From assembly GCA_031261785.1 (NCBI GenBank), contig JAISIZ010000019.1, positions 36,860 to 100,859 on the forward strand: a DNA stretch of 64,000 nucleotides, in the 5' to 3' direction. Under the pieces are notes generated by a model. It was given only the letters and a program-made list of their open reading frames with translations. It made no database searches and was not told the origin of the DNA. Origin of the DNA: Mediterranea sp. (in: CFB group bacteria). GTDB lineage: Bacteria; Bacteroidota; Bacteroidia; Bacteroidales; Bacteroidaceae. The first letter of the stretch is position 1, and every line of letters starts with the position of its first letter. Shown here in pieces: positions 1-64,000 of this stretch. Made by a program: the position numbers and the translations under genes.

Positions 1-99
1 GAACAGGCTCTCTTTGGCGAAGTCCGTGGTGGGACGCGCCTTGAAGGTCCGTGGTGGCTCGAACCTTCTGTGTTTGTATATTCCTCCGATCACTCGCAT
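1..99 (-). CDS. rsmD: 16S rRNA (guanine(966)-N2)-methyltransferase RsmD, N-terminal part (truncated by window edge)
   Basis: Minus-strand translation from ATG at 99: MRVIGGIYKHRRFEPPRTFKARPTTDFAKESLF, the typical RsmD N-terminus. Overlaps the stop of the DUF3822 gene. Not in the ORF track. Confidence 0.85.
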   Translation of the reverse strand, partial: MRVIGGIYKHRRFEPPRTFKARPTTDFAKESLF

Positions 100-866
100 G
101 TCAGTAGGGCTTGCAGGTCAATATTGGTGGCGGGGTTCATGACGAACACCTGCCTGACGAATCGTTTCAGCTCCCCGGTCAGCTCATCTTTGCCGGGTAG
201 CGGGCCGGCCAGGTGCAGCTCGTCGCGCTCCTGGTCGAAATCCAGTTGCTTCCATACGTAGAGCAGGTAGTAGAGACGGTCGGCCGTGCATGCGCACCCG
301 AACGAGTTGGCCAGCAACAACCGTCCGCGTTCGAAGACGTAGATGCCCAACTCCTCGCCACGGACGAAGACGTACATCTTCTTGCTGTTGCCCAGGCGGC
401 TCTTCGCGCCGAAATAGTCGATGAGTGGGGTGGCTTGCGCGTAGAAATGGGCGTCGGCAAACTGCTCGCCGAGGAGGCTGAGCACGCTCTTGTCGATACC
501 GAAGATCACAACGATGTTGCTCCGTGTCAGGAGGTTGAACATCACTTTTTCGTTTTCTTGCCACGGATGGTTGCAGAGGAACAGGGTCTCGGCCTCTTCC
601 TCTTCCCCCTCGAATGTCTCCAGGGGCACGGTGGTGAAGCGTCGGCCGGTGACCATCACGTTGACACGTTTGTAGGCGAAACCCATGAAGTCCAGCTCAC
701 GCAGCGCCGCTCGCAGGTTGGCCGTGAGCGAGCGTGCCTCGTCCACCTCCTTGTCTATCGTACGTGCGCTCCCTTCCTCTAAGGGGTTGTAGATAGAAAA
801 AGAAAATCCATCCGTACTAAGACGGATGGATAAGGTGCATTGCTTGGACAACAAGGGATCGACCAT
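90..866 (-). CDS. DUF3822 family protein
   Basis: 258 aa ORF; sequence and position upstream of rsmD typical of Bacteroidales DUF3822. Confidence 0.8.
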   Translation of the reverse strand: MVDPLLSKQCTLSIRLSTDGFSFSIYNPLEEGSARTIDKEVDEARSLTANLRAALRELDFMGFAYKRVNVMVTGRRFTTVPLETFEGEEEEAETLFLCNHPWQENEKVMFNLLTRSNIVVIFGIDKSVLSLLGEQFADAHFYAQATPLIDYFGAKSRLGNSKKMYVFVRGEELGIYVFERGRLLLANSFGCACTADRLYYLLYVWKQLDFDQERDELHLAGPLPGKDELTGELKRFVRQVFVMNPATNIDLQALLTCE

Positions 867-1555
867 TATTCCCAGTTGCCTGCGCCGTTGTTCGGAGTTT
901 CGATGTCGCCGACCTTCAAGCCCGGGTAGCGATTGGTCTTTTCGGCCAGTTCGCGCAGGTTGATGATCTCTTGATTGTCGAGACCTCGCAGGAAGCTCTC
1001 GTACGGGGCCTTCACCTCAAACAAGTTGAGCGGCGCTCCCGTATTGGCGTCGGTATCGTTTCGGGCAGCCATCTCGAACATCATACCCTCGGAGAAGGGG
1101 ATGTACCTCATCGAGTCGGGATTGAAGCCCCTGGGGTAGACGGTATCCAGCACGGCTACCCACGTGGTGTCGCGCTTGAAGTTCTCCAGACCCCATTTCT
1201 TCACTTCATCGAAGCGGCCTGTCTTCTTTGCCTTTTCGATGATTCGAACCGCTTTCTGCTCAGTCAATCCGTCTTCCAATTGCTGGTCTGTCAACTGGCC
1301 GAGCTTCATGACGAAGGGCAACTTTTGGTTCTTGACGAAATCAATCAGTGTGTCCATGCTGGCCGTGTACTTTCCGTTGTGCAACATGCGGTACTCTTGC
1401 TGCGCTTTACGGATGTCGATCAGACGGGCTTTCACTGCTGTTTCTCTTGTTTTTTGAGCGTTCTCAAAGTTTATCGGACCCATGATACTGGCATAGCAAA
1501 TGTAGATTAATGCCAGGGCACATAGCCCTAAAACAATATTAAGTACTGCTTTCAT
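866..1555 (-). CDS. Membrane-anchored hypothetical protein with one N-terminal TM helix
   Basis: 229 aa; hydrophobic N-terminus MKAVLNIVLGLCALALIYICYA; overlaps the next ORF by one base. Confidence 0.7.
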   Translation of the reverse strand: MKAVLNIVLGLCALALIYICYASIMGPINFENAQKTRETAVKARLIDIRKAQQEYRMLHNGKYTASMDTLIDFVKNQKLPFVMKLGQLTDQQLEDGLTEQKAVRIIEKAKKTGRFDEVKKWGLENFKRDTTWVAVLDTVYPRGFNPDSMRYIPFSEGMMFEMAARNDTDANTGAPLNLFEVKAPYESFLRGLDNQEIINLRELAEKTNRYPGLKVGDIETPNNGAGNWE

Positions 1556-1591
1556 GATAACTTATTGTTTTTTAGTTGTTATATTCGCATC

Positions 1592-1600
1592 GCAAAAGTA
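1592..1600 (-). promoter_or_regulatory. Bacteroidetes -7 box TACTTTTGC
   Basis: Reverse complement of gcaaaagta; matches TAnnTTTGC upstream of the 866-1555 gene. Confidence 0.5.
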
Positions 1601-1652
1601 GGATAATTTAATTTAAATACGCTATTTTCACCGTATTTTTTATTGTGTAACA

Positions 1653-3071
1653 ATGATAAATAACTATTTGGAGAGGCAAATTAAGGAAAATTTCCCTTAT
1701 CAGCCCACATCGGAACAGGCCGAAGCCGTGAAATCGCTCTCGGAATTCCTGCTTTCTGCCGCGTCCGACGAGGCGTTTTTGCTCAAGGGATACGCCGGCA
1801 CGGGGAAGACTTCGCTGGTCGCCGCGCTGGTGAAAGCCATGGACCAGCTGAAGCAGAAAACGATGTTGCTCGCCCCCACCGGCCGAGCGGCCAAAGTGCT
1901 TTCGGCCTACGCCGAACATCCGGCTTTCACCATCCACAAGAAGATTTATCGGCAGCGGTCGTTCTCCAACGACTTGGGCGACTTCTCCGTGGGCGACAAC
2001 CTCACCACCCATACCTTATATATAATAGACGAGGCGTCGATGATTGCCAACGAGGGCCTGTCGGGTAGCGTCTTCGGCTCGGGTAGGCTGCTCGACGATC
2101 TCGTGCGGTTCGTCTACTCCGGACAGGGCTGTCGCCTGCTGATGATGGGCGACCTCGCCCAGTTGCCTCCCGTGGGCGAGGAACTAAGTCCCGCCCTCTC
2201 GGCCGACGCGTTGAAGGGCTACGGGCTGAAGGTGCGCCAGGTTGAGCTGACGGAGGTGGTGCGCCAGGTCGGCGACTCGGGCATCCTCTGGAACGCCACG
2301 CGGCTGCGCCGGATCATAGCGGGTGGAGCGTGTCACGCCTTGCCGAAGATCCGGGTGAATGGCTTCGCCGACATCAAGGTATTGCCCGGCAACGAGCTGA
2401 TCGAGGAGCTGACCGCCTGCTACGACACCGACGGGATGGACGAGACCATCGTCATCTGCCGCTCCAACAAGCGGGCCAACCTATATAATAAAGGTATACG
2501 CGCCCAGATTCTGTGGCGGGAGGATGAGCTGAACAGTGGCGACCTGCTGATGGTGTCCAAGAACAACTACTACTGGACGGAAGCTGACAAGGAGATGGAT
2601 TTCATCGCCAACGGCGAGGTCGCCGTGGTGCGACGGGTGAGGCGTACCCGCGAGATGTACGGCTTCCGCTTCGCCGAAGTCACCCTCCGCTTCCCCGACC
2701 AGCACGACATCGAGCTGGACGCCAACCTGCTGCTCGACACGCTCCACACCGACGCCCCGGCGCTTCCGAAAGCCGACAACGACCGACTGTTCTACACCGT
2801 GCTCGAAGATTACGCCGACCTTCCCCTCAAGGCCGACCGCATGAAGAAGATGAAAGCCGACCCCCACTACAACGCCCTGCAAGTGAAGTACGCCTACGCC
2901 GTGACCTGCCATAAAGCGCAGGGCGGACAGTGGCGCAACGTCTTCCTCGACCAGGGATACCTCACCGACGAGCACCTCACCCCCGATTATTTCCGATGGC
3001 TATACACCGCCTTCACCCGAGCCACCAACCGCCTCTACTTGGTTAACTACCCGAAAGAACAGATCTTTTGA
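1653..3071 (+). CDS. ATP-dependent RecD-like DNA helicase (AAA_30 / UvrD_C_2)
   Basis: 472 aa; Walker A GYAGTGKTS, DEAS motif, C-terminal YAVTCHKAQGGQW and YTAFTRA. Confidence 0.88.
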   Translation: MINNYLERQIKENFPYQPTSEQAEAVKSLSEFLLSAASDEAFLLKGYAGTGKTSLVAALVKAMDQLKQKTMLLAPTGRAAKVLSAYAEHPAFTIHKKIYRQRSFSNDLGDFSVGDNLTTHTLYIIDEASMIANEGLSGSVFGSGRLLDDLVRFVYSGQGCRLLMMGDLAQLPPVGEELSPALSADALKGYGLKVRQVELTEVVRQVGDSGILWNATRLRRIIAGGACHALPKIRVNGFADIKVLPGNELIEELTACYDTDGMDETIVICRSNKRANLYNKGIRAQILWREDELNSGDLLMVSKNNYYWTEADKEMDFIANGEVAVVRRVRRTREMYGFRFAEVTLRFPDQHDIELDANLLLDTLHTDAPALPKADNDRLFYTVLEDYADLPLKADRMKKMKADPHYNALQVKYAYAVTCHKAQGGQWRNVFLDQGYLTDEHLTPDYFRWLYTAFTRATNRLYLVNYPKEQIF

Positions 3072-3110
3072 TCGATTCCATTACTTGGGTTTGATGGGGA
3101 GGGACAAAAT

Positions 3111-3176
3111 TGGTAAAATCGTCAGTACATTGACGTTTTTACTATAAAAATCGTCAACGTACTGACGATTTTACCA
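3111..3176. repeat. Long inverted repeat: 25-nt arms, 16-nt loop
   Basis: TGGTAAAATCGTCAGTACATTGACG / CGTCAACGTACTGACGATTTTACCA, one mismatch. Confidence 0.85.
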
Positions 3177-3284
3177 TTTCCGAAAAGGCTGTTTCTGTCC
3201 TGAACCTGCGAGAGTGGGGGTTAAATAATGATGTCGTCCGCATCATCGGCTACCCAAAGGATTGCTCGATACGTTTCGTTTTCG

Positions 3285-3293
3285 TAGCTTTGC
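3285..3293 (+). promoter_or_regulatory. -7 box TAGCTTTGC
   Basis: TAnnTTTGC upstream of the 3349 CDS. Confidence 0.5.
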
Positions 3294-3348
3294 AGCGTTT
3301 TTACCGTATACAATATCACCAACCTAATAAAATAACAGATTATAGCGT

Positions 3349-4260
3349 ATGAAACCAACTTTATTCTTACTGGCTGCCGGCATGGGCAGCCGTTACGGTG
3401 GCCTGAAACAGCTCGACGGACTGGGACCCAATGGCGAGACCATCATGGACTACTCCATCTACGACGCCATCAACGCCGGCTTCGGTAAGCTTGTCTTCGT
3501 CATCCGCAAGGACTTCGAACAGGACTTCCGCGACAAGATCATCTCCAAATACGAAGGGCACATCCCCTGCGAGCTGGTGTTCCAGTCGCTCGACGCACTG
3601 CCCGAAGGCTTCACCTGTCCCGAGGGACGTACCAAGCCGTGGGGAACCAACCACGCCGTGATGATGGGCGAGGGAGTGATCAACGAGCCGTTCGCCGTCA
3701 TCAACTGCGACGATTTCTACGGCCGCGACTCTTTCCAGGTGATGGGCAAGTTCTTGTCCGCCCTCCCCGATCGTTCGCGTGGCGTCTACTCCATGGTGGG
3801 CTTCCGTGTGGGCAACACGCTTAGCGAAAGCGGAACGGTGTCGCGCGGCGTCTGCGGCACGGACGCCGGCAACCTGCTCACCTCCGTAGTGGAACGCACC
3901 AAGATCCAGCGCATGGACGGCGAGGTGAAGTTCCTCGACGAAAACGACGAGTGGGTCGCCATCCCCGACTCCACGCCCGTGAGCATGAACTTCTGGGGCT
4001 TCACCCCCGACTACTTCGGCTACAGCGACGACTTCTTCAAGGTCTTCCTCGCCGATTCCCGGAACATGGAGAACCTCAAGAGCGAGTTCTTTATCCCCCT
4101 CATGGTCGACGAACTGATCAACGACGGCACCGCCACGGTCGAAGTGCTCGACACCACCAGCAAGTGGTTCGGCGTCACCTATCCCGAAGACCGCCAAAGC
4201 GTAGTGGACAAGATACAGGCGTTGATCAGCGCCGGCGAATACCCCGTCAAACTGTTCTAA
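3349..4260 (+). CDS. Nucleotidyltransferase family protein
   Basis: 303 aa; LAAGMGSRYGGLKQLD nucleotidyltransferase signature. Confidence 0.85.
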   Translation: MKPTLFLLAAGMGSRYGGLKQLDGLGPNGETIMDYSIYDAINAGFGKLVFVIRKDFEQDFRDKIISKYEGHIPCELVFQSLDALPEGFTCPEGRTKPWGTNHAVMMGEGVINEPFAVINCDDFYGRDSFQVMGKFLSALPDRSRGVYSMVGFRVGNTLSESGTVSRGVCGTDAGNLLTSVVERTKIQRMDGEVKFLDENDEWVAIPDSTPVSMNFWGFTPDYFGYSDDFFKVFLADSRNMENLKSEFFIPLMVDELINDGTATVEVLDTTSKWFGVTYPEDRQSVVDKIQALISAGEYPVKLF

Positions 4261-4375
4261 CCCTTTGTTTAGGCACGGATTGCACGAATCACGCGTTTCT
4301 TACTCATTTCCGCGGGATTGTGTCGTCCGTGCCTCATCTTGTCTATCGCCGATGTATCGCAAGTCCTCAAGCCGC

Positions 4376-5152
4376 ATGGACATCAGCCCATTAAAAACGA
4401 TTGTCCTCGTCCATGGCGGCCCTGGAGGAGCGGGCGAATTGCATCCGATGGCGCTCCGTCTATCAGCAAGTTTCGAGGTGGTTGAATCGCTACAGTCGCG
4501 CTATACCATCGCTGAGCTGGTAGACGAGCTGCATGACGATGTCCTCGCGGCCCGCGCCGGCACGGTGACCTTGTTGGGCCATTCGTGGGGTGCGTGGCTG
4601 GCATTGTTGTATGCCGCGCGCCACGCTGGTACGATAGATAACCTGATACTTGTAGGTTGTCCACCGTTGGAAGAACGGTATGTGCCGCGCATTTTGGAGA
4701 ATCGTCTCAGAAACCTGTCCGCCACCGACGCTGACGCATTGTCGTCGGTCATTCGCGCGTTGGAGCGCGCCCCAAATGAATCCCTGATGCACGAACTCCG
4801 CCGACTTACCCATTTGGGCGACAATTACGACGTGGAGGAGTATGCGGGGAACACCCATGTCGATGCCAGGATGTACGATAGCGTCTGGAGCGAAGCGGCG
4901 GAATTGCGCAAGCGTGGATGCTTGTTGGATGTAGCCTCGCGCGTGTCGTGTCCGCTGCATATTATCCACGGCGACAGAGATCCACATCCGATAGAAGGTG
5001 TCACGGAGCCGTTGGATGTCCTGAATATCGGGTACACGCTGTATATCTTGCCCCGATGCGGACACGCTCCGTTTGCCGAGAGGGAGGCGAGAGATGAGTT
5101 TTATGAGGTGATCATGAAAATAAAATCCGCGAATCTCTTGACTCGTCCCTAA
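4376..5152 (+). CDS. Alpha/beta hydrolase
   Basis: VLVHGGPGGAG, nucleophile elbow GHSWG, GCGHAPF; start chosen at MDISPLKT. Confidence 0.78.
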   Translation: MDISPLKTIVLVHGGPGGAGELHPMALRLSASFEVVESLQSRYTIAELVDELHDDVLAARAGTVTLLGHSWGAWLALLYAARHAGTIDNLILVGCPPLEERYVPRILENRLRNLSATDADALSSVIRALERAPNESLMHELRRLTHLGDNYDVEEYAGNTHVDARMYDSVWSEAAELRKRGCLLDVASRVSCPLHIIHGDRDPHPIEGVTEPLDVLNIGYTLYILPRCGHAPFAEREARDEFYEVIMKIKSANLLTRP

Positions 5153-5189
5153 GGGCAGCGTCTATCTTCGCGTCGTAAAACTAAAGTCT

Positions 5190-5485
5190 ATGCGGACAAA
5201 AATGAAGTTTAAAATCGGAGAATTCTCCAAGCTTTGTCAGGTTACGGTCAAGACACTCCGCTATTACGAGGCGGTGGGCTACCCGCGGTGCCTGTCGCCT
5301 TATGCGTCAATCACCGCGGCGTTTACGAAAAGATGCCCGAGACCTTCGCCGACCTCTACTCGTATGCCGAGGCCAAAGGTTATAAGCCGACAGGACTTGC
5401 CCGGTTCAGCTACATCGACGGCATTTGGAACAAAGAATCCGAAGATGACTGGCTGACCGAGATCCAGTTGCCGGTTGCCGAGTAA
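5190..5485 (+). pseudogene. Degraded MerR-type regulator with GyrI-like domain
   Basis: N-terminal MerR helix KIGEFSKLCQVTVKTLRYYEAVG in one frame; GyrI-like C-terminus VYEKMPETFADLYSYAEAKGYKP...YIDGIWNKESEDDWLTEIQLPV in another frame; middle missing. Confidence 0.75.
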
Positions 5486-5503
5486 GTTGCCGAGAAAGGT
5501 CCG

Positions 5504-6826
5504 TCACATATCCTCCAACGACAAACAGCGTGTCTCGACAGCGTATTTAGGCAGGATTTTGTGTTTGAGGTGCTCAACCTTCGTTGCCAGCAGTTCGGAC
5601 TTGACGTTTTTCTTCTGGCGCTTGACTTCACAGGCTACAGCTTTGTTTCTCTCCAACCGCAAAGCCACTATGTCGATCTCGTTTTGAGAGCCTTTAGTCT
5701 CCCACCACGACCCTATCTCCCGATACTCGTGGCTTTCGGCAAATTGCTGTTTGAAATATCGCTCCAGAATCCGCCCCGAATAAGTAGGGTAATCCTCCCG
5801 GATAATGGCCTGAAGCCCCGCGAAATTCTTGATCTCGATAAGCGAGCGATAGCGGTCGAAATAATTAAACCAAAAGCGCAGAAAATTGTCCTTGATTTCG
5901 TATCGTACTGTCTGCGTCCCCTCCTTGGCCAGCAATGGGCGGACACGTGCGATTAGGTCGTAGTCCTCGATAAGCCGCTTGAGATGGCCGCCGGCACTTT
6001 TGCCTCCCAAGGCCGCTTCTATTTCGGGCTGGGTATTTATGCCGCCGGAGATCGCGCCAAGGATAGAAAAATAAGTCGCGTAATTCTTTCCAAACTCCTC
6101 CACCAACAGATTCTTTCCTTCGTCGGTGAACGATGAATTCTCGCGTACCATGAACCCGATCATATCATCTACCGAAAGCGTACGATTGTCGCAGAACAGC
6201 TCTACGTACTTCGGAATACCGCCCGTGAACGCGTACAGGGCAAGTAAGTCATCATTGGTGTACTCGGGTCGATAATCGCATAGAATCTTTTTGAGCGTGG
6301 CGAGGTCGAACGCCGAGAGCTTGACGATGTTGTCCGCACGGCCGAACAGAGGCTCTTTTTTATCTTGAAAGATCTTTTGCATCAGCGAATAGACGGAACC
6401 GGAAACGATAAGGTTCATTTTCGACTTTTTCCGATAGGTATCCCATATATTCTGCATATCGCTGTACACAGACTCATTGATGTTCAGAAACTCCTGAAAC
6501 TCGTCGAGAATAAGATTGAAGGCGCAACGCGTGGCAAGCTCCATCATATATAGGAACAGGGAGCGAAACGTGCGTATCTCGTCCGGCACGAACACATGGA
6601 GCGCACGGGCAACTTCAGGCACGAACTCGGCGCACAGTGTCGATTCGTTTTTCCGCCCTACAAAAAGATAAACCGTAGGCGTACCCTCTACCGACTTGAT
6701 AATAAGGCTTGTCTTTCCTATACGCCTGCGTCCGGTAACGACAGTCATGCGCGAATGGTCGGAAAAGGATAGCTCACGTATCCGCTCCAGCTCCGCAAGT
6801 TCATTTCCTCTATCGTAAAATTCCAT
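5504..6826 (-). CDS. AAA ATPase with DUF234-type C-terminus (archaeal-ATPase-like family)
   Basis: 440 aa; Walker A GRRRIGKTSLI, DEFQEF, C-terminal nuclease-like IDIVALRLERNKAVACEVK. Confidence 0.8.
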   Translation of the reverse strand: MEFYDRGNELAELERIRELSFSDHSRMTVVTGRRRIGKTSLIIKSVEGTPTVYLFVGRKNESTLCAEFVPEVARALHVFVPDEIRTFRSLFLYMMELATRCAFNLILDEFQEFLNINESVYSDMQNIWDTYRKKSKMNLIVSGSVYSLMQKIFQDKKEPLFGRADNIVKLSAFDLATLKKILCDYRPEYTNDDLLALYAFTGGIPKYVELFCDNRTLSVDDMIGFMVRENSSFTDEGKNLLVEEFGKNYATYFSILGAISGGINTQPEIEAALGGKSAGGHLKRLIEDYDLIARVRPLLAKEGTQTVRYEIKDNFLRFWFNYFDRYRSLIEIKNFAGLQAIIREDYPTYSGRILERYFKQQFAESHEYREIGSWWETKGSQNEIDIVALRLERNKAVACEVKRQKKNVKSELLATKVEHLKHKILPKYAVETRCLSLEDM

Positions 6827-6944
6827 ATATTCCGATTTTAGTAACGGCGGTAACCGTAACCGCCGTTACAAAGATACGGCTATATTTTGTTTTTCCAAGA
6901 TTTTGTTTGGTCTTTGTATTCGAAGACTTAAAGAAGGAGCTTTT

Positions 6945-7020
6945 CGGGGGCACCAGTAAGAATCGGAGTTTATCCTGTACCGTCTCCAGTGTAGTTTCCG
7001 GGCAGCATCTTTCACATTGC
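6945..7020 (+). repeat. Dispersed intergenic repeat, copy A
   Basis: ggggcaccagtaagaatcggagtttatcctgtaccgtctccagtg aligns with copies B, C and D. Confidence 0.65.
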
Positions 7021-7153
7021 GCTCTTCCTTGGCCAATTCCAAGACACCGCCGTGAAAGTTGGAATGCTGTCCATTAGAAAGTCATTTAAAAGAAGTCGTG
7101 TCAATCTTGATCCTATTTATTTAAAATTAGTGGTCTGTACCTGGTGAAATGCT

Positions 7154-7463
7154 TATCCGATTTCAGGTGAGACTTTCCCCGGCCGGTTATTCTATCACCT
7201 GATTTCAGGTGGGACTTTCCCCGACCGGTTATTCTATCACCTGATTTCAGGTGGGACTTTCCCCGGCCAGTTATTCTATCACCTGATTTCAGGTGATGCT
7301 TTCCCCGACCGGTTATTCTATCACCTGATTTCAGGTAAGTCTTTCCCCGACCGGTTATTGTCTTACCTGATTTCAGGTGAGACTTTCCCCGACCGGTTAT
7401 TGTCTCACCTGATTTCAGGTGAGACTTTCCCCGACCGGTTATTGTCTCACCCGATTTCAGGTG
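7154..7463. repeat. Tandem array of 8 palindrome-centred units, exact 42-bp period
   Basis: CACCTGATTTCAGGTG palindrome repeated at 7154, 7196, 7238, 7280, 7322, 7364, 7406 and 7448, with conserved linker GACTTTCCCCGACCGGTTATT. Confidence 0.95.
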
Positions 7464-7582
7464 AAGCTTTCCCCAGCGAACTCGAAGCATTTCATTCGCG
7501 AAAATGGAGAAAGTCTTCGATATTTCTCTTTTTTGCAAATATTTTAGATGCCTGATTAGCCGCGAAGGCTTTTAGATACTAC

Positions 7583-7846
7583 AGTTTCCCAACCTCTCGC
7601 TCACAGATTGGACCTGGTTACAGATCCGCGAGGGGGTAACTCTGAGTCCTCCCCTTCCAGCGGAGGGGAGGGGAGGGAAGAATAACCAGCATACTTATTT
7701 ACATATAAATCAATACGCGGTGCGTTCATTGTTTTCCCTCCCCTCCGCCCTCCGGGCACCTCCCCTCCGTTGGAAGGGAGGACTCAGAGTTACCCCCTCG
7801 CGGATCTGTAACCAGGCCTAACCTGTGAGCGAAGGGGTGGGAAACT
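7583..7846. repeat. Large imperfect inverted repeat, about 90-bp arms (MITE-like, no ORF)
   Basis: Left arm 7583-7671 is the near reverse complement of 7758-7846, e.g. CCTGGTTACAGATCCGCGAGGGGGTAACTCTGAGTCCTCCC. Confidence 0.85.
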
Positions 7847-7860
7847 TTAATTAGATATTC

Positions 7861-7935
7861 TTGCCGCTCGCGAAATGTGAGACTTTACCGGAGATGGTTC
7901 TGCCCAAACACAGGATATTCCCGGTGCCCCGAAAA
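7861..7935 (-). repeat. Dispersed intergenic repeat, copy B (inverted relative to copy A)
   Basis: Reverse complement cggggcaccgggaatatcctgtgtttgggcagaaccatctccggtaaagtctcacatttcgcgagcgg aligns with copy C. Confidence 0.7.
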
Positions 7936-8020
7936 CACGCTATTTCGAGAATATGGACGAGTGAATCGAGTGAATTGAAAATATTGCTTAATCGGAACAG
8001 GTACTTGGCTATAAAATGCT

Positions 8021-8029
8021 TATCTTTGC
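8021..8029 (+). promoter_or_regulatory. -7 box TATCTTTGC
   Basis: TAnnTTTGC 25 bp upstream of the 8054 CDS. Confidence 0.55.
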
Positions 8030-8053
8030 CGCCACAACATAAAATCCCAACCA

Positions 8054-10360
8054 ATGAGATTCATACCAATGACCTTAGTCCTGCTGTGCTACGCGAACAT
8101 TATGGCATACGGACAACAACCCATCGCCGTGACAGGTGAAGTACGGGACGAAGCACAAACTCCGATGGAATTTGTCAACGTCGTGCTCTTGCAAAAATCC
8201 GATTCCTCGTTCGTGACCGGTACCACCACCGACGCCTCCGGACGATTTTCCATGCCTTACGCGGGAAATCTGGAACGCTATCTGCTCAAAGCCTCCTTCA
8301 TCGGCTATCAACCCTACTTCACGCAACCCTCAACGCCCAACGTAGGAGCCATCACGTTGCGACCCGACGCCACCATGCTCGCCGGCGTGGAGGTGGTAGG
8401 CAACGCGCCCCGCTTCAAGATGAGCGGCGAAGGAGTGACGGCCACCATCAGGGACAGCAGGCTGAGCGACCTTGGCACGGCCATGGATGTGCTGGGCCAA
8501 CTGCCGTTCGTGAGCGCGAAGGACGAAGCGCTCACTGTCTTCGGGCGAGGAACGCCCATCGTCTACATCAACGGCCGACGGATGTACGACGACACGGAGC
8601 TTAGCAAGCTCAGCTCCAACGACATCAAGAGCGTCGACATCGTCCTCAACCCGGGGGCGGAGTATCCCGCCGACGTGAAGTCGGTCATCAAGATCGAGAC
8701 CGTGAAGAAGCGGGGCGAGGGCATCAGCGGATACGTGCGCGGCCGTTTCACCAAAAGCCGTCTCGAGGCGGGCGAGGAGCAGCTCGACCTGATGTACCAA
8801 CGCGGCGGATGGGAGTTGACGGGAGGCATCTACGCCCGCCAGTTGCGCCAGGTGTACGACTTCGACTTCACCACCACCTACGACAACCTCGACGCCGCGA
8901 TACACAACTGGAGCACCGCTCCGGCGCGCGACCGCCAGCTCAATCCATACGGAGGCATCAGCTATTCGTGGAAAGAGAAACAGTCCGTCGGCATGAAGTT
9001 CCAGCACATCGAATACACCAACGACGCCGTAATGACCGGCGGACTCACCGCACACGGGACGGGGCTGGAACAAGACTTGCTGACGCGAGAGCTATCGGGC
9101 ATGAGCCGCTATCGCAACTACCTCAACGCCTATTACAGCGGCACGATCGCCAAGAACCTTACGGCCAAATGGGACGTGGACTACGCCTACGGACACAACC
9201 CCATGTACCAGGACGTCACCTACCTATCGGACGGAAAGGAGACAGAACGTATCGTGACCGACACCCGGCTGGGCTATCGCCTCTTCGCCACCAAGCTGGT
9301 ACTGACCACACCCGCCTGGAAAGGCCAGTGGACGTACGGCGTCGACTATTCGTACACCCGCACCAAGCAGTCGTTCGACACCAACGAGGCGGGCGAGGAG
9401 CACGAGCTGGCCAACAACCAGAATACCATCAAGCAGGATTCGCGCGCCGCCTTCGCACGGTACGACAAGAGCTTCGGGAAGTTCTCGGCCGCGGCGGGCT
9501 TGCGCTACGAGCGCGTCGAGGCCAATTATTACGAGCACGGGCAGAAAGTGGACGGACAAAGCCGCGCCTATCACGACCTCTTCCCCAGCATCAACCTCTC
9601 CTACGCCGGCGACCTGCAAGCCACGCTGAACTATTCGCGCAGCGTGGACCGGCCCAGCTACTGGGCGCTTCGCAGCAGCACGCAGTACGACAACGCCTAC
9701 TGGCTCGAGATAGGGAATCCCTACTTGCGGCCACAAATCACCGACCAGCTCAGCCTCATGCTGCAATGGAAAGACCTGCAAGCCTCGGTGGACTACAACA
9801 TCGCGAAAGACGTTTACAGCGTACCCTCGACGCAAAGCGAGAAAAATCCCGCCGTGGTGATCAGCAAGTACGAGAACTTCGACGAGAAGGAGCTGTCAGC
9901 CTACATTTCCTATTCCCCCAAGGTCGGCCTCTGGCAGCCCGCCCTGGATTGCTCCTTCTACAAGCAATACCGGAAGTACGCCGGACGGACGTTCAATAAG
10001 CCGACCTACGAAGTGGAGATGAAAAACTCGTTCGCCTTCCGCAAGAAATGGCAGTTCGGCCTCAACGCCCGAGTCTACACCAGCGGACACTCCGACTTCA
10101 ACTACCGCTACGGCATGTTCCGCCTCGACGCGTACCTCACCGGCAAGCTCTGTCGCGACAAGTTGGTGCTCAGTTTAGTGGGAAACAACATCCTCAACAC
10201 CGAGAAAGTGAAGACGGTGATCGATATGAACCACCTCTTCATCCGAAACATCACCCGGCAAGACACGCGCAACGTGCGCCTCTCCATCGCCTATCGCTTC
10301 AACGCCACCAAGAGCAAGTACAAAGGCGAGCAGGCCACCGGGGAGATGAATAGGCTGTAA
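8054..10360 (+). CDS. Outer membrane beta-barrel / TonB-dependent receptor family protein with carboxypeptidase-regulatory-like N-terminus
   Basis: 768 aa; VTGEVRDEAQTPMEFVNVVLL domain, plug-like region, aromatic C-terminal strands. Confidence 0.82.
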   Translation: MRFIPMTLVLLCYANIMAYGQQPIAVTGEVRDEAQTPMEFVNVVLLQKSDSSFVTGTTTDASGRFSMPYAGNLERYLLKASFIGYQPYFTQPSTPNVGAITLRPDATMLAGVEVVGNAPRFKMSGEGVTATIRDSRLSDLGTAMDVLGQLPFVSAKDEALTVFGRGTPIVYINGRRMYDDTELSKLSSNDIKSVDIVLNPGAEYPADVKSVIKIETVKKRGEGISGYVRGRFTKSRLEAGEEQLDLMYQRGGWELTGGIYARQLRQVYDFDFTTTYDNLDAAIHNWSTAPARDRQLNPYGGISYSWKEKQSVGMKFQHIEYTNDAVMTGGLTAHGTGLEQDLLTRELSGMSRYRNYLNAYYSGTIAKNLTAKWDVDYAYGHNPMYQDVTYLSDGKETERIVTDTRLGYRLFATKLVLTTPAWKGQWTYGVDYSYTRTKQSFDTNEAGEEHELANNQNTIKQDSRAAFARYDKSFGKFSAAAGLRYERVEANYYEHGQKVDGQSRAYHDLFPSINLSYAGDLQATLNYSRSVDRPSYWALRSSTQYDNAYWLEIGNPYLRPQITDQLSLMLQWKDLQASVDYNIAKDVYSVPSTQSEKNPAVVISKYENFDEKELSAYISYSPKVGLWQPALDCSFYKQYRKYAGRTFNKPTYEVEMKNSFAFRKKWQFGLNARVYTSGHSDFNYRYGMFRLDAYLTGKLCRDKLVLSLVGNNILNTEKVKTVIDMNHLFIRNITRQDTRNVRLSIAYRFNATKSKYKGEQATGEMNRL

Positions 10361-10418
10361 TCTCCCCGTGGCTCCTTGCCGCTTATGCCACCAGCCCTAT
10401 CGACTATCTGTCGCCTTC

Positions 10419-12185
10419 CTATTCGCAGCGTTCGATGTAAGCGATGGGATCGCCACGGTGAACGGTAGTGCCTTGCGGAGCGCAAATCTCGACCAAGCGT
10501 CCGGTAAAGCCGGTATAGACCTTTTCGTATTCTCCCCATGGAGTAGAGAGGTAACAGAATGTCCGGTCATGCTCGTACCTACGGCCAATGGCGGGTGCCA
10601 CCGAAGGGCCTTCGACAGCCACTTCCCAAAGCACCTGTCCGTTGTCGGGAGCTACGATGGGATCGGCTTTCGCTCGTTTCAGTTTCAGTATGTCTTCTTC
10701 GCTGTAACCGCTCTTGGCCATCTGTGCATCCTTCGCTCTTCCGACTTCGGCTTCAAAGCGTTCTTTCGCTACCCCCGACTTGTAGTCGCGGTATTGACGG
10801 TCGTGCATAGCCAGCTCGAAGAGTTCTTCGTCGTCTTCGCCCTGGTCCCAGCCGTTGTCTGCCATCTCTTTGCGATAGGTATCCAAGTCATCGGGATAGT
10901 TATCTTGCGGATTAGTGTCGCTGAAGGCGTAACCTTTACTTTTTGCCAGTTCGGCAATCTCGGGAGCCAGCTCGCCGGGTAGCTTACCGCTCTTGCCCAA
11001 AATCATATCCCAGGTATGGCTGTCTATCATGCCCCAGCGTTCTTCACCTTTCAGCAAAGCCATCACGTTCATCAACGCCACGTTCTTCACGTATTGACTG
11101 AACGGAGTGACCAAGGGAGGATAGCCCAACTTAGGCCATACATATTCAACTTCGTCGAATAGCATCAGCATGAGGTCGTCGAGACTTACTTCGGGCTTGC
11201 CTTGCGCACGCAGCATCATGTTGATGCCCGAGCGAACGCCCTTCAGATCCGACATCATCGACCCCATCATGCCACCTGGCAGTCCGCACTTCAACAGCAA
11301 CGAAGAGGTGTGCTTGTTCGTCGGGTCGATGAAGAAGCCCAAGAAGTCGTCGATAAACTCTTGCGTGAGCGAACGAGCCTGCATGTAAGCTTTCATGTTA
11401 ATCTCGGGCACATCGAAGCCGGCATCTTTCAGCATGGCCTGCACGGAGATGACATCGGGATGCACCTTGCCCCAAGAGAGAGGCTCCATGGCCACGTCGA
11501 TAATGTCGGCACCATTGTCGCACGCCTCAAGGATGGAGGCCATGGAGAGGCCGGGACCACTGTGTCCGTGATAGGTTATGAGCACCTCCGGATGCTTGTC
11601 CTTGATGGCTTTTACCAGCTCTCCCAGCATAGCCGGCCTACCTATGCCTGCCATGTCTTTCAGGCAAATCTCCGGCGCGCCGGCTTCGATGAGCTGGTCG
11701 GCTATCCGCCCGTAATACTCCACCGTGTGTATGGGCGAGTAAGTGATGCAGAGCGCCGCCTGAGGGGTCATGCCAGCTTCGGTAGCGTAACGGATAGATG
11801 GAATGATGTTACGAGGGTCGTTCAGTCCGCAGAAGATACGGGTAATGTCGACACCCTGCGCGTGTTTCACGCGATACATCAGTTTACGCACATCGGCAGG
11901 AACGGGATACATACGTAGCCCATTGAGGCCACGGTCCAGCATGTGCGTTTTGATGCCTGCTTCATTGAAGGGTTTTGTGAAAGCGCGGACGGCTTTGTTA
12001 GGGTTTTCTCCATACAAGAGATTCACTTGCTCGAAAGCGCCTCCATTGGTTTCCACTCTGGCGAAGCATCCCATGTCGATAATGGCGGGAGCGATTCGCG
12101 TCAGCTGGTCGACACGAGGTTGGTACTTACCGGACGATTGCCACATGTCGCGGTAAATGAGGCTAAAAGAAATTTTCTGTTTCAC
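10419..12185 (-). CDS. HMGL-like carboxyltransferase (pyruvate carboxylase subunit B / oxaloacetate decarboxylase alpha-like)
   Basis: 588 aa; carboxyltransferase motifs KDMAGIGRPA, YHGHSGPGLSMASILEACDNGADIIDVAMEP. Confidence 0.82.
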   Translation of the reverse strand: MKQKISFSLIYRDMWQSSGKYQPRVDQLTRIAPAIIDMGCFARVETNGGAFEQVNLLYGENPNKAVRAFTKPFNEAGIKTHMLDRGLNGLRMYPVPADVRKLMYRVKHAQGVDITRIFCGLNDPRNIIPSIRYATEAGMTPQAALCITYSPIHTVEYYGRIADQLIEAGAPEICLKDMAGIGRPAMLGELVKAIKDKHPEVLITYHGHSGPGLSMASILEACDNGADIIDVAMEPLSWGKVHPDVISVQAMLKDAGFDVPEINMKAYMQARSLTQEFIDDFLGFFIDPTNKHTSSLLLKCGLPGGMMGSMMSDLKGVRSGINMMLRAQGKPEVSLDDLMLMLFDEVEYVWPKLGYPPLVTPFSQYVKNVALMNVMALLKGEERWGMIDSHTWDMILGKSGKLPGELAPEIAELAKSKGYAFSDTNPQDNYPDDLDTYRKEMADNGWDQGEDDEELFELAMHDRQYRDYKSGVAKERFEAEVGRAKDAQMAKSGYSEEDILKLKRAKADPIVAPDNGQVLWEVAVEGPSVAPAIGRRYEHDRTFCYLSTPWGEYEKVYTGFTGRLVEICAPQGTTVHRGDPIAYIERCE

Positions 12186-12225
12186 GTTGTTTTAGGCTTT
12201 AAATAAAAAAGTTCTGCTGTGTCCG

Positions 12226-12234
12226 GCAAAGGTA
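12226..12234 (-). promoter_or_regulatory. -7 box TACCTTTGC
   Basis: Reverse complement of gcaaaggta upstream of the 10419-12185 gene. Confidence 0.5.
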
Positions 12235-12555
12235 GGTAGATTTACGGGGATAATTATACGATATTTATCAGTTTAACATATGGACTATGAGATTTTATGA
12301 ACACGCAGGCCTGGCCGAACTTCGTCACCTTCGTAAAGAAAAGGAAGAGCTGGCCCGCTTGATAAGACCCTTCAGGCGCCAGGGAAGCGTGTCGTCGTCC
12401 TTCTCTTTCCCCATGACTTCTCCAATGCCGTCAGGTTGGCGCCAAGCGCGGACGCGAACGTGTCCATGCTCGTGTAAGTGTCAACCTTCATACTCTATCC
12501 GTTGGGCCTTCTATGCACTTACCCGATCGCGTAAATTGAGAGCATTCACACGACC

Positions 12556-14010
12556 TCAATCTGTTTTATCGTGTCTCCTAATGAGCAGAGATAGTCCGAT
12601 GAAGGTAAACAAAGCATTGATAATGAGCAGCTCGTAGCTGATCTGGTAACCGTTGAACCACGCTTCCGAATTGCTTTGCAGGACATAGCAAAGTATGGGA
12701 GAGGCAATGGCCACCAAGGGAATGTATCGGTCATAAACCCGCTTCTTGGTAAAGATGCCAAAGGCGAATAGTCCGAGAATAGGGCCATACGTATAACTTG
12801 CCAAGGTGTAAATCGCGTCGATGACACTGGTATTGTTCAGCAAGTTGAAAACGAAAATAACCGTTCCCATCAGCACCGCCATACCGATATGCACATGTCG
12901 GCGTATCCGGCCAAGCGCGGCATCCCCCTTCCGCTGCGCACGCAAAATGTCGACAGTGAAAGAGGTGGTCAGCGCCGTCAGCGCCGAGCCGGCAGCCGAA
13001 TAGGCCGAAGCGACCAGCCCGATAATGAAAAGTATGCCCACTATCCCCGGGGAGTATTCGGTCGCGATCAGAGGGAATACCTCATCACTCTTATCCGGAT
13101 TGGCTATCCCTTGTGTCGCCGTGAACGTAAAAAGCAATACGCCAAGCATCAGGAAGAGCAAGATGACGAAAAATTGCGAGATGCCGCTCGCGATCATGTT
13201 CTTTTGTGAATCCCGGAAGTTCTTGCAGCTAAGATTGCGCTGCATCATGTCCTGATCAAGTCCGTTCATCGCGATGACGGTGAATACTCCCGCAAGGAAT
13301 TGTTTAAAGAAATAGCGCCTGTCGTTCGCGTCGTCGAAGAAGAATGTCCTCGAGAGGTCGCTATCCGACACGGTGGCAACCAATCCGCTAAAGCTGAGGT
13401 GCAAACCGGAGGCTATATAGTAGATGCACAGCACCACGGAGACCACCAGGCAGCACGTTTTCAGCGTGTCGGTCCATATCAGCGACTTCACCCCTCCGCG
13501 GAAAGTGTAGAGCCAGACGATAAATACGGTAAGTGCCACGTTCAGCAGGAAGGGAAGATGGAAAGGCTCGAAGACCAGCAGCTGTAGCGTCAGGCAGACG
13601 AGGAACAGTCGCACGGCGGCTCCCAGCATCTTCGAGATGAAGAAGAACCAGGCCCCTGTTTGGTAAGACGCGGCCCCGAACCTGTTCTCCAGATATTCAT
13701 AGATAGAAACCAGATTCATCCGGTAGAACAACGGGACGAGTATAAACGCGATGATGAACTGGCCGACGATAAAGCCAAGCACCATTTGCAAATAAGCGAA
13801 GCCGTTGGCCTGCACCATGCCCGGAACGGAAACGAAGGTGACCCCCGAGATGGTGGAGCCGATCATGGCAAAAGCGACAACATACCATGCCGACTTACGG
13901 TTTCCCACAAAAAAGCCTTCATTGTCGGCTTTGCGTCCCGCGACATAAGAGATGGCGAACAGGATGACAAAGTAAGCCACAATGGTAATAGATATAACGG
14001 TTGGACTCAT
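12556..14010 (-). CDS. Sodium:solute symporter family protein
   Basis: Multi-TM; GFFVGNRKSAWYVVAFAMIGSTISGVTFVSVPG; start chosen at MSPTVISI. Confidence 0.85.
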   Translation of the reverse strand: MSPTVISITIVAYFVILFAISYVAGRKADNEGFFVGNRKSAWYVVAFAMIGSTISGVTFVSVPGMVQANGFAYLQMVLGFIVGQFIIAFILVPLFYRMNLVSIYEYLENRFGAASYQTGAWFFFISKMLGAAVRLFLVCLTLQLLVFEPFHLPFLLNVALTVFIVWLYTFRGGVKSLIWTDTLKTCCLVVSVVLCIYYIASGLHLSFSGLVATVSDSDLSRTFFFDDANDRRYFFKQFLAGVFTVIAMNGLDQDMMQRNLSCKNFRDSQKNMIASGISQFFVILLFLMLGVLLFTFTATQGIANPDKSDEVFPLIATEYSPGIVGILFIIGLVASAYSAAGSALTALTTSFTVDILRAQRKGDAALGRIRRHVHIGMAVLMGTVIFVFNLLNNTSVIDAIYTLASYTYGPILGLFAFGIFTKKRVYDRYIPLVAIASPILCYVLQSNSEAWFNGYQISYELLIINALFTFIGLSLLIRRHDKTD

Positions 14011-14066
14011 GTCTGCTATATAAATTCGTTTGAGGATGAATGATCCGAATCGGTTCTCCTTTGCCT

Positions 14067-14075
14067 GCAAAAGTA
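14067..14075 (-). promoter_or_regulatory. -7 box TACTTTTGC
   Basis: Upstream of the symporter gene. Confidence 0.45.
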
Positions 14076-14295
14076 GTGCTTTTAAGGATACAATCGAATA
14101 AACGGGTGGAATAAAAAGGGGGTGACCTGTTTTTCCGCACGAGGAATATGCGGCATATAAAGTCGCTTTCGACGAACGAAGAACCTGTGGGCGAACAGGC
14201 CCTACCGTGAAGTTTTTCCCCCTTCATGTCCCTTTCTATTCATATTTTCCGTAAGTTTGTGCGCCCTTACGGGATAATATTAATAGAATACAGAC

Positions 14296-16248
<1,953 letters not shown>

Positions 16249-16263
16249 CGACTCGTGGAAACC

Positions 16264-16365
16264 TCACCACAGATTACACAGATTCGCGCAGATTATTTTA
16301 TTCTTGCATGAATCTTCGTTTATCATAACAATAGAATCTGTGTGAATCTGTGTAATCTGTGGTGA
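16264..16365. repeat. Inverted repeat, 31-nt arms (TCACCACAGATTACACAGATTC...)
   Basis: Left 16264-16294 vs reverse complement of 16335-16365: 2 mismatches. Confidence 0.85.
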
Positions 16366-16400
16366 ACTCCCCCCGCTAATCACTAATCACTAACATAAGT

Positions 16401-18440
16401 ATGAGAACAACCAAGTATTTACCACTCTTAGCAATCTGCATGATAATGACAGGATGCAACAGCAAGAAAGAGGCCGCCACGCTCACTACGGGCATCGACC
16501 TCGCCAATCTGGACACCACGGCGCAGCCGGGTACCGATTTCTATCAATACGCCTGCGGCGGATGGATCAAGAGCCACCCGCTCACGGCCGAGTATTCACG
16601 CTTCGGATCGTTCGACCTCTTGGCCGAGAACACCCGCCAGCAACTGAACGACCTCATCACCGGACTGTCGGCCAAGACCGACAACGCCCCGGGAAGCGTG
16701 GCGCAGAAGATAGGCGACCTCTACAACATCGCCATGGACAGCGTGAAGCTGAACCACGACGGCGCCGAACCCATCAAGGCCGAGCTGGCCGCCATCGAGG
16801 CGCTCAAGGACAAGGCCGACATCTACTCCTACCTCGCCGAGGCGCAGAAGCTGGGCGTGCGACCCTACTTCCAGCTCTACATCGCCGCCGACGACAAGAA
16901 CAGCTCCGTCAACCTGGTGCAGACCTACCAGGGCGGACTGGGCATGGGGCAGCGCGACTACTACCTCGAGCAGGACGAGAACACGGTGAACATCCGCACG
17001 AAGTACCAGGAACACGTCGGCAAGATGTTCCAACTCGCGGGCTACGACGAGGCCACCGCCCAGCGTGCCGTGAAGGCCGTGATGGACATCGAGACCCGCC
17101 TGGCCAAGGCGGCAAGCTCGCAAGTGGAGCTACGCGACCCGCAAGCCAACTACAACAAGATGGATCTCGCCAAGCTGAAAGCCACGTATCCCACGTTCGA
17201 CTGGGACACCTACTTCTCCATCTCGGGCCTTAACGGCGTGCGGGAGGTGAACATCGGCCAGCCTAAAGCCATGCAGGAGGTGGCCAATGTCATCAACACC
17301 GTCCCGTTCGACGAGCAGAAGCTCTATCTGCAATGGAACCTCATCAACGCGGCCGCTCCCTACCTGGGCGACGACATCGTGGCGCAGAACTTCGACTTCT
17401 ACGGACGTACCATGTCGGGACAGCAAGAGCAACGCCCCCGCTGGAAACGCTCGGTGGGCATCGTCAGCGCGGCCCTTGGCGAAGCCTTGGGGCAGATGTA
17501 CGTCGAGAAATATTTCCCCGCCGAGGCCAAGGCGCGCATGGTGACGCTGGTGCAGGACTTGCAAGGCGCGCTCGGCGAGCGCATCAAGGCGTTGCCGTGG
17601 ATGAGCGAGCCGACCAAGGAGAAAGCCCTCGAGAAGCTCGCCGCCTTCCACGTCAAGATAGGCTACCCCGACAAGTGGAAGGATTACTCCACCCTGCAAA
17701 TCATGAACGATTCTTACTGGGCCAACGTGGAACGCGCCAGCCAATGGGAGTACAACGACATGATCGGCAAGTTCGGCAAGCCCGTCGACAGGGATGAGTG
17801 GCAGATGACGCCGCAGACGGTGAACGCCTACTACAATCCCACCACCAACGAGATCTGCTTCCCCGCCGCCATCCTCCAGCCGCCCTTCTTCGACATGAAC
17901 GCCGACGACGCCTGCAACTACGGAGCCATCGGCGTGGTGATAGGACACGAGATGACCCACGGATTCGACGACCAGGGACGCCAGTACGACAAGGACGGCA
18001 ACATGAAGGACTGGTGGACGAAAGAAGATGCCGAGAAGTTCAATGAACGCGCGCAAGTGATGGTCAACTTCTTCGACAGCATCGAAGTGGCTCCCGGCGT
18101 ATATGGCAACGGACAGCTCACGCTGGGCGAGAACATCGCCGACCACGGCGGACTGAAGGTAGCCTATCAAGCCCTCCAGAAAGCCATGCAGACCCGTCCG
18201 CTGCAGACCGTCGACGGATTCACCCCCGACCAGCGCTTCTACCTCGCCTTCGCCCGGGTATGGGCAGGCAACATACGCCCCGAGGAGATCGTCCGCCTCA
18301 CCAAGCTCGATCCCCACTCCCTCGCCAAATGGAGGGTCGACGGAGCGCTCCCACAGATAGACACTTGGTACACGGCCTTCGACGTCACCGACAAGGACCC
18401 GATGTTCATCCCGCAAGAGAAACGGGTGAACGTGTGGTGA
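16401..18440 (+). CDS. M13 family metallopeptidase (neprilysin/PepO-like), lipoprotein signal
   Basis: 679 aa; zinc motif VIGHEMTHGFDDQG, ENIADHGG, lipobox-like MTGC. Confidence 0.93.
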   Translation: MRTTKYLPLLAICMIMTGCNSKKEAATLTTGIDLANLDTTAQPGTDFYQYACGGWIKSHPLTAEYSRFGSFDLLAENTRQQLNDLITGLSAKTDNAPGSVAQKIGDLYNIAMDSVKLNHDGAEPIKAELAAIEALKDKADIYSYLAEAQKLGVRPYFQLYIAADDKNSSVNLVQTYQGGLGMGQRDYYLEQDENTVNIRTKYQEHVGKMFQLAGYDEATAQRAVKAVMDIETRLAKAASSQVELRDPQANYNKMDLAKLKATYPTFDWDTYFSISGLNGVREVNIGQPKAMQEVANVINTVPFDEQKLYLQWNLINAAAPYLGDDIVAQNFDFYGRTMSGQQEQRPRWKRSVGIVSAALGEALGQMYVEKYFPAEAKARMVTLVQDLQGALGERIKALPWMSEPTKEKALEKLAAFHVKIGYPDKWKDYSTLQIMNDSYWANVERASQWEYNDMIGKFGKPVDRDEWQMTPQTVNAYYNPTTNEICFPAAILQPPFFDMNADDACNYGAIGVVIGHEMTHGFDDQGRQYDKDGNMKDWWTKEDAEKFNERAQVMVNFFDSIEVAPGVYGNGQLTLGENIADHGGLKVAYQALQKAMQTRPLQTVDGFTPDQRFYLAFARVWAGNIRPEEIVRLTKLDPHSLAKWRVDGALPQIDTWYTAFDVTDKDPMFIPQEKRVNVW

Positions 18441-18471
18441 AATCAACGCGCTGAACAGTGCGGATACAGAG

Positions 18472-18519
18472 ATTCCCCCTACGCACGCCAATAGCGTTTG
18501 AGCGATGCGTAGGGGGAAT
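18472..18519 (+). terminator. Hairpin terminator candidate after the M13 peptidase
   Basis: ATTCCCCCTACGCA ... TGCGTAGGGGGAAT, 14-bp perfect stem. Confidence 0.6.
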
Positions 18520-18530
18520 TTGCGTATTCA

Positions 18531-18600
18531 TCGGGGCACCAGTGAAAACCTGTGTTTATCCCGCACCGTCTCCAGCAAAATCTCACATTTCGCGAGCGGA
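18531..18600 (+). repeat. Dispersed intergenic repeat, copy C
   Basis: tcggggcaccagtgaaaacctgtgtttatcccgcaccgtctccagcaaaatctcacatttcgcgagcgga. Confidence 0.7.
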
Positions 18601-18749
18601 TGGATAGCTGGTTTATGACAGTGAAATCACTCACTCTCTACAATATGTTTCGGGAGCGCGTAGGGGGTGTTCGCGAAAACTCCTTGTAGGAAAGGGGATA
18701 ATAGTGATTAGTGATTAGTCCGCACGGCGTTCACTCCGTATGAGCCAGT

Positions 18750-18885
18750 CATCCACCTCCGAGAGGAGCATCGTCCTCTGCCCGTGAGTACCCCTTCACC
18801 TCTCCTCGAGAGAAGCCCTCCATCTTTCCTCGGAAGGAGCAGCGACCTCTCCTCGTGAGTACGGAGCTTCTGTCCCTAAGAGTAC
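18750..18885. repeat. Degenerate palindrome array, about 24-bp period, about 6 units
   Basis: cctccgagaggag / ctgcccgtgag / ctctcctcgagagaag / ctttcctcggaaggag / ctctcctcgtgag / tccctaagag. Confidence 0.65.
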
Positions 18886-18949
18886 GGAGAGACTCTACAG
18901 ACACGACCGGAGTTGACTTACCCTTCCTCGGCGACACGGGCTTCATGCC

Positions 18950-19008
18950 CAAAGAAGGTAGATTTGCGGTTCTGGATAGACACAGGATATTCCTAATGCC
19001 CCATCTTT
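18950..19008 (-). repeat. Dispersed intergenic repeat, copy D (inverted relative to copy C)
   Basis: Reverse complement tggggcattaggaatatcctgtgtctatccagaaccgc aligns with copy B. Confidence 0.6.
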
Positions 19009-19095
19009 TCAAGGAAGAGACAGAAGTTTGGAGGCCTTGAAATTCCCATTGCCCCCAAAAGAGGCTGAAATCTGAACTGGCCTTGTTTTTTTATT

Positions 19096-19134
19096 CTGCC
19101 GGCGTAAAAGCTCGCGGCTTTTACCTAAATTTGC
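19096..19134 (+). promoter_or_regulatory. 39-bp hairpin-plus-promoter repeat, copy 1 (GTAAAAGC-TCGCG-GCTTTTAC then TAAATTTGC)
   Basis: 38/39 identity with the reverse complement of 43597-43635; ends in a -7 box. Confidence 0.7.
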
Positions 19135-19155
19135 GTCACAATTGAATATTGATGG

Positions 19156-19446
19156 ATGAACGGATACTCTCAAGAGCCTGCAGAGGAACGGATAAAGACG
19201 CTTCGACCACTTATTCCAGAAGTCTCTGACAAAGGTAAGGTGGGTTGGGAAAAGCTCGAAGCGACGTTAGGCGGGAATGCCAATTTCGCCAATGAACGGT
19301 ATGTCCTTGATTGGACGGGCAAGAGTGATATTTGGTTGGCGACTGACGAAGTCATTAAGCCTTGGAAAAGAAATGAAAGTGACTTTAAAATGGGAAATAT
19401 GGATGCCGGTAGATTAATAAAATATGGGAGGAAACAAAAGGTATGA
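19156..19446 (+). pseudogene. N-terminal remnant of a type III restriction-modification Mod (DNA methyltransferase) subunit
   Basis: IKTLRPLIPEVSDKGKVGWEKLEATLGGNANFANERYVLDWTGKSD matches the Mod N-terminal pattern; catalytic motifs absent. Confidence 0.6.
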
Positions 19447-20615
19447 ACGCAATTGAACTATTAGATATAATCAGCACTGGCGAGACCAGTACAGTACAAT
19501 TCAAGGAAACACTTCCGCACAAAGACAGTGTAGCGCAAGAAATCGTGGCAATGTCCAATTCCCTGGGAGGTGTCATTCTTATTGGCATTAAAGATGTCAC
19601 GGGAGAACCAACAGGTCTGTCTGCCAAACAAATAGAAGAATATGACAGAGTCATATCCCAAATTGCGGATAACATTAGGCCTATAGTCTACATACATACA
19701 GAAGTGGTAAAGATTGATGTAGACAATTCCAGAAGAAACATATTGGTCATACGTATCCAAGAAGGCATAAACAAGCCATACAAAACAGCGAAAGGGGAAA
19801 TCTATGTGAAACAAGGCTCAAACAAACGCCTGCTTACCGACAATCCCGAAATCATGCGTTTATTCCAAAACAGCGGTAACCTATTGGTTGACGAAATGGA
19901 AGTCTATGGAACCAATATGGATGACATCAACAAAGAGGCGTTCGCGAATTATTTCAAGAGAGACTTCGGACTAACCTACGAAGAGAAAGGACTAACGCTG
20001 GAAGAAGCGTTAAAGGCCAAGCGAGTATTGCGTAACGGGCAACTTTCCTTGGCTGGACTTCTGTTCTTCGGTAACGATCCGCAGAGTGTTAAGCCCGCCT
20101 TTACCATTAAAGCCGCATCTATCGTAGGCAATGACATTGCCGGCACCCTGTACCGGAGTAAACCCGCAGATTTTAGAGGTACTATTCCTCAGTTATTCAA
20201 TGAGGCCATGTTCTTCTTGAAGGCTAACCTGAAGTATTTGCAGGGTGATCAAGGATTCAATTCTATTGGACGTTTAGAAGTATCGGAAGTCGCCTTAGTG
20301 GAGCTGGTACAGAAAGCTCTGGTCCATAGGGATTATTTCAGGAATTCCCCGATACGCCTACTGATATTTGACAATAGGGTGGAAATCATCAGTCCGGGCA
20401 AATTGCCAAATAGCCTCACGGTAGAAGATATAAAGTATGGGAACCCGATTATCAGGAACAATCAATTAGTATCATTTGGCTTGCGCACGATGCCTTTTAG
20501 TGGATTAGGTTCAGGTATTAAAAGAGCTATCGCGGAACAACCTGATATCGAACTAATAAATGACACGGGGGGAGATCAGTTTATTGTCAAGATTCCTCGT
20601 CCCGTTACAGATTGA
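19443..20615 (+). CDS. AlbA_2 (Schlafen-type) domain ATP-binding protein, putative transcriptional regulator
   Basis: 390 aa; TSTVQFKETLPHKDSVAQEIVAMSNSLGGVILIGIKD and C-terminal HATPase_c_4-like ALVHRDYF...GSGIKRAI. Confidence 0.82.
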   Translation: MNAIELLDIISTGETSTVQFKETLPHKDSVAQEIVAMSNSLGGVILIGIKDVTGEPTGLSAKQIEEYDRVISQIADNIRPIVYIHTEVVKIDVDNSRRNILVIRIQEGINKPYKTAKGEIYVKQGSNKRLLTDNPEIMRLFQNSGNLLVDEMEVYGTNMDDINKEAFANYFKRDFGLTYEEKGLTLEEALKAKRVLRNGQLSLAGLLFFGNDPQSVKPAFTIKAASIVGNDIAGTLYRSKPADFRGTIPQLFNEAMFFLKANLKYLQGDQGFNSIGRLEVSEVALVELVQKALVHRDYFRNSPIRLLIFDNRVEIISPGKLPNSLTVEDIKYGNPIIRNNQLVSFGLRTMPFSGLGSGIKRAIAEQPDIELINDTGGDQFIVKIPRPVTD

Positions 20616-20625
20616 AACCGTATAG

Positions 20626-21075
20626 ATGGAAGCTATAGAACAAATCATCAATAACAAGAAACGGTATCTCGACCTCCTCTTGCTGGCGGATGAGCAAGAA
20701 TCCATGATAGACCTCTATCTGGAACGCGGAGACATGTTTGTGCTGTACCGCGGCGATAGCCCCGTATCCTCCATTGTCGTGACAAACGAGGGGGAAGGCG
20801 TATATGAAATCAAGAGTATAGCCACTTATCCCGAGCACCAGGGAAAAGGCTATGCCCGACGGTTGATCGGATACGTCGAGACCCATTATCGGGGCATCGC
20901 CCGTACCTGGCTGGTCGGTACAGGCGAGACCCCGCAAATCCTATCGTTTTACGCGCATTGCGGATTTACCTATTCGCATCGTATCCCCAACTTCTTTATC
21001 GACAACTATGACCATCCCATGATAGAGGACGGCAAGCTATTGACGGATATGGTTTACCTGAAGAAGGAAGCTTAG
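20626..21075 (+). CDS. GNAT family N-acetyltransferase
   Basis: 149 aa; IATYPEHQGKGYARRLIGYVE acetyl-CoA motif. Confidence 0.85.
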   Translation: MEAIEQIINNKKRYLDLLLLADEQESMIDLYLERGDMFVLYRGDSPVSSIVVTNEGEGVYEIKSIATYPEHQGKGYARRLIGYVETHYRGIARTWLVGTGETPQILSFYAHCGFTYSHRIPNFFIDNYDHPMIEDGKLLTDMVYLKKEA

Positions 21076-23483
21076 AACCGGCACCGCAACTCTATGCCCA
21101 GCTGGACGGGATTGCCCATCTGCGCGAAGCCCTTGCTCATGGTCTCGAAGTAGAAGGCGGTGTAGCGGCGGTCGAGGATGTTGCGTGCCCAGACGCTGGC
21201 GCTGGCGTTCCCCATCTCGGCGCTGAGGCGCATCCCCAGCAGGCCGTAGAAAGCTTGGCTCACGTTGTTGCGCTCCGTCCAGTAGACACGTCCGGCGGCG
21301 TTGTAGCTGGCCTGCAGCACGAGGCGATCCACGAAGCTGCCTTGCCCGAACGGGATGCCGTACTGCCCACCCACACTCAGCGTGTGGCGGGGCACGAAAG
21401 GCACGCGCTTGCCGTTGTAGCTCACGTCCTGGTAGGTGCCGTCGTCCATCTTCTCGCGGGCCACGTAGTCGGTGAAGGCGGCATAGGTGTAGCCGTAGCT
21501 GGCCTGTAGGCTAAGGTCGCGCGTCAGGCTGGCGCGCAGTCCCAGCTCGGCGCCGTAGCTGTGGCTCTTGCCGGCGTTGACGGTGACGCGTCCCAGGCCG
21601 CTCTCCACGAACTCGGAGATTTGCTGGTCGCGGGTATTCATGTAGAAGCCCGAGAGGTCGGCCCACAGCCTGTCCTGCCAGAGGGTGAGGCGTGCGCCCG
21701 CCTCGTAGCTCCAGGTGTACTCGGGTTTGTAGGTCGTGGCCTCGCCGACACCCTGCACGGGCTTGCCCTCGGGAATCATGCCGCCCACCTGGGGAGGAGC
21801 GGCGGCGCGGAGCGCGTCCATGGCCGAGTTGCGCAAGCCTTGCTGTATCAGTTCGGAAAATCCCTGTATATTGTATCCGCCCGACCGGTATCCTTTGGAG
21901 ACGGTGGCGTAGACGTTGTTGCCTCGTTCCCATTCGTACTGCAGGGCGAACTTGGGCAGCAGCTGGAGGTAAGCGTCGGACTCCGTGCCCACGAGGGCAT
22001 AGTCGGCCACCAAGCCTTCCGCGAAAGGACGTCCGCCAACGCTGAAGTCGAAGTTCATCGGGTCGATCGAGGTGTCGTAGGACATCTTCATCCGCTCGAG
22101 GTCGAGTCGCAGGCCCACGGTGAGCGAGAGGCCGTCGACGAGCAGGTCGTTGTAGGTCGACTGGTGATAGATGGCGAGGTTCATCGTCGGCGTGCGGAAC
22201 GTTCCGGGCACGCCCAGCTCGGTGTTGTGGATAGTCATGCCCATCGGGGGCATCATGGGGTTACTGGCTTGCAACTGGTCGAAGACGTGGTTCACGTTGC
22301 CCTCGATCATTTCCTTCACCCCGTCCTCACGGAAGGTCACCGGAGCGTTGGTGCGCAGCCATTGGTAAAAGCCGAAAGCTCCCGTCACCCATTGCCAGTC
22401 GCCACCGGGCTTGGACTTCATCACAAGCTCTTCGGACAGGGTGTTGGAGCGCTGGCGTTGGCAGAGGGTATAGATGTCCTTCTCGGTGAAATCCTGGTCG
22501 ATGGACATACGGTCGTTGAGGTTCTGGAATCCCGTGACGGAGCTGAGGATGAAGCCCCGGGCCTGGTACTCCAGCGTCAGCCCGGCGTTGAGCAGTCCGC
22601 GACGGTATCCGCTACGCCGGTTGTAGGCAATCTTGCCCATGTATTCGGGTCGTGTCTCCACGGTGGGCGCCGGTTCCTGGCCGTCGGGCGTCAGTCCCCG
22701 CGTCACGCCGGTGTAGGCGTATGGGTACCCGCCTTGGTCGCTGTAGCTGTAGTTCACGCTGGCGTCGAGCTTGAGGTCGCTGGTGGGAAAGTAGATGGCG
22801 CGCAGGCGTCCGCCTCCGGCGTCGCTCTTGTCCACTCGCTGATTGTCGAGGGCGACGTTCCTGAAAAAGCCTCCCGTATGGTCGTAGAATCCTCCGGCCG
22901 AGAAGGCTAACTTGTTGGAGAGGCGGTGGTAGCGCGTGAGCGAAGCTTTGTAGTCGCCATACGTGGCGGCGCCGAGGATGACGTCCGTACCCTGGTAGTT
23001 GAAGGGCGACTTGGTGTGCACCTTGATGAGGCCGCCCATGGTGTTGCGTCCGTAGAGCGTGCCTTGCGGGCCGCGGAGCACGTCGACGCGCTCGATGTCG
23101 TAGTAGTCGAAGTCGAAAGCGGATTTCTCGATATAGGGTACGTTGTCGACATACAGCCCCACGGAGGGGGTGTTGGTGCGAGAGCCTATGCCTCGTATAT
23201 ATATAGAGGTGGTGAGCTTGGAACCGTAGTCGGGGATGAAAAGGTTGGGCACGATGGCCGAGAGGTTCTTCACCGAGTTCACTTGGTTGGCCCGCATGTC
23301 GTCTTGCGACAGGAGCGTGGACGACAGGGCTTGCTCGCGCAGCTTCGTGTTCTCTTTGGGCGCGGCGATGATCGTCACTTCCTCGAGGTCGACCACCTTC
23401 AGCGAATCGACGGGTAGTTTTTCGGCCCGGACCGACGCGGTAGCGAGAAGCGCCAGGGCCATCAGCATGTTCTTTTTTGTCAT
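21072..23483 (-). CDS. TonB-dependent receptor
   Basis: Plug domain VDVLRGPQGTLYGRNTMGGLI, C-terminal aromatic strand; start chosen at MTKKNMLMALALLATAS. Confidence 0.88.
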   Translation of the reverse strand: MTKKNMLMALALLATASVRAEKLPVDSLKVVDLEEVTIIAAPKENTKLREQALSSTLLSQDDMRANQVNSVKNLSAIVPNLFIPDYGSKLTTSIYIRGIGSRTNTPSVGLYVDNVPYIEKSAFDFDYYDIERVDVLRGPQGTLYGRNTMGGLIKVHTKSPFNYQGTDVILGAATYGDYKASLTRYHRLSNKLAFSAGGFYDHTGGFFRNVALDNQRVDKSDAGGGRLRAIYFPTSDLKLDASVNYSYSDQGGYPYAYTGVTRGLTPDGQEPAPTVETRPEYMGKIAYNRRSGYRRGLLNAGLTLEYQARGFILSSVTGFQNLNDRMSIDQDFTEKDIYTLCQRQRSNTLSEELVMKSKPGGDWQWVTGAFGFYQWLRTNAPVTFREDGVKEMIEGNVNHVFDQLQASNPMMPPMGMTIHNTELGVPGTFRTPTMNLAIYHQSTYNDLLVDGLSLTVGLRLDLERMKMSYDTSIDPMNFDFSVGGRPFAEGLVADYALVGTESDAYLQLLPKFALQYEWERGNNVYATVSKGYRSGGYNIQGFSELIQQGLRNSAMDALRAAAPPQVGGMIPEGKPVQGVGEATTYKPEYTWSYEAGARLTLWQDRLWADLSGFYMNTRDQQISEFVESGLGRVTVNAGKSHSYGAELGLRASLTRDLSLQASYGYTYAAFTDYVAREKMDDGTYQDVSYNGKRVPFVPRHTLSVGGQYGIPFGQGSFVDRLVLQASYNAAGRVYWTERNNVSQAFYGLLGMRLSAEMGNASASVWARNILDRRYTAFYFETMSKGFAQMGNPVQLGIELRCRF

Positions 23484-23684
23484 ACGAAAGGATGAGTTAG
23501 TCGGCACGTCGTGCATCGCATGTATTGCCGCTACAAAGAAACGAGAAAAACGGCGGATGGCCAATCCTCATTTATTAGGATATTGAGGGGAGTGAATAGT
23601 GATCAGGGGTTGGTAAGTAGTGATTATATGGGTAAATTGAAACAAAAAGTACCCGAAAGGCATTATATTTAGAAAGAAACGAGC

Positions 23685-23693
23685 TATCTTTGC
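23685..23693 (+). promoter_or_regulatory. -7 box TATCTTTGC
   Basis: Upstream of the 23719 CDS. Confidence 0.5.
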
Positions 23694-23718
23694 GGCCCGT
23701 TTCACACCAAATTGATGT

Positions 23719-24945
23719 ATGAGAGGTATAAAAAAGAGTATATTCATAGTCCTCTCCGCACAAATACTGTTGACACAAACCGCGCTCGGCGCACGGGGAT
23801 ACACACCAGATGATTCCCAGGCAACAGGACTGCAGAGAAGAGATACCACAGCCATATCGGCCGCACAGGACGATAACGCCCTTTCCGACACCACGGTAGC
23901 CAAACGAGGCTTCTTCAGGAAGTTCATCGACTACTTCAACAACGCCAACAAGGAGAAAAAGAACAAGAAATTCGACTTCAGCGTGATCGGCGGGCCACAC
24001 TATTCCAGCGACGTGAAGCTGGGCCTGGGGCTGGTGGCCGCCGGGCTGTATCGCACCGACTCGCTCCTGCCCCCGTCCAACGTCTCCATCTACGGCGACG
24101 TCTCCACCGTGGGATTCTATCTGCTGGGCGTGAAGGGCAACCACCTCTTCCCCCGCGACAAGTATCGCCTCAACTACAAGCTATACTTCTACTCCTTCCC
24201 CAGCCTCTACTGGGGGCGAGGATACCCGAACGGCCGCGACGACGCCAACGAGAGTGCCTACAAGCGCTTCCAGGCACGCGTGCAGGCCGACTTCGCCATA
24301 CGTGTGGCACGCAACTTCTACATCGGCCCCACCGTGGAGTTCGACTACATACGGGGTAGCCGCATGGACAAGCCCGAGCTGTGGGAGGGACAGGACGTCG
24401 CGACCACCAACACCACCCTGGGCGTGTCGCTGGTGTACGACTCGCGCGACTTCATCACCAACGCCTACCGCGGCTATTACCTGCGCGTGGACCAACTGTT
24501 CAGCCCCGCCTTCCTGGGCAATCATTACGCCTTCAGCAGCACCGAGCTGACCACCAGCTACTACCACCGCGTATGGACAGGCGGCGTGCTGGCCGCGCAA
24601 GCGCACACCCTGCTCACCTACGGCAACACGCCCTGGGGACTGATGGCCAAGCTGGGCGGAAGCGAGTCGATGCGCGGCTACTACGAGGGACGCTACCGCG
24701 ACAAATGTGCCGCCGACGCGCAGGTGGAGCTGCGCCAACACGTGTGGAGACGCAACGGGCTGGCCTTCTGGGTAGGCGCGGGCACCGTCTTCGCGCGGCT
24801 CTCCGACTTCAGACCCGCCCACATCCTGCACAATTACGGGCTGGGCTACCGCTGGGAGTTCAAGAAACGGGTCAACGTACGATTGGATTATGGATTCGGC
24901 CGAAGCCAATCCGGATTTATTTTTAGCATCAATGAAGCTTTTTAA
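23719..24945 (+). CDS. BamA/TamA (Omp85) family outer membrane protein
   Basis: 408 aa; repeated beta-strands, GGSESMRGYYEGRYRDK, aromatic C-terminus. Confidence 0.75.
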   Translation: MRGIKKSIFIVLSAQILLTQTALGARGYTPDDSQATGLQRRDTTAISAAQDDNALSDTTVAKRGFFRKFIDYFNNANKEKKNKKFDFSVIGGPHYSSDVKLGLGLVAAGLYRTDSLLPPSNVSIYGDVSTVGFYLLGVKGNHLFPRDKYRLNYKLYFYSFPSLYWGRGYPNGRDDANESAYKRFQARVQADFAIRVARNFYIGPTVEFDYIRGSRMDKPELWEGQDVATTNTTLGVSLVYDSRDFITNAYRGYYLRVDQLFSPAFLGNHYAFSSTELTTSYYHRVWTGGVLAAQAHTLLTYGNTPWGLMAKLGGSESMRGYYEGRYRDKCAADAQVELRQHVWRRNGLAFWVGAGTVFARLSDFRPAHILHNYGLGYRWEFKKRVNVRLDYGFGRSQSGFIFSINEAF

Positions 24946-26644
24946 GACAATACAAACATGGTTTGAGAACCAAGAACACCTGTTCTACCTGTTCCTCGCC
25001 ATACTGATGGCGCCCAACCTGGCGCTTTGCGTCACCGAGCCGATGACGCCGCTGGCCAAGGTCTGCAACATACTGCTCCCGCTCGGCTGCTACTACGTGC
25101 TGATGACCCTCTCGAGAAACTGTGGCAAAATGCTTTGGTTCCTCTTCCTCTTCGTCTTTCTCGGCGCGTTCCAGATCGTGCTCCTCTACCTCTTCGGACA
25201 ATCCATCATCGCCGTGGATATGTTCCTCAATCTGGTCACCACCAACTCCTCGGAGGCGCTCGAGCTGCTCGACAACCTGTTGCCGGCCATCGGCATCGTC
25301 CTGCTGCTCTACGTGCCGGCGCTGGTGATGGCCGCCATCTCCGTCGTGCGCAAGCGAAAGCTCTCGACCAGCTTCATGCATAAGCAGCGCCGACGTGCCG
25401 GAGCCACGCTCGCCATCGGCTTCCTCTCCCTGCTGGGAGCCGAGCTGCAAGGGGCCGACTACGAGATCACTACCGAGCTATACCCCCTCAACGTCTGCTA
25501 CAACGCGAAGCTGGCCGTGGAGCGCACAGCCCTCACCGAACATTACCACGCTTCCTCGCGCGACTTCAGCTACCACGCCCGAGCCACGCATCCCCAGCGG
25601 CGACGGGAGGTGTACGTCATGGTGATCGGCGAGACGTCGCGCGCCGACAACTGGCAATTGTTCGGCTACAACCGCGCGACCAACCCGCGCCTGTCCGAGC
25701 AATCGGGACTGGTGACGTTCCCGAAAACGCTGAGCGAGTCGAACACCACGCACAAGAGCGTACCCATGCTGCTCTCCGGGGTGAACGCTTGCGACTTCGA
25801 TTCCATCTATTACCGCAAGGGCATCATCACCGCCTTCAAGGAGGCCGGATTCCACACGGCCTTCTTCTCTAACCAACGTCGCAACCATTCGTTCATCGAT
25901 TTCTTCGGCATGGAGGCAGACACATACGACTTCATCAAAGAAGACAGCGCCGACACCCACTACAACCCCTCGGACGAGGAACTGCTGAACCTCGTGACCA
26001 AAGAACTCGACCGCGGAGCCGAAAAGGAATTCATCGTGCTCCACGCCTACGGATCGCACTTCAACTACCACGAACGCTACCCCGGCGACAAAGCCTGCTT
26101 CACCCCCGATTACCCCACGGAGGCCGAACCCAAGAACCGCCCCCAATTGGTGAACGCCTACGACAACACCATACGCCAGACCGACGACCTCCTCGCACGC
26201 CTCATCCTCCTGCTCGAGACGCAGGAAGCCGATGCCGCCGTGGCCTACACCTCCGACCACGGCGAGGACATATTCGACGACGCACGCCTGCTGTTCCTAC
26301 ACGCCTCGCCCGTGCCCTCGTACTACCAGCTCCACGTACCCCTCTTGCTATGGATGTCGCCCGGCTACCGGACCAACTATCCCGAACATTGGCAGGCGGC
26401 CATGGCCAACCGCGACAAAGACATATCGTCCAGCCACTCCTTCTTCCACACCGTGCTCGACCTGGCAGGCATCGCCACCCCCTACGCCAACAACAGCCTC
26501 TCCGTCGTCTCCACCCGCTACGCCATGCGCCCGCGCGTCTACCTCACCGACCACAACAAGCCCGCCCCCCTCACCCGCGTCGGGATGAAAAAGGAAGATT
26601 TCGAGATGCTCCGGAAGAAGGGAATAGGGGAATGGGGAGAGTAG
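24932..26644 (+). CDS. Phosphoethanolamine transferase (EptA/CptA-like, sulfatase fold)
   Basis: N-terminal TM helices; VMVIGETSRADNWQLFGYNR, YTSDHGEDI. Confidence 0.88.
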   Translation: MKLFKTIQTWFENQEHLFYLFLAILMAPNLALCVTEPMTPLAKVCNILLPLGCYYVLMTLSRNCGKMLWFLFLFVFLGAFQIVLLYLFGQSIIAVDMFLNLVTTNSSEALELLDNLLPAIGIVLLLYVPALVMAAISVVRKRKLSTSFMHKQRRRAGATLAIGFLSLLGAELQGADYEITTELYPLNVCYNAKLAVERTALTEHYHASSRDFSYHARATHPQRRREVYVMVIGETSRADNWQLFGYNRATNPRLSEQSGLVTFPKTLSESNTTHKSVPMLLSGVNACDFDSIYYRKGIITAFKEAGFHTAFFSNQRRNHSFIDFFGMEADTYDFIKEDSADTHYNPSDEELLNLVTKELDRGAEKEFIVLHAYGSHFNYHERYPGDKACFTPDYPTEAEPKNRPQLVNAYDNTIRQTDDLLARLILLLETQEADAAVAYTSDHGEDIFDDARLLFLHASPVPSYYQLHVPLLLWMSPGYRTNYPEHWQAAMANRDKDISSSHSFFHTVLDLAGIATPYANNSLSVVSTRYAMRPRVYLTDHNKPAPLTRVGMKKEDFEMLRKKGIGEWGE

Positions 26645-26764
26645 TGTATGAGGAAGTGCGGGGCTTCTACATTCTCGCTCTGTACGCTTGCTTATTTACG
26701 TATTAATTTGTTTCTTTGCACCAAGAAACAAGAGCAACAATATACCGCCATAAACAGGAAGAGT

Positions 26765-26992
26765 ATGAACGAGCAAGATTTTTCTAACAGAATCGAATAC
26801 TTTGTGGCTTGTATAGGTGCCTTCGCCGAAAGATACACCCTTACCAACGGACAAGCATATCGGTATTTGAAACGCTTCGCAGGCCTCGACTTTTTGGACG
26901 AGTTCTACGATATCGAACACACTTTTTCCATAGAAGAGGCCATCGACGACCTCACTAAAATCTGCCAACGAAACGGAGGAGGATTGGGATGA
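26765..26992 (+). CDS. DUF3791-like small protein (putative antitoxin)
   Basis: MNEQDFSNRIEYFVACIGAFAERYTLTNGQAYRYLKRFAGLDFLDEFYDIEHTFSIEEAIDDLTKICQRNGGGLG. Confidence 0.7.
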   Translation: MNEQDFSNRIEYFVACIGAFAERYTLTNGQAYRYLKRFAGLDFLDEFYDIEHTFSIEEAIDDLTKICQRNGGGLG

Positions 26993-27468
26993 AGCTATAC
27001 CATGGATCGAATATGGAAATTGCCTCGATCGAACTCCAGAAAGGAAGACCTGGAAAAGATTTCGGCAAAGGATTCTACCTAAGCGCCGAATTAAAACAGG
27101 CCGAACGAATGGCTCGCTTGACGACATTCCGACAAGGAGAAGGGATACCAATGGTATCCATCTTCGAGTTTGACGAGGATACAGCAAACAAAGACGACTT
27201 TATCAAAATAAAACATTTCCATGCCTATAACGAAGAATGGGCAGAGTTCATACTACTCAACCGAAACAACAATACCGCCCAACAAGCACACGACTATGAC
27301 ATCGTCATTGGTCCTATCGCCGATGATGCCGTAGGGATGCAATTAAGGCGTTTCTTACAAGGATACATTAATCTATCTCAATTAGTTAATGAATTATCCT
27401 ACATTCACCCCACTATACAATATTTCTTTGGCAGTCCCCATGCCATCAATCTATTGAGAAAGCTATAA
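26989..27468 (+). CDS. DUF3990-like protein, probable ADP-ribosyltransferase fold (putative toxin)
   Basis: LYHGSN ... GKDFGKGFYLS ... EEWAEFILLNR, an H-Y-E-like pattern; ATGA overlap with the upstream gene. Confidence 0.7.
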   Translation: MKLYHGSNMEIASIELQKGRPGKDFGKGFYLSAELKQAERMARLTTFRQGEGIPMVSIFEFDEDTANKDDFIKIKHFHAYNEEWAEFILLNRNNNTAQQAHDYDIVIGPIADDAVGMQLRRFLQGYINLSQLVNELSYIHPTIQYFFGSPHAINLLRKL

Positions 27469-27469
27469 T

Positions 27470-27703
27470 ATGATGAATAAAGACAAACAATTCATGATTG
27501 AATTCCTGGTGAAAGAGCTTCTGGAGATGCTTATGGATGAATACGGATGGGACATCTCAAAGGCTATGGATGTGCTCTATTCGTCCGAGACTTTCGCCAA
27601 ATTGGAGGACGAACGATCGGGTTTGTACTATCAAGGAGCCGTTTATGTGTACAGTTTCCTAAGGCAGGAGATCGTTCACCCCACCAACCCCGCTATGAAC
27701 TGA
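27470..27703 (+). CDS. Second DUF3791-like small protein
   Basis: MIEFLVKELLEMLMDEYGWDISKAMDVLYSSETFAKLEDERSGLYYQGAVYVYSFLRQEI. Confidence 0.65.
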   Translation: MMNKDKQFMIEFLVKELLEMLMDEYGWDISKAMDVLYSSETFAKLEDERSGLYYQGAVYVYSFLRQEIVHPTNPAMN

Positions 27704-28155
27704 TAGCAAAAATAGAAACAAAGGACGAACTTCAGTAGCGTGCCCACCAAGAAACCCAGGAAAGAGCCTATACCCGAGCGCAACGCCTCGCCAATTTCCT
27801 TCTTGCCCAGCAACTCGCCAATCACCGCGCCAAGGAAAGGCCCGGCGATGATACCGAAAGGCAAGAAGAACAAGCCGACCACCGTTCCCACCACACAACC
27901 CCAGCTGCCCCACTTGCTGCCGCCGATGTACTTGCTGCCCAACATAGGCGTAAAGTAATCGAGCACCTGCAACACCACCACTACGAGCAACCACGTCACC
28001 AACTGCGACGAGCTGAACGACACCCGGTCCGTAAAATGCAAAAGAAGCATGCCCGCATACGCCACCGGAGGCCCGGGCAGGAACGGCAACACGCAACCCA
28101 GCAAGCCCACGAGCAAGCAGAGAGCGCCCAATACGATGAGGAGAATATCCACCAT
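27676..28155 (-). CDS. DUF456 family membrane protein
   Basis: Glycine-rich TM protein LLVGLLGCVLPFLPGPPVAYAGMLLLHF. Confidence 0.8.
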   Translation of the reverse strand: MVDILLIVLGALCLLVGLLGCVLPFLPGPPVAYAGMLLLHFTDRVSFSSSQLVTWLLVVVVLQVLDYFTPMLGSKYIGGSKWGSWGCVVGTVVGLFFLPFGIIAGPFLGAVIGELLGKKEIGEALRSGIGSFLGFLVGTLLKFVLCFYFCYQFIAGLVG

Positions 28156-28172
28156 AAAGCGTACTTTTTGCG

Positions 28173-28181
28173 GCAAATGTA
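28173..28181 (-). promoter_or_regulatory. -7 box TACATTTGC
   Basis: Upstream of the DUF456 gene. Confidence 0.45.
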
Positions 28182-28258
28182 AGCATTCTAAAGGTACAAT
28201 AAAAACAAAAACCTCGCAAATTTATACGATAGAATGAACACGTTATATAAATAAAGCC

Positions 28259-28267
28259 TATCTTTGC
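28259..28267 (+). promoter_or_regulatory. -7 box TATCTTTGC
   Basis: Upstream of the TPR/oxidoreductase operon. Confidence 0.55.
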
Positions 28268-28294
28268 CTTTCGGTAACCCCGAAATGACAAGAG

Positions 28295-28576
28295 ATGAAT
28301 CATCTGAATGACCTGAAAGAGCTGATCAACCAAGGGGACGTAGACACGGCGATTGAGCGAATCAACCACCTTCTCCGAGGAGACACTACCGAACAAGGAC
28401 GAGACACGCTCTTCTACCTGCTCGGAAACGCCTACCGAAAAAAAGGCGACTGGAAGCGGGCGCTCGACAACTACCAGCGAGCGACAGACATTAACCCCCA
28501 CAGCCCGGCCGCACAGGCCAGAGCCATGGCGATGGATATCCTTGAGTTCTTCAACAAGGACATGTATAATCAATAA
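28295..28576 (+). CDS. Tetratricopeptide repeat protein
   Basis: 93 aa; FYLLGNAYRKKGDWKRALDNYQRATDINPHSPAA. Confidence 0.8.
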   Translation: MNHLNDLKELINQGDVDTAIERINHLLRGDTTEQGRDTLFYLLGNAYRKKGDWKRALDNYQRATDINPHSPAAQARAMAMDILEFFNKDMYNQ

Positions 28577-28610
28577 CTGTGTTAACGTAATAAATAATTC
28601 AAAGAAGACT

Positions 28611-28838
28611 ATGGCAAAGATTAAAGGAGCGATCGTCGTCGACAACGAGCGTTGCAAAGGATGCAACCTCTGCGTGGTGGCGTGTCCGCTCGACGTTATT
28701 GGCCTCCACAAGGAAGTCAACATGAAAGGCTACAATTACGCCTTTCAAGTAAAAGAAGATACATGCAACGGATGCAACTCCTGCGCCACGGTGTGCCCCG
28801 ACGGATGTATCTCAGTGTACAAACTAAAAGTAGGATAA
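28611..28838 (+). CDS. 4Fe-4S ferredoxin subunit of 2-oxoacid:acceptor oxidoreductase
   Basis: Two CxxCxxCxxxCP motifs: CKGCNLCVVACP, CNGCNSCATVCP. Confidence 0.88.
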   Translation: MAKIKGAIVVDNERCKGCNLCVVACPLDVIGLHKEVNMKGYNYAFQVKEDTCNGCNSCATVCPDGCISVYKLKVG

Positions 28839-28844
28839 ACGAAT

Positions 28845-29927
28845 ATGGCAGAAGAAATTGTATTGATGAAAGGGAACGAGGCCATCGCGCACGCCGCCAT
28901 ACGCTGCGGAGTGGACGGATACTTTGGCTACCCCATCACTCCCCAATCGGAAGTGCTTGAGACATTGGCCGAGCTGAGGCCCTGGGAAACCACCGGCATG
29001 GTGGTGCTGCAGGCCGAAAGCGAGGTAGCCGCCATAAACATGGTGTACGGAGGAGCCGGAAGCGGCAAGATGGTGATGACCTCATCGTCAAGCCCCGGGG
29101 TGAGCCTCAAGCAAGAGGGAATCTCCTACCTGGCAGGATCAGAACTGCCTTGCCTCATCGTCAACGTGATGAGGGGAGGACCCGGACTGGGTACCATACA
29201 GCCCAGCCAAGCCGACTACTTCCAGACGGTAAAGGGCGGCGGACACGGCGACTACCGCCTCATCGCCCTCGCCCCGGCGTCGGTGCAGGAGATGGCCGAC
29301 TTCGTGGGGCTGGCCTTCGAGCTGGCCTTCAAGTACCGCAATCCGGCCATCATACTGGCCGACGGCGTCATCGGGCAGATGATGGAGAAAGTGACGCTAC
29401 CCCCGCAGAAAAAGCGACTCACCGACGACGAGGTCATCGCGCGATGCCCCTGGGCAACCACCGGGCGAACCAATATGCGCAAACCCAACATCATCACCTC
29501 GCTGGAGATGAACCCCGAACTCATGGAACAGAACAACCTACGCTTCCAGGCCAAGTACCACGAGATAGAACGGAACGAGGTACGCTACGAGGAGATCGCC
29601 TGCGACGACATCGACTACCTCATCGTGGCCTTCGGATCCATGGCGCGCATCGGACAGAAAGCGATGGAGCTGGCCCGAGAGAAGGGCATCAAGGTAGGCA
29701 TACTTCGACCCATCACCCTCTGGCCTTTCCCCACGAAGGCCATAGCCGACTACGCCGGACGGGTGAAAGGAATGCTCGTCACCGAGCTGAACGCCGGACA
29801 AATGGTGGAAGACGTCCGCCTGGCCGTCAACGGCAAAGTCAAGGTGGAACACTTCGGACGGCTGGGAGGCATCGTGCCCGACCCCGACGAGATCGTGGAC
29901 GCCCTCGAAGAACTATTAATCAAATAA
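28845..29927 (+). CDS. 2-oxoacid:ferredoxin oxidoreductase alpha subunit (VorB/KorA-like)
   Basis: 360 aa; GYPITPQSEVLETLAE, SSSPGVSLKQEGISYLAGSELPCLIVNVMRGGPGLGTIQPSQADY. Confidence 0.9.
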   Translation: MAEEIVLMKGNEAIAHAAIRCGVDGYFGYPITPQSEVLETLAELRPWETTGMVVLQAESEVAAINMVYGGAGSGKMVMTSSSSPGVSLKQEGISYLAGSELPCLIVNVMRGGPGLGTIQPSQADYFQTVKGGGHGDYRLIALAPASVQEMADFVGLAFELAFKYRNPAIILADGVIGQMMEKVTLPPQKKRLTDDEVIARCPWATTGRTNMRKPNIITSLEMNPELMEQNNLRFQAKYHEIERNEVRYEEIACDDIDYLIVAFGSMARIGQKAMELAREKGIKVGILRPITLWPFPTKAIADYAGRVKGMLVTELNAGQMVEDVRLAVNGKVKVEHFGRLGGIVPDPDEIVDALEELLIK

Positions 29928-29939
29928 ACAAGAGCAACG

Positions 29940-30116
29940 ATGAATCCCGATAAGATAAGAAACATACTGAACATCCTCTTCATGATACTGGCCGTGGCCG
30001 CCGTAGTGGCTTACTTCACCATAGCCAAGGAGAACTTCAAGCTGTTTTTCTACATCAGCTGCGCGGCCATCTTCGTGAAGCTAATGGAGTTCTTCATCCG
30101 ATTCACCAACAGATAA
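29940..30116 (+). CDS. Small membrane protein between oxidoreductase subunits
   Basis: 58 aa ORF below the track cutoff: MNPDKIRNILNILFMILAVAAVVAYFTIAKENFKLFFYISCAAIFVKLMEFFIRFTNR; two hydrophobic helices; tight operon spacing. Confidence 0.75.
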   Translation: MNPDKIRNILNILFMILAVAAVVAYFTIAKENFKLFFYISCAAIFVKLMEFFIRFTNR

Positions 30117-30129
30117 AGGAGATTACACT

Positions 30130-30897
30130 ATGACAACTATAGAAGAGATTATCAAGCCCGAGAACCTGGTCTACAAGAAACCGACTCTCATGAACGACAA
30201 TCCCATGCATTATTGCCCGGGATGTAGCCACGGCGTGGTACACAAGCTCATCGCCGAAGTGATCGAGGAAATGGGACTGGAAGATAAATCCGTCGGCATT
30301 TCGCCCGTGGGATGCGCCGTCTTCATTTACAACTACCTGGACATCGACTGGCAAGAGGCGGCCCACGGACGCGCGCCCGCGCTGGCAACCGCCATCAAGC
30401 GGTTATGGCCCGACCGCCTCGTGTTCACTTACCAAGGCGACGGCGACCTGGCATGCATCGGCACCGCCGAGACCATACACGCCCTGAACAGGGGCGAGAA
30501 CATCACCATCATCTTCATCAACAACGCCATCTACGGCATGACGGGCGGACAGATGGCCCCCACCACGCTGATGGGCATGAAGACGTCGACCAGCCCCTAC
30601 GGACGCGACGTCCATCTGCACGGATACCCGCTAAAGATCACAGAGATCGCCGCACAGTTGGAAGGAACGGCCTACGTCACCCGGCAGTCGGTGCAGACCG
30701 TCCCGGCCATCCGCAAGGCGAAGAAAGCCATCCGCAAGGCATTCGAGAACTCCATGAACGGCAAGGGATCGAACTTGGTGGAAATCGTGTCGACCTGTAG
30801 CTCGGGATGGAAGATGACACCCGCCGCATCCAACAAATGGATGGAGGAGAATATGTTCCCCTTCTACCCGTTGGGCGACCTGAAAGACAAAGAATAA
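30130..30897 (+). CDS. 2-oxoacid:ferredoxin oxidoreductase beta subunit (TPP-binding, KorB-like)
   Basis: 255 aa; YCPGCSHGVVHKLIAE, GDGDLACIGTAETIHALNRG, NNAIYGMTGGQMAPTT. Confidence 0.9.
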   Translation: MTTIEEIIKPENLVYKKPTLMNDNPMHYCPGCSHGVVHKLIAEVIEEMGLEDKSVGISPVGCAVFIYNYLDIDWQEAAHGRAPALATAIKRLWPDRLVFTYQGDGDLACIGTAETIHALNRGENITIIFINNAIYGMTGGQMAPTTLMGMKTSTSPYGRDVHLHGYPLKITEIAAQLEGTAYVTRQSVQTVPAIRKAKKAIRKAFENSMNGKGSNLVEIVSTCSSGWKMTPAASNKWMEENMFPFYPLGDLKDKE

Positions 30898-30921
30898 ACC
30901 GGAACAAAGAATTGTAACACA

Positions 30922-31467
30922 ATGAAAGAAGAAATAATCATAGCCGGATTCGGCGGACAAGGCGTGCTGTCGATGGGCAAGATTCTCGCTTATTCGGGAC
31001 TGATGGAGGGCAAAGAGGTGAGCTGGATGCCCGCCTACGGACCGGAGCAACGAGGCGGAACGGCCAACGTCACCGTCATCGTGAGCGACGACAAGATCTC
31101 CTCACCCATCCTGAGCAAGTACGACGCCGCCATCATACTCAACCAGCCCTCGCTCGAGAAGTTCGAACGGAAGGTGAAGCCAGGCGGCATACTCATCTAC
31201 GATGGTTACGGCATCATCACCCCACCCACCCGAAAGGACATCAAGGTGTACCGCATCGACGCCATGGACGCCGCCAACGAGATGAACAACGCCAAGGCGT
31301 TCAACATGATCGTGCTTGGCGGACTGCTCAAGCTGCGTCCCATCGTCACGCTCGAAAACGTCCTCAGAGGACTGAAGAAAACCCTCCCCGAACGCCATCA
31401 CCACCTCATACCCATGAACGAGGAGGCCATCAAGAAGGGAATGGAACTTATTAAAATGGTAAATTGA
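30922..31467 (+). CDS. 2-oxoacid:ferredoxin oxidoreductase gamma subunit
   Basis: 181 aa; IIAGFGGQGVLSMGKILAYSGLMEGKEVSWMPAYGPEQRGGTANVTV. Confidence 0.9.
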   Translation: MKEEIIIAGFGGQGVLSMGKILAYSGLMEGKEVSWMPAYGPEQRGGTANVTVIVSDDKISSPILSKYDAAIILNQPSLEKFERKVKPGGILIYDGYGIITPPTRKDIKVYRIDAMDAANEMNNAKAFNMIVLGGLLKLRPIVTLENVLRGLKKTLPERHHHLIPMNEEAIKKGMELIKMVN

Positions 31468-31578
31468 GAATTGAGAATTAAAAAAAAATGTACCGCTTCC
31501 TCTCTTTGGACGGCAACGTCCGGATGGGCGGTACATTTATTTTTTAATTCTCAATTCTCAATTTACCATTTTAATAAG
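31447..31578. repeat. Long near-perfect inverted repeat (about 50-nt arms) spanning a gene end
   Basis: CTTATTAAAATGGTAAATTGAGAATTGAGAATTAAAAAA...ATGTACCGC and its reverse complement, one indel; inner hairpin GGACGGCAACGTCC. Confidence 0.92.
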
Positions 31579-31587
31579 TATCTTTGC
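31579..31587 (+). promoter_or_regulatory. -7 box TATCTTTGC
   Basis: Directly abuts the right arm of the inverted repeat, upstream of the porin CDS. Confidence 0.55.
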
Positions 31588-31597
31588 CTCCCCATTT

Positions 31598-33811
31598 ATG
31601 AGACGAGCTCTACTTATACTCATCCTGACCCTCTTCGCCACGGGAGGAAACATCCTCCACGCGCAAGTACCCCTCTCGCCACAACGGATAGACGAGAACG
31701 GGCGCGACCAATATGGCAACCAAGTCGACCCCAGCATGATTCCCGAGAATCTCGACAGCGCCAACGTGGAGGTGAAGAGCCTGCCTCCCAAGCTCTACAT
31801 GTGGCGCATCAAGAACGTATTGGGCGACCGGGAGATCGTACCCGCCGACACCATGCACCACCAATTCCAGAACACGGGCCTGACAGAGGGAGTCAACGGG
31901 CACTACAACTACTTGGGCAACATGGGGTCGCCCCGACAGTCGCGCATATTTGTCGAGAGGGAACTCACCGCCCCTACCATCTTCATGCAGACCCTCAATA
32001 GCTTCTACAGGGGACCGACCAACTTCCTGTTCACCAACAGCAACGTGCCCTATACCAACATCACCTATTACAAGACAGGAAGCAACAAGGTCGTCGGCGA
32101 GGAGTGGTTCAAGTCGTACTTCTCCGTCAACGCCAACAAGCGGCTCGCCTTCGGATTCAACATCGACTACCTCTACGCCCGGGGATACTACCAGAACCAG
32201 AACACCGCCTACTTCAACGCCACCGTATTCGGTAGCTACATCGGCGACCGCTACCAGCTGCAAGCCATCTATAGCAACAACTACTTCAAGACCAACGAGA
32301 ACGGAGGAATCACCGACGACCGCTACATCACCGCGCCCGAGGAGATGGCCGAAGGAGGCCGGCAGTTCGAGTCGACCAACATGAACACCAACCTGTCGAG
32401 GTCCACCAACCGCAACCACGATTTCTACGCCTATCTCACCCATCGATACAGCATCGGCTTCTACCGCGACGTGCCCCGGCCCAAGGATGCCACGACACCT
32501 CCCCAGGCAACGGCGCCCAAGCCGAGATCGGTACCCCAGCCCAGGGAGGGCATTCCCGAAAGGATGATCGTGCCCAACGATTCGCTCCCGCCGACACGGG
32601 CCAACGACTCGATTCCAGCCACCGTATCCCCGGAACCGAACGATTCGCTACCTCCCGCCGAGATGCCCCTGTTGACCGCCAACGACACCCTGGTGGAGGA
32701 GTACGTTCCCGTAACCAGCTTCATACATACCCTGCACGTGGAACGCGCGCGCCGATCGTTCAACTCCGGCGACACCCTCTACACGAGCAACGCCATACCG
32801 GCCGTCAGGGACAGCACGCATTACGTGGGCATCAAGAACACCATAGGCATCGCCCTGCTCGAAGGCTTCAACAAGTACGCCAAGGCCGGCCTCACCGTCT
32901 TCGCTTCGTACAACCTGGGCAAATACACCCTCATGGGACTTCCCGGACAACCCGTCAGCTCTTACAACGAGAGCCAGCTCTACGTGGGCGGGGAGCTGAG
33001 CAAACGACAAGGACACACCCTGCATTACCATGCCATCGGACAGGTGGGGCTGGCGGGCAAGGCCGTCGGGGAATTCGACGTGAAAGGCGACATCGACCTC
33101 AACTTCCGCTTGTGGAAGGATACCGTGAGCTTCATCGCCCGCGGACGGGTGAGCAACCTGCTCGCACCCTTCTACATGCGCCACTACCACTCCAGCAACG
33201 CCTGGTGGGACAACGACATGGGCAAGGAATTTCGCTCGCACGTCGAGGGCGAGCTGCGCATAGAACGCTGGCGCACACGCCTGAGAGCCAGCGTGGACAA
33301 CATCAAGAATTACACCTACTTCAACGAGCTGGGGCAGCCCGCACAAAAGAGCGGAAGCCTGCAAGTGCTCTCCGCTTGCCTCAATCAAGACTTCAAATTG
33401 GGCATCGTTCACCTGGACAACGAAGTCATCTGGCAGAAGTCGGGCGACCAAGCGGTGCTGCCCCTTCCCGACCTGTCGCTCTACCACAACCTCTACCTCA
33501 AGTTCAAGATCGCCAAGGTGCTGAAGATAGAGCTGGGAGCCGACGTGCGCTACTTCTCCAAGTACAAAGCACCCGCCTACCGCCCCGACATCCAGCAATT
33601 CAGCCTACAGCCGCGCGAGAACCAGGTAGAACTGGGCGGATACCCCATCGTGAACGTGTATGCCAACCTCCACCTCAAGCGCACACGCTTCTACGTCATG
33701 ATGTACCACATCAACAACGGTTCGGGCAACGCCAACTCTTTCCTCGTGCCTCACTATCCCATCAATCCCCGCATCCTCAAATTCGGGCTTTCCTGGAATT
33801 TCTTCGACTAA
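31598..33811 (+). CDS. Putative porin / outer membrane beta-barrel protein
   Basis: 737 aa; signal peptide, porin-like beta-barrel, FGLSWNFFD C-terminus. Confidence 0.75.
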   Translation: MRRALLILILTLFATGGNILHAQVPLSPQRIDENGRDQYGNQVDPSMIPENLDSANVEVKSLPPKLYMWRIKNVLGDREIVPADTMHHQFQNTGLTEGVNGHYNYLGNMGSPRQSRIFVERELTAPTIFMQTLNSFYRGPTNFLFTNSNVPYTNITYYKTGSNKVVGEEWFKSYFSVNANKRLAFGFNIDYLYARGYYQNQNTAYFNATVFGSYIGDRYQLQAIYSNNYFKTNENGGITDDRYITAPEEMAEGGRQFESTNMNTNLSRSTNRNHDFYAYLTHRYSIGFYRDVPRPKDATTPPQATAPKPRSVPQPREGIPERMIVPNDSLPPTRANDSIPATVSPEPNDSLPPAEMPLLTANDTLVEEYVPVTSFIHTLHVERARRSFNSGDTLYTSNAIPAVRDSTHYVGIKNTIGIALLEGFNKYAKAGLTVFASYNLGKYTLMGLPGQPVSSYNESQLYVGGELSKRQGHTLHYHAIGQVGLAGKAVGEFDVKGDIDLNFRLWKDTVSFIARGRVSNLLAPFYMRHYHSSNAWWDNDMGKEFRSHVEGELRIERWRTRLRASVDNIKNYTYFNELGQPAQKSGSLQVLSACLNQDFKLGIVHLDNEVIWQKSGDQAVLPLPDLSLYHNLYLKFKIAKVLKIELGADVRYFSKYKAPAYRPDIQQFSLQPRENQVELGGYPIVNVYANLHLKRTRFYVMMYHINNGSGNANSFLVPHYPINPRILKFGLSWNFFD

Positions 33812-33824
33812 AGCCTTCCGCCTC

Positions 33825-34664
33825 ATGAAATCCGCAGCCCAAAGATTGGCGTTGAGATACGCCCTGCCCGTCGTCGCGGTAACACTCTTTTTCTCCATTC
33901 GACACTGCGGACAACCCAGGCAAAAGCCCGCTGGACAACCACGCGACTACGCCGACATCGTCCGCCAAGGCACGCTGCGGGCCACCACCGAATACAATTC
34001 GGTGAGCTTCTACGTCAACGGCGACAGTATAGCCGGCTTCCACTACGAGCTGATACGGGCTTTTGCCCGCGACAAGGGGCTGAAGGCCGAGATCACGCCA
34101 CTGATGAGCGTCGACGACCGGCTGAAAGGGCTGGCCGACGGACGCTTCGACATCATCGCCTACAACATACTGAGTACCGACCAATTGCGCGATTCACTCC
34201 TGCTCACCTCGCCCATCCTGCTCAACAGGCAAGTGCTGGTGCAGCGCAAAGCCACCGCCGAGAACGACTCCACCTACATACACAGCCAGCTGGAGCTGGC
34301 GGGAAAGACCGTAAGCGTAGTGAGAAACTCGCCAGCCATACCCCGCATCCGCCACCTTGGCGAAGAGATAGGCGACACCATTTACGTCAGCGAAGTGGAA
34401 CGCTACGGTCCCGAGCAACTGATCGACATGGTGGCACATGGCGACATCGACTACGCCGTATGCGACGAGGGCATCGCCCGCGCCGTCCTCGACTCCTTTC
34501 CACAGCTCGACATGCGCACCGCCATCGGTTTCACGCAATTCTACTCGTGGGCCGTCAGCAAGCGCTCACCTGTGCTGCTCGACAGCCTCGACCGCTGGCT
34601 CGAGCGCTTCAAGCCGTCGGCCGAGTACCGACGCATCTATAGGGAATATTACGGAAAAGAATAA
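33825..34664 (+). CDS. Transporter substrate-binding-domain protein (SBP_bac_3 / MltF N-terminal-like)
   Basis: 279 aa; GTLRATTEYNSVSFYVNGDSIAGFHYELIRAFARDKGLK. Confidence 0.78.
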   Translation: MKSAAQRLALRYALPVVAVTLFFSIRHCGQPRQKPAGQPRDYADIVRQGTLRATTEYNSVSFYVNGDSIAGFHYELIRAFARDKGLKAEITPLMSVDDRLKGLADGRFDIIAYNILSTDQLRDSLLLTSPILLNRQVLVQRKATAENDSTYIHSQLELAGKTVSVVRNSPAIPRIRHLGEEIGDTIYVSEVERYGPEQLIDMVAHGDIDYAVCDEGIARAVLDSFPQLDMRTAIGFTQFYSWAVSKRSPVLLDSLDRWLERFKPSAEYRRIYREYYGKE

Positions 34665-34681
34665 GAAAAAACATATCAGTC

Positions 34682-35668
34682 ATGAACGAGAACATCATCA
34701 AATGGGGATTCATCGGTTGCGGTGAGGTGACCAAGAAGAAGAGCGGGCCGGCGTTCCAAAAGGTGGAACATTCGCAAGTGGTGGCCGTAATGAGCCGCAA
34801 CCTGGAGAAAGCCAAGGCCTACGCCCAAGAGAGAGGCATACCCCGCTGGTATAACGATGCCCAAGAGCTGGTCGACGACCCCGAGGTGAACGCCGTCTAC
34901 ATCGCCACCCCACCCTCCTCGCACGCCACCTACGCCGTGATGGCGATGAAAGCCGGGAAGCCCGTCTACATCGAGAAGCCCATGGCGCAAACCTACGAGG
35001 AGTGCACCCGCATCAACCGCATAGCCAAAGAGACGGGCGTGCCCTGCTTCGTAGCCTACTACCGCCGGTATCAGCCCTACTTCATCAAGGTGAAGGAGCT
35101 GGTCGACAACGGAGCCATAGGACACGTCATCAACGTGCAGATACGCTTCGCACAGCCACCGAGCGAGCTTGACTACAACCGCGACAACTTGCCGTGGCGC
35201 CTGCAGGCCGACATCTCGGGAGGCGGCTACTTCTACGACCTCGCCCCACACCAGATCGACCTCCTGCAGCACATATTCGGCTGCATCCTCGAGGCCAGTG
35301 GATACAAGAGCAACCGCGGCGGGCTGTACGCCGCCGAGGACACGCTTAGCGCCTGCTTCCAGTTCGACGGCGGCTTGGTGGGCAGCGGCTCATGGTGCTT
35401 CGTGGCCCACGACTCGGCTCGCGAGGACCGCATCGAAATCATCGGAGACAAAGGCATGATTTGCTTCTCCACCTTCACCTACGACCCCATCGCCCTGCAC
35501 ACCGAACGCGGGCGCGAAGAGTTCGTGGTACCCCAACCCGAACACGTGCAGCAGCCCCTCATCCAAGCCGTGGTCGACCACCTGCTCGGCAAAGGCGTAT
35601 GCACCTGCGACGGCGAGAGCGCCACCCTCACCAACTGGGTGATGGACAAGATTATGGGAAAGCTGTGA
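34682..35668 (+). CDS. Gfo/Idh/MocA family oxidoreductase
   Basis: 328 aa; WGFIGCGEVTKKKSGPAF, YIEKPMAQTYEEC. Confidence 0.9.
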   Translation: MNENIIKWGFIGCGEVTKKKSGPAFQKVEHSQVVAVMSRNLEKAKAYAQERGIPRWYNDAQELVDDPEVNAVYIATPPSSHATYAVMAMKAGKPVYIEKPMAQTYEECTRINRIAKETGVPCFVAYYRRYQPYFIKVKELVDNGAIGHVINVQIRFAQPPSELDYNRDNLPWRLQADISGGGYFYDLAPHQIDLLQHIFGCILEASGYKSNRGGLYAAEDTLSACFQFDGGLVGSGSWCFVAHDSAREDRIEIIGDKGMICFSTFTYDPIALHTERGREEFVVPQPEHVQQPLIQAVVDHLLGKGVCTCDGESATLTNWVMDKIMGKL

Positions 35669-35693
35669 GCGATAAACAAAAACGAGAAAGGAT

Positions 35694-36164
35694 ATGACCA
35701 AGGAGCAACTCATGCGGAAAGCCATTGAGCTTTCCAACGAAAACATAGCGAACGGAGGCGGACCTTTCGGTGCCGTCATCGCCACCAAGGAGGGTGAGAT
35801 CGTGGCCACGGGCGCGAACCGCGTCACTGCCTCCTGCGACCCTACCGCCCACGCCGAGGTAAGCGCCATACGCGTGGCGGCAGCCAAGCTGGGCACCTTC
35901 GACCTCAGCGGATACGAAATCTACACCTCGTGCGAACCCTGTCCCATGTGCCTGGGCGCCATCTACTGGGCGCGCCTCGACAAGGTGTACTACGCCAACA
36001 CCAAGACCGACGCCAAGGAGATAGGCTTCGACGACTCCTTCATCTACGACGAGCTGGAACTGAAGCCGGCCGACCGGCATCTCCCCTCCGAGACGATGCT
36101 ACGCGACGAGGCCATAGCCACCTTCCGTACCTGGGCCGCCATGACCGACAAGGTGGAATATTAA
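35694..36164 (+). CDS. Nucleoside deaminase (guanine deaminase-like, CDA fold)
   Basis: 156 aa; HAEVSAIRVA and CEPCPMCLGAIYWARLDKVYYANTKTDA. Confidence 0.88.
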   Translation: MTKEQLMRKAIELSNENIANGGGPFGAVIATKEGEIVATGANRVTASCDPTAHAEVSAIRVAAAKLGTFDLSGYEIYTSCEPCPMCLGAIYWARLDKVYYANTKTDAKEIGFDDSFIYDELELKPADRHLPSETMLRDEAIATFRTWAAMTDKVEY

Positions 36165-36165
36165 G

Positions 36166-36212
36166 AAAAACCCTTGGAAACCCCGCGTTCGCGGCGTCCC
36201 AAGGGTTCCTCA
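36166..36212. terminator. Hairpin terminator between convergent genes
   Basis: AACCCTTGG ... CCAAGGGTT plus inner CCGCGTTCGCGG. Confidence 0.65.
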
Positions 36213-36255
36213 CACACAAAAAAATATTATTGATATTGAAAAGCTTTCGCCATTT

Positions 36256-37881
36256 TCAGAAGCGTAGCCCAAGCGTGAGCATCAGCTTATGGTTGCTGTT
36301 GGTAATCTCCGTGCCGCCGGAAAGCTCCTTGCGGTGGAAGGCGTAGAACGTCTCCTTGTACGTATTGTACCGGTAGGCCAGGTCAGCGTAGAAACTCTTC
36401 CCGCGATAGCCGAGGCCAGCGGTGTAATTGTTCGTCGCTCCCAGGTTGGCGTACTCCGTATCCGTGCGGATGGAATTGTATGGCAAATACTTGTAAGCGT
36501 CGTTCTTGAACGGAGCGGTGATGTAGTTGTATCCCAACCGCAGGGAGAACTCACGCGCCAGCCTGATCTCCGCGCCCACCCGGATGGTGTGCATGGCTTT
36601 CATCATATCCTGCATGTCGGTGGTCTCCCCCATCTCGTATCCATCGGGATCCTCTATCTTCCCCGCGCTACGGTCGGCATATTCGTACTCCGCGCCCAGC
36701 GCCACGGCCGATCCTACAGTATATCCCAAGCTGGCGTTGAACTTCCACGGCGTCACCACCTTGTACTGGAAGTCGCCATCCATGCCGTAGCCGTCGGTGT
36801 CGTAGACAGAGCTATTGCCTTTCACGTCGGAAGACAGGGCATAGTCGATAGAGGCCGAGTTGCGCTCCGTCACGCTGAAAAGCGTAGGCGTATGTACGGC
36901 CAGCCCAAACCGGAACGACGAATCTTCGAACGGGCGAACGATGATACCCAGCTTGAAGTCCACGCCACTACCGTCGGCCCAGTATCTGTTGGTTAGCGTG
37001 TAGCCTCCATAGTTCTGGCTGTCGGATCCTGTGAAATCCTCGTCGTAGGTGCTCCGGCGGTCGTAATCGATGCTGTACAGTCCCAAGGTAGCCCCTATGT
37101 AGAAGCGGTCGTAGAAGTTGAGCGCCCCGTTGATGTCGAAAGAGTGTATGCCACCGCTCTCTTTCGAGCGGTAGTTTTGTGCCACTTGGTCGCCATTCGC
37201 CATATAGGGATAGTACCTCTCGAGGATGGCATTCCCTCCCGCATCCGTTATATAATGTGGGATGAGCAATCCGTTCTGGTCGTTTGTGCCAGTCGTTCCC
37301 GCCCCGGCATTGTACGCCAGTGCCCCCAACCAAGGCACCTCGGGGTTGTGGAACACGTCGTTGGCTTGCAAAATCTTTTCCGTCGGAGGATTGAGGGTCC
37401 CATATCCGTCATAGTTCAGCATATCCGCCATCTGCAAGGTCTGCGAAGCGGCGAACGTGCCGCCTGTCAGCATACTGCGGTTGAACGAGCCGAGCCTACG
37501 GTAGTTGAATCCGAAGTTGGCGAACCGCAGGGCGGTATTGTTCCCTATCTTGGCGGAGAACACGAAGCCCGCGTTGTCGAACGAGGCATGCGTTTTGTCC
37601 TGGCTCATTCCCAGGGCCGACTTCGCCTTAGTGTTCTCTACGCCGAACGAGATCATCACGTCGTTGCTCCGATAGATGCCGATACCGGCGGGGTTGGTGC
37701 CCATGGTACTGATATCGCCTCCCAAGGCACCCATGGCGCCGCCCATTCCCACGAACCGGGCAGTCCCGTTCAGGTCGGTAGTCATCCATCGGTTGGCATC
37801 GTATATCGTGGTCTGTGCGGTGGCGAGGCTCGTGCCCATCGAGAGCAGGCAAGCCACCACAATCTTATTTGCTGTTTTCAT
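36256..37881 (-). CDS. Outer membrane transport protein (OmpP1/FadL-like beta-barrel)
   Basis: 541 aa; signal peptide, ARFVGMGGAMGALGGDISTMGTNPAGIGIYRSND. Confidence 0.75.
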   Translation of the reverse strand: MKTANKIVVACLLSMGTSLATAQTTIYDANRWMTTDLNGTARFVGMGGAMGALGGDISTMGTNPAGIGIYRSNDVMISFGVENTKAKSALGMSQDKTHASFDNAGFVFSAKIGNNTALRFANFGFNYRRLGSFNRSMLTGGTFAASQTLQMADMLNYDGYGTLNPPTEKILQANDVFHNPEVPWLGALAYNAGAGTTGTNDQNGLLIPHYITDAGGNAILERYYPYMANGDQVAQNYRSKESGGIHSFDINGALNFYDRFYIGATLGLYSIDYDRRSTYDEDFTGSDSQNYGGYTLTNRYWADGSGVDFKLGIIVRPFEDSSFRFGLAVHTPTLFSVTERNSASIDYALSSDVKGNSSVYDTDGYGMDGDFQYKVVTPWKFNASLGYTVGSAVALGAEYEYADRSAGKIEDPDGYEMGETTDMQDMMKAMHTIRVGAEIRLAREFSLRLGYNYITAPFKNDAYKYLPYNSIRTDTEYANLGATNNYTAGLGYRGKSFYADLAYRYNTYKETFYAFHRKELSGGTEITNSNHKLMLTLGLRF

Positions 37882-37948
37882 TGCTTGGAATGTTAATGGT
37901 TGTACACGCTAACTTTAATCCTTTTCCTATCCTTGCCGACGACGAGAT

Positions 37949-39466
37949 TTATCTACGTCCTCCGCCGCCACGGGAGCTTCCCCCTCCGCCACTGCCACGG
38001 GAGGATCCTCCACCGCCCGACGACGATCCACGCGAATAGCTGCCTCCACTCGAGCCGCGCGAGTAACTTCCGCTCGACGATCCGCGCGAATAGCTGCTGC
38101 TGCCGCGCGAGTAAGAGTTCTGGTTGCTGCTGCCACGCGAATACGTATTGTTCCTCGGAGCGCTGCTGCTGCCCCGCGAGTAGGTGCCGCTGCCCCGCGA
38201 GTAGGAACCTTGGCTACTGCCTCGGTTGCCGCTATTGCCGCGGGTATATCCGCTGTTGTTGCGGGTCGACGTTCCGCTGTTGTTGTCACGGTTGTACGAG
38301 CTTGAGCTGCGCGTGCTGCTCGGCCGGGTGTACGTACCCGACGTACGGCTGCGGGTGTACGAGCTTCCCGAGCGGGTGTACGAGCTACTTCCATTGGCTC
38401 CGCGCGCATACTGGCTGCGGTTGTTCCCGTCCTGGCGGGTTCCCACTACCCTACCCTGTGTGCGTGTGCCGCCACGGGTATAGTTACCCTGCGTGCGCGA
38501 GCCACCATTTCCTCGGGTATTGGTTCCTACACCACGGTTGTAGGTGCCTTGTTGGCGGGTGTAGCCCGTCCCGGCCCGGCCACGTGTAGAGTTATATCTC
38601 GCACGTGAGTTTCCGGAGTAATAGGCCCGGTTGTTGGCGTTCATCAGCCTCCGTCCGCCATATCCCCAGTTCCCGCCGTGGTGACCACCCCAGCCGTAGT
38701 GACCACCCCAGCCGCCGTAGTAGTTACCCCAGCCGTAGTGACCGCCCCAGCCGTAGTGACCGCCCCAGCCGCCGTAGTAGTTACCCCAGCCACCGTAGCC
38801 TCCCCAGCCGTAGTAGGGTCTGCTCCAGCCCCACTCCCAGCCCCAGCCCCAACCGAGGGGACGATTCCAACCCCAGTAATCCAGGCCGTAGTTCCAGTTC
38901 CATCCCCAACCGGTGTATCGCCAGTCCCACCACAGCCTGTTGCTGAACGTAGGGAAGGCGTATGCGTAAAGCCCATCGGTGTACACGTTCCAGTCCCACG
39001 AGTTGAGTCCGCCATACACCACGTCCCAATAGATGGGGCTGCTGATGCTGATGGCGAAGCGCGGGTTGCGGAAGCGTATGATGCGCATGGCATAGTCATA
39101 GTCGGCTTGCGAGCCTTGAAATTCGCCGCCGATCCATTCTCCTTCGGGATCCGATTGCGCCTTAGGCTTGATATATAAGGTATCGCCTACCGTCTCGAAA
39201 TCGTTATCACGCGCATCGTAACGGCGGTTGTACTCGTCGATGTCGCGGGAGTTTCCTTTCCGGTCCTTCACCACCACCGTCGTTCCGGGGGCGGTAAAGA
39301 TCGTCGTCGTGGCCGGTTGCCTGTTCGTCACCTTCGCGGGTGCGGGTTCGGTCGTCGCCTGCTTGTCTTTGGAGGGCACGAAGTAAAGGTCGTCGTCCGC
39401 ATTCTGGGCCACCACGCTCAGCGGTAGGCTCAGGGCTGCCAACAAGAAATAAACCATCTTTTTCAT
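37949..39466 (-). CDS. Secreted/membrane protein with Trp/Gly/Tyr-rich and RGSS-rich low-complexity regions
   Basis: Signal peptide MKKMVYFLLAALSLPLSVVAQ; YYGWGGYGGWGNYYGGWGGHYGWGGHYGW and YSRGSSSGSYSRGSS repeats. Confidence 0.75.
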   Translation of the reverse strand: MKKMVYFLLAALSLPLSVVAQNADDDLYFVPSKDKQATTEPAPAKVTNRQPATTTIFTAPGTTVVVKDRKGNSRDIDEYNRRYDARDNDFETVGDTLYIKPKAQSDPEGEWIGGEFQGSQADYDYAMRIIRFRNPRFAISISSPIYWDVVYGGLNSWDWNVYTDGLYAYAFPTFSNRLWWDWRYTGWGWNWNYGLDYWGWNRPLGWGWGWEWGWSRPYYGWGGYGGWGNYYGGWGGHYGWGGHYGWGNYYGGWGGHYGWGGHHGGNWGYGGRRLMNANNRAYYSGNSRARYNSTRGRAGTGYTRQQGTYNRGVGTNTRGNGGSRTQGNYTRGGTRTQGRVVGTRQDGNNRSQYARGANGSSSYTRSGSSYTRSRTSGTYTRPSSTRSSSSYNRDNNSGTSTRNNSGYTRGNSGNRGSSQGSYSRGSGTYSRGSSSAPRNNTYSRGSSNQNSYSRGSSSYSRGSSSGSYSRGSSGGSYSRGSSSGGGGSSRGSGGGGSSRGGGGRR

Positions 39467-39511
39467 ATCCACAAGTTTTATATGATTGAACTTATTATTT
39501 TTATTCACGAT

Positions 39512-39520
39512 ACAAAGGTA
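39512..39520 (-). promoter_or_regulatory. -7 box TACCTTTGT
   Basis: Upstream of the low-complexity protein. Confidence 0.45.
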
Positions 39521-39584
39521 AACAAGGGTTTCCCCACCCAATGGATATTTCCCCCATAAGATAATAGGGGAATCCCTATTTCTG

Positions 39585-39640
39585 CATGAAGCATGAAGAA
39601 TGAAAAATGAAGAATGAAGAATGAAGGACGAAGAATTAAG
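39585..39640. repeat. Short tandem repeat (GAAGAATGAA-type)
   Basis: gaagcatgaagaatgaaaaatgaagaatgaagaatgaaggacgaagaa. Confidence 0.7.
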
Positions 39641-39783
39641 GGGTCGGGCTTTCAATCCACGGACTTTCGCACATCATCCGGATTAAGGATGAAGAATGGA
39701 GATGCTGTATACAAACAAGGACGGCAACGTCCCTGGTAAAAGGGTCATTGACGTCCTCCTTCTATTTGTTGGCCAAATCTATA

Positions 39784-40608
39784 TCATTCCGCACGTAGCG
39801 TGAAGCGCTTGAACGCCGTCACGGTCAGTTCTTTGTCCACCGACTTCAGGAAGTCGGCTACCGTCAGCTTGGCGTCCTGTATGTAGTCCTGTTTGAGCAG
39901 GCATACCTCCTTGTAGAACTTGCTAATGCGTCCCATGGCGATCTTCTCGATCATGTTCTCGGGCTTTCCTTCTTGGCGTGCCTTGTCGGCGGCGATCTCC
40001 TTCTCCCTTTCCAGCACGTCGGCGGGAACGTCGTTCTCGTCGATGGCCAGCGGGCTCATCGCGGCGATCTGCATCGCTACCTCATGTCCCACCTTGGGAT
40101 CGGCCTCCTTGTTCAGGGCCACCATGGTGCAGAGGAAATTCTTGCCTTGATGGTTGTACACCGAGATGTTCACGCCCTCTACGGTGGCATATCCGTCGAG
40201 TTCCATCTTCTCTCCGGTTATTCCGCTGCGGTCGGTCACGGCTTGTGCCACGGTTGTGTCGCCGAGCTTCAGTGCCTTCACCTCGTCGAGTGTCGCGCAT
40301 TTGTTGGCGATGGCGGCGTCAAGAATATCCTGCGTGAGCTTCACGAAGTCCTCGTTCTTGGCCACGAAGTCGGTCTCGCACTTCAGGGCGATCATGGCAC
40401 CGAAGCCATTCTCGGCTTTCACCAGCACGCATCCCTCGGACGCGTCACGGTCCGAGCGTTTGGCGGCGACAGCCTGTCCCTTCTCGCGGATAATCTTCAT
40501 TGCCTGGTCGAAGTCACCGTTCGCCTCAGTCAACGCGTTCTTGCAATCCATCATACCAGCTCCGGTCATCTTGCGCAGCTTGGTAATATCAGCCATTGTT
40601 ACAGCCAT
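39784..40608 (-). CDS. tsf: Elongation factor Ts
   Basis: 274 aa; ITKLRKMTGAGMMDCKNALTEANGDFDQAMKIIREKG. Confidence 0.97.
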   Translation of the reverse strand: MAVTMADITKLRKMTGAGMMDCKNALTEANGDFDQAMKIIREKGQAVAAKRSDRDASEGCVLVKAENGFGAMIALKCETDFVAKNEDFVKLTQDILDAAIANKCATLDEVKALKLGDTTVAQAVTDRSGITGEKMELDGYATVEGVNISVYNHQGKNFLCTMVALNKEADPKVGHEVAMQIAAMSPLAIDENDVPADVLEREKEIAADKARQEGKPENMIEKIAMGRISKFYKEVCLLKQDYIQDAKLTVADFLKSVDKELTVTAFKRFTLRAE

Positions 40609-40645
40609 AGTTGTATATCTCCTTGTTTAAATGGTTTTTTAGTCG

Positions 40646-41482
40646 TTACGCCTCTTCGTCCTCTTTCACGAAAGCGGCCATCTTGCCGGCGTTTATCGCC
40701 TCCTCGTCCTGCTTGTCGAGGCGTGCCTTCGAAGTACGCTTGCGCATCTTGTTGGCGCTGCTCTCTCCGGCGGCTTCCACGTCTACCTTCTCGGCCTTAC
40801 GTTCTTCAAGACCTTCTTGCATGGCTGAGCAGCAGGCGTCGAGTATCACCTCGACCGACTTCGTGGCGTCGTCGTTGGCGGGGATGACGAAATCGACATT
40901 GGTGGGGTCGGAATTGGTATCGACGATGCCGAATACGGGTATCCCGAGGCGGTTAGCCTCACGCACGGCGATATTCTCCTTCATGACGTCGATGACGAAG
41001 AGTGCCGACGGCAGTCGGGTGAGGTCGGTAATGGAACCTAAGTTCTTCTCCAGCTTGGCGCGTTGGCGCGAAATCTGCAGGATCTCCCTTTTCGAGAGGT
41101 TGGCGTAGGTGCCGTCTGTGGTGAGTTTGTCGATGGTAGCCATCTTCTTCACGGCCTTGCGGATGGTGGGGAAGTTGGTCAACATCCCTCCCGGCCACCG
41201 TTCGATGACGTAGGGCATGTTGATGGCTTGCGCCTTCTCCGCCACGACCTGCTTGGCTTGTTTTTTAGTAGCAACAAAAAGTACCTTCTTGCCCGATTTT
41301 ACAATCTGCTTCAAGGCATCCGCGGCCTCGTCTATCTTGGCCACGGTCTTGTGGAGGTCAATGATATGAATACCATTGCGTTCCATGAAAATGTAGGGAG
41401 CCATGGCAGGGTTCCACTTTCTCTTGAGGTGTCCGAAGTGGCAGCCTGCTTCCAATAACGTATCAAAATTCGTTCTTGACAT
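40646..41482 (-). CDS. rpsB: 30S ribosomal protein S2
   Basis: 278 aa; LLEAGCHFGHLKRKWNPAMAPYIFMERNGIHIIDLHKT. Confidence 0.97.
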   Translation of the reverse strand: MSRTNFDTLLEAGCHFGHLKRKWNPAMAPYIFMERNGIHIIDLHKTVAKIDEAADALKQIVKSGKKVLFVATKKQAKQVVAEKAQAINMPYVIERWPGGMLTNFPTIRKAVKKMATIDKLTTDGTYANLSKREILQISRQRAKLEKNLGSITDLTRLPSALFVIDVMKENIAVREANRLGIPVFGIVDTNSDPTNVDFVIPANDDATKSVEVILDACCSAMQEGLEERKAEKVDVEAAGESSANKMRKRTSKARLDKQDEEAINAGKMAAFVKEDEEA

Positions 41483-41604
41483 CTTGTTCTTTTCTTTAAA
41501 TCGTTTACATTCTTTTTTGTTTTTCTAAACCAACCGCCGGGTAGCCTTTCGAGTCCCGGTGGTTTAGATACTAAACATTTCGCGTTCCCGTTGTCCGGCG
41601 AGCG

Positions 41605-41991
41605 TCAACGCTTGCTGAACTGGAACCGCTTGCGGGCTTTGGGCCGTCCCGGCTTCTTGCGCTCTACGGCGCGCGGGTCGCGGGTCATGAATCCTTCGGC
41701 GCGCAGGGCCGCTTTGTCGTCGGCGTTGATCTTCACCAGCGCGCGGGCTATGGCCAGGCGCAGGGCTTGCGATTGCCCGGTGAATCCGCCACCGCTCAAG
41801 TTCACCTTGATGTCGTACTTCTCGGCAGCCTCAAGCTTGTTCAGCGGTTGCTTCACCACATATTGAAGGATTGATGATGGAAAATACTCGGCGAGGTCGC
41901 GCTTGTTGATAGTAATCTTTCCGGTACCCTCGGTCACGAAAATGCGCGCGATGGCGCTTTTACGTCTGCCTAATGCGTTAACTACTTCCAT
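41605..41991 (-). CDS. rpsI: 30S ribosomal protein S9
   Basis: 128 aa; GRRKSAIARI, C-terminal KKPGRPKARKRFQFSKR. Confidence 0.97.
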   Translation of the reverse strand: MEVVNALGRRKSAIARIFVTEGTGKITINKRDLAEYFPSSILQYVVKQPLNKLEAAEKYDIKVNLSGGGFTGQSQALRLAIARALVKINADDKAALRAEGFMTRDPRAVERKKPGRPKARKRFQFSKR

Positions 41992-41998
41992 TTATACC

Positions 41999-42460
41999 TT
42001 ATTTATATGAGTTAATATCGATCGTTTTCGGCTGTTGCGCTTCGTGCTTGTGCTCTCCGCCGGGGTAGACGTACAGGTTGCGCAGCAACTTGGCGCCCAG
42101 CTTGTTCTTGGGAAGCATGCCTTTCACCACTCTTCGTAGCAGTCGGTCCTCGCCGTTGGGCTTGGTCAGGATCTGGGCCGGGGTGATTTCCCGTTGGCCA
42201 CCAGGGTAACCGGTGTACGACAGATAGACCCTGTCGGTCCATTTGTTTCCGGTCAGTTTCACTTTCGCGGCGTTGATGATGATCACGTTGTCACCACAAT
42301 CCACATGAGGCGTGAAGTTCGGTTTGTACTTCCCCCTCAACAATTTCGCGACTTTCGAACCCAGCCGTCCCAACGTCTGGTCGGTAGCGTCAACGACGAC
42401 CCACTCTTTGGTCACTGTCGCCGCGTTCGCGGAAATGGTCTTGTAACTTAAAGTATCCAC
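41999..42460 (-). CDS. rplM: 50S ribosomal protein L13 (GTG start)
   Basis: VDTLSYKTISANAATVTKEWVVVDATDQTLGRLGSKVAKLLRGKYKP. Confidence 0.95.
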   Translation of the reverse strand: MDTLSYKTISANAATVTKEWVVVDATDQTLGRLGSKVAKLLRGKYKPNFTPHVDCGDNVIIINAAKVKLTGNKWTDRVYLSYTGYPGGQREITPAQILTKPNGEDRLLRRVVKGMLPKNKLGAKLLRNLYVYPGGEHKHEAQQPKTIDINSYK

Positions 42461-42586
42461 TTTAAAAAATCTTTTTTTGTTGTTACTACTAAATAAATGC
42501 TTCACCGCAGCTCGGCTACCCCCGGACAAAGGGTCGCTAATTTGCTATGAATTAATCTCTTATCTTTTTAGGATAATAATCGGCTT

Positions 42587-42595
42587 GCAAAGGTA
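42587..42595 (-). promoter_or_regulatory. -7 box TACCTTTGC upstream of rplM
   Basis: Reverse complement of gcaaaggta. Confidence 0.5.
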
Positions 42596-42799
42596 CTGTT
42601 TTTATCCGTACTGGCAATACTATTTCTTTCTTTTTTGGAGAAGAGGCGGTGATTATCAGAACGAGAAACGCATCTTCGCCATCCATTCCCGGGATAGCTA
42701 TCTTGCCCGCGAAAAGTCCAGCACGTTCGAATGGTACCTCCAAGCGCCTTGGGAAGATGTGTGACCAAAACCACGGATCTCGTGAAGGATTCGCTTTAG

Positions 42800-43564
42800 T
42801 TAGCGATTCGTAAATACCAGCTTGCCGCCCTCCGAGCGCGAGGCGTCAAGCTCGAAACCTTCCCAGCGGAAGTGGGTCAGCTCCTCAGGACGTTCCACAC
42901 GATTCTTCAGGATGAAGCGGACCATCTCTCCACGCGCCATCTTGGTGTAGACCACTACGGTGGTGAGCTTGTCGCCCTTCCAGACATGGAATTCCGGGGT
43001 GACGACGCGCACTTCGCGCTCCACGCGTCGCCAGTCGAAGAGGCTTTTCATCTCGTCGCTGGCCAGGTTGCAGAGTATGCCTCCCGCCGCCTCGACATCG
43101 GCGATAAGCGCGTCCGTGAGCTTGGTTTGCCAATAGGCGAACATCGTCTGGTCGCCCGGTTCGGGCAGCTTCACGTCGCCTTCGAGACGATAGGGGCGGA
43201 TGACGTCGAGCGGACGCAGCAGTCCGTAGCAGAACGAGGTGAGGCGCAGGTGTTCCTGCGCGTACCCAAATTCCTCCGCCGAGAAATCCTTCGGCGACAG
43301 CCGCTTGAACACGATACCCGTGTAGGCCAGCAAGGCGGGCAGCCCAGGGGTGCCGTCGGCGTGGAAACGCTGGTAACGGTGGTAGTTCTCCACGGCGATC
43401 TTGGTATTGACGCGGAGCAGGCGCTCCAGCTCGCCGACAGAAAACTGCGACATTTGCAGGGCTACCCCGGCCGCTTCGTCGGCGAAGCGCGGAGCGGTGA
43501 TGAAAGGGACTTTCGTCCGCGAGCTGTCGCTCATGGTCTTTGCGCAGGAGAGTAGGGATAGCAT
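42800..43564 (-). CDS. yaaA: Peroxide stress protein YaaA
   Basis: MLSLLSCAKTMSDSS start; YTGIVFKRLSPKDFSAEEF; FCYGLLRPLDVIRPYRLE. Confidence 0.88.
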   Translation of the reverse strand: MLSLLSCAKTMSDSSRTKVPFITAPRFADEAAGVALQMSQFSVGELERLLRVNTKIAVENYHRYQRFHADGTPGLPALLAYTGIVFKRLSPKDFSAEEFGYAQEHLRLTSFCYGLLRPLDVIRPYRLEGDVKLPEPGDQTMFAYWQTKLTDALIADVEAAGGILCNLASDEMKSLFDWRRVEREVRVVTPEFHVWKGDKLTTVVVYTKMARGEMVRFILKNRVERPEELTHFRWEGFELDASRSEGGKLVFTNR

Positions 43565-43596
43565 GAGTGTACCAATTATTTCGTTAAACGTCGTCG

Positions 43597-43635
43597 GCAA
43601 ATTTAGATAAAAGCCGCGAGCTTTTACGCCGGCAG
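43597..43635 (-). promoter_or_regulatory. 39-bp hairpin-plus-promoter repeat, copy 2, upstream of yaaA
   Basis: Reverse complement CTGCCGGCGTAAAAGCTCGCGGCTTTTATCTAAATTTGC; 38/39 match to 19096-19134. Confidence 0.7.
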
Positions 43636-43805
43636 CATAAAGAAACTGCTTTTTCTTTAGAGGAAAGATAGGAAAGATGCGTTTCCCGACCAAATAAAAG
43701 CGTCGCTATCTCTGTCCGCGGGAAAAGAAAGAACCGGTCGGGCAGCCGCCATGAGGCGTCCGCTCGCCGGTTCCAAGGTTCGGGTTTTGTAACCTGTCTT
43801 TTGCC

Positions 43806-45053
43806 CTATTCGGGTCTGTATCCTAAGTAGAACTCTCCGATCTGCGCCGTGCTGCCGGTGGTGGTGTTCCACTTGGTGTAGTCCACCTTGACGTAGCGGT
43901 AAGCCGACGTGGGGATACTGATCTGGATGAGGTCGGTATAGTTGGCCGTGGGCAGGGATATGCCCGACTGGATGAGCGTCCAGTTCGTGCCGTCGTCGCT
44001 GCCCGAGATCTTAATCTCCTGCACGCGCAAGTGTGCGGCATCGTGGATCCGGTGGTTCCACCTGAAGGCGCTGAACGAGCGCTTCTCCTTCAGGTCGACC
44101 ACGAAATAAATGGGGTCGCCGGCTGCCGCGGTACATCCGTTGTACGTATTGCCCGGCTTGACGAGCGAGAGAAAGGTCGACGCGTCTCCGTCGAGAATAT
44201 CCTGCGGCTTGCCCGTACTGCCGTCCACCACGTAGTTGTTGCCCGTGGCGTAGCGTGCCGAGGTGTCGACGGTCCATCCGGAGCGGTCGTACCACCCTAT
44301 CGCCTTCACGCGGCACACCTTGGAGATTTCGCTCCCGTCGGTAGTCGAGACGGTGATGTTGGCGGCACTTCCCTCTTTCAGCACGGTGACTACGCCTTTG
44401 TCGTCGACCGTGGCAACGCTCTCGTCGTCCGACGCGTATTTCAGCGTGGTGTTGGAGGCGTTCTCGGGCACGAAGCCTATCCGCGAGGCGAGGTCGAACG
44501 TTTGTCCGGCGCTCAGCAGCGTATCGGCCGGCACGGTGAGGTCGGTGATGTAGGCGTACGCCGCTTTCTCCACCACCACCTTGGCCTCTACAGGTACGGC
44601 GTCCATATTGTATCCGTGCGCCGTGACCTTCACGCCCAGCTCGAGTGTCATCGCGTCGTGATTGTCTTTGATGAAATCGAGGCCCTCATCCTTCAGGCTC
44701 ACCGTGACGGAGGCCGTAGTCTCTCCGGCGGGGAGTGTCACCGACGTAGTATCCATCTCCACGTACTCTGCGGGGATGTTCGAGTCGATCAGCTCGAAGT
44801 CGACCGTGGCGTCCTTCGGCGAGGCGAGCAGCCGCACGGTGTACGTGCGGCTCATCGACCCGTCGAAGACCATCGCGCCATTCTTGTAGGTTGCGTGCAG
44901 CGTCTCCACGCTCTTCCCGTTCGTGCCGTCTATGGTGACGACAGGATGATTGTCGGGATAGTGCGTCAGCTCCACGTTCTCTTCCTTTTGGCATCCCGAC
45001 AGGGCGAGCGCGGCCGCCGCGATCGGGATAAAGAGTTTATGATGTATCTTCAT
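43806..45053 (-). CDS. DUF1735 / Ig-like / F5/8-type C (discoidin) domain lipoprotein
   Basis: 415 aa; lipobox LSGC, DUF1735-like N-terminal region, C-terminal discoidin-like domain. Confidence 0.78.
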   Translation of the reverse strand: MKIHHKLFIPIAAAALALSGCQKEENVELTHYPDNHPVVTIDGTNGKSVETLHATYKNGAMVFDGSMSRTYTVRLLASPKDATVDFELIDSNIPAEYVEMDTTSVTLPAGETTASVTVSLKDEGLDFIKDNHDAMTLELGVKVTAHGYNMDAVPVEAKVVVEKAAYAYITDLTVPADTLLSAGQTFDLASRIGFVPENASNTTLKYASDDESVATVDDKGVVTVLKEGSAANITVSTTDGSEISKVCRVKAIGWYDRSGWTVDTSARYATGNNYVVDGSTGKPQDILDGDASTFLSLVKPGNTYNGCTAAAGDPIYFVVDLKEKRSFSAFRWNHRIHDAAHLRVQEIKISGSDDGTNWTLIQSGISLPTANYTDLIQISIPTSAYRYVKVDYTKWNTTTGSTAQIGEFYLGYRPE

Positions 45054-45097
45054 TCTGTTCTATTTATTTAAGTTGACTATGGGACGATCTTCCTTTA

Positions 45098-46525
45098 TTA
45101 CCATTTGTCGGGGTATGGGTAAGGGGTCGGGTCGTTCCATTTATAGTAGATGAACGGAGCCTTGAGCGGCGATCCATAGAGCGTCTCGGCACCCGTGAGC
45201 TTACCGAACTGGGAGACAAACTTCTCAGGGCTTGGGGCGAATCCCATGAACCATCCGTAGCCGCCACTGATCAGGCTTTGCGCCTTGCTGGCGGTGAGGG
45301 GCGATCCCAGGTTGCGGGCGAACTCGTAAGCGGCTCCGGCGCATTTATCCTTCCCCATCTGTCCCAGCGGATAGGCGGTTCCACCGTAATTAGGCACCAC
45401 CGCGTCGCACCACTCGTTGGCATCGACGCCGTCGACCGACGAGGTTCCCCACATGCTGCCGTAGGCAAATACGGTGACCATCTTGTCGGGCATCATCTGC
45501 TTCGTCTCGTAGCAGAGGCGAGCGGCGGCAGCCGACCCTTTCGAGGTGAGCGCGGGGTTGTTCAGGTCGGGTGATTCGGAATATTCGTCGTCGAAGTTCA
45601 CGCCGTCGAGGTTGTACGCCTTGACATACTGGCCCAGCTCACGGGCAAAGTCCTTGGCACCTTGCTTGGAGAGCTGCGCCAGTCCGGTCATGTCGTGGTT
45701 GCCCAGCAGTCCGAGCAGCACCTTCACGCCCCGTCGGCGAAGCGGTTGCAAGAGCGTCTCGCTGTTGTCGAGCAGGTATTGCACCTGCGGGTTGCACGCC
45801 ACGTAGGGTCGTCCGTCCGCCGCGCTGTAGTTGATGTTGGCGGCGAAGAGCACCACGGCGTCCCAGAGCACCTTCCCATTCTCCAATTGGAAAGCGAGGG
45901 CGTTGAGCGGGTTCACGCCGTTCACCTCGAAGTAGAGGAATCCCTTCACGGCGTTCTCGCCCTTGTAAGCGTCGCTGGCGCCGCGCATGTCCTTGACGAG
46001 GTAGACGCAGTGCCTGTCCGTCTCGTTCTTGATGTTCAGGTCGCCGCTGGGGTCGCTGATGGTGAGGGGTATGGCGTACGTCTTGTCCTCCTTCAGCGTT
46101 GTCCCGGCCTCGATGGTGATGTTGTCGTAGGCCGTCTTGCCACCGGCGTCGATCGTGAGGGCACCGTCGTTGTCGATGCTGACCTGGTCTTGCGGGAATA
46201 TCTCGAAGTCCGTCTCGTGTTCCTTATTATAAGTCTCCAGATAGGCGGGGTCGATGCTGATCGTGGCCGCGGAGCCTTTTGCGGAGGCTTTGCTCAGCCC
46301 CAGCTGCACCGTGGTCTGGTAGTTGTTGTTGTAGAGTTCCACGACGGTGGAGGCTTCGCCCGACTTCCCGTCGCGTAGGTACGCGTCGTTTTGGTAGATG
46401 TCCGCGTAGTTGGAATCGTTGATGTCCTTCCCGATCTCGAGCGTCTCGTCGCACGATGTCGCGAACGTCGCGGCGCATACGAGCAAGGCGGGCATCAACC
46501 CGGATGTGATGTATCTTATCTTCAT
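45098..46525 (-). CDS. GH18 endo-beta-N-acetylglucosaminidase-like lipoprotein with DUF1735 N-terminus
   Basis: 475 aa; catalytic LDGVNFDDEYSE; KVLLGLLGNHDMTGLAQLS. Confidence 0.85.
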   Translation of the reverse strand: MKIRYITSGLMPALLVCAATFATSCDETLEIGKDINDSNYADIYQNDAYLRDGKSGEASTVVELYNNNYQTTVQLGLSKASAKGSAATISIDPAYLETYNKEHETDFEIFPQDQVSIDNDGALTIDAGGKTAYDNITIEAGTTLKEDKTYAIPLTISDPSGDLNIKNETDRHCVYLVKDMRGASDAYKGENAVKGFLYFEVNGVNPLNALAFQLENGKVLWDAVVLFAANINYSAADGRPYVACNPQVQYLLDNSETLLQPLRRRGVKVLLGLLGNHDMTGLAQLSKQGAKDFARELGQYVKAYNLDGVNFDDEYSESPDLNNPALTSKGSAAAARLCYETKQMMPDKMVTVFAYGSMWGTSSVDGVDANEWCDAVVPNYGGTAYPLGQMGKDKCAGAAYEFARNLGSPLTASKAQSLISGGYGWFMGFAPSPEKFVSQFGKLTGAETLYGSPLKAPFIYYKWNDPTPYPYPDKW

Positions 46526-46561
46526 ACTATGTCTTTAATAAAATAAAAGGTTAAACCTCGA

Positions 46562-47725
46562 TTAGTGGATCTGCGGGATCTCCACCTTCACCCACGTCGG
46601 GTCGCCCGAGCCGGTGATGTCGTTGCCGTGACCGGTCTGGTCGGCGATGACCTTTCCCGTGCCCTCGTTGAACTTCCAGTAGGCGATGAGTCCGTCGCTC
46701 TCGGGATCCACTTCGTAGGGATGGTCGGCGATCTGCTCGGCCGTGCGGGCTACGGACCATACGCGTACCTCGGAGATGTCGCCGGGCAGCCAGCGGCTGT
46801 CGTCGTACGACTTGCCTATGAAGCACGAGCTGGTCAGCGAGACGGATCCCGACGCGGAGTTGTCGCTATACACTTTCACGCCATCCTTGTAGTAGATGCG
46901 TTCCTTCGTCTGGCTGTTGTAGACGATGGCAATGTGCGTCCACTCGTTGACGGGCAGTCCTTCCACCTTGTTGGCGTCAGGGAAGTTTCCTCCCGGGGCC
47001 ACCACTTGCAACTGGTCGCGCGGACGGTCGGCGTCGCCGATGCGGATGAGGAATTTGCCCTCTATGCCGAAGACGGAGCTTAACGCATTCTCGCGCCCGG
47101 CTGTCCAGTCGGAGCTACGCACCAGCGCCTCCACGGTGATTATGGGCAAGCTGCTCACGTTGCTCTTCCAGTTGATGGGGAAGTTGATCTTCTCGATGTT
47201 GGCCACCACGTTGATGAGCGCGGCGCCCTTGAAGACGAAGTAGGCCGTGCGCGCGCTCTCGAGCACGTCGATGCCCTGGGCACTGACGATGGTGACGGGC
47301 AGCACGTAGCGCTTCTTCTTGTCCAGCTGATCGGTATTCTTGAAGTCGATCTCCACGTCGTCGCCGCTCACGCTGCCGGCGGGTATGGTGATCGTCTTCA
47401 CGGGGATGTCGTAGAATTCCTCCTCGAGCACGCTGGCGCTATCGCCGTAGATGAGGTTGTAGGTGGCCGTCAGCGCCGGGGCGGCGTCGAAATTCACCTG
47501 CACGTCCCTGTAGGTAGGCTCCGCCATGCGGCAGCTGATGACGCGCGATGCCGTACTCTCGCCGGCCTTGATCAGCAAATCGTCGGTACGCGGTGCCGAG
47601 GTGATGGAGAGTTTGTTCGTATAGTGGTGCTCATCGTTTATGCTGTCGCTATTGCAGCCGCTCAACGAAGCGGTGGCGAGAGCCGCGAGCATCAACCAGT
47701 AATTTGAGTATCTCATATTCTTCAA
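46562..47725 (-). CDS. DUF1735 and LamG domain lipoprotein
   Basis: 387 aa; NEWTHIAIVYNSQTKERIYYKDG and DISEVRVWSVARTAEQI LamG signatures. Confidence 0.82.
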   Translation of the reverse strand: MKNMRYSNYWLMLAALATASLSGCNSDSINDEHHYTNKLSITSAPRTDDLLIKAGESTASRVISCRMAEPTYRDVQVNFDAAPALTATYNLIYGDSASVLEEEFYDIPVKTITIPAGSVSGDDVEIDFKNTDQLDKKKRYVLPVTIVSAQGIDVLESARTAYFVFKGAALINVVANIEKINFPINWKSNVSSLPIITVEALVRSSDWTAGRENALSSVFGIEGKFLIRIGDADRPRDQLQVVAPGGNFPDANKVEGLPVNEWTHIAIVYNSQTKERIYYKDGVKVYSDNSASGSVSLTSSCFIGKSYDDSRWLPGDISEVRVWSVARTAEQIADHPYEVDPESDGLIAYWKFNEGTGKVIADQTGHGNDITGSGDPTWVKVEIPQIH

Positions 47726-47732
47726 TGCTTTT

Positions 47733-48821
47733 TTAGTTCGGATTCATAGTGCCGATAGCCTTGCGTACGTAGGCATACGTGTTGTTGTAGTAGTCGCTTT
47801 GGGCGTTGATGACAAACAGCCCCTCGCGGGTGAAGTCGGTCGATTCTTGATTCATCCACGCCGCCGCTCCCAGCACGGCGAGCGTCTTGCCTCCATCGGC
47901 ACCCACCATGTTCCAGTAGCCTCGCACCTGGTTCTTGTCGTCGGCTTGCGGCAGTTCCACGCAGGCCACGAAGCGGTCGGTGGGTACGGGATTCAGTCCG
48001 TCGGGCATGTCGCTTCCGGCGTCGATGCCCGCCTGGATGTCCATGTACGCCTTGAGCGATAGGTCGCCCTCGCTGGTGGAGTTGACGGTTTTCAGCATGA
48101 TGTAGTCATACTGATCCATCATCCCCATGTTCGCGGGCACGAGGTATTGCACGTTGCCGTAGAAGGCCAGCGTCTTGTCGGCATGGCTGGCGCGCCATTC
48201 CGTCACGGCGCCGAAGAACGCCTTCTGCCTGCCGTCGTACTGCGCCAACGCGGCGGGAAGCATGCTCACGGTAGAGCGTCCGGTATAGTCGGCTATCAGG
48301 CCGTCGAAGTTGTACCGGTCGCAGAGCGCCAGCTGCTCGTCCACGTTCTTGGCGATGTAGTCCAGGGCGTCGGCCTCCGTCAGGTTGGGATCGGCCTTTT
48401 GCATGGCTGTCCAGGCGTCTTCCATCGCCGCGTAGTCGATGCGATATAGGGTGCGCGTACCTTTCTTGTCGCGCACTTCCTTCATCTCTTTCTGCACGGC
48501 GGGACTGAGGTTATCGGGATTGTTCAGGCAAACGAAGTCGACGCTGTCGGGCAGGTCGGTGAGATGCTCGGCCTGCTTGGCGGGCGTTCCGGCGGGGTTG
48601 TCGAACGAAACGAACATCAGTTTATGCTCCTCCTGCTTATAGCGTCGCAGGTCCTTGAGGTAATCGGCGTACAGCCCCGGGTTTTGCTCCTCGAACGAGG
48701 GGTTGTGGAGCTGTAAGCTCGACGAGTCGGTCCAGTCGTTGCACGAGGTCGTCGTTGCCAGGGCCGTGGCTACCAGCGCCACGGCCGACAATCGATATAT
48801 AAAGCTCTTTCTCATATACAT
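47733..48821 (-). CDS. GH18-like lipoprotein lacking the catalytic glutamate (putative surface glycan-binding protein)
   Basis: 362 aa; GH18-like barrel but YNFDGLIADYTGRS replaces DGxxxDxE. Confidence 0.75.
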   Translation of the reverse strand: MYMRKSFIYRLSAVALVATALATTTSCNDWTDSSSLQLHNPSFEEQNPGLYADYLKDLRRYKQEEHKLMFVSFDNPAGTPAKQAEHLTDLPDSVDFVCLNNPDNLSPAVQKEMKEVRDKKGTRTLYRIDYAAMEDAWTAMQKADPNLTEADALDYIAKNVDEQLALCDRYNFDGLIADYTGRSTVSMLPAALAQYDGRQKAFFGAVTEWRASHADKTLAFYGNVQYLVPANMGMMDQYDYIMLKTVNSTSEGDLSLKAYMDIQAGIDAGSDMPDGLNPVPTDRFVACVELPQADDKNQVRGYWNMVGADGGKTLAVLGAAAWMNQESTDFTREGLFVINAQSDYYNNTYAYVRKAIGTMNPN

Positions 48822-48849
48822 ATCCTATATATATCTTGTGTGTTTACTA

Positions 48850-50469
48850 TTACTTCTTCGCCGCCCACCATACGTCGGTTCCCATGTTGTCGGGACCGCC
48901 GAGGTAGTTGGCCACGGCGTATTCGGCGTTCTGCTTGTTGCTGATGAACTCGTCGAGCGGCAGCGGCATGCGGCGTGCGCCGCGGTTGGAATCCACCACA
49001 CCTCCGCTCTTGTTACCCTCCGTGCTGGCGGGGATGAGGTGCGGGTAGCCGGTGCGGCGGAAGTCGGCCCACGCCTCGTTGCCCAGCAGCCAGTTGGCTA
49101 TCCACTTCTGGGTGATGATGCGCTCCTGCATCTGCTCCTTGTCGGCGCTGTCGTCCCACTTCACGGTGATGTTTGAAAGTGTGGCGGCGTACGAATCCTT
49201 GCTGTTGGGGTCGGTATAGGTCTGTGGCTTGTCGGTGTCGTCGTTGAGGTAGGCGTCGGCACCGTCGGCTCCCCATTGTTCGAACGAAAGACGTATGCCC
49301 TGGTTGTAGAAGTCCTTGGCCGTCCCGCCCATGTTGAAGCCGAACACGGCCGTTCCCTCGGCGCGGAGGAAGGCTACCTCCGCGGCGTTTAGCCAGTAGA
49401 GGGGCTGGGTGGTGGCGATGTTCACTCCCGAATATTTATGTCCGGCCGTGCCCAGCTCGGGAATCTTGATGCCCCGTCGCAGGCCGACGTAGTCGTACCC
49501 TTTCCATTCGGACGGAGTGAAGTACTTGGCGCGTCGGGGGTCTTTGTATCCGTTCATGTAGCAGATGATGTCGGCCGCGGCGTGCGAATCACCTCCCGTG
49601 AGGCAGTCGGTGCCGTCGGTATGCTTGCCCAGGGCGTTGTAGCGCGTGGCGGTGTAGAGGGGGTTGGTGCTCGTCACGAAGTAGTCCCATTTGGCGTTGT
49701 CGTCGTTGGTCTCAATCAGCCCTCCGTTGGCGGGGTTCACGGCCTCCTCGGCCATCTGCTTGGCCAGGTCGGGCTTGGCGTAGGCGATGCGTATGGCGAG
49801 GCGCAGCTTGAGCGAGTTGGCGAACTTGATCCACTTCTTCACGTTGCCCTTGTAGATGTAGTCGGCCGATGGCACGAACAGCTCGTTGGCGTGCGCGTTG
49901 AGGGTGGCGATGGCGTCGTTCAATTCTTGGAAGAAGGTGTCGTACACCTTCTCTTGCGAGTCGTAGGGCGTCTCGATGTTGCCATCCTTGCCGATCTGGG
50001 AATAGGGTATGGGGCCGAAGGTATCGGTGACGCGGTGCATCACGGCTACCTTGATGACCTCGGCGATGGCGTAGGGCACGGGGTCGTTGGTGCTCAGCGA
50101 TATTTGCTTCACCTGCGCCAGGTTGGTGAAGAGCACGGGGATGATCTTGTCGCTCTTGAGGAACGGCCGTGTCCAGTCGTCCTTGGCGTTGTAGTTGCCG
50201 ATGGTCTCGCTCCACCCGGCGTTGGAGTCGGCGAGGTATCCACCCATGGGGCCGCCCAACAGGCAGTCGGTGAACTGGCAAGTGTTGACGTCGGGAGAGA
50301 CGACACATCCCGCCAAGTTATTCATGGCCGAGCCGAGGGCGTATCCGTCGGCGCTCAGATCGGGCACTTCGTACGGGTTCGAGTTGATGTCAAGGTACTT
50401 CCCCGTGCACGAGGCAAGCGCCAGGGTCATCGAACCCATGATAATCGCTGTTAATTTATGTTTCATCAT
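48850..50469 (-). CDS. SusD/RagB family nutrient-binding lipoprotein
   Basis: 539 aa; lipobox LASC, SusD-like helical repeats, next to SusC. Confidence 0.87.
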   Translation of the reverse strand: MMKHKLTAIIMGSMTLALASCTGKYLDINSNPYEVPDLSADGYALGSAMNNLAGCVVSPDVNTCQFTDCLLGGPMGGYLADSNAGWSETIGNYNAKDDWTRPFLKSDKIIPVLFTNLAQVKQISLSTNDPVPYAIAEVIKVAVMHRVTDTFGPIPYSQIGKDGNIETPYDSQEKVYDTFFQELNDAIATLNAHANELFVPSADYIYKGNVKKWIKFANSLKLRLAIRIAYAKPDLAKQMAEEAVNPANGGLIETNDDNAKWDYFVTSTNPLYTATRYNALGKHTDGTDCLTGGDSHAAADIICYMNGYKDPRRAKYFTPSEWKGYDYVGLRRGIKIPELGTAGHKYSGVNIATTQPLYWLNAAEVAFLRAEGTAVFGFNMGGTAKDFYNQGIRLSFEQWGADGADAYLNDDTDKPQTYTDPNSKDSYAATLSNITVKWDDSADKEQMQERIITQKWIANWLLGNEAWADFRRTGYPHLIPASTEGNKSGGVVDSNRGARRMPLPLDEFISNKQNAEYAVANYLGGPDNMGTDVWWAAKK

Positions 50470-50484
50470 TTGTTTGTTGTTTTT

Positions 50485-53400
50485 TTAGAATTTGAAGCTC
50501 AGGTTAAATCCGACGTTCCGTGTGGAGGGCGTCATGAAGTAGTCGATTCCCTGGTAGAAATTGTCGGTGGAGGCCACGCTCTCGGGGTCGAACGGTGCCT
50601 TATTGTAGATCATCCACAGGTTGCGTCCCACGAGCGACACCTTGATGTCGCACACGCCGCGGAGCCATTTCCTCGGTATGGTATATCCGATGGAAGCCTC
50701 TTGCAGGCGTACATTGGTAGCCGAGTAGATGTAGTATTGGGGCACGGCCGTTCCGCCGGCCACCACGTTGTACCAGTTCTCGGGGTTCACGCGGTCGTCG
50801 CCGTTGATGGCCACGTAGCCTTGATCGCGGGCCGCGGCCGACGCTTCGGAGACGCCGAACTGGTCGAGCACGGCTTGCGTGCGCGAGAAGACGATGCCTC
50901 CCAGGCGCGCCGTGACGAGGAAGGCCACGTTGAGTCCCTTCCATCCGAAGTTGTTGCGCCAGGCCAGGTTGCCTTTGGGCAGCACGCTGCCCAGCTTCAA
51001 GTAGTGGTCGGCATCGAGGGCTTTCGTCACCACGCTGTTGGCCTCGTTGATATAGATCTTCCCGTTGTCGTCGCGTTGCAGGTCCATGAGCGAGTAGATG
51101 TCGCCCATGTCGCCGCCTTCCTTAAGGATGAAGCGTGTGCTGCCCAGTCCGCCCATGTTGAGCGACGAGAGGGAAAAGTGCTCGCCCGTGACGGGGTTGA
51201 TGGCGTTATCGGCCAGCTTGAGGATTTTGTTGCGGTTCATCGAGTAAGTCAGTCCGGTGCTCCAACTAAAGTCTTTCCACTTGTTGGAGTAGTTGAGCGC
51301 CAGCTCGACTCCTTGGTTGAGAATGGCTCCCGTCTGGATAAAGATGTTCGCGTACTCACCCACGGGTAACTGCGGGTTGAACGTCTGGTTTGTCGTCTTG
51401 GCGTGGTAGTACGTGGCATCCAGCTCGAAGTGCTTGAGGAAGCGCAGGTTGGTACCCAGCTCGAACGAGTAGGTTCGCTCAGGCTGTAGGTCGTACATGG
51501 GGTAATCGGTGAGGTTGCCCCACTGCCCCGTGGCTTCGTTTATGGGGTAAAATGGATTGGAGATGTACCGGTTGAAGGCATTACCCACGTCGGCAAACGA
51601 CCCGCGCACCTTCCAATAGGAAAGGTAATCCTTGTTGAGGTTATGGAACAACTCGGAGAGCACAATCGAACCGCCTACCGATGGGTAGTTGAACGATTTG
51701 GTCTTTGAGCGCGGCCCCGCCAGTGGCGAAGGCCAGTCGTTACGGTCGGTCAGCGTGAGGTAGTAGATACTGCGGTATCCCAGCTCGGCCGAGGCGTAGA
51801 TGGATTGCGTCTGCTCGTGCCAGCCCGACTGGAGCCTGGACGTCTTGGTGGTGCTCAGATTCTGCACGTTGAAGACATTGGTCAGTCCGGGTTTCTCCCC
51901 CGCAAAGGTGGACGAATCGTCGGCGATAGGTCCGCGCACGGCCAGGGCGTCATTGCGCATGTCGTTGAACGAGCCTCCGAAGTTGGCCTGCAACGACCAG
52001 TCGTCGGCGAACGTCTTGTTCACGCTCACCAGGAAGTCGGCGTACAACTGCGTGTCGCCGCTCTTGGTGATGCCGTACAAGCCGCGGTTCGACAGTCCGG
52101 TGAGCTGGTTGTTGGTGCTGGCGTACATCTTCTCTGTGTAGTCGGTGTTGGTCTTGTCTAAGCGCACGCGTCCCGACACGTCCAGCCAGCTGAGTATCTT
52201 GTAGTTCAGGCTTGCGCCCACGATGAAACGGTCTTTCTTGTTCTCGCGCAGGTTACGATAGTCCACCCAGTAGGGGTTCTGCATCGTCATGCCCCCGTCG
52301 CCCGTGGGCCAGTACTGGGTGTAGATGCGGCGGGCGGGGTCATAGCGTTCGAACATTTGTATGTCGGCCCAGTCGTTGCCGCGGGGGAACAGGTAGGCGC
52401 CCACGATGGGGTTGCTGTACGTGCCCTGATTCACCATGTTGCGGTCCTTCTGCAGGATGTAGCTGGCGTTCATGTCGAAGGTCATCTTGTCGTGTAGAAA
52501 CGTGGTGGTGTTGCGAACGGTGAAGTTGTAGCGGTCGTACTTATTGTTGGGTACGATGCCTTTGGAGTTGACGGCGGCCGCCGAGGCATAGGTCTGGTTC
52601 TTGTCCGTACCGGTGGAGAACGAGACGTTCTGCGTGCTGATGACGCCCGTCTGGAAATAGTCGTCGCGCGGTGAGTAGCCGAAGTAGCGGGCGTCCGTCA
52701 ACTTTGGTCCCCAACTCTTGCTGGAGCCGTCGTCCTTCACGCCGCCCACGCCCGTGCCATAGCGGGTCTGGAAGCGGGGCAACACCAGCGGGTCGCTGAA
52801 CTCCACGTCGCTGCTGACGTTGATGTTCACCTTGCCTTCCTGTCCCTTCTTGGTGGTGATGATGATGGCGCCGTTGGCAGCCGCGGAGCCGTAAAGCGCC
52901 GCGGCGGCCGCGCCGGTGAGCACCGACATGGACTCGATGTCCTCGGGGTTGATGTCGGCTATCGGCTCGGTGTTACCGTTCGAGCCGAACTCCGTACCGT
53001 TGGACTTGCTGAAGTTGGAGTACATAGGCACGCCGTCGATAACGTACAGGGTGTTTGACGACTGCATGATGGACTTCGTACCGCGCATCACCACTTTCGA
53101 CACGCCACCCACGCCCGACGAGGACGAGTTGATGTTGACGCCCGCCACTTTGCCCGACAGGGAGTTGACGAAGTTCGGGTCCTTGTTGGCCGTCACGTCG
53201 TCGCCCTTCACCTGCTGCACGTTGTAGCTCAACGCCTTGGAGGCGCGCTTGATGCCCAATGCCGTCACCACCACCTCTTGCAGCGTCTCCGTGTCGTCTG
53301 CCAGGGTGACGTTGATGGTGGTTTGTCCCTTCACGGCGATCTCCTGCGTCTTGTATCCCACGTAGGAGAAGACGAGGATGGGATTGGCCTGCCGGGTGAC

Positions 53401-53871
53401 GATCCGGTAATTCCCGTCGATGTCGGTGATTCCGCCCTCGGTGGTTCCTTTCACCTGTACGCTCACGCCGATGAGGGGTTGCTTGCTATTGTCGAGCACC
53501 GTTCCGGTGACGGTGCGTTCGTCGGCCGCTTGGCTCACGGAAGCCGTGGCGGCGTTCTCTTGCAGGTAGACGACGTTGTCTTCTATCCGGTAGGAGATGT
53601 TCTTGCCTTTCAGCAACTTGTTCAATACTTCCTCTACCGTGGCTCCCTGGGCGTCGGCCCCGTCGACGGGGATGGCAGCCAGCTTGTCGTTGTAGAAGAA
53701 TCGGTACTTAGAGGTAGACTGGATTTGTTGTATAGCTTTGCCTAAGGTGGAGTGTTGGGTCGCTAACGTGAGTTGTGCCGTAGTCCATTGCATAGGAACT
53801 GCCATGAGCAACAAAACCAATAAGGCTCTACGTAGATTGGAGCTTTTGAAATTCATAGGTTTGCTCTCCAT
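50485..53871 (-). CDS. SusC/RagA family TonB-linked outer membrane protein with STN domain
   Basis: 1128 aa; STN domain, CarboxypepD_reg GTVLDNSKQPLIGVSVQVKGTTEGGITDIDGNY, plug MSVLTGAAAAALYGSAAANGAIIITTKKG. Confidence 0.95.
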   Translation of the reverse strand: MESKPMNFKSSNLRRALLVLLLMAVPMQWTTAQLTLATQHSTLGKAIQQIQSTSKYRFFYNDKLAAIPVDGADAQGATVEEVLNKLLKGKNISYRIEDNVVYLQENAATASVSQAADERTVTGTVLDNSKQPLIGVSVQVKGTTEGGITDIDGNYRIVTRQANPILVFSYVGYKTQEIAVKGQTTINVTLADDTETLQEVVVTALGIKRASKALSYNVQQVKGDDVTANKDPNFVNSLSGKVAGVNINSSSSGVGGVSKVVMRGTKSIMQSSNTLYVIDGVPMYSNFSKSNGTEFGSNGNTEPIADINPEDIESMSVLTGAAAAALYGSAAANGAIIITTKKGQEGKVNINVSSDVEFSDPLVLPRFQTRYGTGVGGVKDDGSSKSWGPKLTDARYFGYSPRDDYFQTGVISTQNVSFSTGTDKNQTYASAAAVNSKGIVPNNKYDRYNFTVRNTTTFLHDKMTFDMNASYILQKDRNMVNQGTYSNPIVGAYLFPRGNDWADIQMFERYDPARRIYTQYWPTGDGGMTMQNPYWVDYRNLRENKKDRFIVGASLNYKILSWLDVSGRVRLDKTNTDYTEKMYASTNNQLTGLSNRGLYGITKSGDTQLYADFLVSVNKTFADDWSLQANFGGSFNDMRNDALAVRGPIADDSSTFAGEKPGLTNVFNVQNLSTTKTSRLQSGWHEQTQSIYASAELGYRSIYYLTLTDRNDWPSPLAGPRSKTKSFNYPSVGGSIVLSELFHNLNKDYLSYWKVRGSFADVGNAFNRYISNPFYPINEATGQWGNLTDYPMYDLQPERTYSFELGTNLRFLKHFELDATYYHAKTTNQTFNPQLPVGEYANIFIQTGAILNQGVELALNYSNKWKDFSWSTGLTYSMNRNKILKLADNAINPVTGEHFSLSSLNMGGLGSTRFILKEGGDMGDIYSLMDLQRDDNGKIYINEANSVVTKALDADHYLKLGSVLPKGNLAWRNNFGWKGLNVAFLVTARLGGIVFSRTQAVLDQFGVSEASAAARDQGYVAINGDDRVNPENWYNVVAGGTAVPQYYIYSATNVRLQEASIGYTIPRKWLRGVCDIKVSLVGRNLWMIYNKAPFDPESVASTDNFYQGIDYFMTPSTRNVGFNLSFKF

Positions 53872-54098
53872 ACATCTAATCTAATGGTTGTTACTAACTA
53901 ATGTGATAATTCCTCGTGAAAAGAGAGAAGCGCGTGCGCTCCTCCCTCACACGGGTATAACACATACCGGCATGTTCGTGCTTAGCGCCCACCCGCATTT
54001 CGTGCGGAATGAGATTGAATACGTATCTTTCGAGAGATTTTTTTCGGTCGGCGAGTAACGATTGGCGATTAGTTCGCGGCTTTCGTCACCGCCCCGTT

Positions 54099-54656
54099 TT
54101 ATCCGTTTCCTTCCAGCCAGTCGACGATCTTGTCCGAGTAGGGTTTCTCTTGTGGGGCGGCGAAGCCTACCCAGTGTCCCCGTTCGTCGATCATGAATTT
54201 CTGGAAGTTCCATTGCACGGGCGCGTCGGCCACCCCGTTCTCCGCCTTTCGCGTCAGCCATTGGTAGAGTGGCGCCATGTCGTCGCCCTTCACGGAGATC
54301 TTGGCCATCATGGGGAAGCTCACGCCATAGTTTTGCGCGCAGAACCGCGCGATCTCCTCGTTGCTTCCCGGCTCCTGGTCCATGAAGTTGTTGGCTGGAA
54401 ATCCGATGATGACCAGTCCGCGGCCGGCGTACTCCTGGTAGAGCCGTTCCAATTGCGCGTATTGCGGTGTCAGCCCGCATTTGGAGGCGACGTTCACCAC
54501 CAGTACCTTCTTCCCGCGGAGCGAGGAGAGGTCGAGCGTGTTGCCGTCTATCGTCTCCACCTTGAAGTCGTAGAGGGATTTCTTTCCGTTGTTTTGCGCC
54601 TCCGCGGAGAGCGTGAGGCAGGCCACGGCCGCCATTGTCAGCAAATACTTTTTCAT
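54099..54656 (-). CDS. Glutathione peroxidase (Cys type), exported
   Basis: VLVVNVASKCGLTPQYAQLERLY, GFPANNF, WNFQKFMIDERG; signal peptide. Confidence 0.9.
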   Translation of the reverse strand: MKKYLLTMAAVACLTLSAEAQNNGKKSLYDFKVETIDGNTLDLSSLRGKKVLVVNVASKCGLTPQYAQLERLYQEYAGRGLVIIGFPANNFMDQEPGSNEEIARFCAQNYGVSFPMMAKISVKGDDMAPLYQWLTRKAENGVADAPVQWNFQKFMIDERGHWVGFAAPQEKPYSDKIVDWLEGNG

Positions 54657-54819
54657 ATCAGGTCTGTTGTTTCCGTTATAAATTACTCTGTATATGAAGA
54701 ATAAACGGCCGGTGGAGGGGTAATGTTCCAATTATTCCACCTTATTCGCCAGATAATGCACGTTTCTCCGGAAAAATATGCGTTCCTTTGCCTGCGTAAA
54801 CCAAAGAAAGACAGAGATG

Positions 54820-56004
54820 ATGAAGCGATTGTTGCTGTTCGTGTGCGCGACGGGTTGGCTCGCCCCGGTAGCCCTCCTCTCGCAACCCGCCGGGGAAGAG
54901 ATCCCCTGGCCTTCGGCCGAGAAAGGATACGAGATCAGGCTCGGGATGCCGCTCTTTCTCGACGAGTTGAAGAAAGAGCTGACCTATCCGCTGGCCTGGG
55001 GCAACGCGCCCGAGACGGATTTCGCGGCCTGGCGGGACAAGGCGCGCGCCGCCGTTTTCGACGCCATGCTGGCGCCCCCTCCCCGCGCCGCAGGATACGA
55101 CATCCGCGTCACTGGCGAGGAGCGGCGCGACGGCTACCTGGCCCGTAAGCTCAGGTTCAACCTCAGCGCCTACTCGCGCGTGGAGGCCTACGTCCTCATC
55201 CCCGACGGCGAAGGGCCGTTCCCGGCCGTGACGCTCCTGCACGACCATGGCGGACACTACACCATCGGCAAGGAGAAGATGGTTCGTCCGTTCGGCGTCC
55301 CCGCCGAGGTGCTTGCCGATGCCGACGGCTGGGCCAAGCAGTGCTATGGCGGACAATACGTGGGCGACTACCTGGCCCGCCAAGGCTACGTGGTGATTGC
55401 CACCGACGCCCTGTTCTGGGGCGACCGCGGCCGCGAGGAAGGCAACCAACCCAAGGACGGGCGCCACCTGGCCGACGTGGCGGGCAGTTTCTACATGCTG
55501 GGGCGCAGCCTGAGCGGCTACATGAGCTACGAAGACATGTACGTGGCCGAGTTCCTGTCCACCCTCCCCTTCGTCGACCCCGCGCGCATAGGTTGCATGG
55601 GCTTCTCGATGGGCGCGTACCGGGCATGGATGCTCGCCGCCCTCACCGACCGCGTGAAGGCCGGCGCGGCCGTCTGCTGGATGGTCACCACCCATTCGCA
55701 GCTGTCGTGGCAGCATGGGCGCGAGCATGGCGGCTTCGTCAACCAGCTTCCCGGCATCCGCCGTTACCTCGACTATCCGCACATCGCCTCCATCGCCGCC
55801 CCCAAAGCCATGTTCTTCCTCAATGGCGAGCGCGACAAGCTCTTCGCCCCCGACGGCGTGCGCGACGCGTTCGCCACGATGCGCCGGGCGTGGGAGAGCC
55901 AGTCGGCCAGCGACCGCCTGCGCGCCGAGCTGTGGGACATGCCCCACGACTGCGGCGTCAAGGTACAGGCGGCCGTGCTGGAGTTTCTGAGGAAGTGGCT
56001 GTGA
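54820..56004 (+). CDS. Alpha/beta hydrolase (dienelactone hydrolase / acetyl-xylan esterase-like), secreted
   Basis: Signal peptide; LLHDHGGHY; GFSMGAYRAW nucleophile elbow. Confidence 0.82.
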   Translation: MKRLLLFVCATGWLAPVALLSQPAGEEIPWPSAEKGYEIRLGMPLFLDELKKELTYPLAWGNAPETDFAAWRDKARAAVFDAMLAPPPRAAGYDIRVTGEERRDGYLARKLRFNLSAYSRVEAYVLIPDGEGPFPAVTLLHDHGGHYTIGKEKMVRPFGVPAEVLADADGWAKQCYGGQYVGDYLARQGYVVIATDALFWGDRGREEGNQPKDGRHLADVAGSFYMLGRSLSGYMSYEDMYVAEFLSTLPFVDPARIGCMGFSMGAYRAWMLAALTDRVKAGAAVCWMVTTHSQLSWQHGREHGGFVNQLPGIRRYLDYPHIASIAAPKAMFFLNGERDKLFAPDGVRDAFATMRRAWESQSASDRLRAELWDMPHDCGVKVQAAVLEFLRKWL

Positions 56005-58360
56005 CTTTGCTTTTCTCGATGTGTTCAAAGCGAACATACGGTGGATTCCCAATCACTACATCGAAGCCACCTTTATACTCTTCCCGAAAAGCGTAATCGT
56101 AATCGCAGGTCATATCGGAAATCACCGCAGCAAGGGGATTCATCCCCTTGCTCCTCCCGCACCCGCCCCCGCACCCGCACCCGCACAATTCGCCCGATTT
56201 ATTTTTGTTTAAACGATTATTGTCGATGTCGGCGTTATCTGTTGGATTCGCAAGGGGATGAATCCCCTTGCTGTGGTCCATACCATGTTTGACGCGGTTG
56301 TTTCGGATGTATTCGATGGCGTTTTGCAAATGTTCATCGGACCTTATCTCTATGCAACCATATTTCTGCGTCCAAAGTGAAATGGAGCGTTCGCCCTCGT
56401 TCTTGACAAGGGGATTCATCCCCTTGACCTGGTGGTACGCACGAGAGGAACGACCTTTTATCTTTTTTACAATGTCCACAATCTCTTCCTCCTCGCACAC
56501 CAACAAAAGATGTAGGTGGTCACGACAGATATTGTAAGCCAGCACGTTCAGCTTGTCCTCTTTGACAATGTCGGCAATCGTTTGAGTGATAATGAGTTCG
56601 TCTTCTCCGCTCAATGGATGAACTTGAGGTTCGGGCAGCGTCCCGTTAAAGCGTTTCTCTCGAACCTTATGCTTTATCATTCGTTGGGAAGTGCGACTAT
56701 CGTGTATAGCTGTCACAATGTGGAATGCTTTCTTGTTTTTGGGCTTGAAGACCAGAGGAAACTCTTTATGCCAATCGAATGCCTTGTCGCCGGCAATTAG
56801 AGAAATTCCGCATTTGATGTTATTATTGAGCGAATTGAGCTTACGATGCGGTTGTGCGGTGCGAAGCCAAAGGGTAAGTTTGGCTATTTCCACACTTTCT
56901 TCATTGAGACCTACTCCATAGAGGTTATTTTCCAGAATCGTATTCTCTATATGGGGGAACACGATGCTTGAATCGAAGATCTTGGTGTTTAGCTCGTCGA
57001 TATAATGATGTTCTTTCATCAGGAAGTCGAGTGCCGCATTCAAGAAAACGCCACTGCCGCAAGCGGGGTCGCATATCGTTAGGGATAATAGCCATTCTCT
57101 ATATGTATTGAGAATGTCGAGCAGGTGTTGCTTTTGCTTCTTTGTTCGGTCCTTGTCAATGAAGAAGTCGGTGTCTATAAGATTGAGTTTGGCCTTCTTG
57201 TCCGCACAGAGTTTGCCTAAGGTGTTTTCTATGATATGTGTGGGGATATGGCGCAAGGGGGGAAAAAGGCGGTCTTTTTGGGGGGTGGAGGTGGAGATGG
57301 TGGTGGCGGTGGTTTTTGGCAAGGGGATGAATCCCCTTGCTGTTTGCGCGGTTATCTTTTCTATTTCTTTTAAATTGTTTTCGAGTATATGCTCCAAGAT
57401 GTTTATATTGACTTCTGTATCGTAATTGTACGAAGAGAGTTTCAGAATATTGTCTTTTAAGATATGGTCACTGAAGAGCAGGCTATCCAGTACGTCATCT
57501 GTTTGGAATAGTCCACCATTATAACCAAAGATATCTTCTTTCTTTCCTTTATGCCCTATATCTATATAATGGAAGTATAGGGCTAAACGGCTGTACAAAG
57601 GTTGATACTTATGGAGTGGATCGGCATTGCGCTCTTCCCATTGTTCAATGATGCGCTGCATGGAGTTTGGTGGGAGTAGTCCCTTGTCTTCGGCGAAGAA
57701 TGCGAAGAGCAATCGGTCGAGTGCTTTCTGGGTTTTGCGGAAAAGGAGTAATTTGTCAACCGTTGGGTTATTTTTCGTAAGGTCTTCAAACAAAGCTCGC
57801 TTGAACGCGGAGTAGTCTTTATATAATTGTTTGGTGATATGTTCCTCTGTACGGGTTGACTCGGCTTTCAAGCGTTTGGGTAAGTCGATGGAAAGATTAT
57901 CGTAAGCCAGACAGAGCCACATCGTGGCGAAATCGTCTTCCGATAAATTGAATAGGTGGAACTCCTCGTAGTCAATGGAATTGTCTATGTAAAAGCGCAG
58001 CTTCTCAAAATTGGAGGTAATGACGTAGGGAGTGTTCAAGTTGTTATTCTTATAGCCGAACGCCTGAGCTTCGATCTGCTTCAAGTCGGTGATTTTATGG
58101 TCTTTTAGCTCAATTACGGCTTTCACCGCTCCATCAACGAGAATCGCGCCATCCGCCTTTTGGGCATCCGTTACATGCTTTCTCTCGGTTATCAGATTGT
58201 AGTTTGGAGAGGGATTGAGTGTATAGCCAAGCACTTTCACGAAGAGTTCCCGTAGGAAGGCCTCTTGAAACTGTTCCTCTTTGCCGTCGCGGATGTTCGT
58301 TTGGATCGCAGGGTCAAGAAAATAGGCGGCATAAGTCTGGTAGGCGGCGTGTATCTTCAT
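55958..58360 (-). CDS. Eco57I-like type IIG restriction-modification methylase with embedded HUH/Y1 RAYT-like transposase domain, truncated after NPPY
   Basis: MTase motif I DPACGSGVFLNAALDF and motif IV GGFDVVIGNPPYVRFEHIE, separated by a RAYT-like segment with RDHLHLLLV (HxH) and AIEYIRNNRVKHG; the ORF ends 27 aa after NPPY in antisense of the neighbouring hydrolase. Confidence 0.82.
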   Translation of the reverse strand: MKIHAAYQTYAAYFLDPAIQTNIRDGKEEQFQEAFLRELFVKVLGYTLNPSPNYNLITERKHVTDAQKADGAILVDGAVKAVIELKDHKITDLKQIEAQAFGYKNNNLNTPYVITSNFEKLRFYIDNSIDYEEFHLFNLSEDDFATMWLCLAYDNLSIDLPKRLKAESTRTEEHITKQLYKDYSAFKRALFEDLTKNNPTVDKLLLFRKTQKALDRLLFAFFAEDKGLLPPNSMQRIIEQWEERNADPLHKYQPLYSRLALYFHYIDIGHKGKKEDIFGYNGGLFQTDDVLDSLLFSDHILKDNILKLSSYNYDTEVNINILEHILENNLKEIEKITAQTARGFIPLPKTTATTISTSTPQKDRLFPPLRHIPTHIIENTLGKLCADKKAKLNLIDTDFFIDKDRTKKQKQHLLDILNTYREWLLSLTICDPACGSGVFLNAALDFLMKEHHYIDELNTKIFDSSIVFPHIENTILENNLYGVGLNEESVEIAKLTLWLRTAQPHRKLNSLNNNIKCGISLIAGDKAFDWHKEFPLVFKPKNKKAFHIVTAIHDSRTSQRMIKHKVREKRFNGTLPEPQVHPLSGEDELIITQTIADIVKEDKLNVLAYNICRDHLHLLLVCEEEEIVDIVKKIKGRSSRAYHQVKGMNPLVKNEGERSISLWTQKYGCIEIRSDEHLQNAIEYIRNNRVKHGMDHSKGIHPLANPTDNADIDNNRLNKNKSGELCGCGCGGGCGRSKGMNPLAAVISDMTCDYDYAFREEYKGGFDVVIGNPPYVRFEHIEKSKVTATSSETPARPPVP
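56131..56150 (+). repeat. REP-like palindrome copy 1 CAAGGGGATTCATCCCCTTG
   Basis: Exact; translated as KGMNPL on the minus strand. Confidence 0.95.
56160..56186. repeat. Hexanucleotide CGCACC-type tandem repeat in coding sequence
   Basis: cacccgcccccgcacccgcacccgcac, encoding GCGCGGGCG. Confidence 0.8.
56251..56270 (-). repeat. REP-like palindrome copy 2 CAAGGGGATGAATCCCCTTG
   Basis: Exact; translated as KGIHPL. Confidence 0.95.
56407..56426 (+). repeat. REP-like palindrome copy 3 CAAGGGGATTCATCCCCTTG
   Basis: Exact; translated as KGMNPL, inside the RAYT-like domain. Confidence 0.95.
57320..57339 (-). repeat. REP-like palindrome copy 4 CAAGGGGATGAATCCCCTTG
   Basis: Exact; translated in a different frame as RGFIPL. 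Confidence 0.95.
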
Positions 58361-58511
58361 GGTACAGGCAGCTGTTTGTCTTTTTAGGATGTTATGTTGG
58401 AATAAGGGCATCTGCTATATATTGGAAGACGACAAGGAAAAATTCCGCGTGAATAAGCGCGAATGGCGCGGATTCCTTCCGTTGGGAATCCGCGCCATCT
58501 CTGTCGCTGGC

Positions 58512-59378
58512 TTAGGCAAGCGGGTCGGGTAGTTCATCCTCGCCGCCGCCGGTCGCGCCGCCGGTGGGTCCTCCGGTGGTGCCGCCGTCGCCAGGCGTAG
58601 GTGTCGGGGCGACGGGATCGGGGATTTCCTCGCCGCCGGTGCCGCCGGTGCCGTTGGCGGGATCCGTGTCCGGGGTCTTTTCTTTCGCGTCGGCCGGTTG
58701 CTTCCGCTGGTAGTCGATCAAGCCGTTCATGCCGTCGATGCACGGGTTGTATTCGGTGGTTCGCTCCACGACCACGAGGGCGTTGATGCGCTCCACCACC
58801 GCCTTATAGGCATCGTCCACCTCCTTGCGGGCCGCCTTGGCCGCGCCGGGCAGCTTTTCGCTCTTCTCGTCGTTACGCTTGTAGATGGCCTTGCGCAAGG
58901 TGTCGTTGCTGCCGCGCATGATTTCGACCAGCGAGCCGAGGTTGAGTTCCTCCACCTCGGCCTTGTACTTGCTTTCCAGCTCTTTGAGCAACTTCGTCAT
59001 CAGTCCCGTTTGCTTGTAGAAAGGCGCACGGACGTCGATGTTGTAGTCCTTCAGAGCTTGCCAAAGTCGTTGCCCGGCCGATCTCATCTTCTCCTCCGGG
59101 ATTTTCACGAATGTCTTCACCGCGTTGCGGAACAAGGTGTAAGCGTTGTCGCGCACCGAGTCGGCTTCCTTGATCTCGTCGGTCAGGAAGCTCTTCCTCG
59201 AGAGCGCCAACAATCTCTCCTCTTCCTTGAAGGCTTTCTCGTAGGCCTTCAGTTCGTCGGCGACTTTCGACTTCACTTTCGCGTCGCCGTTCAGACGCTC
59301 CAGCATTTCGTAATGAAAAGCGTAGTGCGTTCCGTTACTCAGCTTCGGTAAGCTGATGGGTTTGATCTTTTTCATCAT
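58512..59378 (-). CDS. DUF6261 family protein
   Basis: 288 aa; helical, KPISLPKLSNGTHYAFHYEMLERLN, Gly/Pro/Thr-rich tail. Confidence 0.75.
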   Translation of the reverse strand: MMKKIKPISLPKLSNGTHYAFHYEMLERLNGDAKVKSKVADELKAYEKAFKEEERLLALSRKSFLTDEIKEADSVRDNAYTLFRNAVKTFVKIPEEKMRSAGQRLWQALKDYNIDVRAPFYKQTGLMTKLLKELESKYKAEVEELNLGSLVEIMRGSNDTLRKAIYKRNDEKSEKLPGAAKAARKEVDDAYKAVVERINALVVVERTTEYNPCIDGMNGLIDYQRKQPADAKEKTPDTDPANGTGGTGGEEIPDPVAPTPTPGDGGTTGGPTGGATGGGEDELPDPLA

Positions 59379-59481
59379 TGATCTCTCCGTTTACATTGAA
59401 CATTTTTATAAAAACACTATCGGCATATCCGATGAACGTCAAAGAGGTAAGATGAGCGTCGAAAGACGTCTCCGGGCAATC

Positions 59482-60035
59482 TTCTTCGCGAGAAGAACGG
59501 CTGACCAAAAAGTTTCGGCGAAATTTCCGCGAGGAAATCGGGCGAAAAAAAATGTTTGGCCCTGTTTCCGCTGAGAAATTATGCCCTGCAACATGTTTTG
59601 GTCAAATTTCCTCCAGGAAATGTCATGAAACATTTTGTTCACGCAGATTTCTTCTGAGAAATTATGCCCTGCAACATGTTTTGCCCAAATTTCCGCCAGG
59701 AAATTATGCCCTGCAACATTTTATCGCAAATTTCCGCGAGGAAATCAGGCGAAAAAAAATGTTTCATGACATTTCCGCTGAGAAACCGGCCCAAAAACTT
59801 TTTTTCGCCACTTCGACCGCGAGGAAATCATTCCAAAAAAATTTTTTGGCCACCTCGACGCGGGGAAATCGGCCCTGAAAAATTGCTCGGCACCGTTTCC
59901 GCGAGGAAATCACAGCAATAAAATGTTCTCATCACGTTTCCCCGCAGAGACAATTCCCCAAAAAGTTCCTCACTGCCATTCCCTGCGGAAACAGCCTTTC
60001 AAAACTTCCCGAAGCTTGTCACCCCGAAGAAACAC
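59482..60035. repeat. Tandem array of about 14 palindrome-centred units, about 41-bp period
   Basis: Core ATTTCCGCGAGGAAAT-type palindromes near 59482, 59523, 59563, 59604, 59646, 59687, 59728, 59770, 59811, 59852, 59894, 59935, 59977 and 60017. Confidence 0.92.
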
Positions 60036-60605
60036 CCTCTAAAATTCATGGAGATTCCGTCAAAAAGCTCTCCTGCTCTTTGCAATGGCAAATATATACA
60101 ATCTTTTTGGAACGCCAACTATAATCGAGGCTAAAATTGCGCAACTTTTTTGTGCCACATAGCAATACTATTGATATAAAGCGAGTTACATAAATGTCGT
60201 GCTAATCTCGATTATTCCCCATTCTTCCAACAGGTAGGCGAATCTCTGCTTCGCTTTATACATGCTGAAAGCGCACTATACCATATAGGTATAAAGCCGG
60301 GACAAAGGCGGGATGAACGTTTTACGTTCTATTTGGATTGATTTTGCAAGTCATACACCACGGAGGACACAGAGTTGCACGGAGTTTTCAGGCTGAATCC
60401 GATTCACCGCAGATTGCACAGATTGGCACAGATTATGGCATTACCGGTATCTCGATGGGACTGTTGGTTCAATAGCCCGGAAATTTGCTGCCGGGTTTAT
60501 CAGAAATATGCCGTGCAACATAATGTCTGTATCCCATTATATCAAACGCATACTATATATTCGCGGTGTGATTACACGGCATTTTTTATTTAAAATCGAT
60601 TAGAG

Positions 60606-61421
60606 ATGGAAAGATCCCTTCATTTCATGGCGTTTGCGATGACAATCATGACTCTCGCCACAGTAACTTATCCACAGGAATCTTATGCGATGAAACAGAA
60701 GCCCGCGATGTCGCGCGAGGGACCTGCGCATAGCCGGATGGCGATGGCTGGAATGCCCAGATTCGTTTTAACCGTCTCTCCCAAATCCGGAGATTATGAG
60801 ATAAACGCCGAATGCATTGACACTCCATGCGACGATCGCCTCCAAGAGCCAAACGGAGATTTGACGTATCACTGGGGCATAAAATACCCCAACGAGGAGA
60901 TTCGTTGGATAGAGACGAATGTCCCGAAGCTAACGGTGCAATCACAAAGTCGAGACGAGAAAATAGTCGTATTCCTTGAAATAACCGACGCGAATGGGAA
61001 CAAAAGCGAACTTCAGCATATTGAAATCCATTCGCCAGATGTCTATTTGGCCGAAAACCAAAACCTATATATTGACGCCAATGGACAACTGTACAAAGCA
61101 AACAAGCAACGGTATTCATACAGCTACGCCCGATTGCATCTAACTTACAGAGAAGGCTTGCCCGAAAAATACAAAGGAAGAGAGTGGATGCCCACAACCG
61201 CGACGATACTCAAACCTTTCAGTAGCTCAAGCCAAGTCGAAGCAAGAGATGGCGGCCCTCTAATCAAGGACATACTACCTACTTCCGAATTGGATCACAT
61301 CAAGAACAATTCGGAAGACGGCCAAGTGTATAGATACGTTTTGATCTTGCTGAATTATAAATCCAAAGCGATCCAGTTTATCCCTATAACGTTCACCTAT
61401 AAAACGAATATACAGCAGTAG
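60606..61421 (+). CDS. Hypothetical exported protein
   Basis: 271 aa ORF with hydrophobic N-terminus, followed closely by a lipoprotein gene. Confidence 0.6.
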   Translation: MERSLHFMAFAMTIMTLATVTYPQESYAMKQKPAMSREGPAHSRMAMAGMPRFVLTVSPKSGDYEINAECIDTPCDDRLQEPNGDLTYHWGIKYPNEEIRWIETNVPKLTVQSQSRDEKIVVFLEITDANGNKSELQHIEIHSPDVYLAENQNLYIDANGQLYKANKQRYSYSYARLHLTYREGLPEKYKGREWMPTTATILKPFSSSSQVEARDGGPLIKDILPTSELDHIKNNSEDGQVYRYVLILLNYKSKAIQFIPITFTYKTNIQQ

Positions 61422-61422
61422 T

Positions 61423-61779
61423 ATGAAGACAAATAGATCGATATACCCGATAAAGCGGAAGAATAGAATCCCTGTTTTATTCGCGGCATTGCTCATCGCT
61501 TGCGCGTCATCTTGCAATGACAATTCCCCAGACGCGGACAATCCGCCACCCAATGAGGAACGGCCTTTCGCGCCGGACAAAGAACTCGTTTATCTGTATC
61601 AGACCAATAAAGATATGATCGTATATAGTTTAATCCGATATGACTACGAAGCGAACAGGTATATCCTTGACGCGACGGAAAAAGAGATGGAGAGGCTCGG
61701 CATTTCTGCCGAAATGTATCATGATGGGAAGAAACAAGTAGAGCGGATGAATGAGATGGGAATAGAATATGAATATTGA
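61423..61779 (+). CDS. Hypothetical lipoprotein
   Basis: 118 aa; signal peptide with lipobox-like CASSC. Confidence 0.6.
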   Translation: MKTNRSIYPIKRKNRIPVLFAALLIACASSCNDNSPDADNPPPNEERPFAPDKELVYLYQTNKDMIVYSLIRYDYEANRYILDATEKEMERLGISAEMYHDGKKQVERMNEMGIEYEY

Positions 61780-61949
61780 CGAGGCTCGCGTCAGCCCTAA
61801 GAATCTATCCGGTAGATCAGCGCGTGGATAGAGAAACAAGAGCTGCCTGCCACAGGCCCATGAAGGCTCTCTCTCAGAGCAAACGAGAGAAATTCCGTTA
61901 AAAACAAACGCTTTTACGTTTATCTTTGTTAGGCATTCATCCGGCCTCG

Positions 61950-63539
61950 CTAATACATGTCGAAGTTCTCGTAACGTTCGTAGATATCCACGGGGCACTG
62001 GTAGTCTTCATCGTCCGCGTCCATGAGGATTTTCGCCTGTTCCAGGCTCGCGATGAAATCCGTGTTTATCAAGCCGGTGGCGAAGAGGGCTTCCATTTCG
62101 GGCAGAAGTTCCGTAGCCTTGACCTCGACGAGGGTGTTGATGAGGAAGGCACCCATGCAGCCATCGCAGTAGACGCGGTCGGCCATGTCGTTGACGTAGA
62201 GGTCGGCCACCTCCTTGAGCCAAGCCAGCGCCTCCTCCCTGCGCTGGGGTTCGTGGAAGATGATTTGCTCGAGCACGAAGAACACGTAGCGGTGGCTGTA
62301 CGAATCCAGTCCCGGTTCCAGGACGAAATGCATAAGCTCGTTCAACCGCTCACGTCCCAGCAGGTAGAGCGTGGGGACTAAGGCTGATAGGTCCCAGTTG
62401 TCGAACATGAAAAGGAAATAGCTGTCCTGCCGAAGCATCTCGAGCACGACGCCCAGGCTGCGGGACGTGTTCACCGTGCCCAGTAGGTACACCACGTGTA
62501 TCAGGCGGTCAGTCTCGAACGAATCGGGAGCGTCTTCACTATCTTCCATAAGCCTGAGCCCCCGTCCCATCTCGTACAAGGCCGCCTGCTCCAGGTCACC
62601 CGCCATCGATTCGCGCGGCAGGGACAGTATGAAGTCGATCTCTTCCTTGGTCAGCGGCTCGTGCCCGTCCTTGTCGAGCATCTCGATAGCTTCCTCGTTC
62701 TCTACGTCCAGCGTCTCCGCATAGCGTGGATGCCGAAACGTATAGGTCACCATGGGAAACTTTTCGTCGTCCTCGGCGCGCTGCCTCATCAACTTGCTTA
62801 AAGTCTCCACGATCTGGCGTTCTTGCTCTTCGGGCGGCAAGGACTTGAAGGCCTCCATCATGGCGCTAAATTCTCCCATCCCCCACGGGGAATGTTCGTC
62901 CTCCTCGTCGTCATCTTCCTCGTCGTCCCATGCTTCGTATTCGTCGAGTTCCTCTTCGTACGCTTCGCCCATCCCGTCGAGCAGGGTAAATTTGAATCCG
63001 TCCTTGCCGAGCTTCTTCTCGAGGATGGGGATGTACTTGCTCGCCTCGAGCTTGGAGTGGACGATGAGATGGGGTTGTCCGTGGTCGCCAAATTCTTGTT
63101 CGACACGGGGGATGTCGGCCTCGGCGTCCTCGAGGATGTATTTGGTCAGCGCGAACTCCTCGCAGGGGGCTATGCCCAGGCGCTCGGCGTACGCCACGGC
63201 GCCGTAGATGATGCTATGCGCCCGCGAGTAGTCGATGGTCTCGAAACCGGTAACGCCGTAAAGGCCATCCAGCATCTCCTCGTACTCCTCTTCGGAGACG
63301 CTGAACTGGTACATCGAATCTTTCACGCCGAGGCAGAACAGGTCCACGAGATAGAAGCCTACGGTATAGGTACCTTGCTTGTGCCTGCGCGCCACGCAGA
63401 GGGAGGCCATCCCGTCCAGACGCAAATCTGCCGTGACGAGGCATTCCTCGATAGGGAGCGTCCGCGCCCGTTCCCTGATGTATCGTTCCGGCGATAGCGG
63501 TTGCTGTGCCGAGGCGGTTGTCTTCTTTTTCTTAGCCAT
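61950..63539 (-). CDS. Hypothetical protein with HEAT-like C-terminal region and acidic D/E-rich linker
   Basis: 529 aa from MAKKKKTTAS; EAWDDEEDDDEEDEHSPWG acidic stretch. Confidence 0.7.
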   Translation of the reverse strand: MAKKKKTTASAQQPLSPERYIRERARTLPIEECLVTADLRLDGMASLCVARRHKQGTYTVGFYLVDLFCLGVKDSMYQFSVSEEEYEEMLDGLYGVTGFETIDYSRAHSIIYGAVAYAERLGIAPCEEFALTKYILEDAEADIPRVEQEFGDHGQPHLIVHSKLEASKYIPILEKKLGKDGFKFTLLDGMGEAYEEELDEYEAWDDEEDDDEEDEHSPWGMGEFSAMMEAFKSLPPEEQERQIVETLSKLMRQRAEDDEKFPMVTYTFRHPRYAETLDVENEEAIEMLDKDGHEPLTKEEIDFILSLPRESMAGDLEQAALYEMGRGLRLMEDSEDAPDSFETDRLIHVVYLLGTVNTSRSLGVVLEMLRQDSYFLFMFDNWDLSALVPTLYLLGRERLNELMHFVLEPGLDSYSHRYVFFVLEQIIFHEPQRREEALAWLKEVADLYVNDMADRVYCDGCMGAFLINTLVEVKATELLPEMEALFATGLINTDFIASLEQAKILMDADDEDYQCPVDIYERYENFDMY

Positions 63540-63749
63540 TCGGTATTGAGGTATGAAGGTTATGATTCGCGAAGATAGCATGTTTGTTCGTTATTGAGCG
63601 ACGCGGAAGGAGAAAAATAGAGAGAACATTTGGATTATTGACGATATACGCGCTATTCATCAACTATAACGTGGATAATCTGAAAACCAAAAGCATTTGA
63701 CATAGCCGCAGCCTCGCAAAACAGAAATGATTAGATTTCGTAACAAACC

Positions 63750-63830
63750 CGCAATGAAGTAACTCTAAACCGTCCCACAAAGTAGGGGAGGGAAGAACAA
63801 TCAACATACCGATTTATAAGTGACATGCAA
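63750..63830. repeat. Degenerate copy of part of the 7583-7846 inverted-repeat element
   Basis: gtaactctaaaccgtcccacaaagtaggggagggaagaacaatcaacatacc vs gtaactctgagtcc...ggaggggagggaagaataaccagcatactt. Confidence 0.5.
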
Positions 63831-63886
63831 GCCGAGTGTTCAACTCGCGTAAATTCAGTCGGGGATGCCGCAGCGAAGCCGAGTTC

Positions 63887-64000
63887 CTATTCTATTTTCC
63901 AGCCCGTGATACCCCTTGTCTGCTTGTCGTAGTTGATGCCGACTTTCACCACCGTGCGGCCGTCGGCCTCGTAGGGGATGGCGTAACCTTTCGCGCCGAT
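63887..64000 (-). CDS. C-terminal end of a PD-(D/E)XK nuclease superfamily / AAA-ATPase-like protein (truncated by window edge)
   Basis: IGAKGYAIPYEADGRTVVKVGINYDKQTRGITGWKIE*. Confidence 0.55.
   Translation of the reverse strand: MGAKGYAIPYEADGRTVVKVGINYDKQTRGITGWKIE

What the first reader, a model, noticed from the sequence alone, without database searches (positions are those of the whole stretch)
55958..58360. HUH/Y1 REP-associated transposase (RAYT-like) domain embedded in-frame inside a type IIG methylase
Seen in sequence: the minus-strand ORF has an N-terminal nuclease-like region (ADGAILVDGAVKAVIELKDHK, a D...ExK pattern) and MTase motif I (DPACGSGVFLNAALDF). After FDWHKEFPLVF it switches to about 190 aa starting KKAFHIVTAIHDSRTSQRMI. 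This segment contains RDHLHLLLV (HxH of HUH enzymes) and AIEYIRNNRVKHG (catalytic Tyr helix of RAYT/Y1 proteins). It then returns to MTase motif IV (GGFDVVIGNPPYVRF). Established: RAYTs are single-copy HUH transposases related to IS200/IS605 that act on REP palindromes. Inference: the transposase-like domain is an evolved insertion at a structurally tolerated point between motifs I and IV. It may use the host gene for expression, behave like an intein-style passenger, or give the methylase a palindrome-recognition function. Similar fused architectures may exist in other Bacteroidales; I cannot check.
Basis: partly seen in the sequence, partly recalled or inferred. Interest (0 to 1): 0.92.

Follow-up and report, generated by a model that had tools for sequence, protein, structure and literature searches.

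The report
Mobile transposase domain inside restriction enzymes
A transposase-type DNA-nicking domain sits in-frame at one fixed spot inside a family of bacterial restriction enzymes; its own family tree shows that it has moved between these genes many times without breaking them, together with small palindromes that match it.

Summary
Minus-strand ORF 55961-58360 is a type IIG restriction-modification gene (PADLOC REase_MTase_IIG, E=1.7e-184) with a ~225-aa HUH/Y1 (RAYT-like) domain in frame at 56072-56746, between motif I and motif IV. The window copy is cut off just after NPPY and its methylase motifs are degenerate, but full-length relatives (~1000-1350-aa open frames) exist in about 30 other Bacteroidota genomes. 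The insert is always at the same site (...FPxVF|insert|GGFDVVIGNPPY...), and the DHxH and YIxxN motifs are kept in every fused copy. Uninterrupted orthologues exist.

The domain is not simply inherited with its host gene. Presence/absence needs about 10 changes on the methylase tree. The HUH and methylase modules reject each other's trees (AU p<=1e-7). Recently shared HUH domains (dS 0.4-0.6) sit in host genes with dS 1.6-1.8. Nearly every fused gene (33/36; unfused 3/24) carries palindromes in frame. Those outside the insert match those inside it in the same gene (p=0.0005). In the window's genome all four copies lie in this one gene.

Best reading: a mobile, non-splicing in-frame HUH cassette with its own REP-like palindromes, colonising restriction genes. 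Catalysis and the mobility mechanism are inferred. No description of this fusion was found in the open-access library.

The parts
55961..58360 (-). Type IIG restriction-modification gene (truncated, degenerate copy) containing the in-frame HUH cassette; 800 aa, no C-terminal half
   Evidence: PADLOC REase_MTase_IIG E=1.7e-184 over aa 2-539
58094..58156 (-). Nuclease-like D...ExK motif region (ADGAILVDGAVKAVIELKDHK)
   Evidence: sequence; weak MmeI_N and HSDR_N matches; HSDR_N_2 in full-length relatives
57023..57070 (-). Methylase motif I (DPACGSGVFLNAALDF)
   Evidence: sequence; Eco57I and MmeI_Mtase matches
56072..56746 (-). HUH/Y1 RAYT-like cassette, about 225 aa, in frame; upstream edge right after FPLVF, downstream edge right before GGFDVVIGNPPY
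   Evidence: Y1_Tnp E=1.5e-12; REP_Tyr_transpos E=1.6e-15, below its cut-off; edges from unfused orthologues
56510..56521 (-). HUH motif DHLH
   Evidence: invariant D, H, H in 34 aligned cassettes
56285..56311 (-). Catalytic-tyrosine helix YIRNNRVKH
   Evidence: Y146, I147, N150, K153 and H154 invariant in 34 aligned cassettes
57320..57339 (+). Palindrome 1, in the linker before methylase motif X; encodes RGFIPL
   Evidence: same position used in other fused genes
56407..56426 (+). Palindrome 2, inside the cassette between the HUH and Tyr motifs; encodes KGMNPL
56251..56270 (+). Palindrome 3, just after the Tyr helix; encodes KGIHPL
56131..56150 (+). Palindrome 4, in the cassette tail; encodes KGMNPL
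56027..56071 (-). Methylase motif IV (GGFDVVIGNPPYVRF), after which host-gene homology ends
   Evidence: sequence; compared with the unfused allele L160
55958..56012 (-). Truncation junction: the frame continues into the 3' end of the convergent alpha/beta-hydrolase gene
   Evidence: GC falls from 0.67 to 0.44-0.47 across the junction

Best explanation
The insert is a mobile, in-frame HUH (Y1, RAYT/TnpA-REP-like) cassette that occupies one permissive loop, at the junction between the conserved N-half and the exchangeable specificity C-half, of type IIG restriction-modification genes in Bacteroidota. SHOWN by sequence: the in-frame insertion at one site; uninterrupted orthologues; purifying selection with invariant catalytic residues; a cassette phylogeny independent of the host gene; and cassette-matched palindromes inserted in frame in the same genes. 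INFERRED: the cassette is an active single-strand nuclease whose substrates are those palindromes, which it multiplies as RAYTs are thought to do. INFERRED, weaker: it moves between type IIG genes by recombination across the very conserved flanks, possibly stimulated by nicks at palindromes in recipient genes (homing-like). It gains expression and horizontal transport from the restriction gene and keeps that gene working. The window copy is a decayed carrier: methylase half lost, cassette intact.
For: Fused full-length genes: 36 analysed, same site, 26-aa constant tail in most, DHxH and YIxxN motifs in all; full domain order HSDR_N, MmeI_hel, Eco57I-N, Y1_Tnp, Eco57I-C, TaqI_C. dN/dS 0.06-0.26 in the cassette. 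Presence/absence needs 10 changes on the methylase tree, at least 8 forced by well-supported branches. AU tests reject every cross-topology, p<=1e-7 and down to 4e-115. Cassette identity correlates with host segments at only 0.13-0.17, against 0.48-0.78 among N-half segments. For pairs L078/L083 and L085/L086, cassette dS is 0.42 and 0.59 against host dS 1.57 and 1.82, and nucleotide identity collapses right after GNPPYV. Palindromes: 33/36 fused against 3/24 unfused genes, p=4e-10; co-occurrence with the cassette in 393 genomes, odds ratio 27.6, p=1e-14; palindromes outside the cassette match those inside it in the same gene, 0.881 against 0.665, p=0.0005. Stand-alone cassettes at unrelated loci, one between thyA and folA, nest among the fused ones.
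Against: N- and C-halves of this family recombine freely in unfused genes too, so ordinary restriction-gene shuffling could carry the cassette passively. G328 has 23 palindromes, nine of the window's flavour, but no Y1 domain in its assembly and an unfused gene. Many genomes hold other Y1 proteins. No palindrome pair brackets the cassette as IS200/IS605 ends would. No biochemical evidence. Most genomes are fragmented, unnamed assemblies.
Confidence: 0.68

Rival explanations
1. The HUH domain is an integral working part of the restriction enzyme, for example a sensor of single-stranded or hairpin DNA or a second nickase, and is shuffled together with other exchangeable modules by ordinary homologous recombination.
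For: Catalytic residues invariant and dN/dS low; the insertion lies at the junction where C-halves are exchanged, also in unfused genes; full-length enzymes remain intact.
Against: Very close homologues lack the domain or carry about 75 aa of coiled-coil-like sequence at the same place; stand-alone cassettes exist; the palindrome association is what a RAYT, not a restriction accessory, would leave.
Confidence: 0.2
2. The palindromes are spread by other, stand-alone RAYTs in these genomes; the embedded domain is an inert relic and merely another host of REPs.
For: Other Y1 proteins in most of these genomes; palindromes also occur outside restriction genes; G328 has palindromes without any detected Y1 domain.
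Against: Catalytic residues invariant in 34 cassettes; palindrome flavour tracks the cassette, not the host gene; in G000 the only other Y1 protein is subclass-1.2-like by motif (DHVH, YIRNQPAHH), a subclass reported without REPs (PMC6006769), and all four palindromes lie in the fused gene.
Confidence: 0.09
3. A single ancient fusion inherited vertically with the restriction gene and lost in some lineages.
For: Always the same insertion site.
Against: Cassette and host trees reject each other; cassette dS far below host dS in several pairs.
Confidence: 0.02
4. An artefact: chance motifs, a mis-assembly, or a pseudogene without meaning beyond this window.
For: The window copy is truncated and its methylase motifs are degenerate.
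Against: About 30 further genomes, with open frames of about 1000-1350 aa in most.
Confidence: 0.01

Closest known systems
RAYT / TnpA-REP (REP-associated tyrosine transposases), especially subclass 2.4 of Quentin et al. 2018 (PMC6006769)
   Same: HUH plus single-Tyr core; best curated match REP_Tyr_transpos in all 34 cassettes; cognate short palindromes; palindrome inserted in frame between the HUH and Tyr motifs, reported for subclass 2.4; low copy number
   Different: Embedded in another enzyme rather than a free gene; DHxH and YIxNNR motifs instead of NH[IFV]H and YIxNNP; palindromes lack the GT[AG]G foot and are concentrated in the host gene; score below the family cut-off (57 against 80 bits)
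IS200/IS605 TnpA (ISDra2, ISHp608)
   Same: Nearest solved structures by profile (E about 2e-6 and 2e-4); HUH/Y1 chemistry expected
   Different: No bracketing left/right-end hairpins, no TnpB, embedded in a host protein, weaker NCBIfam match than REP_Tyr_transpos
Type IIG restriction-modification enzymes (MmeI/Eco57I type)
   Same: Full domain order HSDR_N, MmeI_hel, Eco57I, TaqI_C specificity domain in relatives; PADLOC IIG model over 1000 bits
   Different: About 170-360 extra residues of HUH cassette split the Eco57I domain just before motif IV
Inteins and other homing in-frame elements
   Same: In frame at a fixed conserved site of a host gene; own phylogeny; nuclease domain; presence/absence polymorphism
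   Different: No splicing domains seen; the product should stay one fused protein; the site is a variable loop, not an active-site motif; homing not demonstrated
Protein-coding palindromic elements (Rickettsia and Wolbachia RPE-type repeats; from general knowledge)
   Same: Palindromes inserted in frame inside coding sequences at tolerated places
   Different: Here a candidate enzyme lies in the same gene and palindrome sequence tracks it

Membership tests
RAYT / TnpA-REP | HUH motif plus single catalytic Tyr helix | tested here: met
   D76, H77, H79 and Y146 invariant in 34 cassettes
RAYT / TnpA-REP | Score above the curated NCBIfam cut-off for REP_Tyr_transpos | tested here: not met
   57.3 against 80 bits for the window insert, although it is the best family and all 34 members match at E<=0.001
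RAYT / TnpA-REP | Associated palindromes specific to each transposase lineage | tested here: met
   33/36 fused against 3/24 unfused genes; flavour tracks the cassette
RAYT / TnpA-REP | GT[AG]G guide at the foot of the REP | tested here: not met
   Palindromes begin CAAGGGG or a variant such as CAATGG or GACGGG; atypical REPs are also described for subclass 2.6
RAYT / TnpA-REP | Specific single-strand cleavage of the REP | not testable with these tools
   Needs biochemistry
IS200/IS605 insertion sequence | Element bracketed by left- and right-end hairpins, excised as single-strand circle | tested here: not met
   Palindromes lie inside the cassette and at distant host sites, not at its edges; circle not testable
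Intein | Splicing domain, conserved Cys/Ser at the N-edge and Asn at the C-edge | tested here: not met
   Variable edges K/R/Q/S...YKGG; no splicing domain in Pfam scans
Type IIG restriction-modification | Nuclease, helical spacer, gamma-type N6-methylase and specificity domain in one chain | tested here: met
   Full-length relatives
Type IIG restriction-modification | Complete, potentially active chain in the window | tested here: not met
   C-half missing, motifs X and II altered; no C-terminal tail found elsewhere in G000 with a remote query

The most novel reading that the evidence does not exclude
A homing protein-domain element that needs no splicing: an active HUH nuclease cassette that copies itself, by nicking cognate palindromes in recipient genes and recombination through the conserved flanks, into one loop of restriction enzymes, staying in the finished protein as an extra domain while it seeds palindromes in frame through the host gene.
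Probability: 0.3. Interest if true: 0.92.

Novelty: new variant of a known kind. Interest (0 to 1): 0.78.

Why it matters
RAYTs are usually seen as free single-copy genes of unknown benefit. Here a RAYT-like domain lives inside a defence enzyme, keeps its catalytic residues, and has moved between such enzymes many times while staying in frame. That gives a concrete system for two open questions: why RAYTs persist, and how palindromes get inserted in frame into coding sequences. It would also be an in-frame mobile element that needs no splicing, and it marks a natural insertion point next to motif IV of type IIG enzymes that may help in engineering them.

Tried and rejected
Structure: AlphaFold2 on the insert alone (single sequence, because relatives from the genome search are not among the sequences that may be submitted) gave mean pLDDT 37.5, so no fold search was run on it. 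Viral contigs, the phage collection and PLSDB plasmids hold no relative detectable this way, so there is no evidence that phages or plasmids carry it. Intein reading rejected (no splicing features). Single vertical fusion rejected. IS-like ends rejected (palindromes are not at the edges). The lost C-half was looked for in G000 with a remote C-terminal query that was clumsily joined from two pieces; nothing found, which is weak evidence. Literature searches combining RAYT/HUH with methyltransferase, restriction, Eco57I or type IIG gave no description of the fusion; Bertels et al. 2017 is not held. One domain scan failed on wrong coordinates and was redone.
Full report
WHAT IS IN THE WINDOW. The minus-strand ORF at 55961-58360 is as described. 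Pfam finds Eco57I methylase (5.8e-23), weak MmeI-type N-terminal and spacer domains, and Y1_Tnp at aa 583-688 (1.5e-12). PADLOC places aa 2-539 in a type IIG restriction-methylase model at 1.7e-184. The insert runs from right after FPLVF to right before GGFDVVIGNPPY (56072-56746, about 225 aa). Its best curated family is REP_Tyr_transpos (1.6e-15, below the cut-off), ahead of IS200 (2.6e-8). By profile the nearest solved structures are the ISDra2 and ISHp608 TnpA transposases. Four perfect 20-bp palindromes lie in the ORF, at 56131, 56251, 56407 and 57320, and nowhere else in the held genome.

THE WINDOW COPY IS DECAYED. The frame ends 55-70 bases after NPPYVRF, in the 3' end of a convergent alpha/beta-hydrolase gene. 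Against an uninterrupted allele of another genome (L160 in G328; 67% amino-acid identity upstream of the site) motif X FYTP has become FPPL, DINEES has become GLNEES, and five residues are missing before the site. The HUH and Tyr motifs of the cassette are intact. The gene is an island of 43-47% GC between regions of 60-67%. Biology should therefore be read from the intact relatives.

THE ARCHITECTURE IS WIDESPREAD AND ORDERED. A profile of the insert found matches in 33 of 393 genomes of the same order and in 5 further genomes of the phylum sample. Most lie in open frames of about 1000-1350 aa. In 36 genes analysed the cassette is at the same site, usually with a tail of constant length (26 aa) before GGFD; all have DHxH, and the tyrosine helix is conserved. 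Full-length proteins read HSDR_N, MmeI_hel, Eco57I (first part), Y1_Tnp, Eco57I (second part), TaqI_C and score over 1000 bits against the type IIG model. Many orthologues have a single residue at the site; a few have about 75 aa of coiled-coil-like sequence there.

THE CASSETTE HAS ITS OWN HISTORY. On a tree of the methylase without the insert, fused and unfused genes interleave: 10 changes are needed, at least 8 forced by well-supported branches. The cassette tree is different. Pairwise identities of the cassette correlate with host N-half segments at 0.13-0.17, while N-half segments correlate with each other at 0.48-0.78. AU tests on 29 complete genes reject the N-half tree for the cassette (4e-115), the cassette tree for the N-half (1e-7) and all other crossings. 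In L078/L083 and L085/L086 the cassette is the most similar part of two otherwise distant genes; synonymous divergence is 0.42 and 0.59 in the cassette against 1.57 and 1.82 in the neighbouring methylase segment. Identity drops abruptly after GNPPYV. A caution: N- and C-halves recombine freely in unfused genes as well, so the site is a natural shuffling junction, and passive exchange by homologous recombination cannot be excluded.

SELECTION. In 34 cassettes with a mean column identity of 36%, the invariant columns include D, H, H of the HUH motif, the Trp, the Tyr and the N..KH of its helix. dN/dS is 0.06-0.26 in ten pairs. This argues for retained activity; it is not proof of catalysis.

PALINDROMES. 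Stem palindromes (arms of 9 or more) number 67 in 36 fused genes and 4 in 24 unfused genes; genes with at least one are 33/36 against 3/24, p=4e-10. They fall at recurring places: the nuclease beta-turn, the linker before motif X, between HUH and Tyr, after Tyr, and the C-terminal coil. The centre sequence differs between genes but is shared within a gene. Palindromes in the host part resemble those in the cassette of the same gene (0.881 against 0.665 permuted, p=0.0005), and their similarity follows cassette identity (0.30), not host identity (0.03) (the correlations carry no permutation p-value). Across 393 genomes, the CAAGGGG...CCCCTTG form and the cassette co-occur with odds ratio 27.6, p=1e-14. 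That test treats genomes as independent and sees only this flavour, so it is indicative. Some palindrome-positive genomes scored as 'no cassette' hold type IIG genes cut off at contig ends. Outside the fused genes, palindromes sit in other methylases (twice in the loop just before motif IV), in PD-(D/E)XK proteins, SpoIIE-type sensors, sorting tails and intergenic DNA.

CONTRARY FACTS. G328 has 23 palindromes, nine of exactly the window's flavour, an unfused type IIG gene and no detected Y1 domain. The cassette may have been lost or may lie in an assembly gap, but this case does not fit simply. Most genomes have other Y1 proteins. In G000 the other one, at C73, looks by motif like subclass 1.2, which Quentin et al. 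report without REPs (PMC6006769).

STAND-ALONE FORMS. Four cassettes are separate genes: one between thyA and folA (L103; neighbours named from their sequence), one beginning MSLFQ like a type IIG N-terminus (L100), one without the Tyr helix (L104), and a distant one (L092). L100, L103 and L104 nest among fused ones in the tree, so the module can leave or enter type IIG genes.

MECHANISM. Best supported: a mobile in-frame HUH cassette exploiting restriction genes. Steps shown: insertion, fixed site, retained motifs, independent movement, cassette-matched palindromes. Steps inferred: nicking of those palindromes, palindrome multiplication, and recombination across the conserved flanks as the route of transfer, perhaps stimulated by nicks.

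COMPARISON. In-frame REP insertion between the HUH and Tyr motifs of a RAYT gene is known for subclass 2.4 in Cyanobacteria and Bacteroidetes, and REPs in loops of unrelated genes are also reported (PMC6006769). That part is not new. New here, as far as the open library shows, is the HUH module stably embedded at one site of type IIG enzymes with its own mobile history. The family is filed as RAYT-like, not RAYT proper: score below the curated cut-off, no GT[AG]G foot, not a free gene.

Noticed in passing
L179 (G390:C139:25000-34500), ORF of 1294 aa: A different RAYT class (NHVH) inserted in frame into a PLD-nuclease/SNF2-helicase protein, with REP-type peptides (TQASSL, RQDAC); the helicase C-terminus resumes after it.
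   Followed up: partly
L182 (G064:C103:11000-17745), ORF of 881 aa: A RAYT (NHVH, YILNNP) fused in frame into an HsdR-like type I restriction subunit, whose C-terminus does not resume.
   Followed up: partly
L126, L127 (G373) and L136 (G076): Palindromes without HUH cassette in the region just before motif IV of other methylase families, the same place where the cassette sits in type IIG genes.
   Followed up: partly
L139 (G232), two paralogous ORFs: The same palindrome in frame between the D and ExK of a PD-(D/E)XK-like protein, the same beta-turn used in type IIG nuclease domains.
   Followed up: no
L129-L131 (G321): Palindromes in frame in several paralogous SpoIIE-type sensor proteins, just before the phosphatase domain.
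   Followed up: no
L141 (G232): Palindromes in frame in C-terminal secretion-sorting tails of two proteins.
   Followed up: no
G087 (pattern control): The control pattern, read backwards, hits 34 times per strand in G087, unlike almost all other genomes; probably an unrelated repeat family of that genome.
   Followed up: no
window 59565-59884: Degenerate 42/83-bp tandem repeat array (GGAAATT...CCCTGCAACATG) upstream of the DUF6261 gene.
   Followed up: no
window 58512-59378: DUF6261 gene (Pfam E=1.1e-40) directly upstream of the type IIG ORF on the same strand.
   Followed up: no
L180 (G000:C73:1-6000): A second, stand-alone Y1 protein of the window's genome (214-aa frame, DHVH, YIRNQPAHH), resembling subclass 1.2 by motif.
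   Followed up: partly

What the first reader, a model, noticed from the sequence alone, without database searches (positions are those of the whole stretch)
56131..57339. Four copies of a 20-bp REP-like palindrome lie inside the transposase-bearing gene and are translated
CAAGGGGAT-TC/GA-ATCCCCTTG occurs at 56131, 56251, 56407 and 57320 with alternating orientation of the central dinucleotide. Copies 1-3 are spaced 120 and 156 bp apart, stay in one frame and encode KGMNPL/KGIHPL. Copy 4 is in another frame and encodes RGFIPL. Copies flank and interrupt the RAYT-like domain, and one sits in the N-terminal half of the methylase. REPs are normally intergenic; reading-frame-compatible REPs beside their probable mobilising domain suggest a self-contained REP/RAYT system colonising its own gene. 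I did not notice copies elsewhere in the window.
Basis: partly seen in the sequence, partly recalled or inferred. Interest (0 to 1): 0.88.

Follow-up and report, generated by a model that had tools for sequence, protein, structure and literature searches.

The report
Transposase-in-restriction-enzyme seeding its own gene
A bacterial gene for a restriction enzyme carries a transposase domain set into its middle, and short DNA palindromes of the kind such transposases spread are scattered, in reading frame, through that same gene; about a hundred relatives show the same pattern, which makes it an unusual mobile system that appears to remodel the protein that encodes it.

Summary
In detail: four exact 20-bp palindromes lie in one 817-codon gene (55958-58411, minus strand) and nowhere else in the 3.77-Mb genome. 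The gene is a truncated Type IIG restriction-modification (R-M) enzyme with a RAYT-like HUH/Y1 domain inserted between methylase motif I and NPPY. I analysed 104 distinct related genes, mainly from Bacteroidota. They hold 235 perfect palindromes (0.68/kb; flanks 0.10/kb; RAYT-less homologues 0.04/kb; 10 expected after synonymous-codon shuffling). Over half lie outside the RAYT domain. Reading frame is strongly biased, so the copies are probably translated and filtered by selection. Copies outside the RAYT domain track the RAYT's sequence and not the host enzyme's, as cognate REPs should. Other genomes carry such REPs as intergenic inverted pairs or in frame in other genes; in three genomes the embedded RAYT is the only Y1 hit. 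The RAYT domain looks like a cassette exchanged between R-M genes at one fixed in-frame site. In-frame REPs inside RAYT genes (TnpAY1 subclass 2.4) and intragenic REPs are already published; a RAYT inside an R-M enzyme whose REPs colonise that enzyme is, as far as I could find, not. Mobilisation itself is inferred.

The parts
55958..58411 (-). ORF of 817 codons: truncated Type IIG restriction-methylase with an embedded RAYT-like domain (host gene of all four palindromes)
   Evidence: ORF; PADLOC REase_MTase_IIG E 3.9e-186 over residues 1-556; Pfam Eco57I, MmeI domains and Y1_Tnp. C-terminal half missing and not found elsewhere in the genome
58097..58156 (-). PD-(D/E)XK-like nuclease motifs KADGAI ... 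VIELKD
   Evidence: positions; D, E and K invariant in 38 aligned homologues; nuclease assignment inferred from the motif
57047..57067 (-). methylase motif I DPACGSG
   Evidence: residues invariant or nearly so in alignment A3
56069..56743 (-). RAYT cassette: in-frame insert between FPLVF and GGFDVV; RAYT-less homologues read FPxVF-(xK)GGFDVV here
56282..56734 (-). HUH/Y1 (RAYT-like) domain: HUH motif in NICRDHLH 56507-56530, tyrosine motif EYIRNN 56294-56311
   Evidence: Y1_Tnp E 1.5e-12; NCBIfam REP_Tyr_transpos 54 bits, below its cut-off of 80; fold match to IS200/IS605 transposases and to REP-bound RAYT 4er8; both H, Y and Y+4 N invariant
56033..56068 (-). methylase GGFDVVIGNPPY (motif IV) after the cassette
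56131..56150 (-). REP-like palindrome (KGMNPL), between the RAYT domain and the methylase re-entry
56251..56270 (-). REP-like palindrome (KGIHPL), just after the RAYT domain, a site shared with many homologues
56407..56426 (-). REP-like palindrome (KGMNPL), in the loop between the HUH and Tyr motifs, the most frequent site in the family
57320..57339 (-). REP-like palindrome (RGFIPL), in the linker before the methylase, a second recurrent site

Best explanation
This is a REP/RAYT system whose transposase is not a separate protein but a domain carried in frame inside a Type IIG restriction-methylase. The RAYT domain probably recognises its own REP hairpin in single-stranded DNA and copies or pastes it. 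Many surviving copies sit in the gene itself, at loop positions and in reading frames that the protein tolerates; others are found as intergenic REP pairs or in loops of other proteins. The RAYT cassette also passes between R-M genes at one fixed in-frame site, and REP type goes with the RAYT. Shown by comparison here: the architecture, the enrichment, the reading-frame bias, RAYT-REP co-variation independent of the host, empty REP and cassette sites in homologues, and cassette exchange. Inferred: that this RAYT catalyses the movement, the single-strand mechanism, and why copies concentrate in the gene (local movement, tolerance, or recent transfer of the gene). The window copy keeps the RAYT catalytic residues but has lost the C-terminal half of the enzyme, so its R-M activity is probably gone.
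For: Palindrome density 0.68/kb in genes against 0.10/kb in their flanks and 0.038/kb in 34 RAYT-less homologues; 235 observed against 10 under synonymous-codon shuffling. Copies within a gene are alike (mean distance 3.5 against 7.0, sd 0.28, with shuffled labels), and REPs inside the RAYT match REPs elsewhere in the same gene (2.7 against 6.8; 0 of 1000). REPs outside the RAYT co-vary with the RAYT, not the host. Genome-level association p 1e-15. Three genomes with REPs (32, 1 and 1 copies) have the embedded RAYT as their only Y1_Tnp hit. In G066 a separate RAYT is flanked by a different REP, while the CAAGG/CAATGG REPs lie mostly between ORFs, several as inverted pairs with a TAG foot. Of 126 copies open in all three frames, 82/39/5 use the RG/KG/QG frames (p 4e-16). 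Cassette exchange: L131 and L047 are 87% identical in DNA in the cassette but 63% and 54% on either side; RAYT-methylase identity correlation 0.14 against 0.59-0.76 between host segments.
Against: No movement has been observed. Clean pairs that differ only by one REP are scarce: near-identical genes mostly share their REPs, and net length differences at occupied sites are often shorter than the 20-22-bp palindrome, so simple insertion is not the whole story. Six of 27 embedded-RAYT genomes lack the pattern and 22 of 282 genomes without a detected embedded RAYT have it, one with 26 copies. Many of these genomes, including this one, also encode other Y1 proteins. The window gene has only four copies and none elsewhere. 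Scattered RAYT presence on the host tree (15 changes) cannot separate gain from loss, and that tree is a FastTree.
Confidence: 0.8

Rival explanations
1. The palindromes are REPs moved by a separate RAYT of the genome; this gene merely tolerates them, and its Y1 domain is a domesticated DNA-binding part.
For: Many genomes have further Y1 proteins, and REPs are known to enter unrelated genes in frame (PMC3733652). In G784 the REPs sit in frame in several other ORFs that look like SpoIIE-type phosphatases.
Against: Three genomes with REPs have no other Y1_Tnp hit. A separate RAYT in G066 has its own different REP. REPs outside the RAYT co-vary with the embedded RAYT and not with the host. RAYT-less homologues are almost free of REPs.
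Confidence: 0.1
2. The REPs are amplified passively: gene conversion, template switching or slippage at hairpins spreads and homogenises copies inside the gene, without transposase activity.
For: Tandem duplications of REP units with flank (33-bp repeats in L045), copies within a gene alike, and a core that differs in orientation at one site between L083 and L089.
Against: Does not explain dependence on the RAYT, RAYT-specific REP sequence, or dispersed copies elsewhere in the genome, several as inverted pairs.
Confidence: 0.07
3. The palindromes are ordinary protein-coding or regulatory motifs (a selected KGxxPL peptide, or an mRNA hairpin), not mobile DNA.
For: A palindrome in the loop between HUH and Tyr is present in most homologues, and reading frame is not random.
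Against: Synonymous shuffling leaves 10 of 235 palindromes. The same palindrome is read in different frames, so the peptides differ (KGINPL, TRGLIPL, QGGMPPC). Sequence differs between genes but is shared within a gene, and the same palindromes occur between genes and in unrelated genes.
Confidence: 0.03

Closest known systems
REP/RAYT (TnpA_REP) systems and REPtrons
   Same: HUH/Y1 domain with both His, Tyr and Y+4 Asn; short hairpins with RAYT-specific sequence; intergenic inverted pairs with a TAG foot in G066; REP-RAYT co-variation.
   Different: The RAYT is an in-frame domain of an R-M enzyme, not a separate gene. REPs are few and concentrated in the coding gene. The Tyr motif is YIxxNR, not the Y---NP of class 2 as listed in PMC6006769.
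TnpAY1 subclass 2.4 (Quentin et al. 2018, PMC6006769)
   Same: REPs inserted in frame within the tnpA_REP gene, usually between the HUH and Tyr motifs; found in Bacteroidetes and Cyanobacteria.
   Different: Subclass 2.4 proteins have a median length of 194 residues, with motifs NH[IFV]H and YIxNNP. Here the domain (DHxH, YIxxNR) sits in an enzyme of about 1200 residues, and more than half of the REPs lie outside the RAYT domain. The main text of that paper does not mention methylase, methyltransferase, restriction or Eco57I.
Intragenic REPs and Rickettsia palindromic elements (PMC3733652)
   Same: Palindromic elements translated in frame at tolerated positions of unrelated proteins.
   Different: There the hosts are unrelated genes; here the main host is the gene that encodes the probable mobiliser.
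Type IIG / MmeI-like (IIL) restriction-methylases
   Same: PD-ExK-like N-terminus, helical spacer, DPACGSG and NPPY methylase, C-terminal specificity region in intact relatives.
   Different: Carries the RAYT cassette and REP-encoded loops; the window copy is truncated.
Inteins and homing cassettes
   Same: A nuclease-type domain at one fixed in-frame site in a conserved enzyme, with a history decoupled from the host gene.
   Different: No splicing motifs were looked for and no homing was tested; the domain appears to stay in the protein. Analogy only.

Membership tests
RAYT (REP-associated tyrosine transposase) | HUH motif and catalytic tyrosine with the Y1 fold | tested here: met
   Invariant in 38 homologues; Y1_Tnp hit; fold matches include REP-bound RAYT 4er8 at E 5.1e-6
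RAYT (REP-associated tyrosine transposase) | Reaches the curated NCBIfam RAYT model | tested here: not met
   NF047646 is the best transposase model (54 bits) but below its cut-off of 80; IS200 model 30 bits, cut-off 55. I therefore call it RAYT-like, a divergent embedded type
RAYT (REP-associated tyrosine transposase) | Associated with its own specific REP family | tested here: met
   Association and co-variation; only Y1 hit in three REP-bearing genomes
RAYT (REP-associated tyrosine transposase) | Cleaves and rejoins its REP | not testable with these tools
   Needs a biochemical assay
REP elements | Short hairpin with a 5' GT[AG]G foot | tested here: inconclusive
   TAG foot seen on G066 copies in and outside the gene; CAG on three of four window copies; mostly AA or GA elsewhere
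REP elements | Repeated and mainly intergenic in the genome | tested here: inconclusive
   Met in G066 (37 copies, those outside the gene mostly between ORFs); not met in this genome, where all four are in one gene
TnpAY1 subclass 2.4 | Class 2 motif Y---NP and HUH motif NH[IFV]H | tested here: not met
   Here DHxH and YIxxNR against Table 1 of PMC6006769
IS200/IS605 insertion sequence | Stand-alone transposase gene bounded by subterminal hairpins | tested here: not met
   The domain lies inside a long open frame in most relatives
Type IIG restriction-methylase | Nuclease and adenine methylase in one chain, with a C-terminal specificity region | tested here: met
   For the family, by sequence. 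The window copy lacks the C-terminal half; activity not testable here

The most novel reading that the evidence does not exclude
An intein-like but non-splicing mobile cassette: a HUH transposase domain that homes to one fixed in-frame site in Type IIG restriction enzymes, swaps between them, and uses its REPs both to seed and to remodel loops of its host enzyme.
Probability: 0.3. Interest if true: 0.9.

Novelty: new variant of a known kind. Interest (0 to 1): 0.78.

Why it matters
How RAYTs spread REPs, and what RAYTs do for their hosts, is still open (PMC6006769 says as much). Here transposase, host enzyme and REPs share one open reading frame, copies are few enough to count, and about a hundred natural variants with different REP sequences exist, some in cultured strains (such as Chlorobaculum thiosulfatiphilum DSM 249 and Algibacter pectinivorans DSM 25730). 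That makes RAYT-REP specificity and REP gain directly testable. It also suggests a mobile element remodelling loops of the defence-type enzyme that carries it.

Tried and rejected
Chance: rejected by shuffles and the synonymous-codon null. Ordinary protein motif: rejected by the same null and by the different reading frames. Plasmid or viral carriage: no hit among plasmids or viral contigs. A missing C-terminal half elsewhere in the genome: no hit, but that call had no positive control. A clean one-REP presence/absence pair between near-identical genes: not found; the best case (L126 against L142, about aa 422) lies in a variable linker. A single origin of the RAYT insertion: not supported by the host tree.

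Full report
Observation. They are the only copies in the 3.77-Mb genome, and 100 congeneric genomes have none. All lie in one ORF, 55958-58411 on the minus strand. Three encode KGMNPL or KGIHPL; the fourth, in another frame, encodes RGFIPL.

What the gene is. Residues 1-556 match a Type IIG restriction-methylase model at E 3.9e-186. A Y1_Tnp domain follows, then the methylase resumes at GGFDVVIGNPPY and the frame ends soon after; the C-terminal half was not found elsewhere in the genome. Some positions conserved in relatives differ (for example FYTP reads FPPL; sequences), and the gene has a long branch, so the R-M function has probably decayed, while the RAYT catalytic residues are intact.

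The family. One congeneric genome, G066, has an intact 1294-residue relative with the same insert (51% identical in the domain) and palindromes of different sequence, partly at different positions, all inside the open frame. Searches at order and phylum level and a scan of species genomes gave many more: in the scan, 209 stretches encode a relative of the domain, and the 80 listed are mostly Bacteroidota with a few Chlorobiota, Ignavibacteria and Neomarinimicrobiota. After removing duplicates I analysed 104 genes. Across an alignment of 38 sequences the HUH histidines, the tyrosine, the Y+4 asparagine, the D...ExK triad of a PD-ExK-like nuclease, and the methylase motifs are invariant or nearly so.

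Palindromes. The 104 genes hold 235 perfect palindromes (arms of at least 8, loop of at most 4, G+C at least 40%): 0.68 per kb, against 0.10 in their flanks. Thirty-four RAYT-less homologues have 4 in 106 kb; three of those are REP-type palindromes in G540, which also carries the embedded RAYT, so the REPs seem to reach other genes in trans there. Synonymous-codon shuffling leaves 10. Of 229 mapped copies, 104 are inside the RAYT, mostly between HUH and Tyr, 36 at the re-entry to the methylase, and 89 elsewhere in the R-M enzyme. In a model of one relative (mean pLDDT 77.9, pTM 0.41, so domain arrangement is unsure) the REP peptides fall in or at the edge of coil segments.

Translation. Of 126 copies in which all three frames are open, 82 use the RG frame, 39 the KG frame and 5 the QG frame (p 4e-16). 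The bias means that selection, probably on the protein, filters the copies. It could partly reflect constraints on flanking bases.

RAYT specificity. Copies in one gene resemble each other, and REPs inside the RAYT resemble those elsewhere in the same gene. For REPs outside the RAYT, similarity between genes follows RAYT identity (rho -0.40; -0.28 when the re-entry site is also left out; 0 of 1000 permutations each) and not methylase or nuclease identity. In 309 genomes of the order, the REP pattern is present in 21 of 27 with the embedded RAYT and 22 of 282 without. In three genomes the embedded RAYT is the only Y1_Tnp hit; one of them has 32 REPs. In G066 a separate RAYT has its own different REP around it.

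Elsewhere in genomes. In 37 genomes, 92 of 205 pattern matches lie in the RAYT-bearing gene examined. In G066 most others lie between ORFs, several as inverted pairs about 44-55 bp apart with a TAG foot, like REPINs. In G784 several are in frame in ORFs that by eye look like SpoIIE-type phosphatases, in one recurring loop (family search not run).

The cassette. Homologues without RAYT read FPxVF-KGGFDVV where the RAYT sits. The RAYT-less homologue L240, 70-78% identical to L103 and L119, also lacks the REP peptides that those two carry. RAYT presence is scattered on the host tree, and RAYT identity hardly follows host identity (0.14-0.20, against 0.59-0.76 between host segments). L131 and L047 share 87% DNA identity in the cassette but 63% before and 54% after it. 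L131 carries two REPs outside its RAYT of the type that goes with another RAYT group (L061, L068), which I read as fossils of a replaced cassette. L069 and L142 have 85% identical methylase segments but RAYTs only 22% identical.

Known work. Quentin et al. 2018 (PMC6006769) describe REPs in frame inside tnpA_REP genes of subclass 2.4, and the 2013 study of GTAG- and CGTC-tagged repeats (PMC3733652) describes intragenic REPs. I found no open-access paper joining Y1_Tnp with Eco57I or a TnpA_REP with a Type IIG enzyme; most subscription papers and preprints were not searchable. So: new variant of a known kind.

Limits. The comparison is by sequence; no movement was seen. Net length changes at REP sites are often less than a whole REP, so replacement or imprecise events must occur. 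The simple p-values treat related genes or genomes as separate; the permutation tests do not fully remove shared ancestry either. The 104 genes were gathered by their RAYT domain, and the flank and RAYT-less controls were not matched for base composition.

Noticed in passing
window 7153-7464: Array of eight palindromes (TCACCTGATTTCAGGTGA type) with a regular 42-bp period; 15 strand matches against 0.05 expected.
   Followed up: partly
window 59565-59884: Tandem repeat arrays of about 42 bp with TTTCCGCGAGGAAA-like inverted cores, just upstream of a DUF6261 gene at 58512-59378.
   Followed up: partly
L201-L205 (genome G784): The same kind of REPs occur in frame in a recurring loop of several large ORFs that look like SpoIIE-type phosphatases, suggesting repeated in-frame spread into a paralogous family.
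   Followed up: partly
L131 against L047: RAYT cassette nearly identical in two otherwise distant R-M genes; L131 keeps REPs of another RAYT type, apparently fossils of an earlier cassette.
   Followed up: yes
L083 and L089, about aa 540: Same site, same flanks, but the REP core reads ATTTAT in one and ATAAAT in the other, as if the element had flipped in place.
   Followed up: no
genome G791 (order search): 26 matches to the REP pattern although no embedded RAYT was detected there; could be a diverged RAYT or an assembly gap.
   Followed up: no
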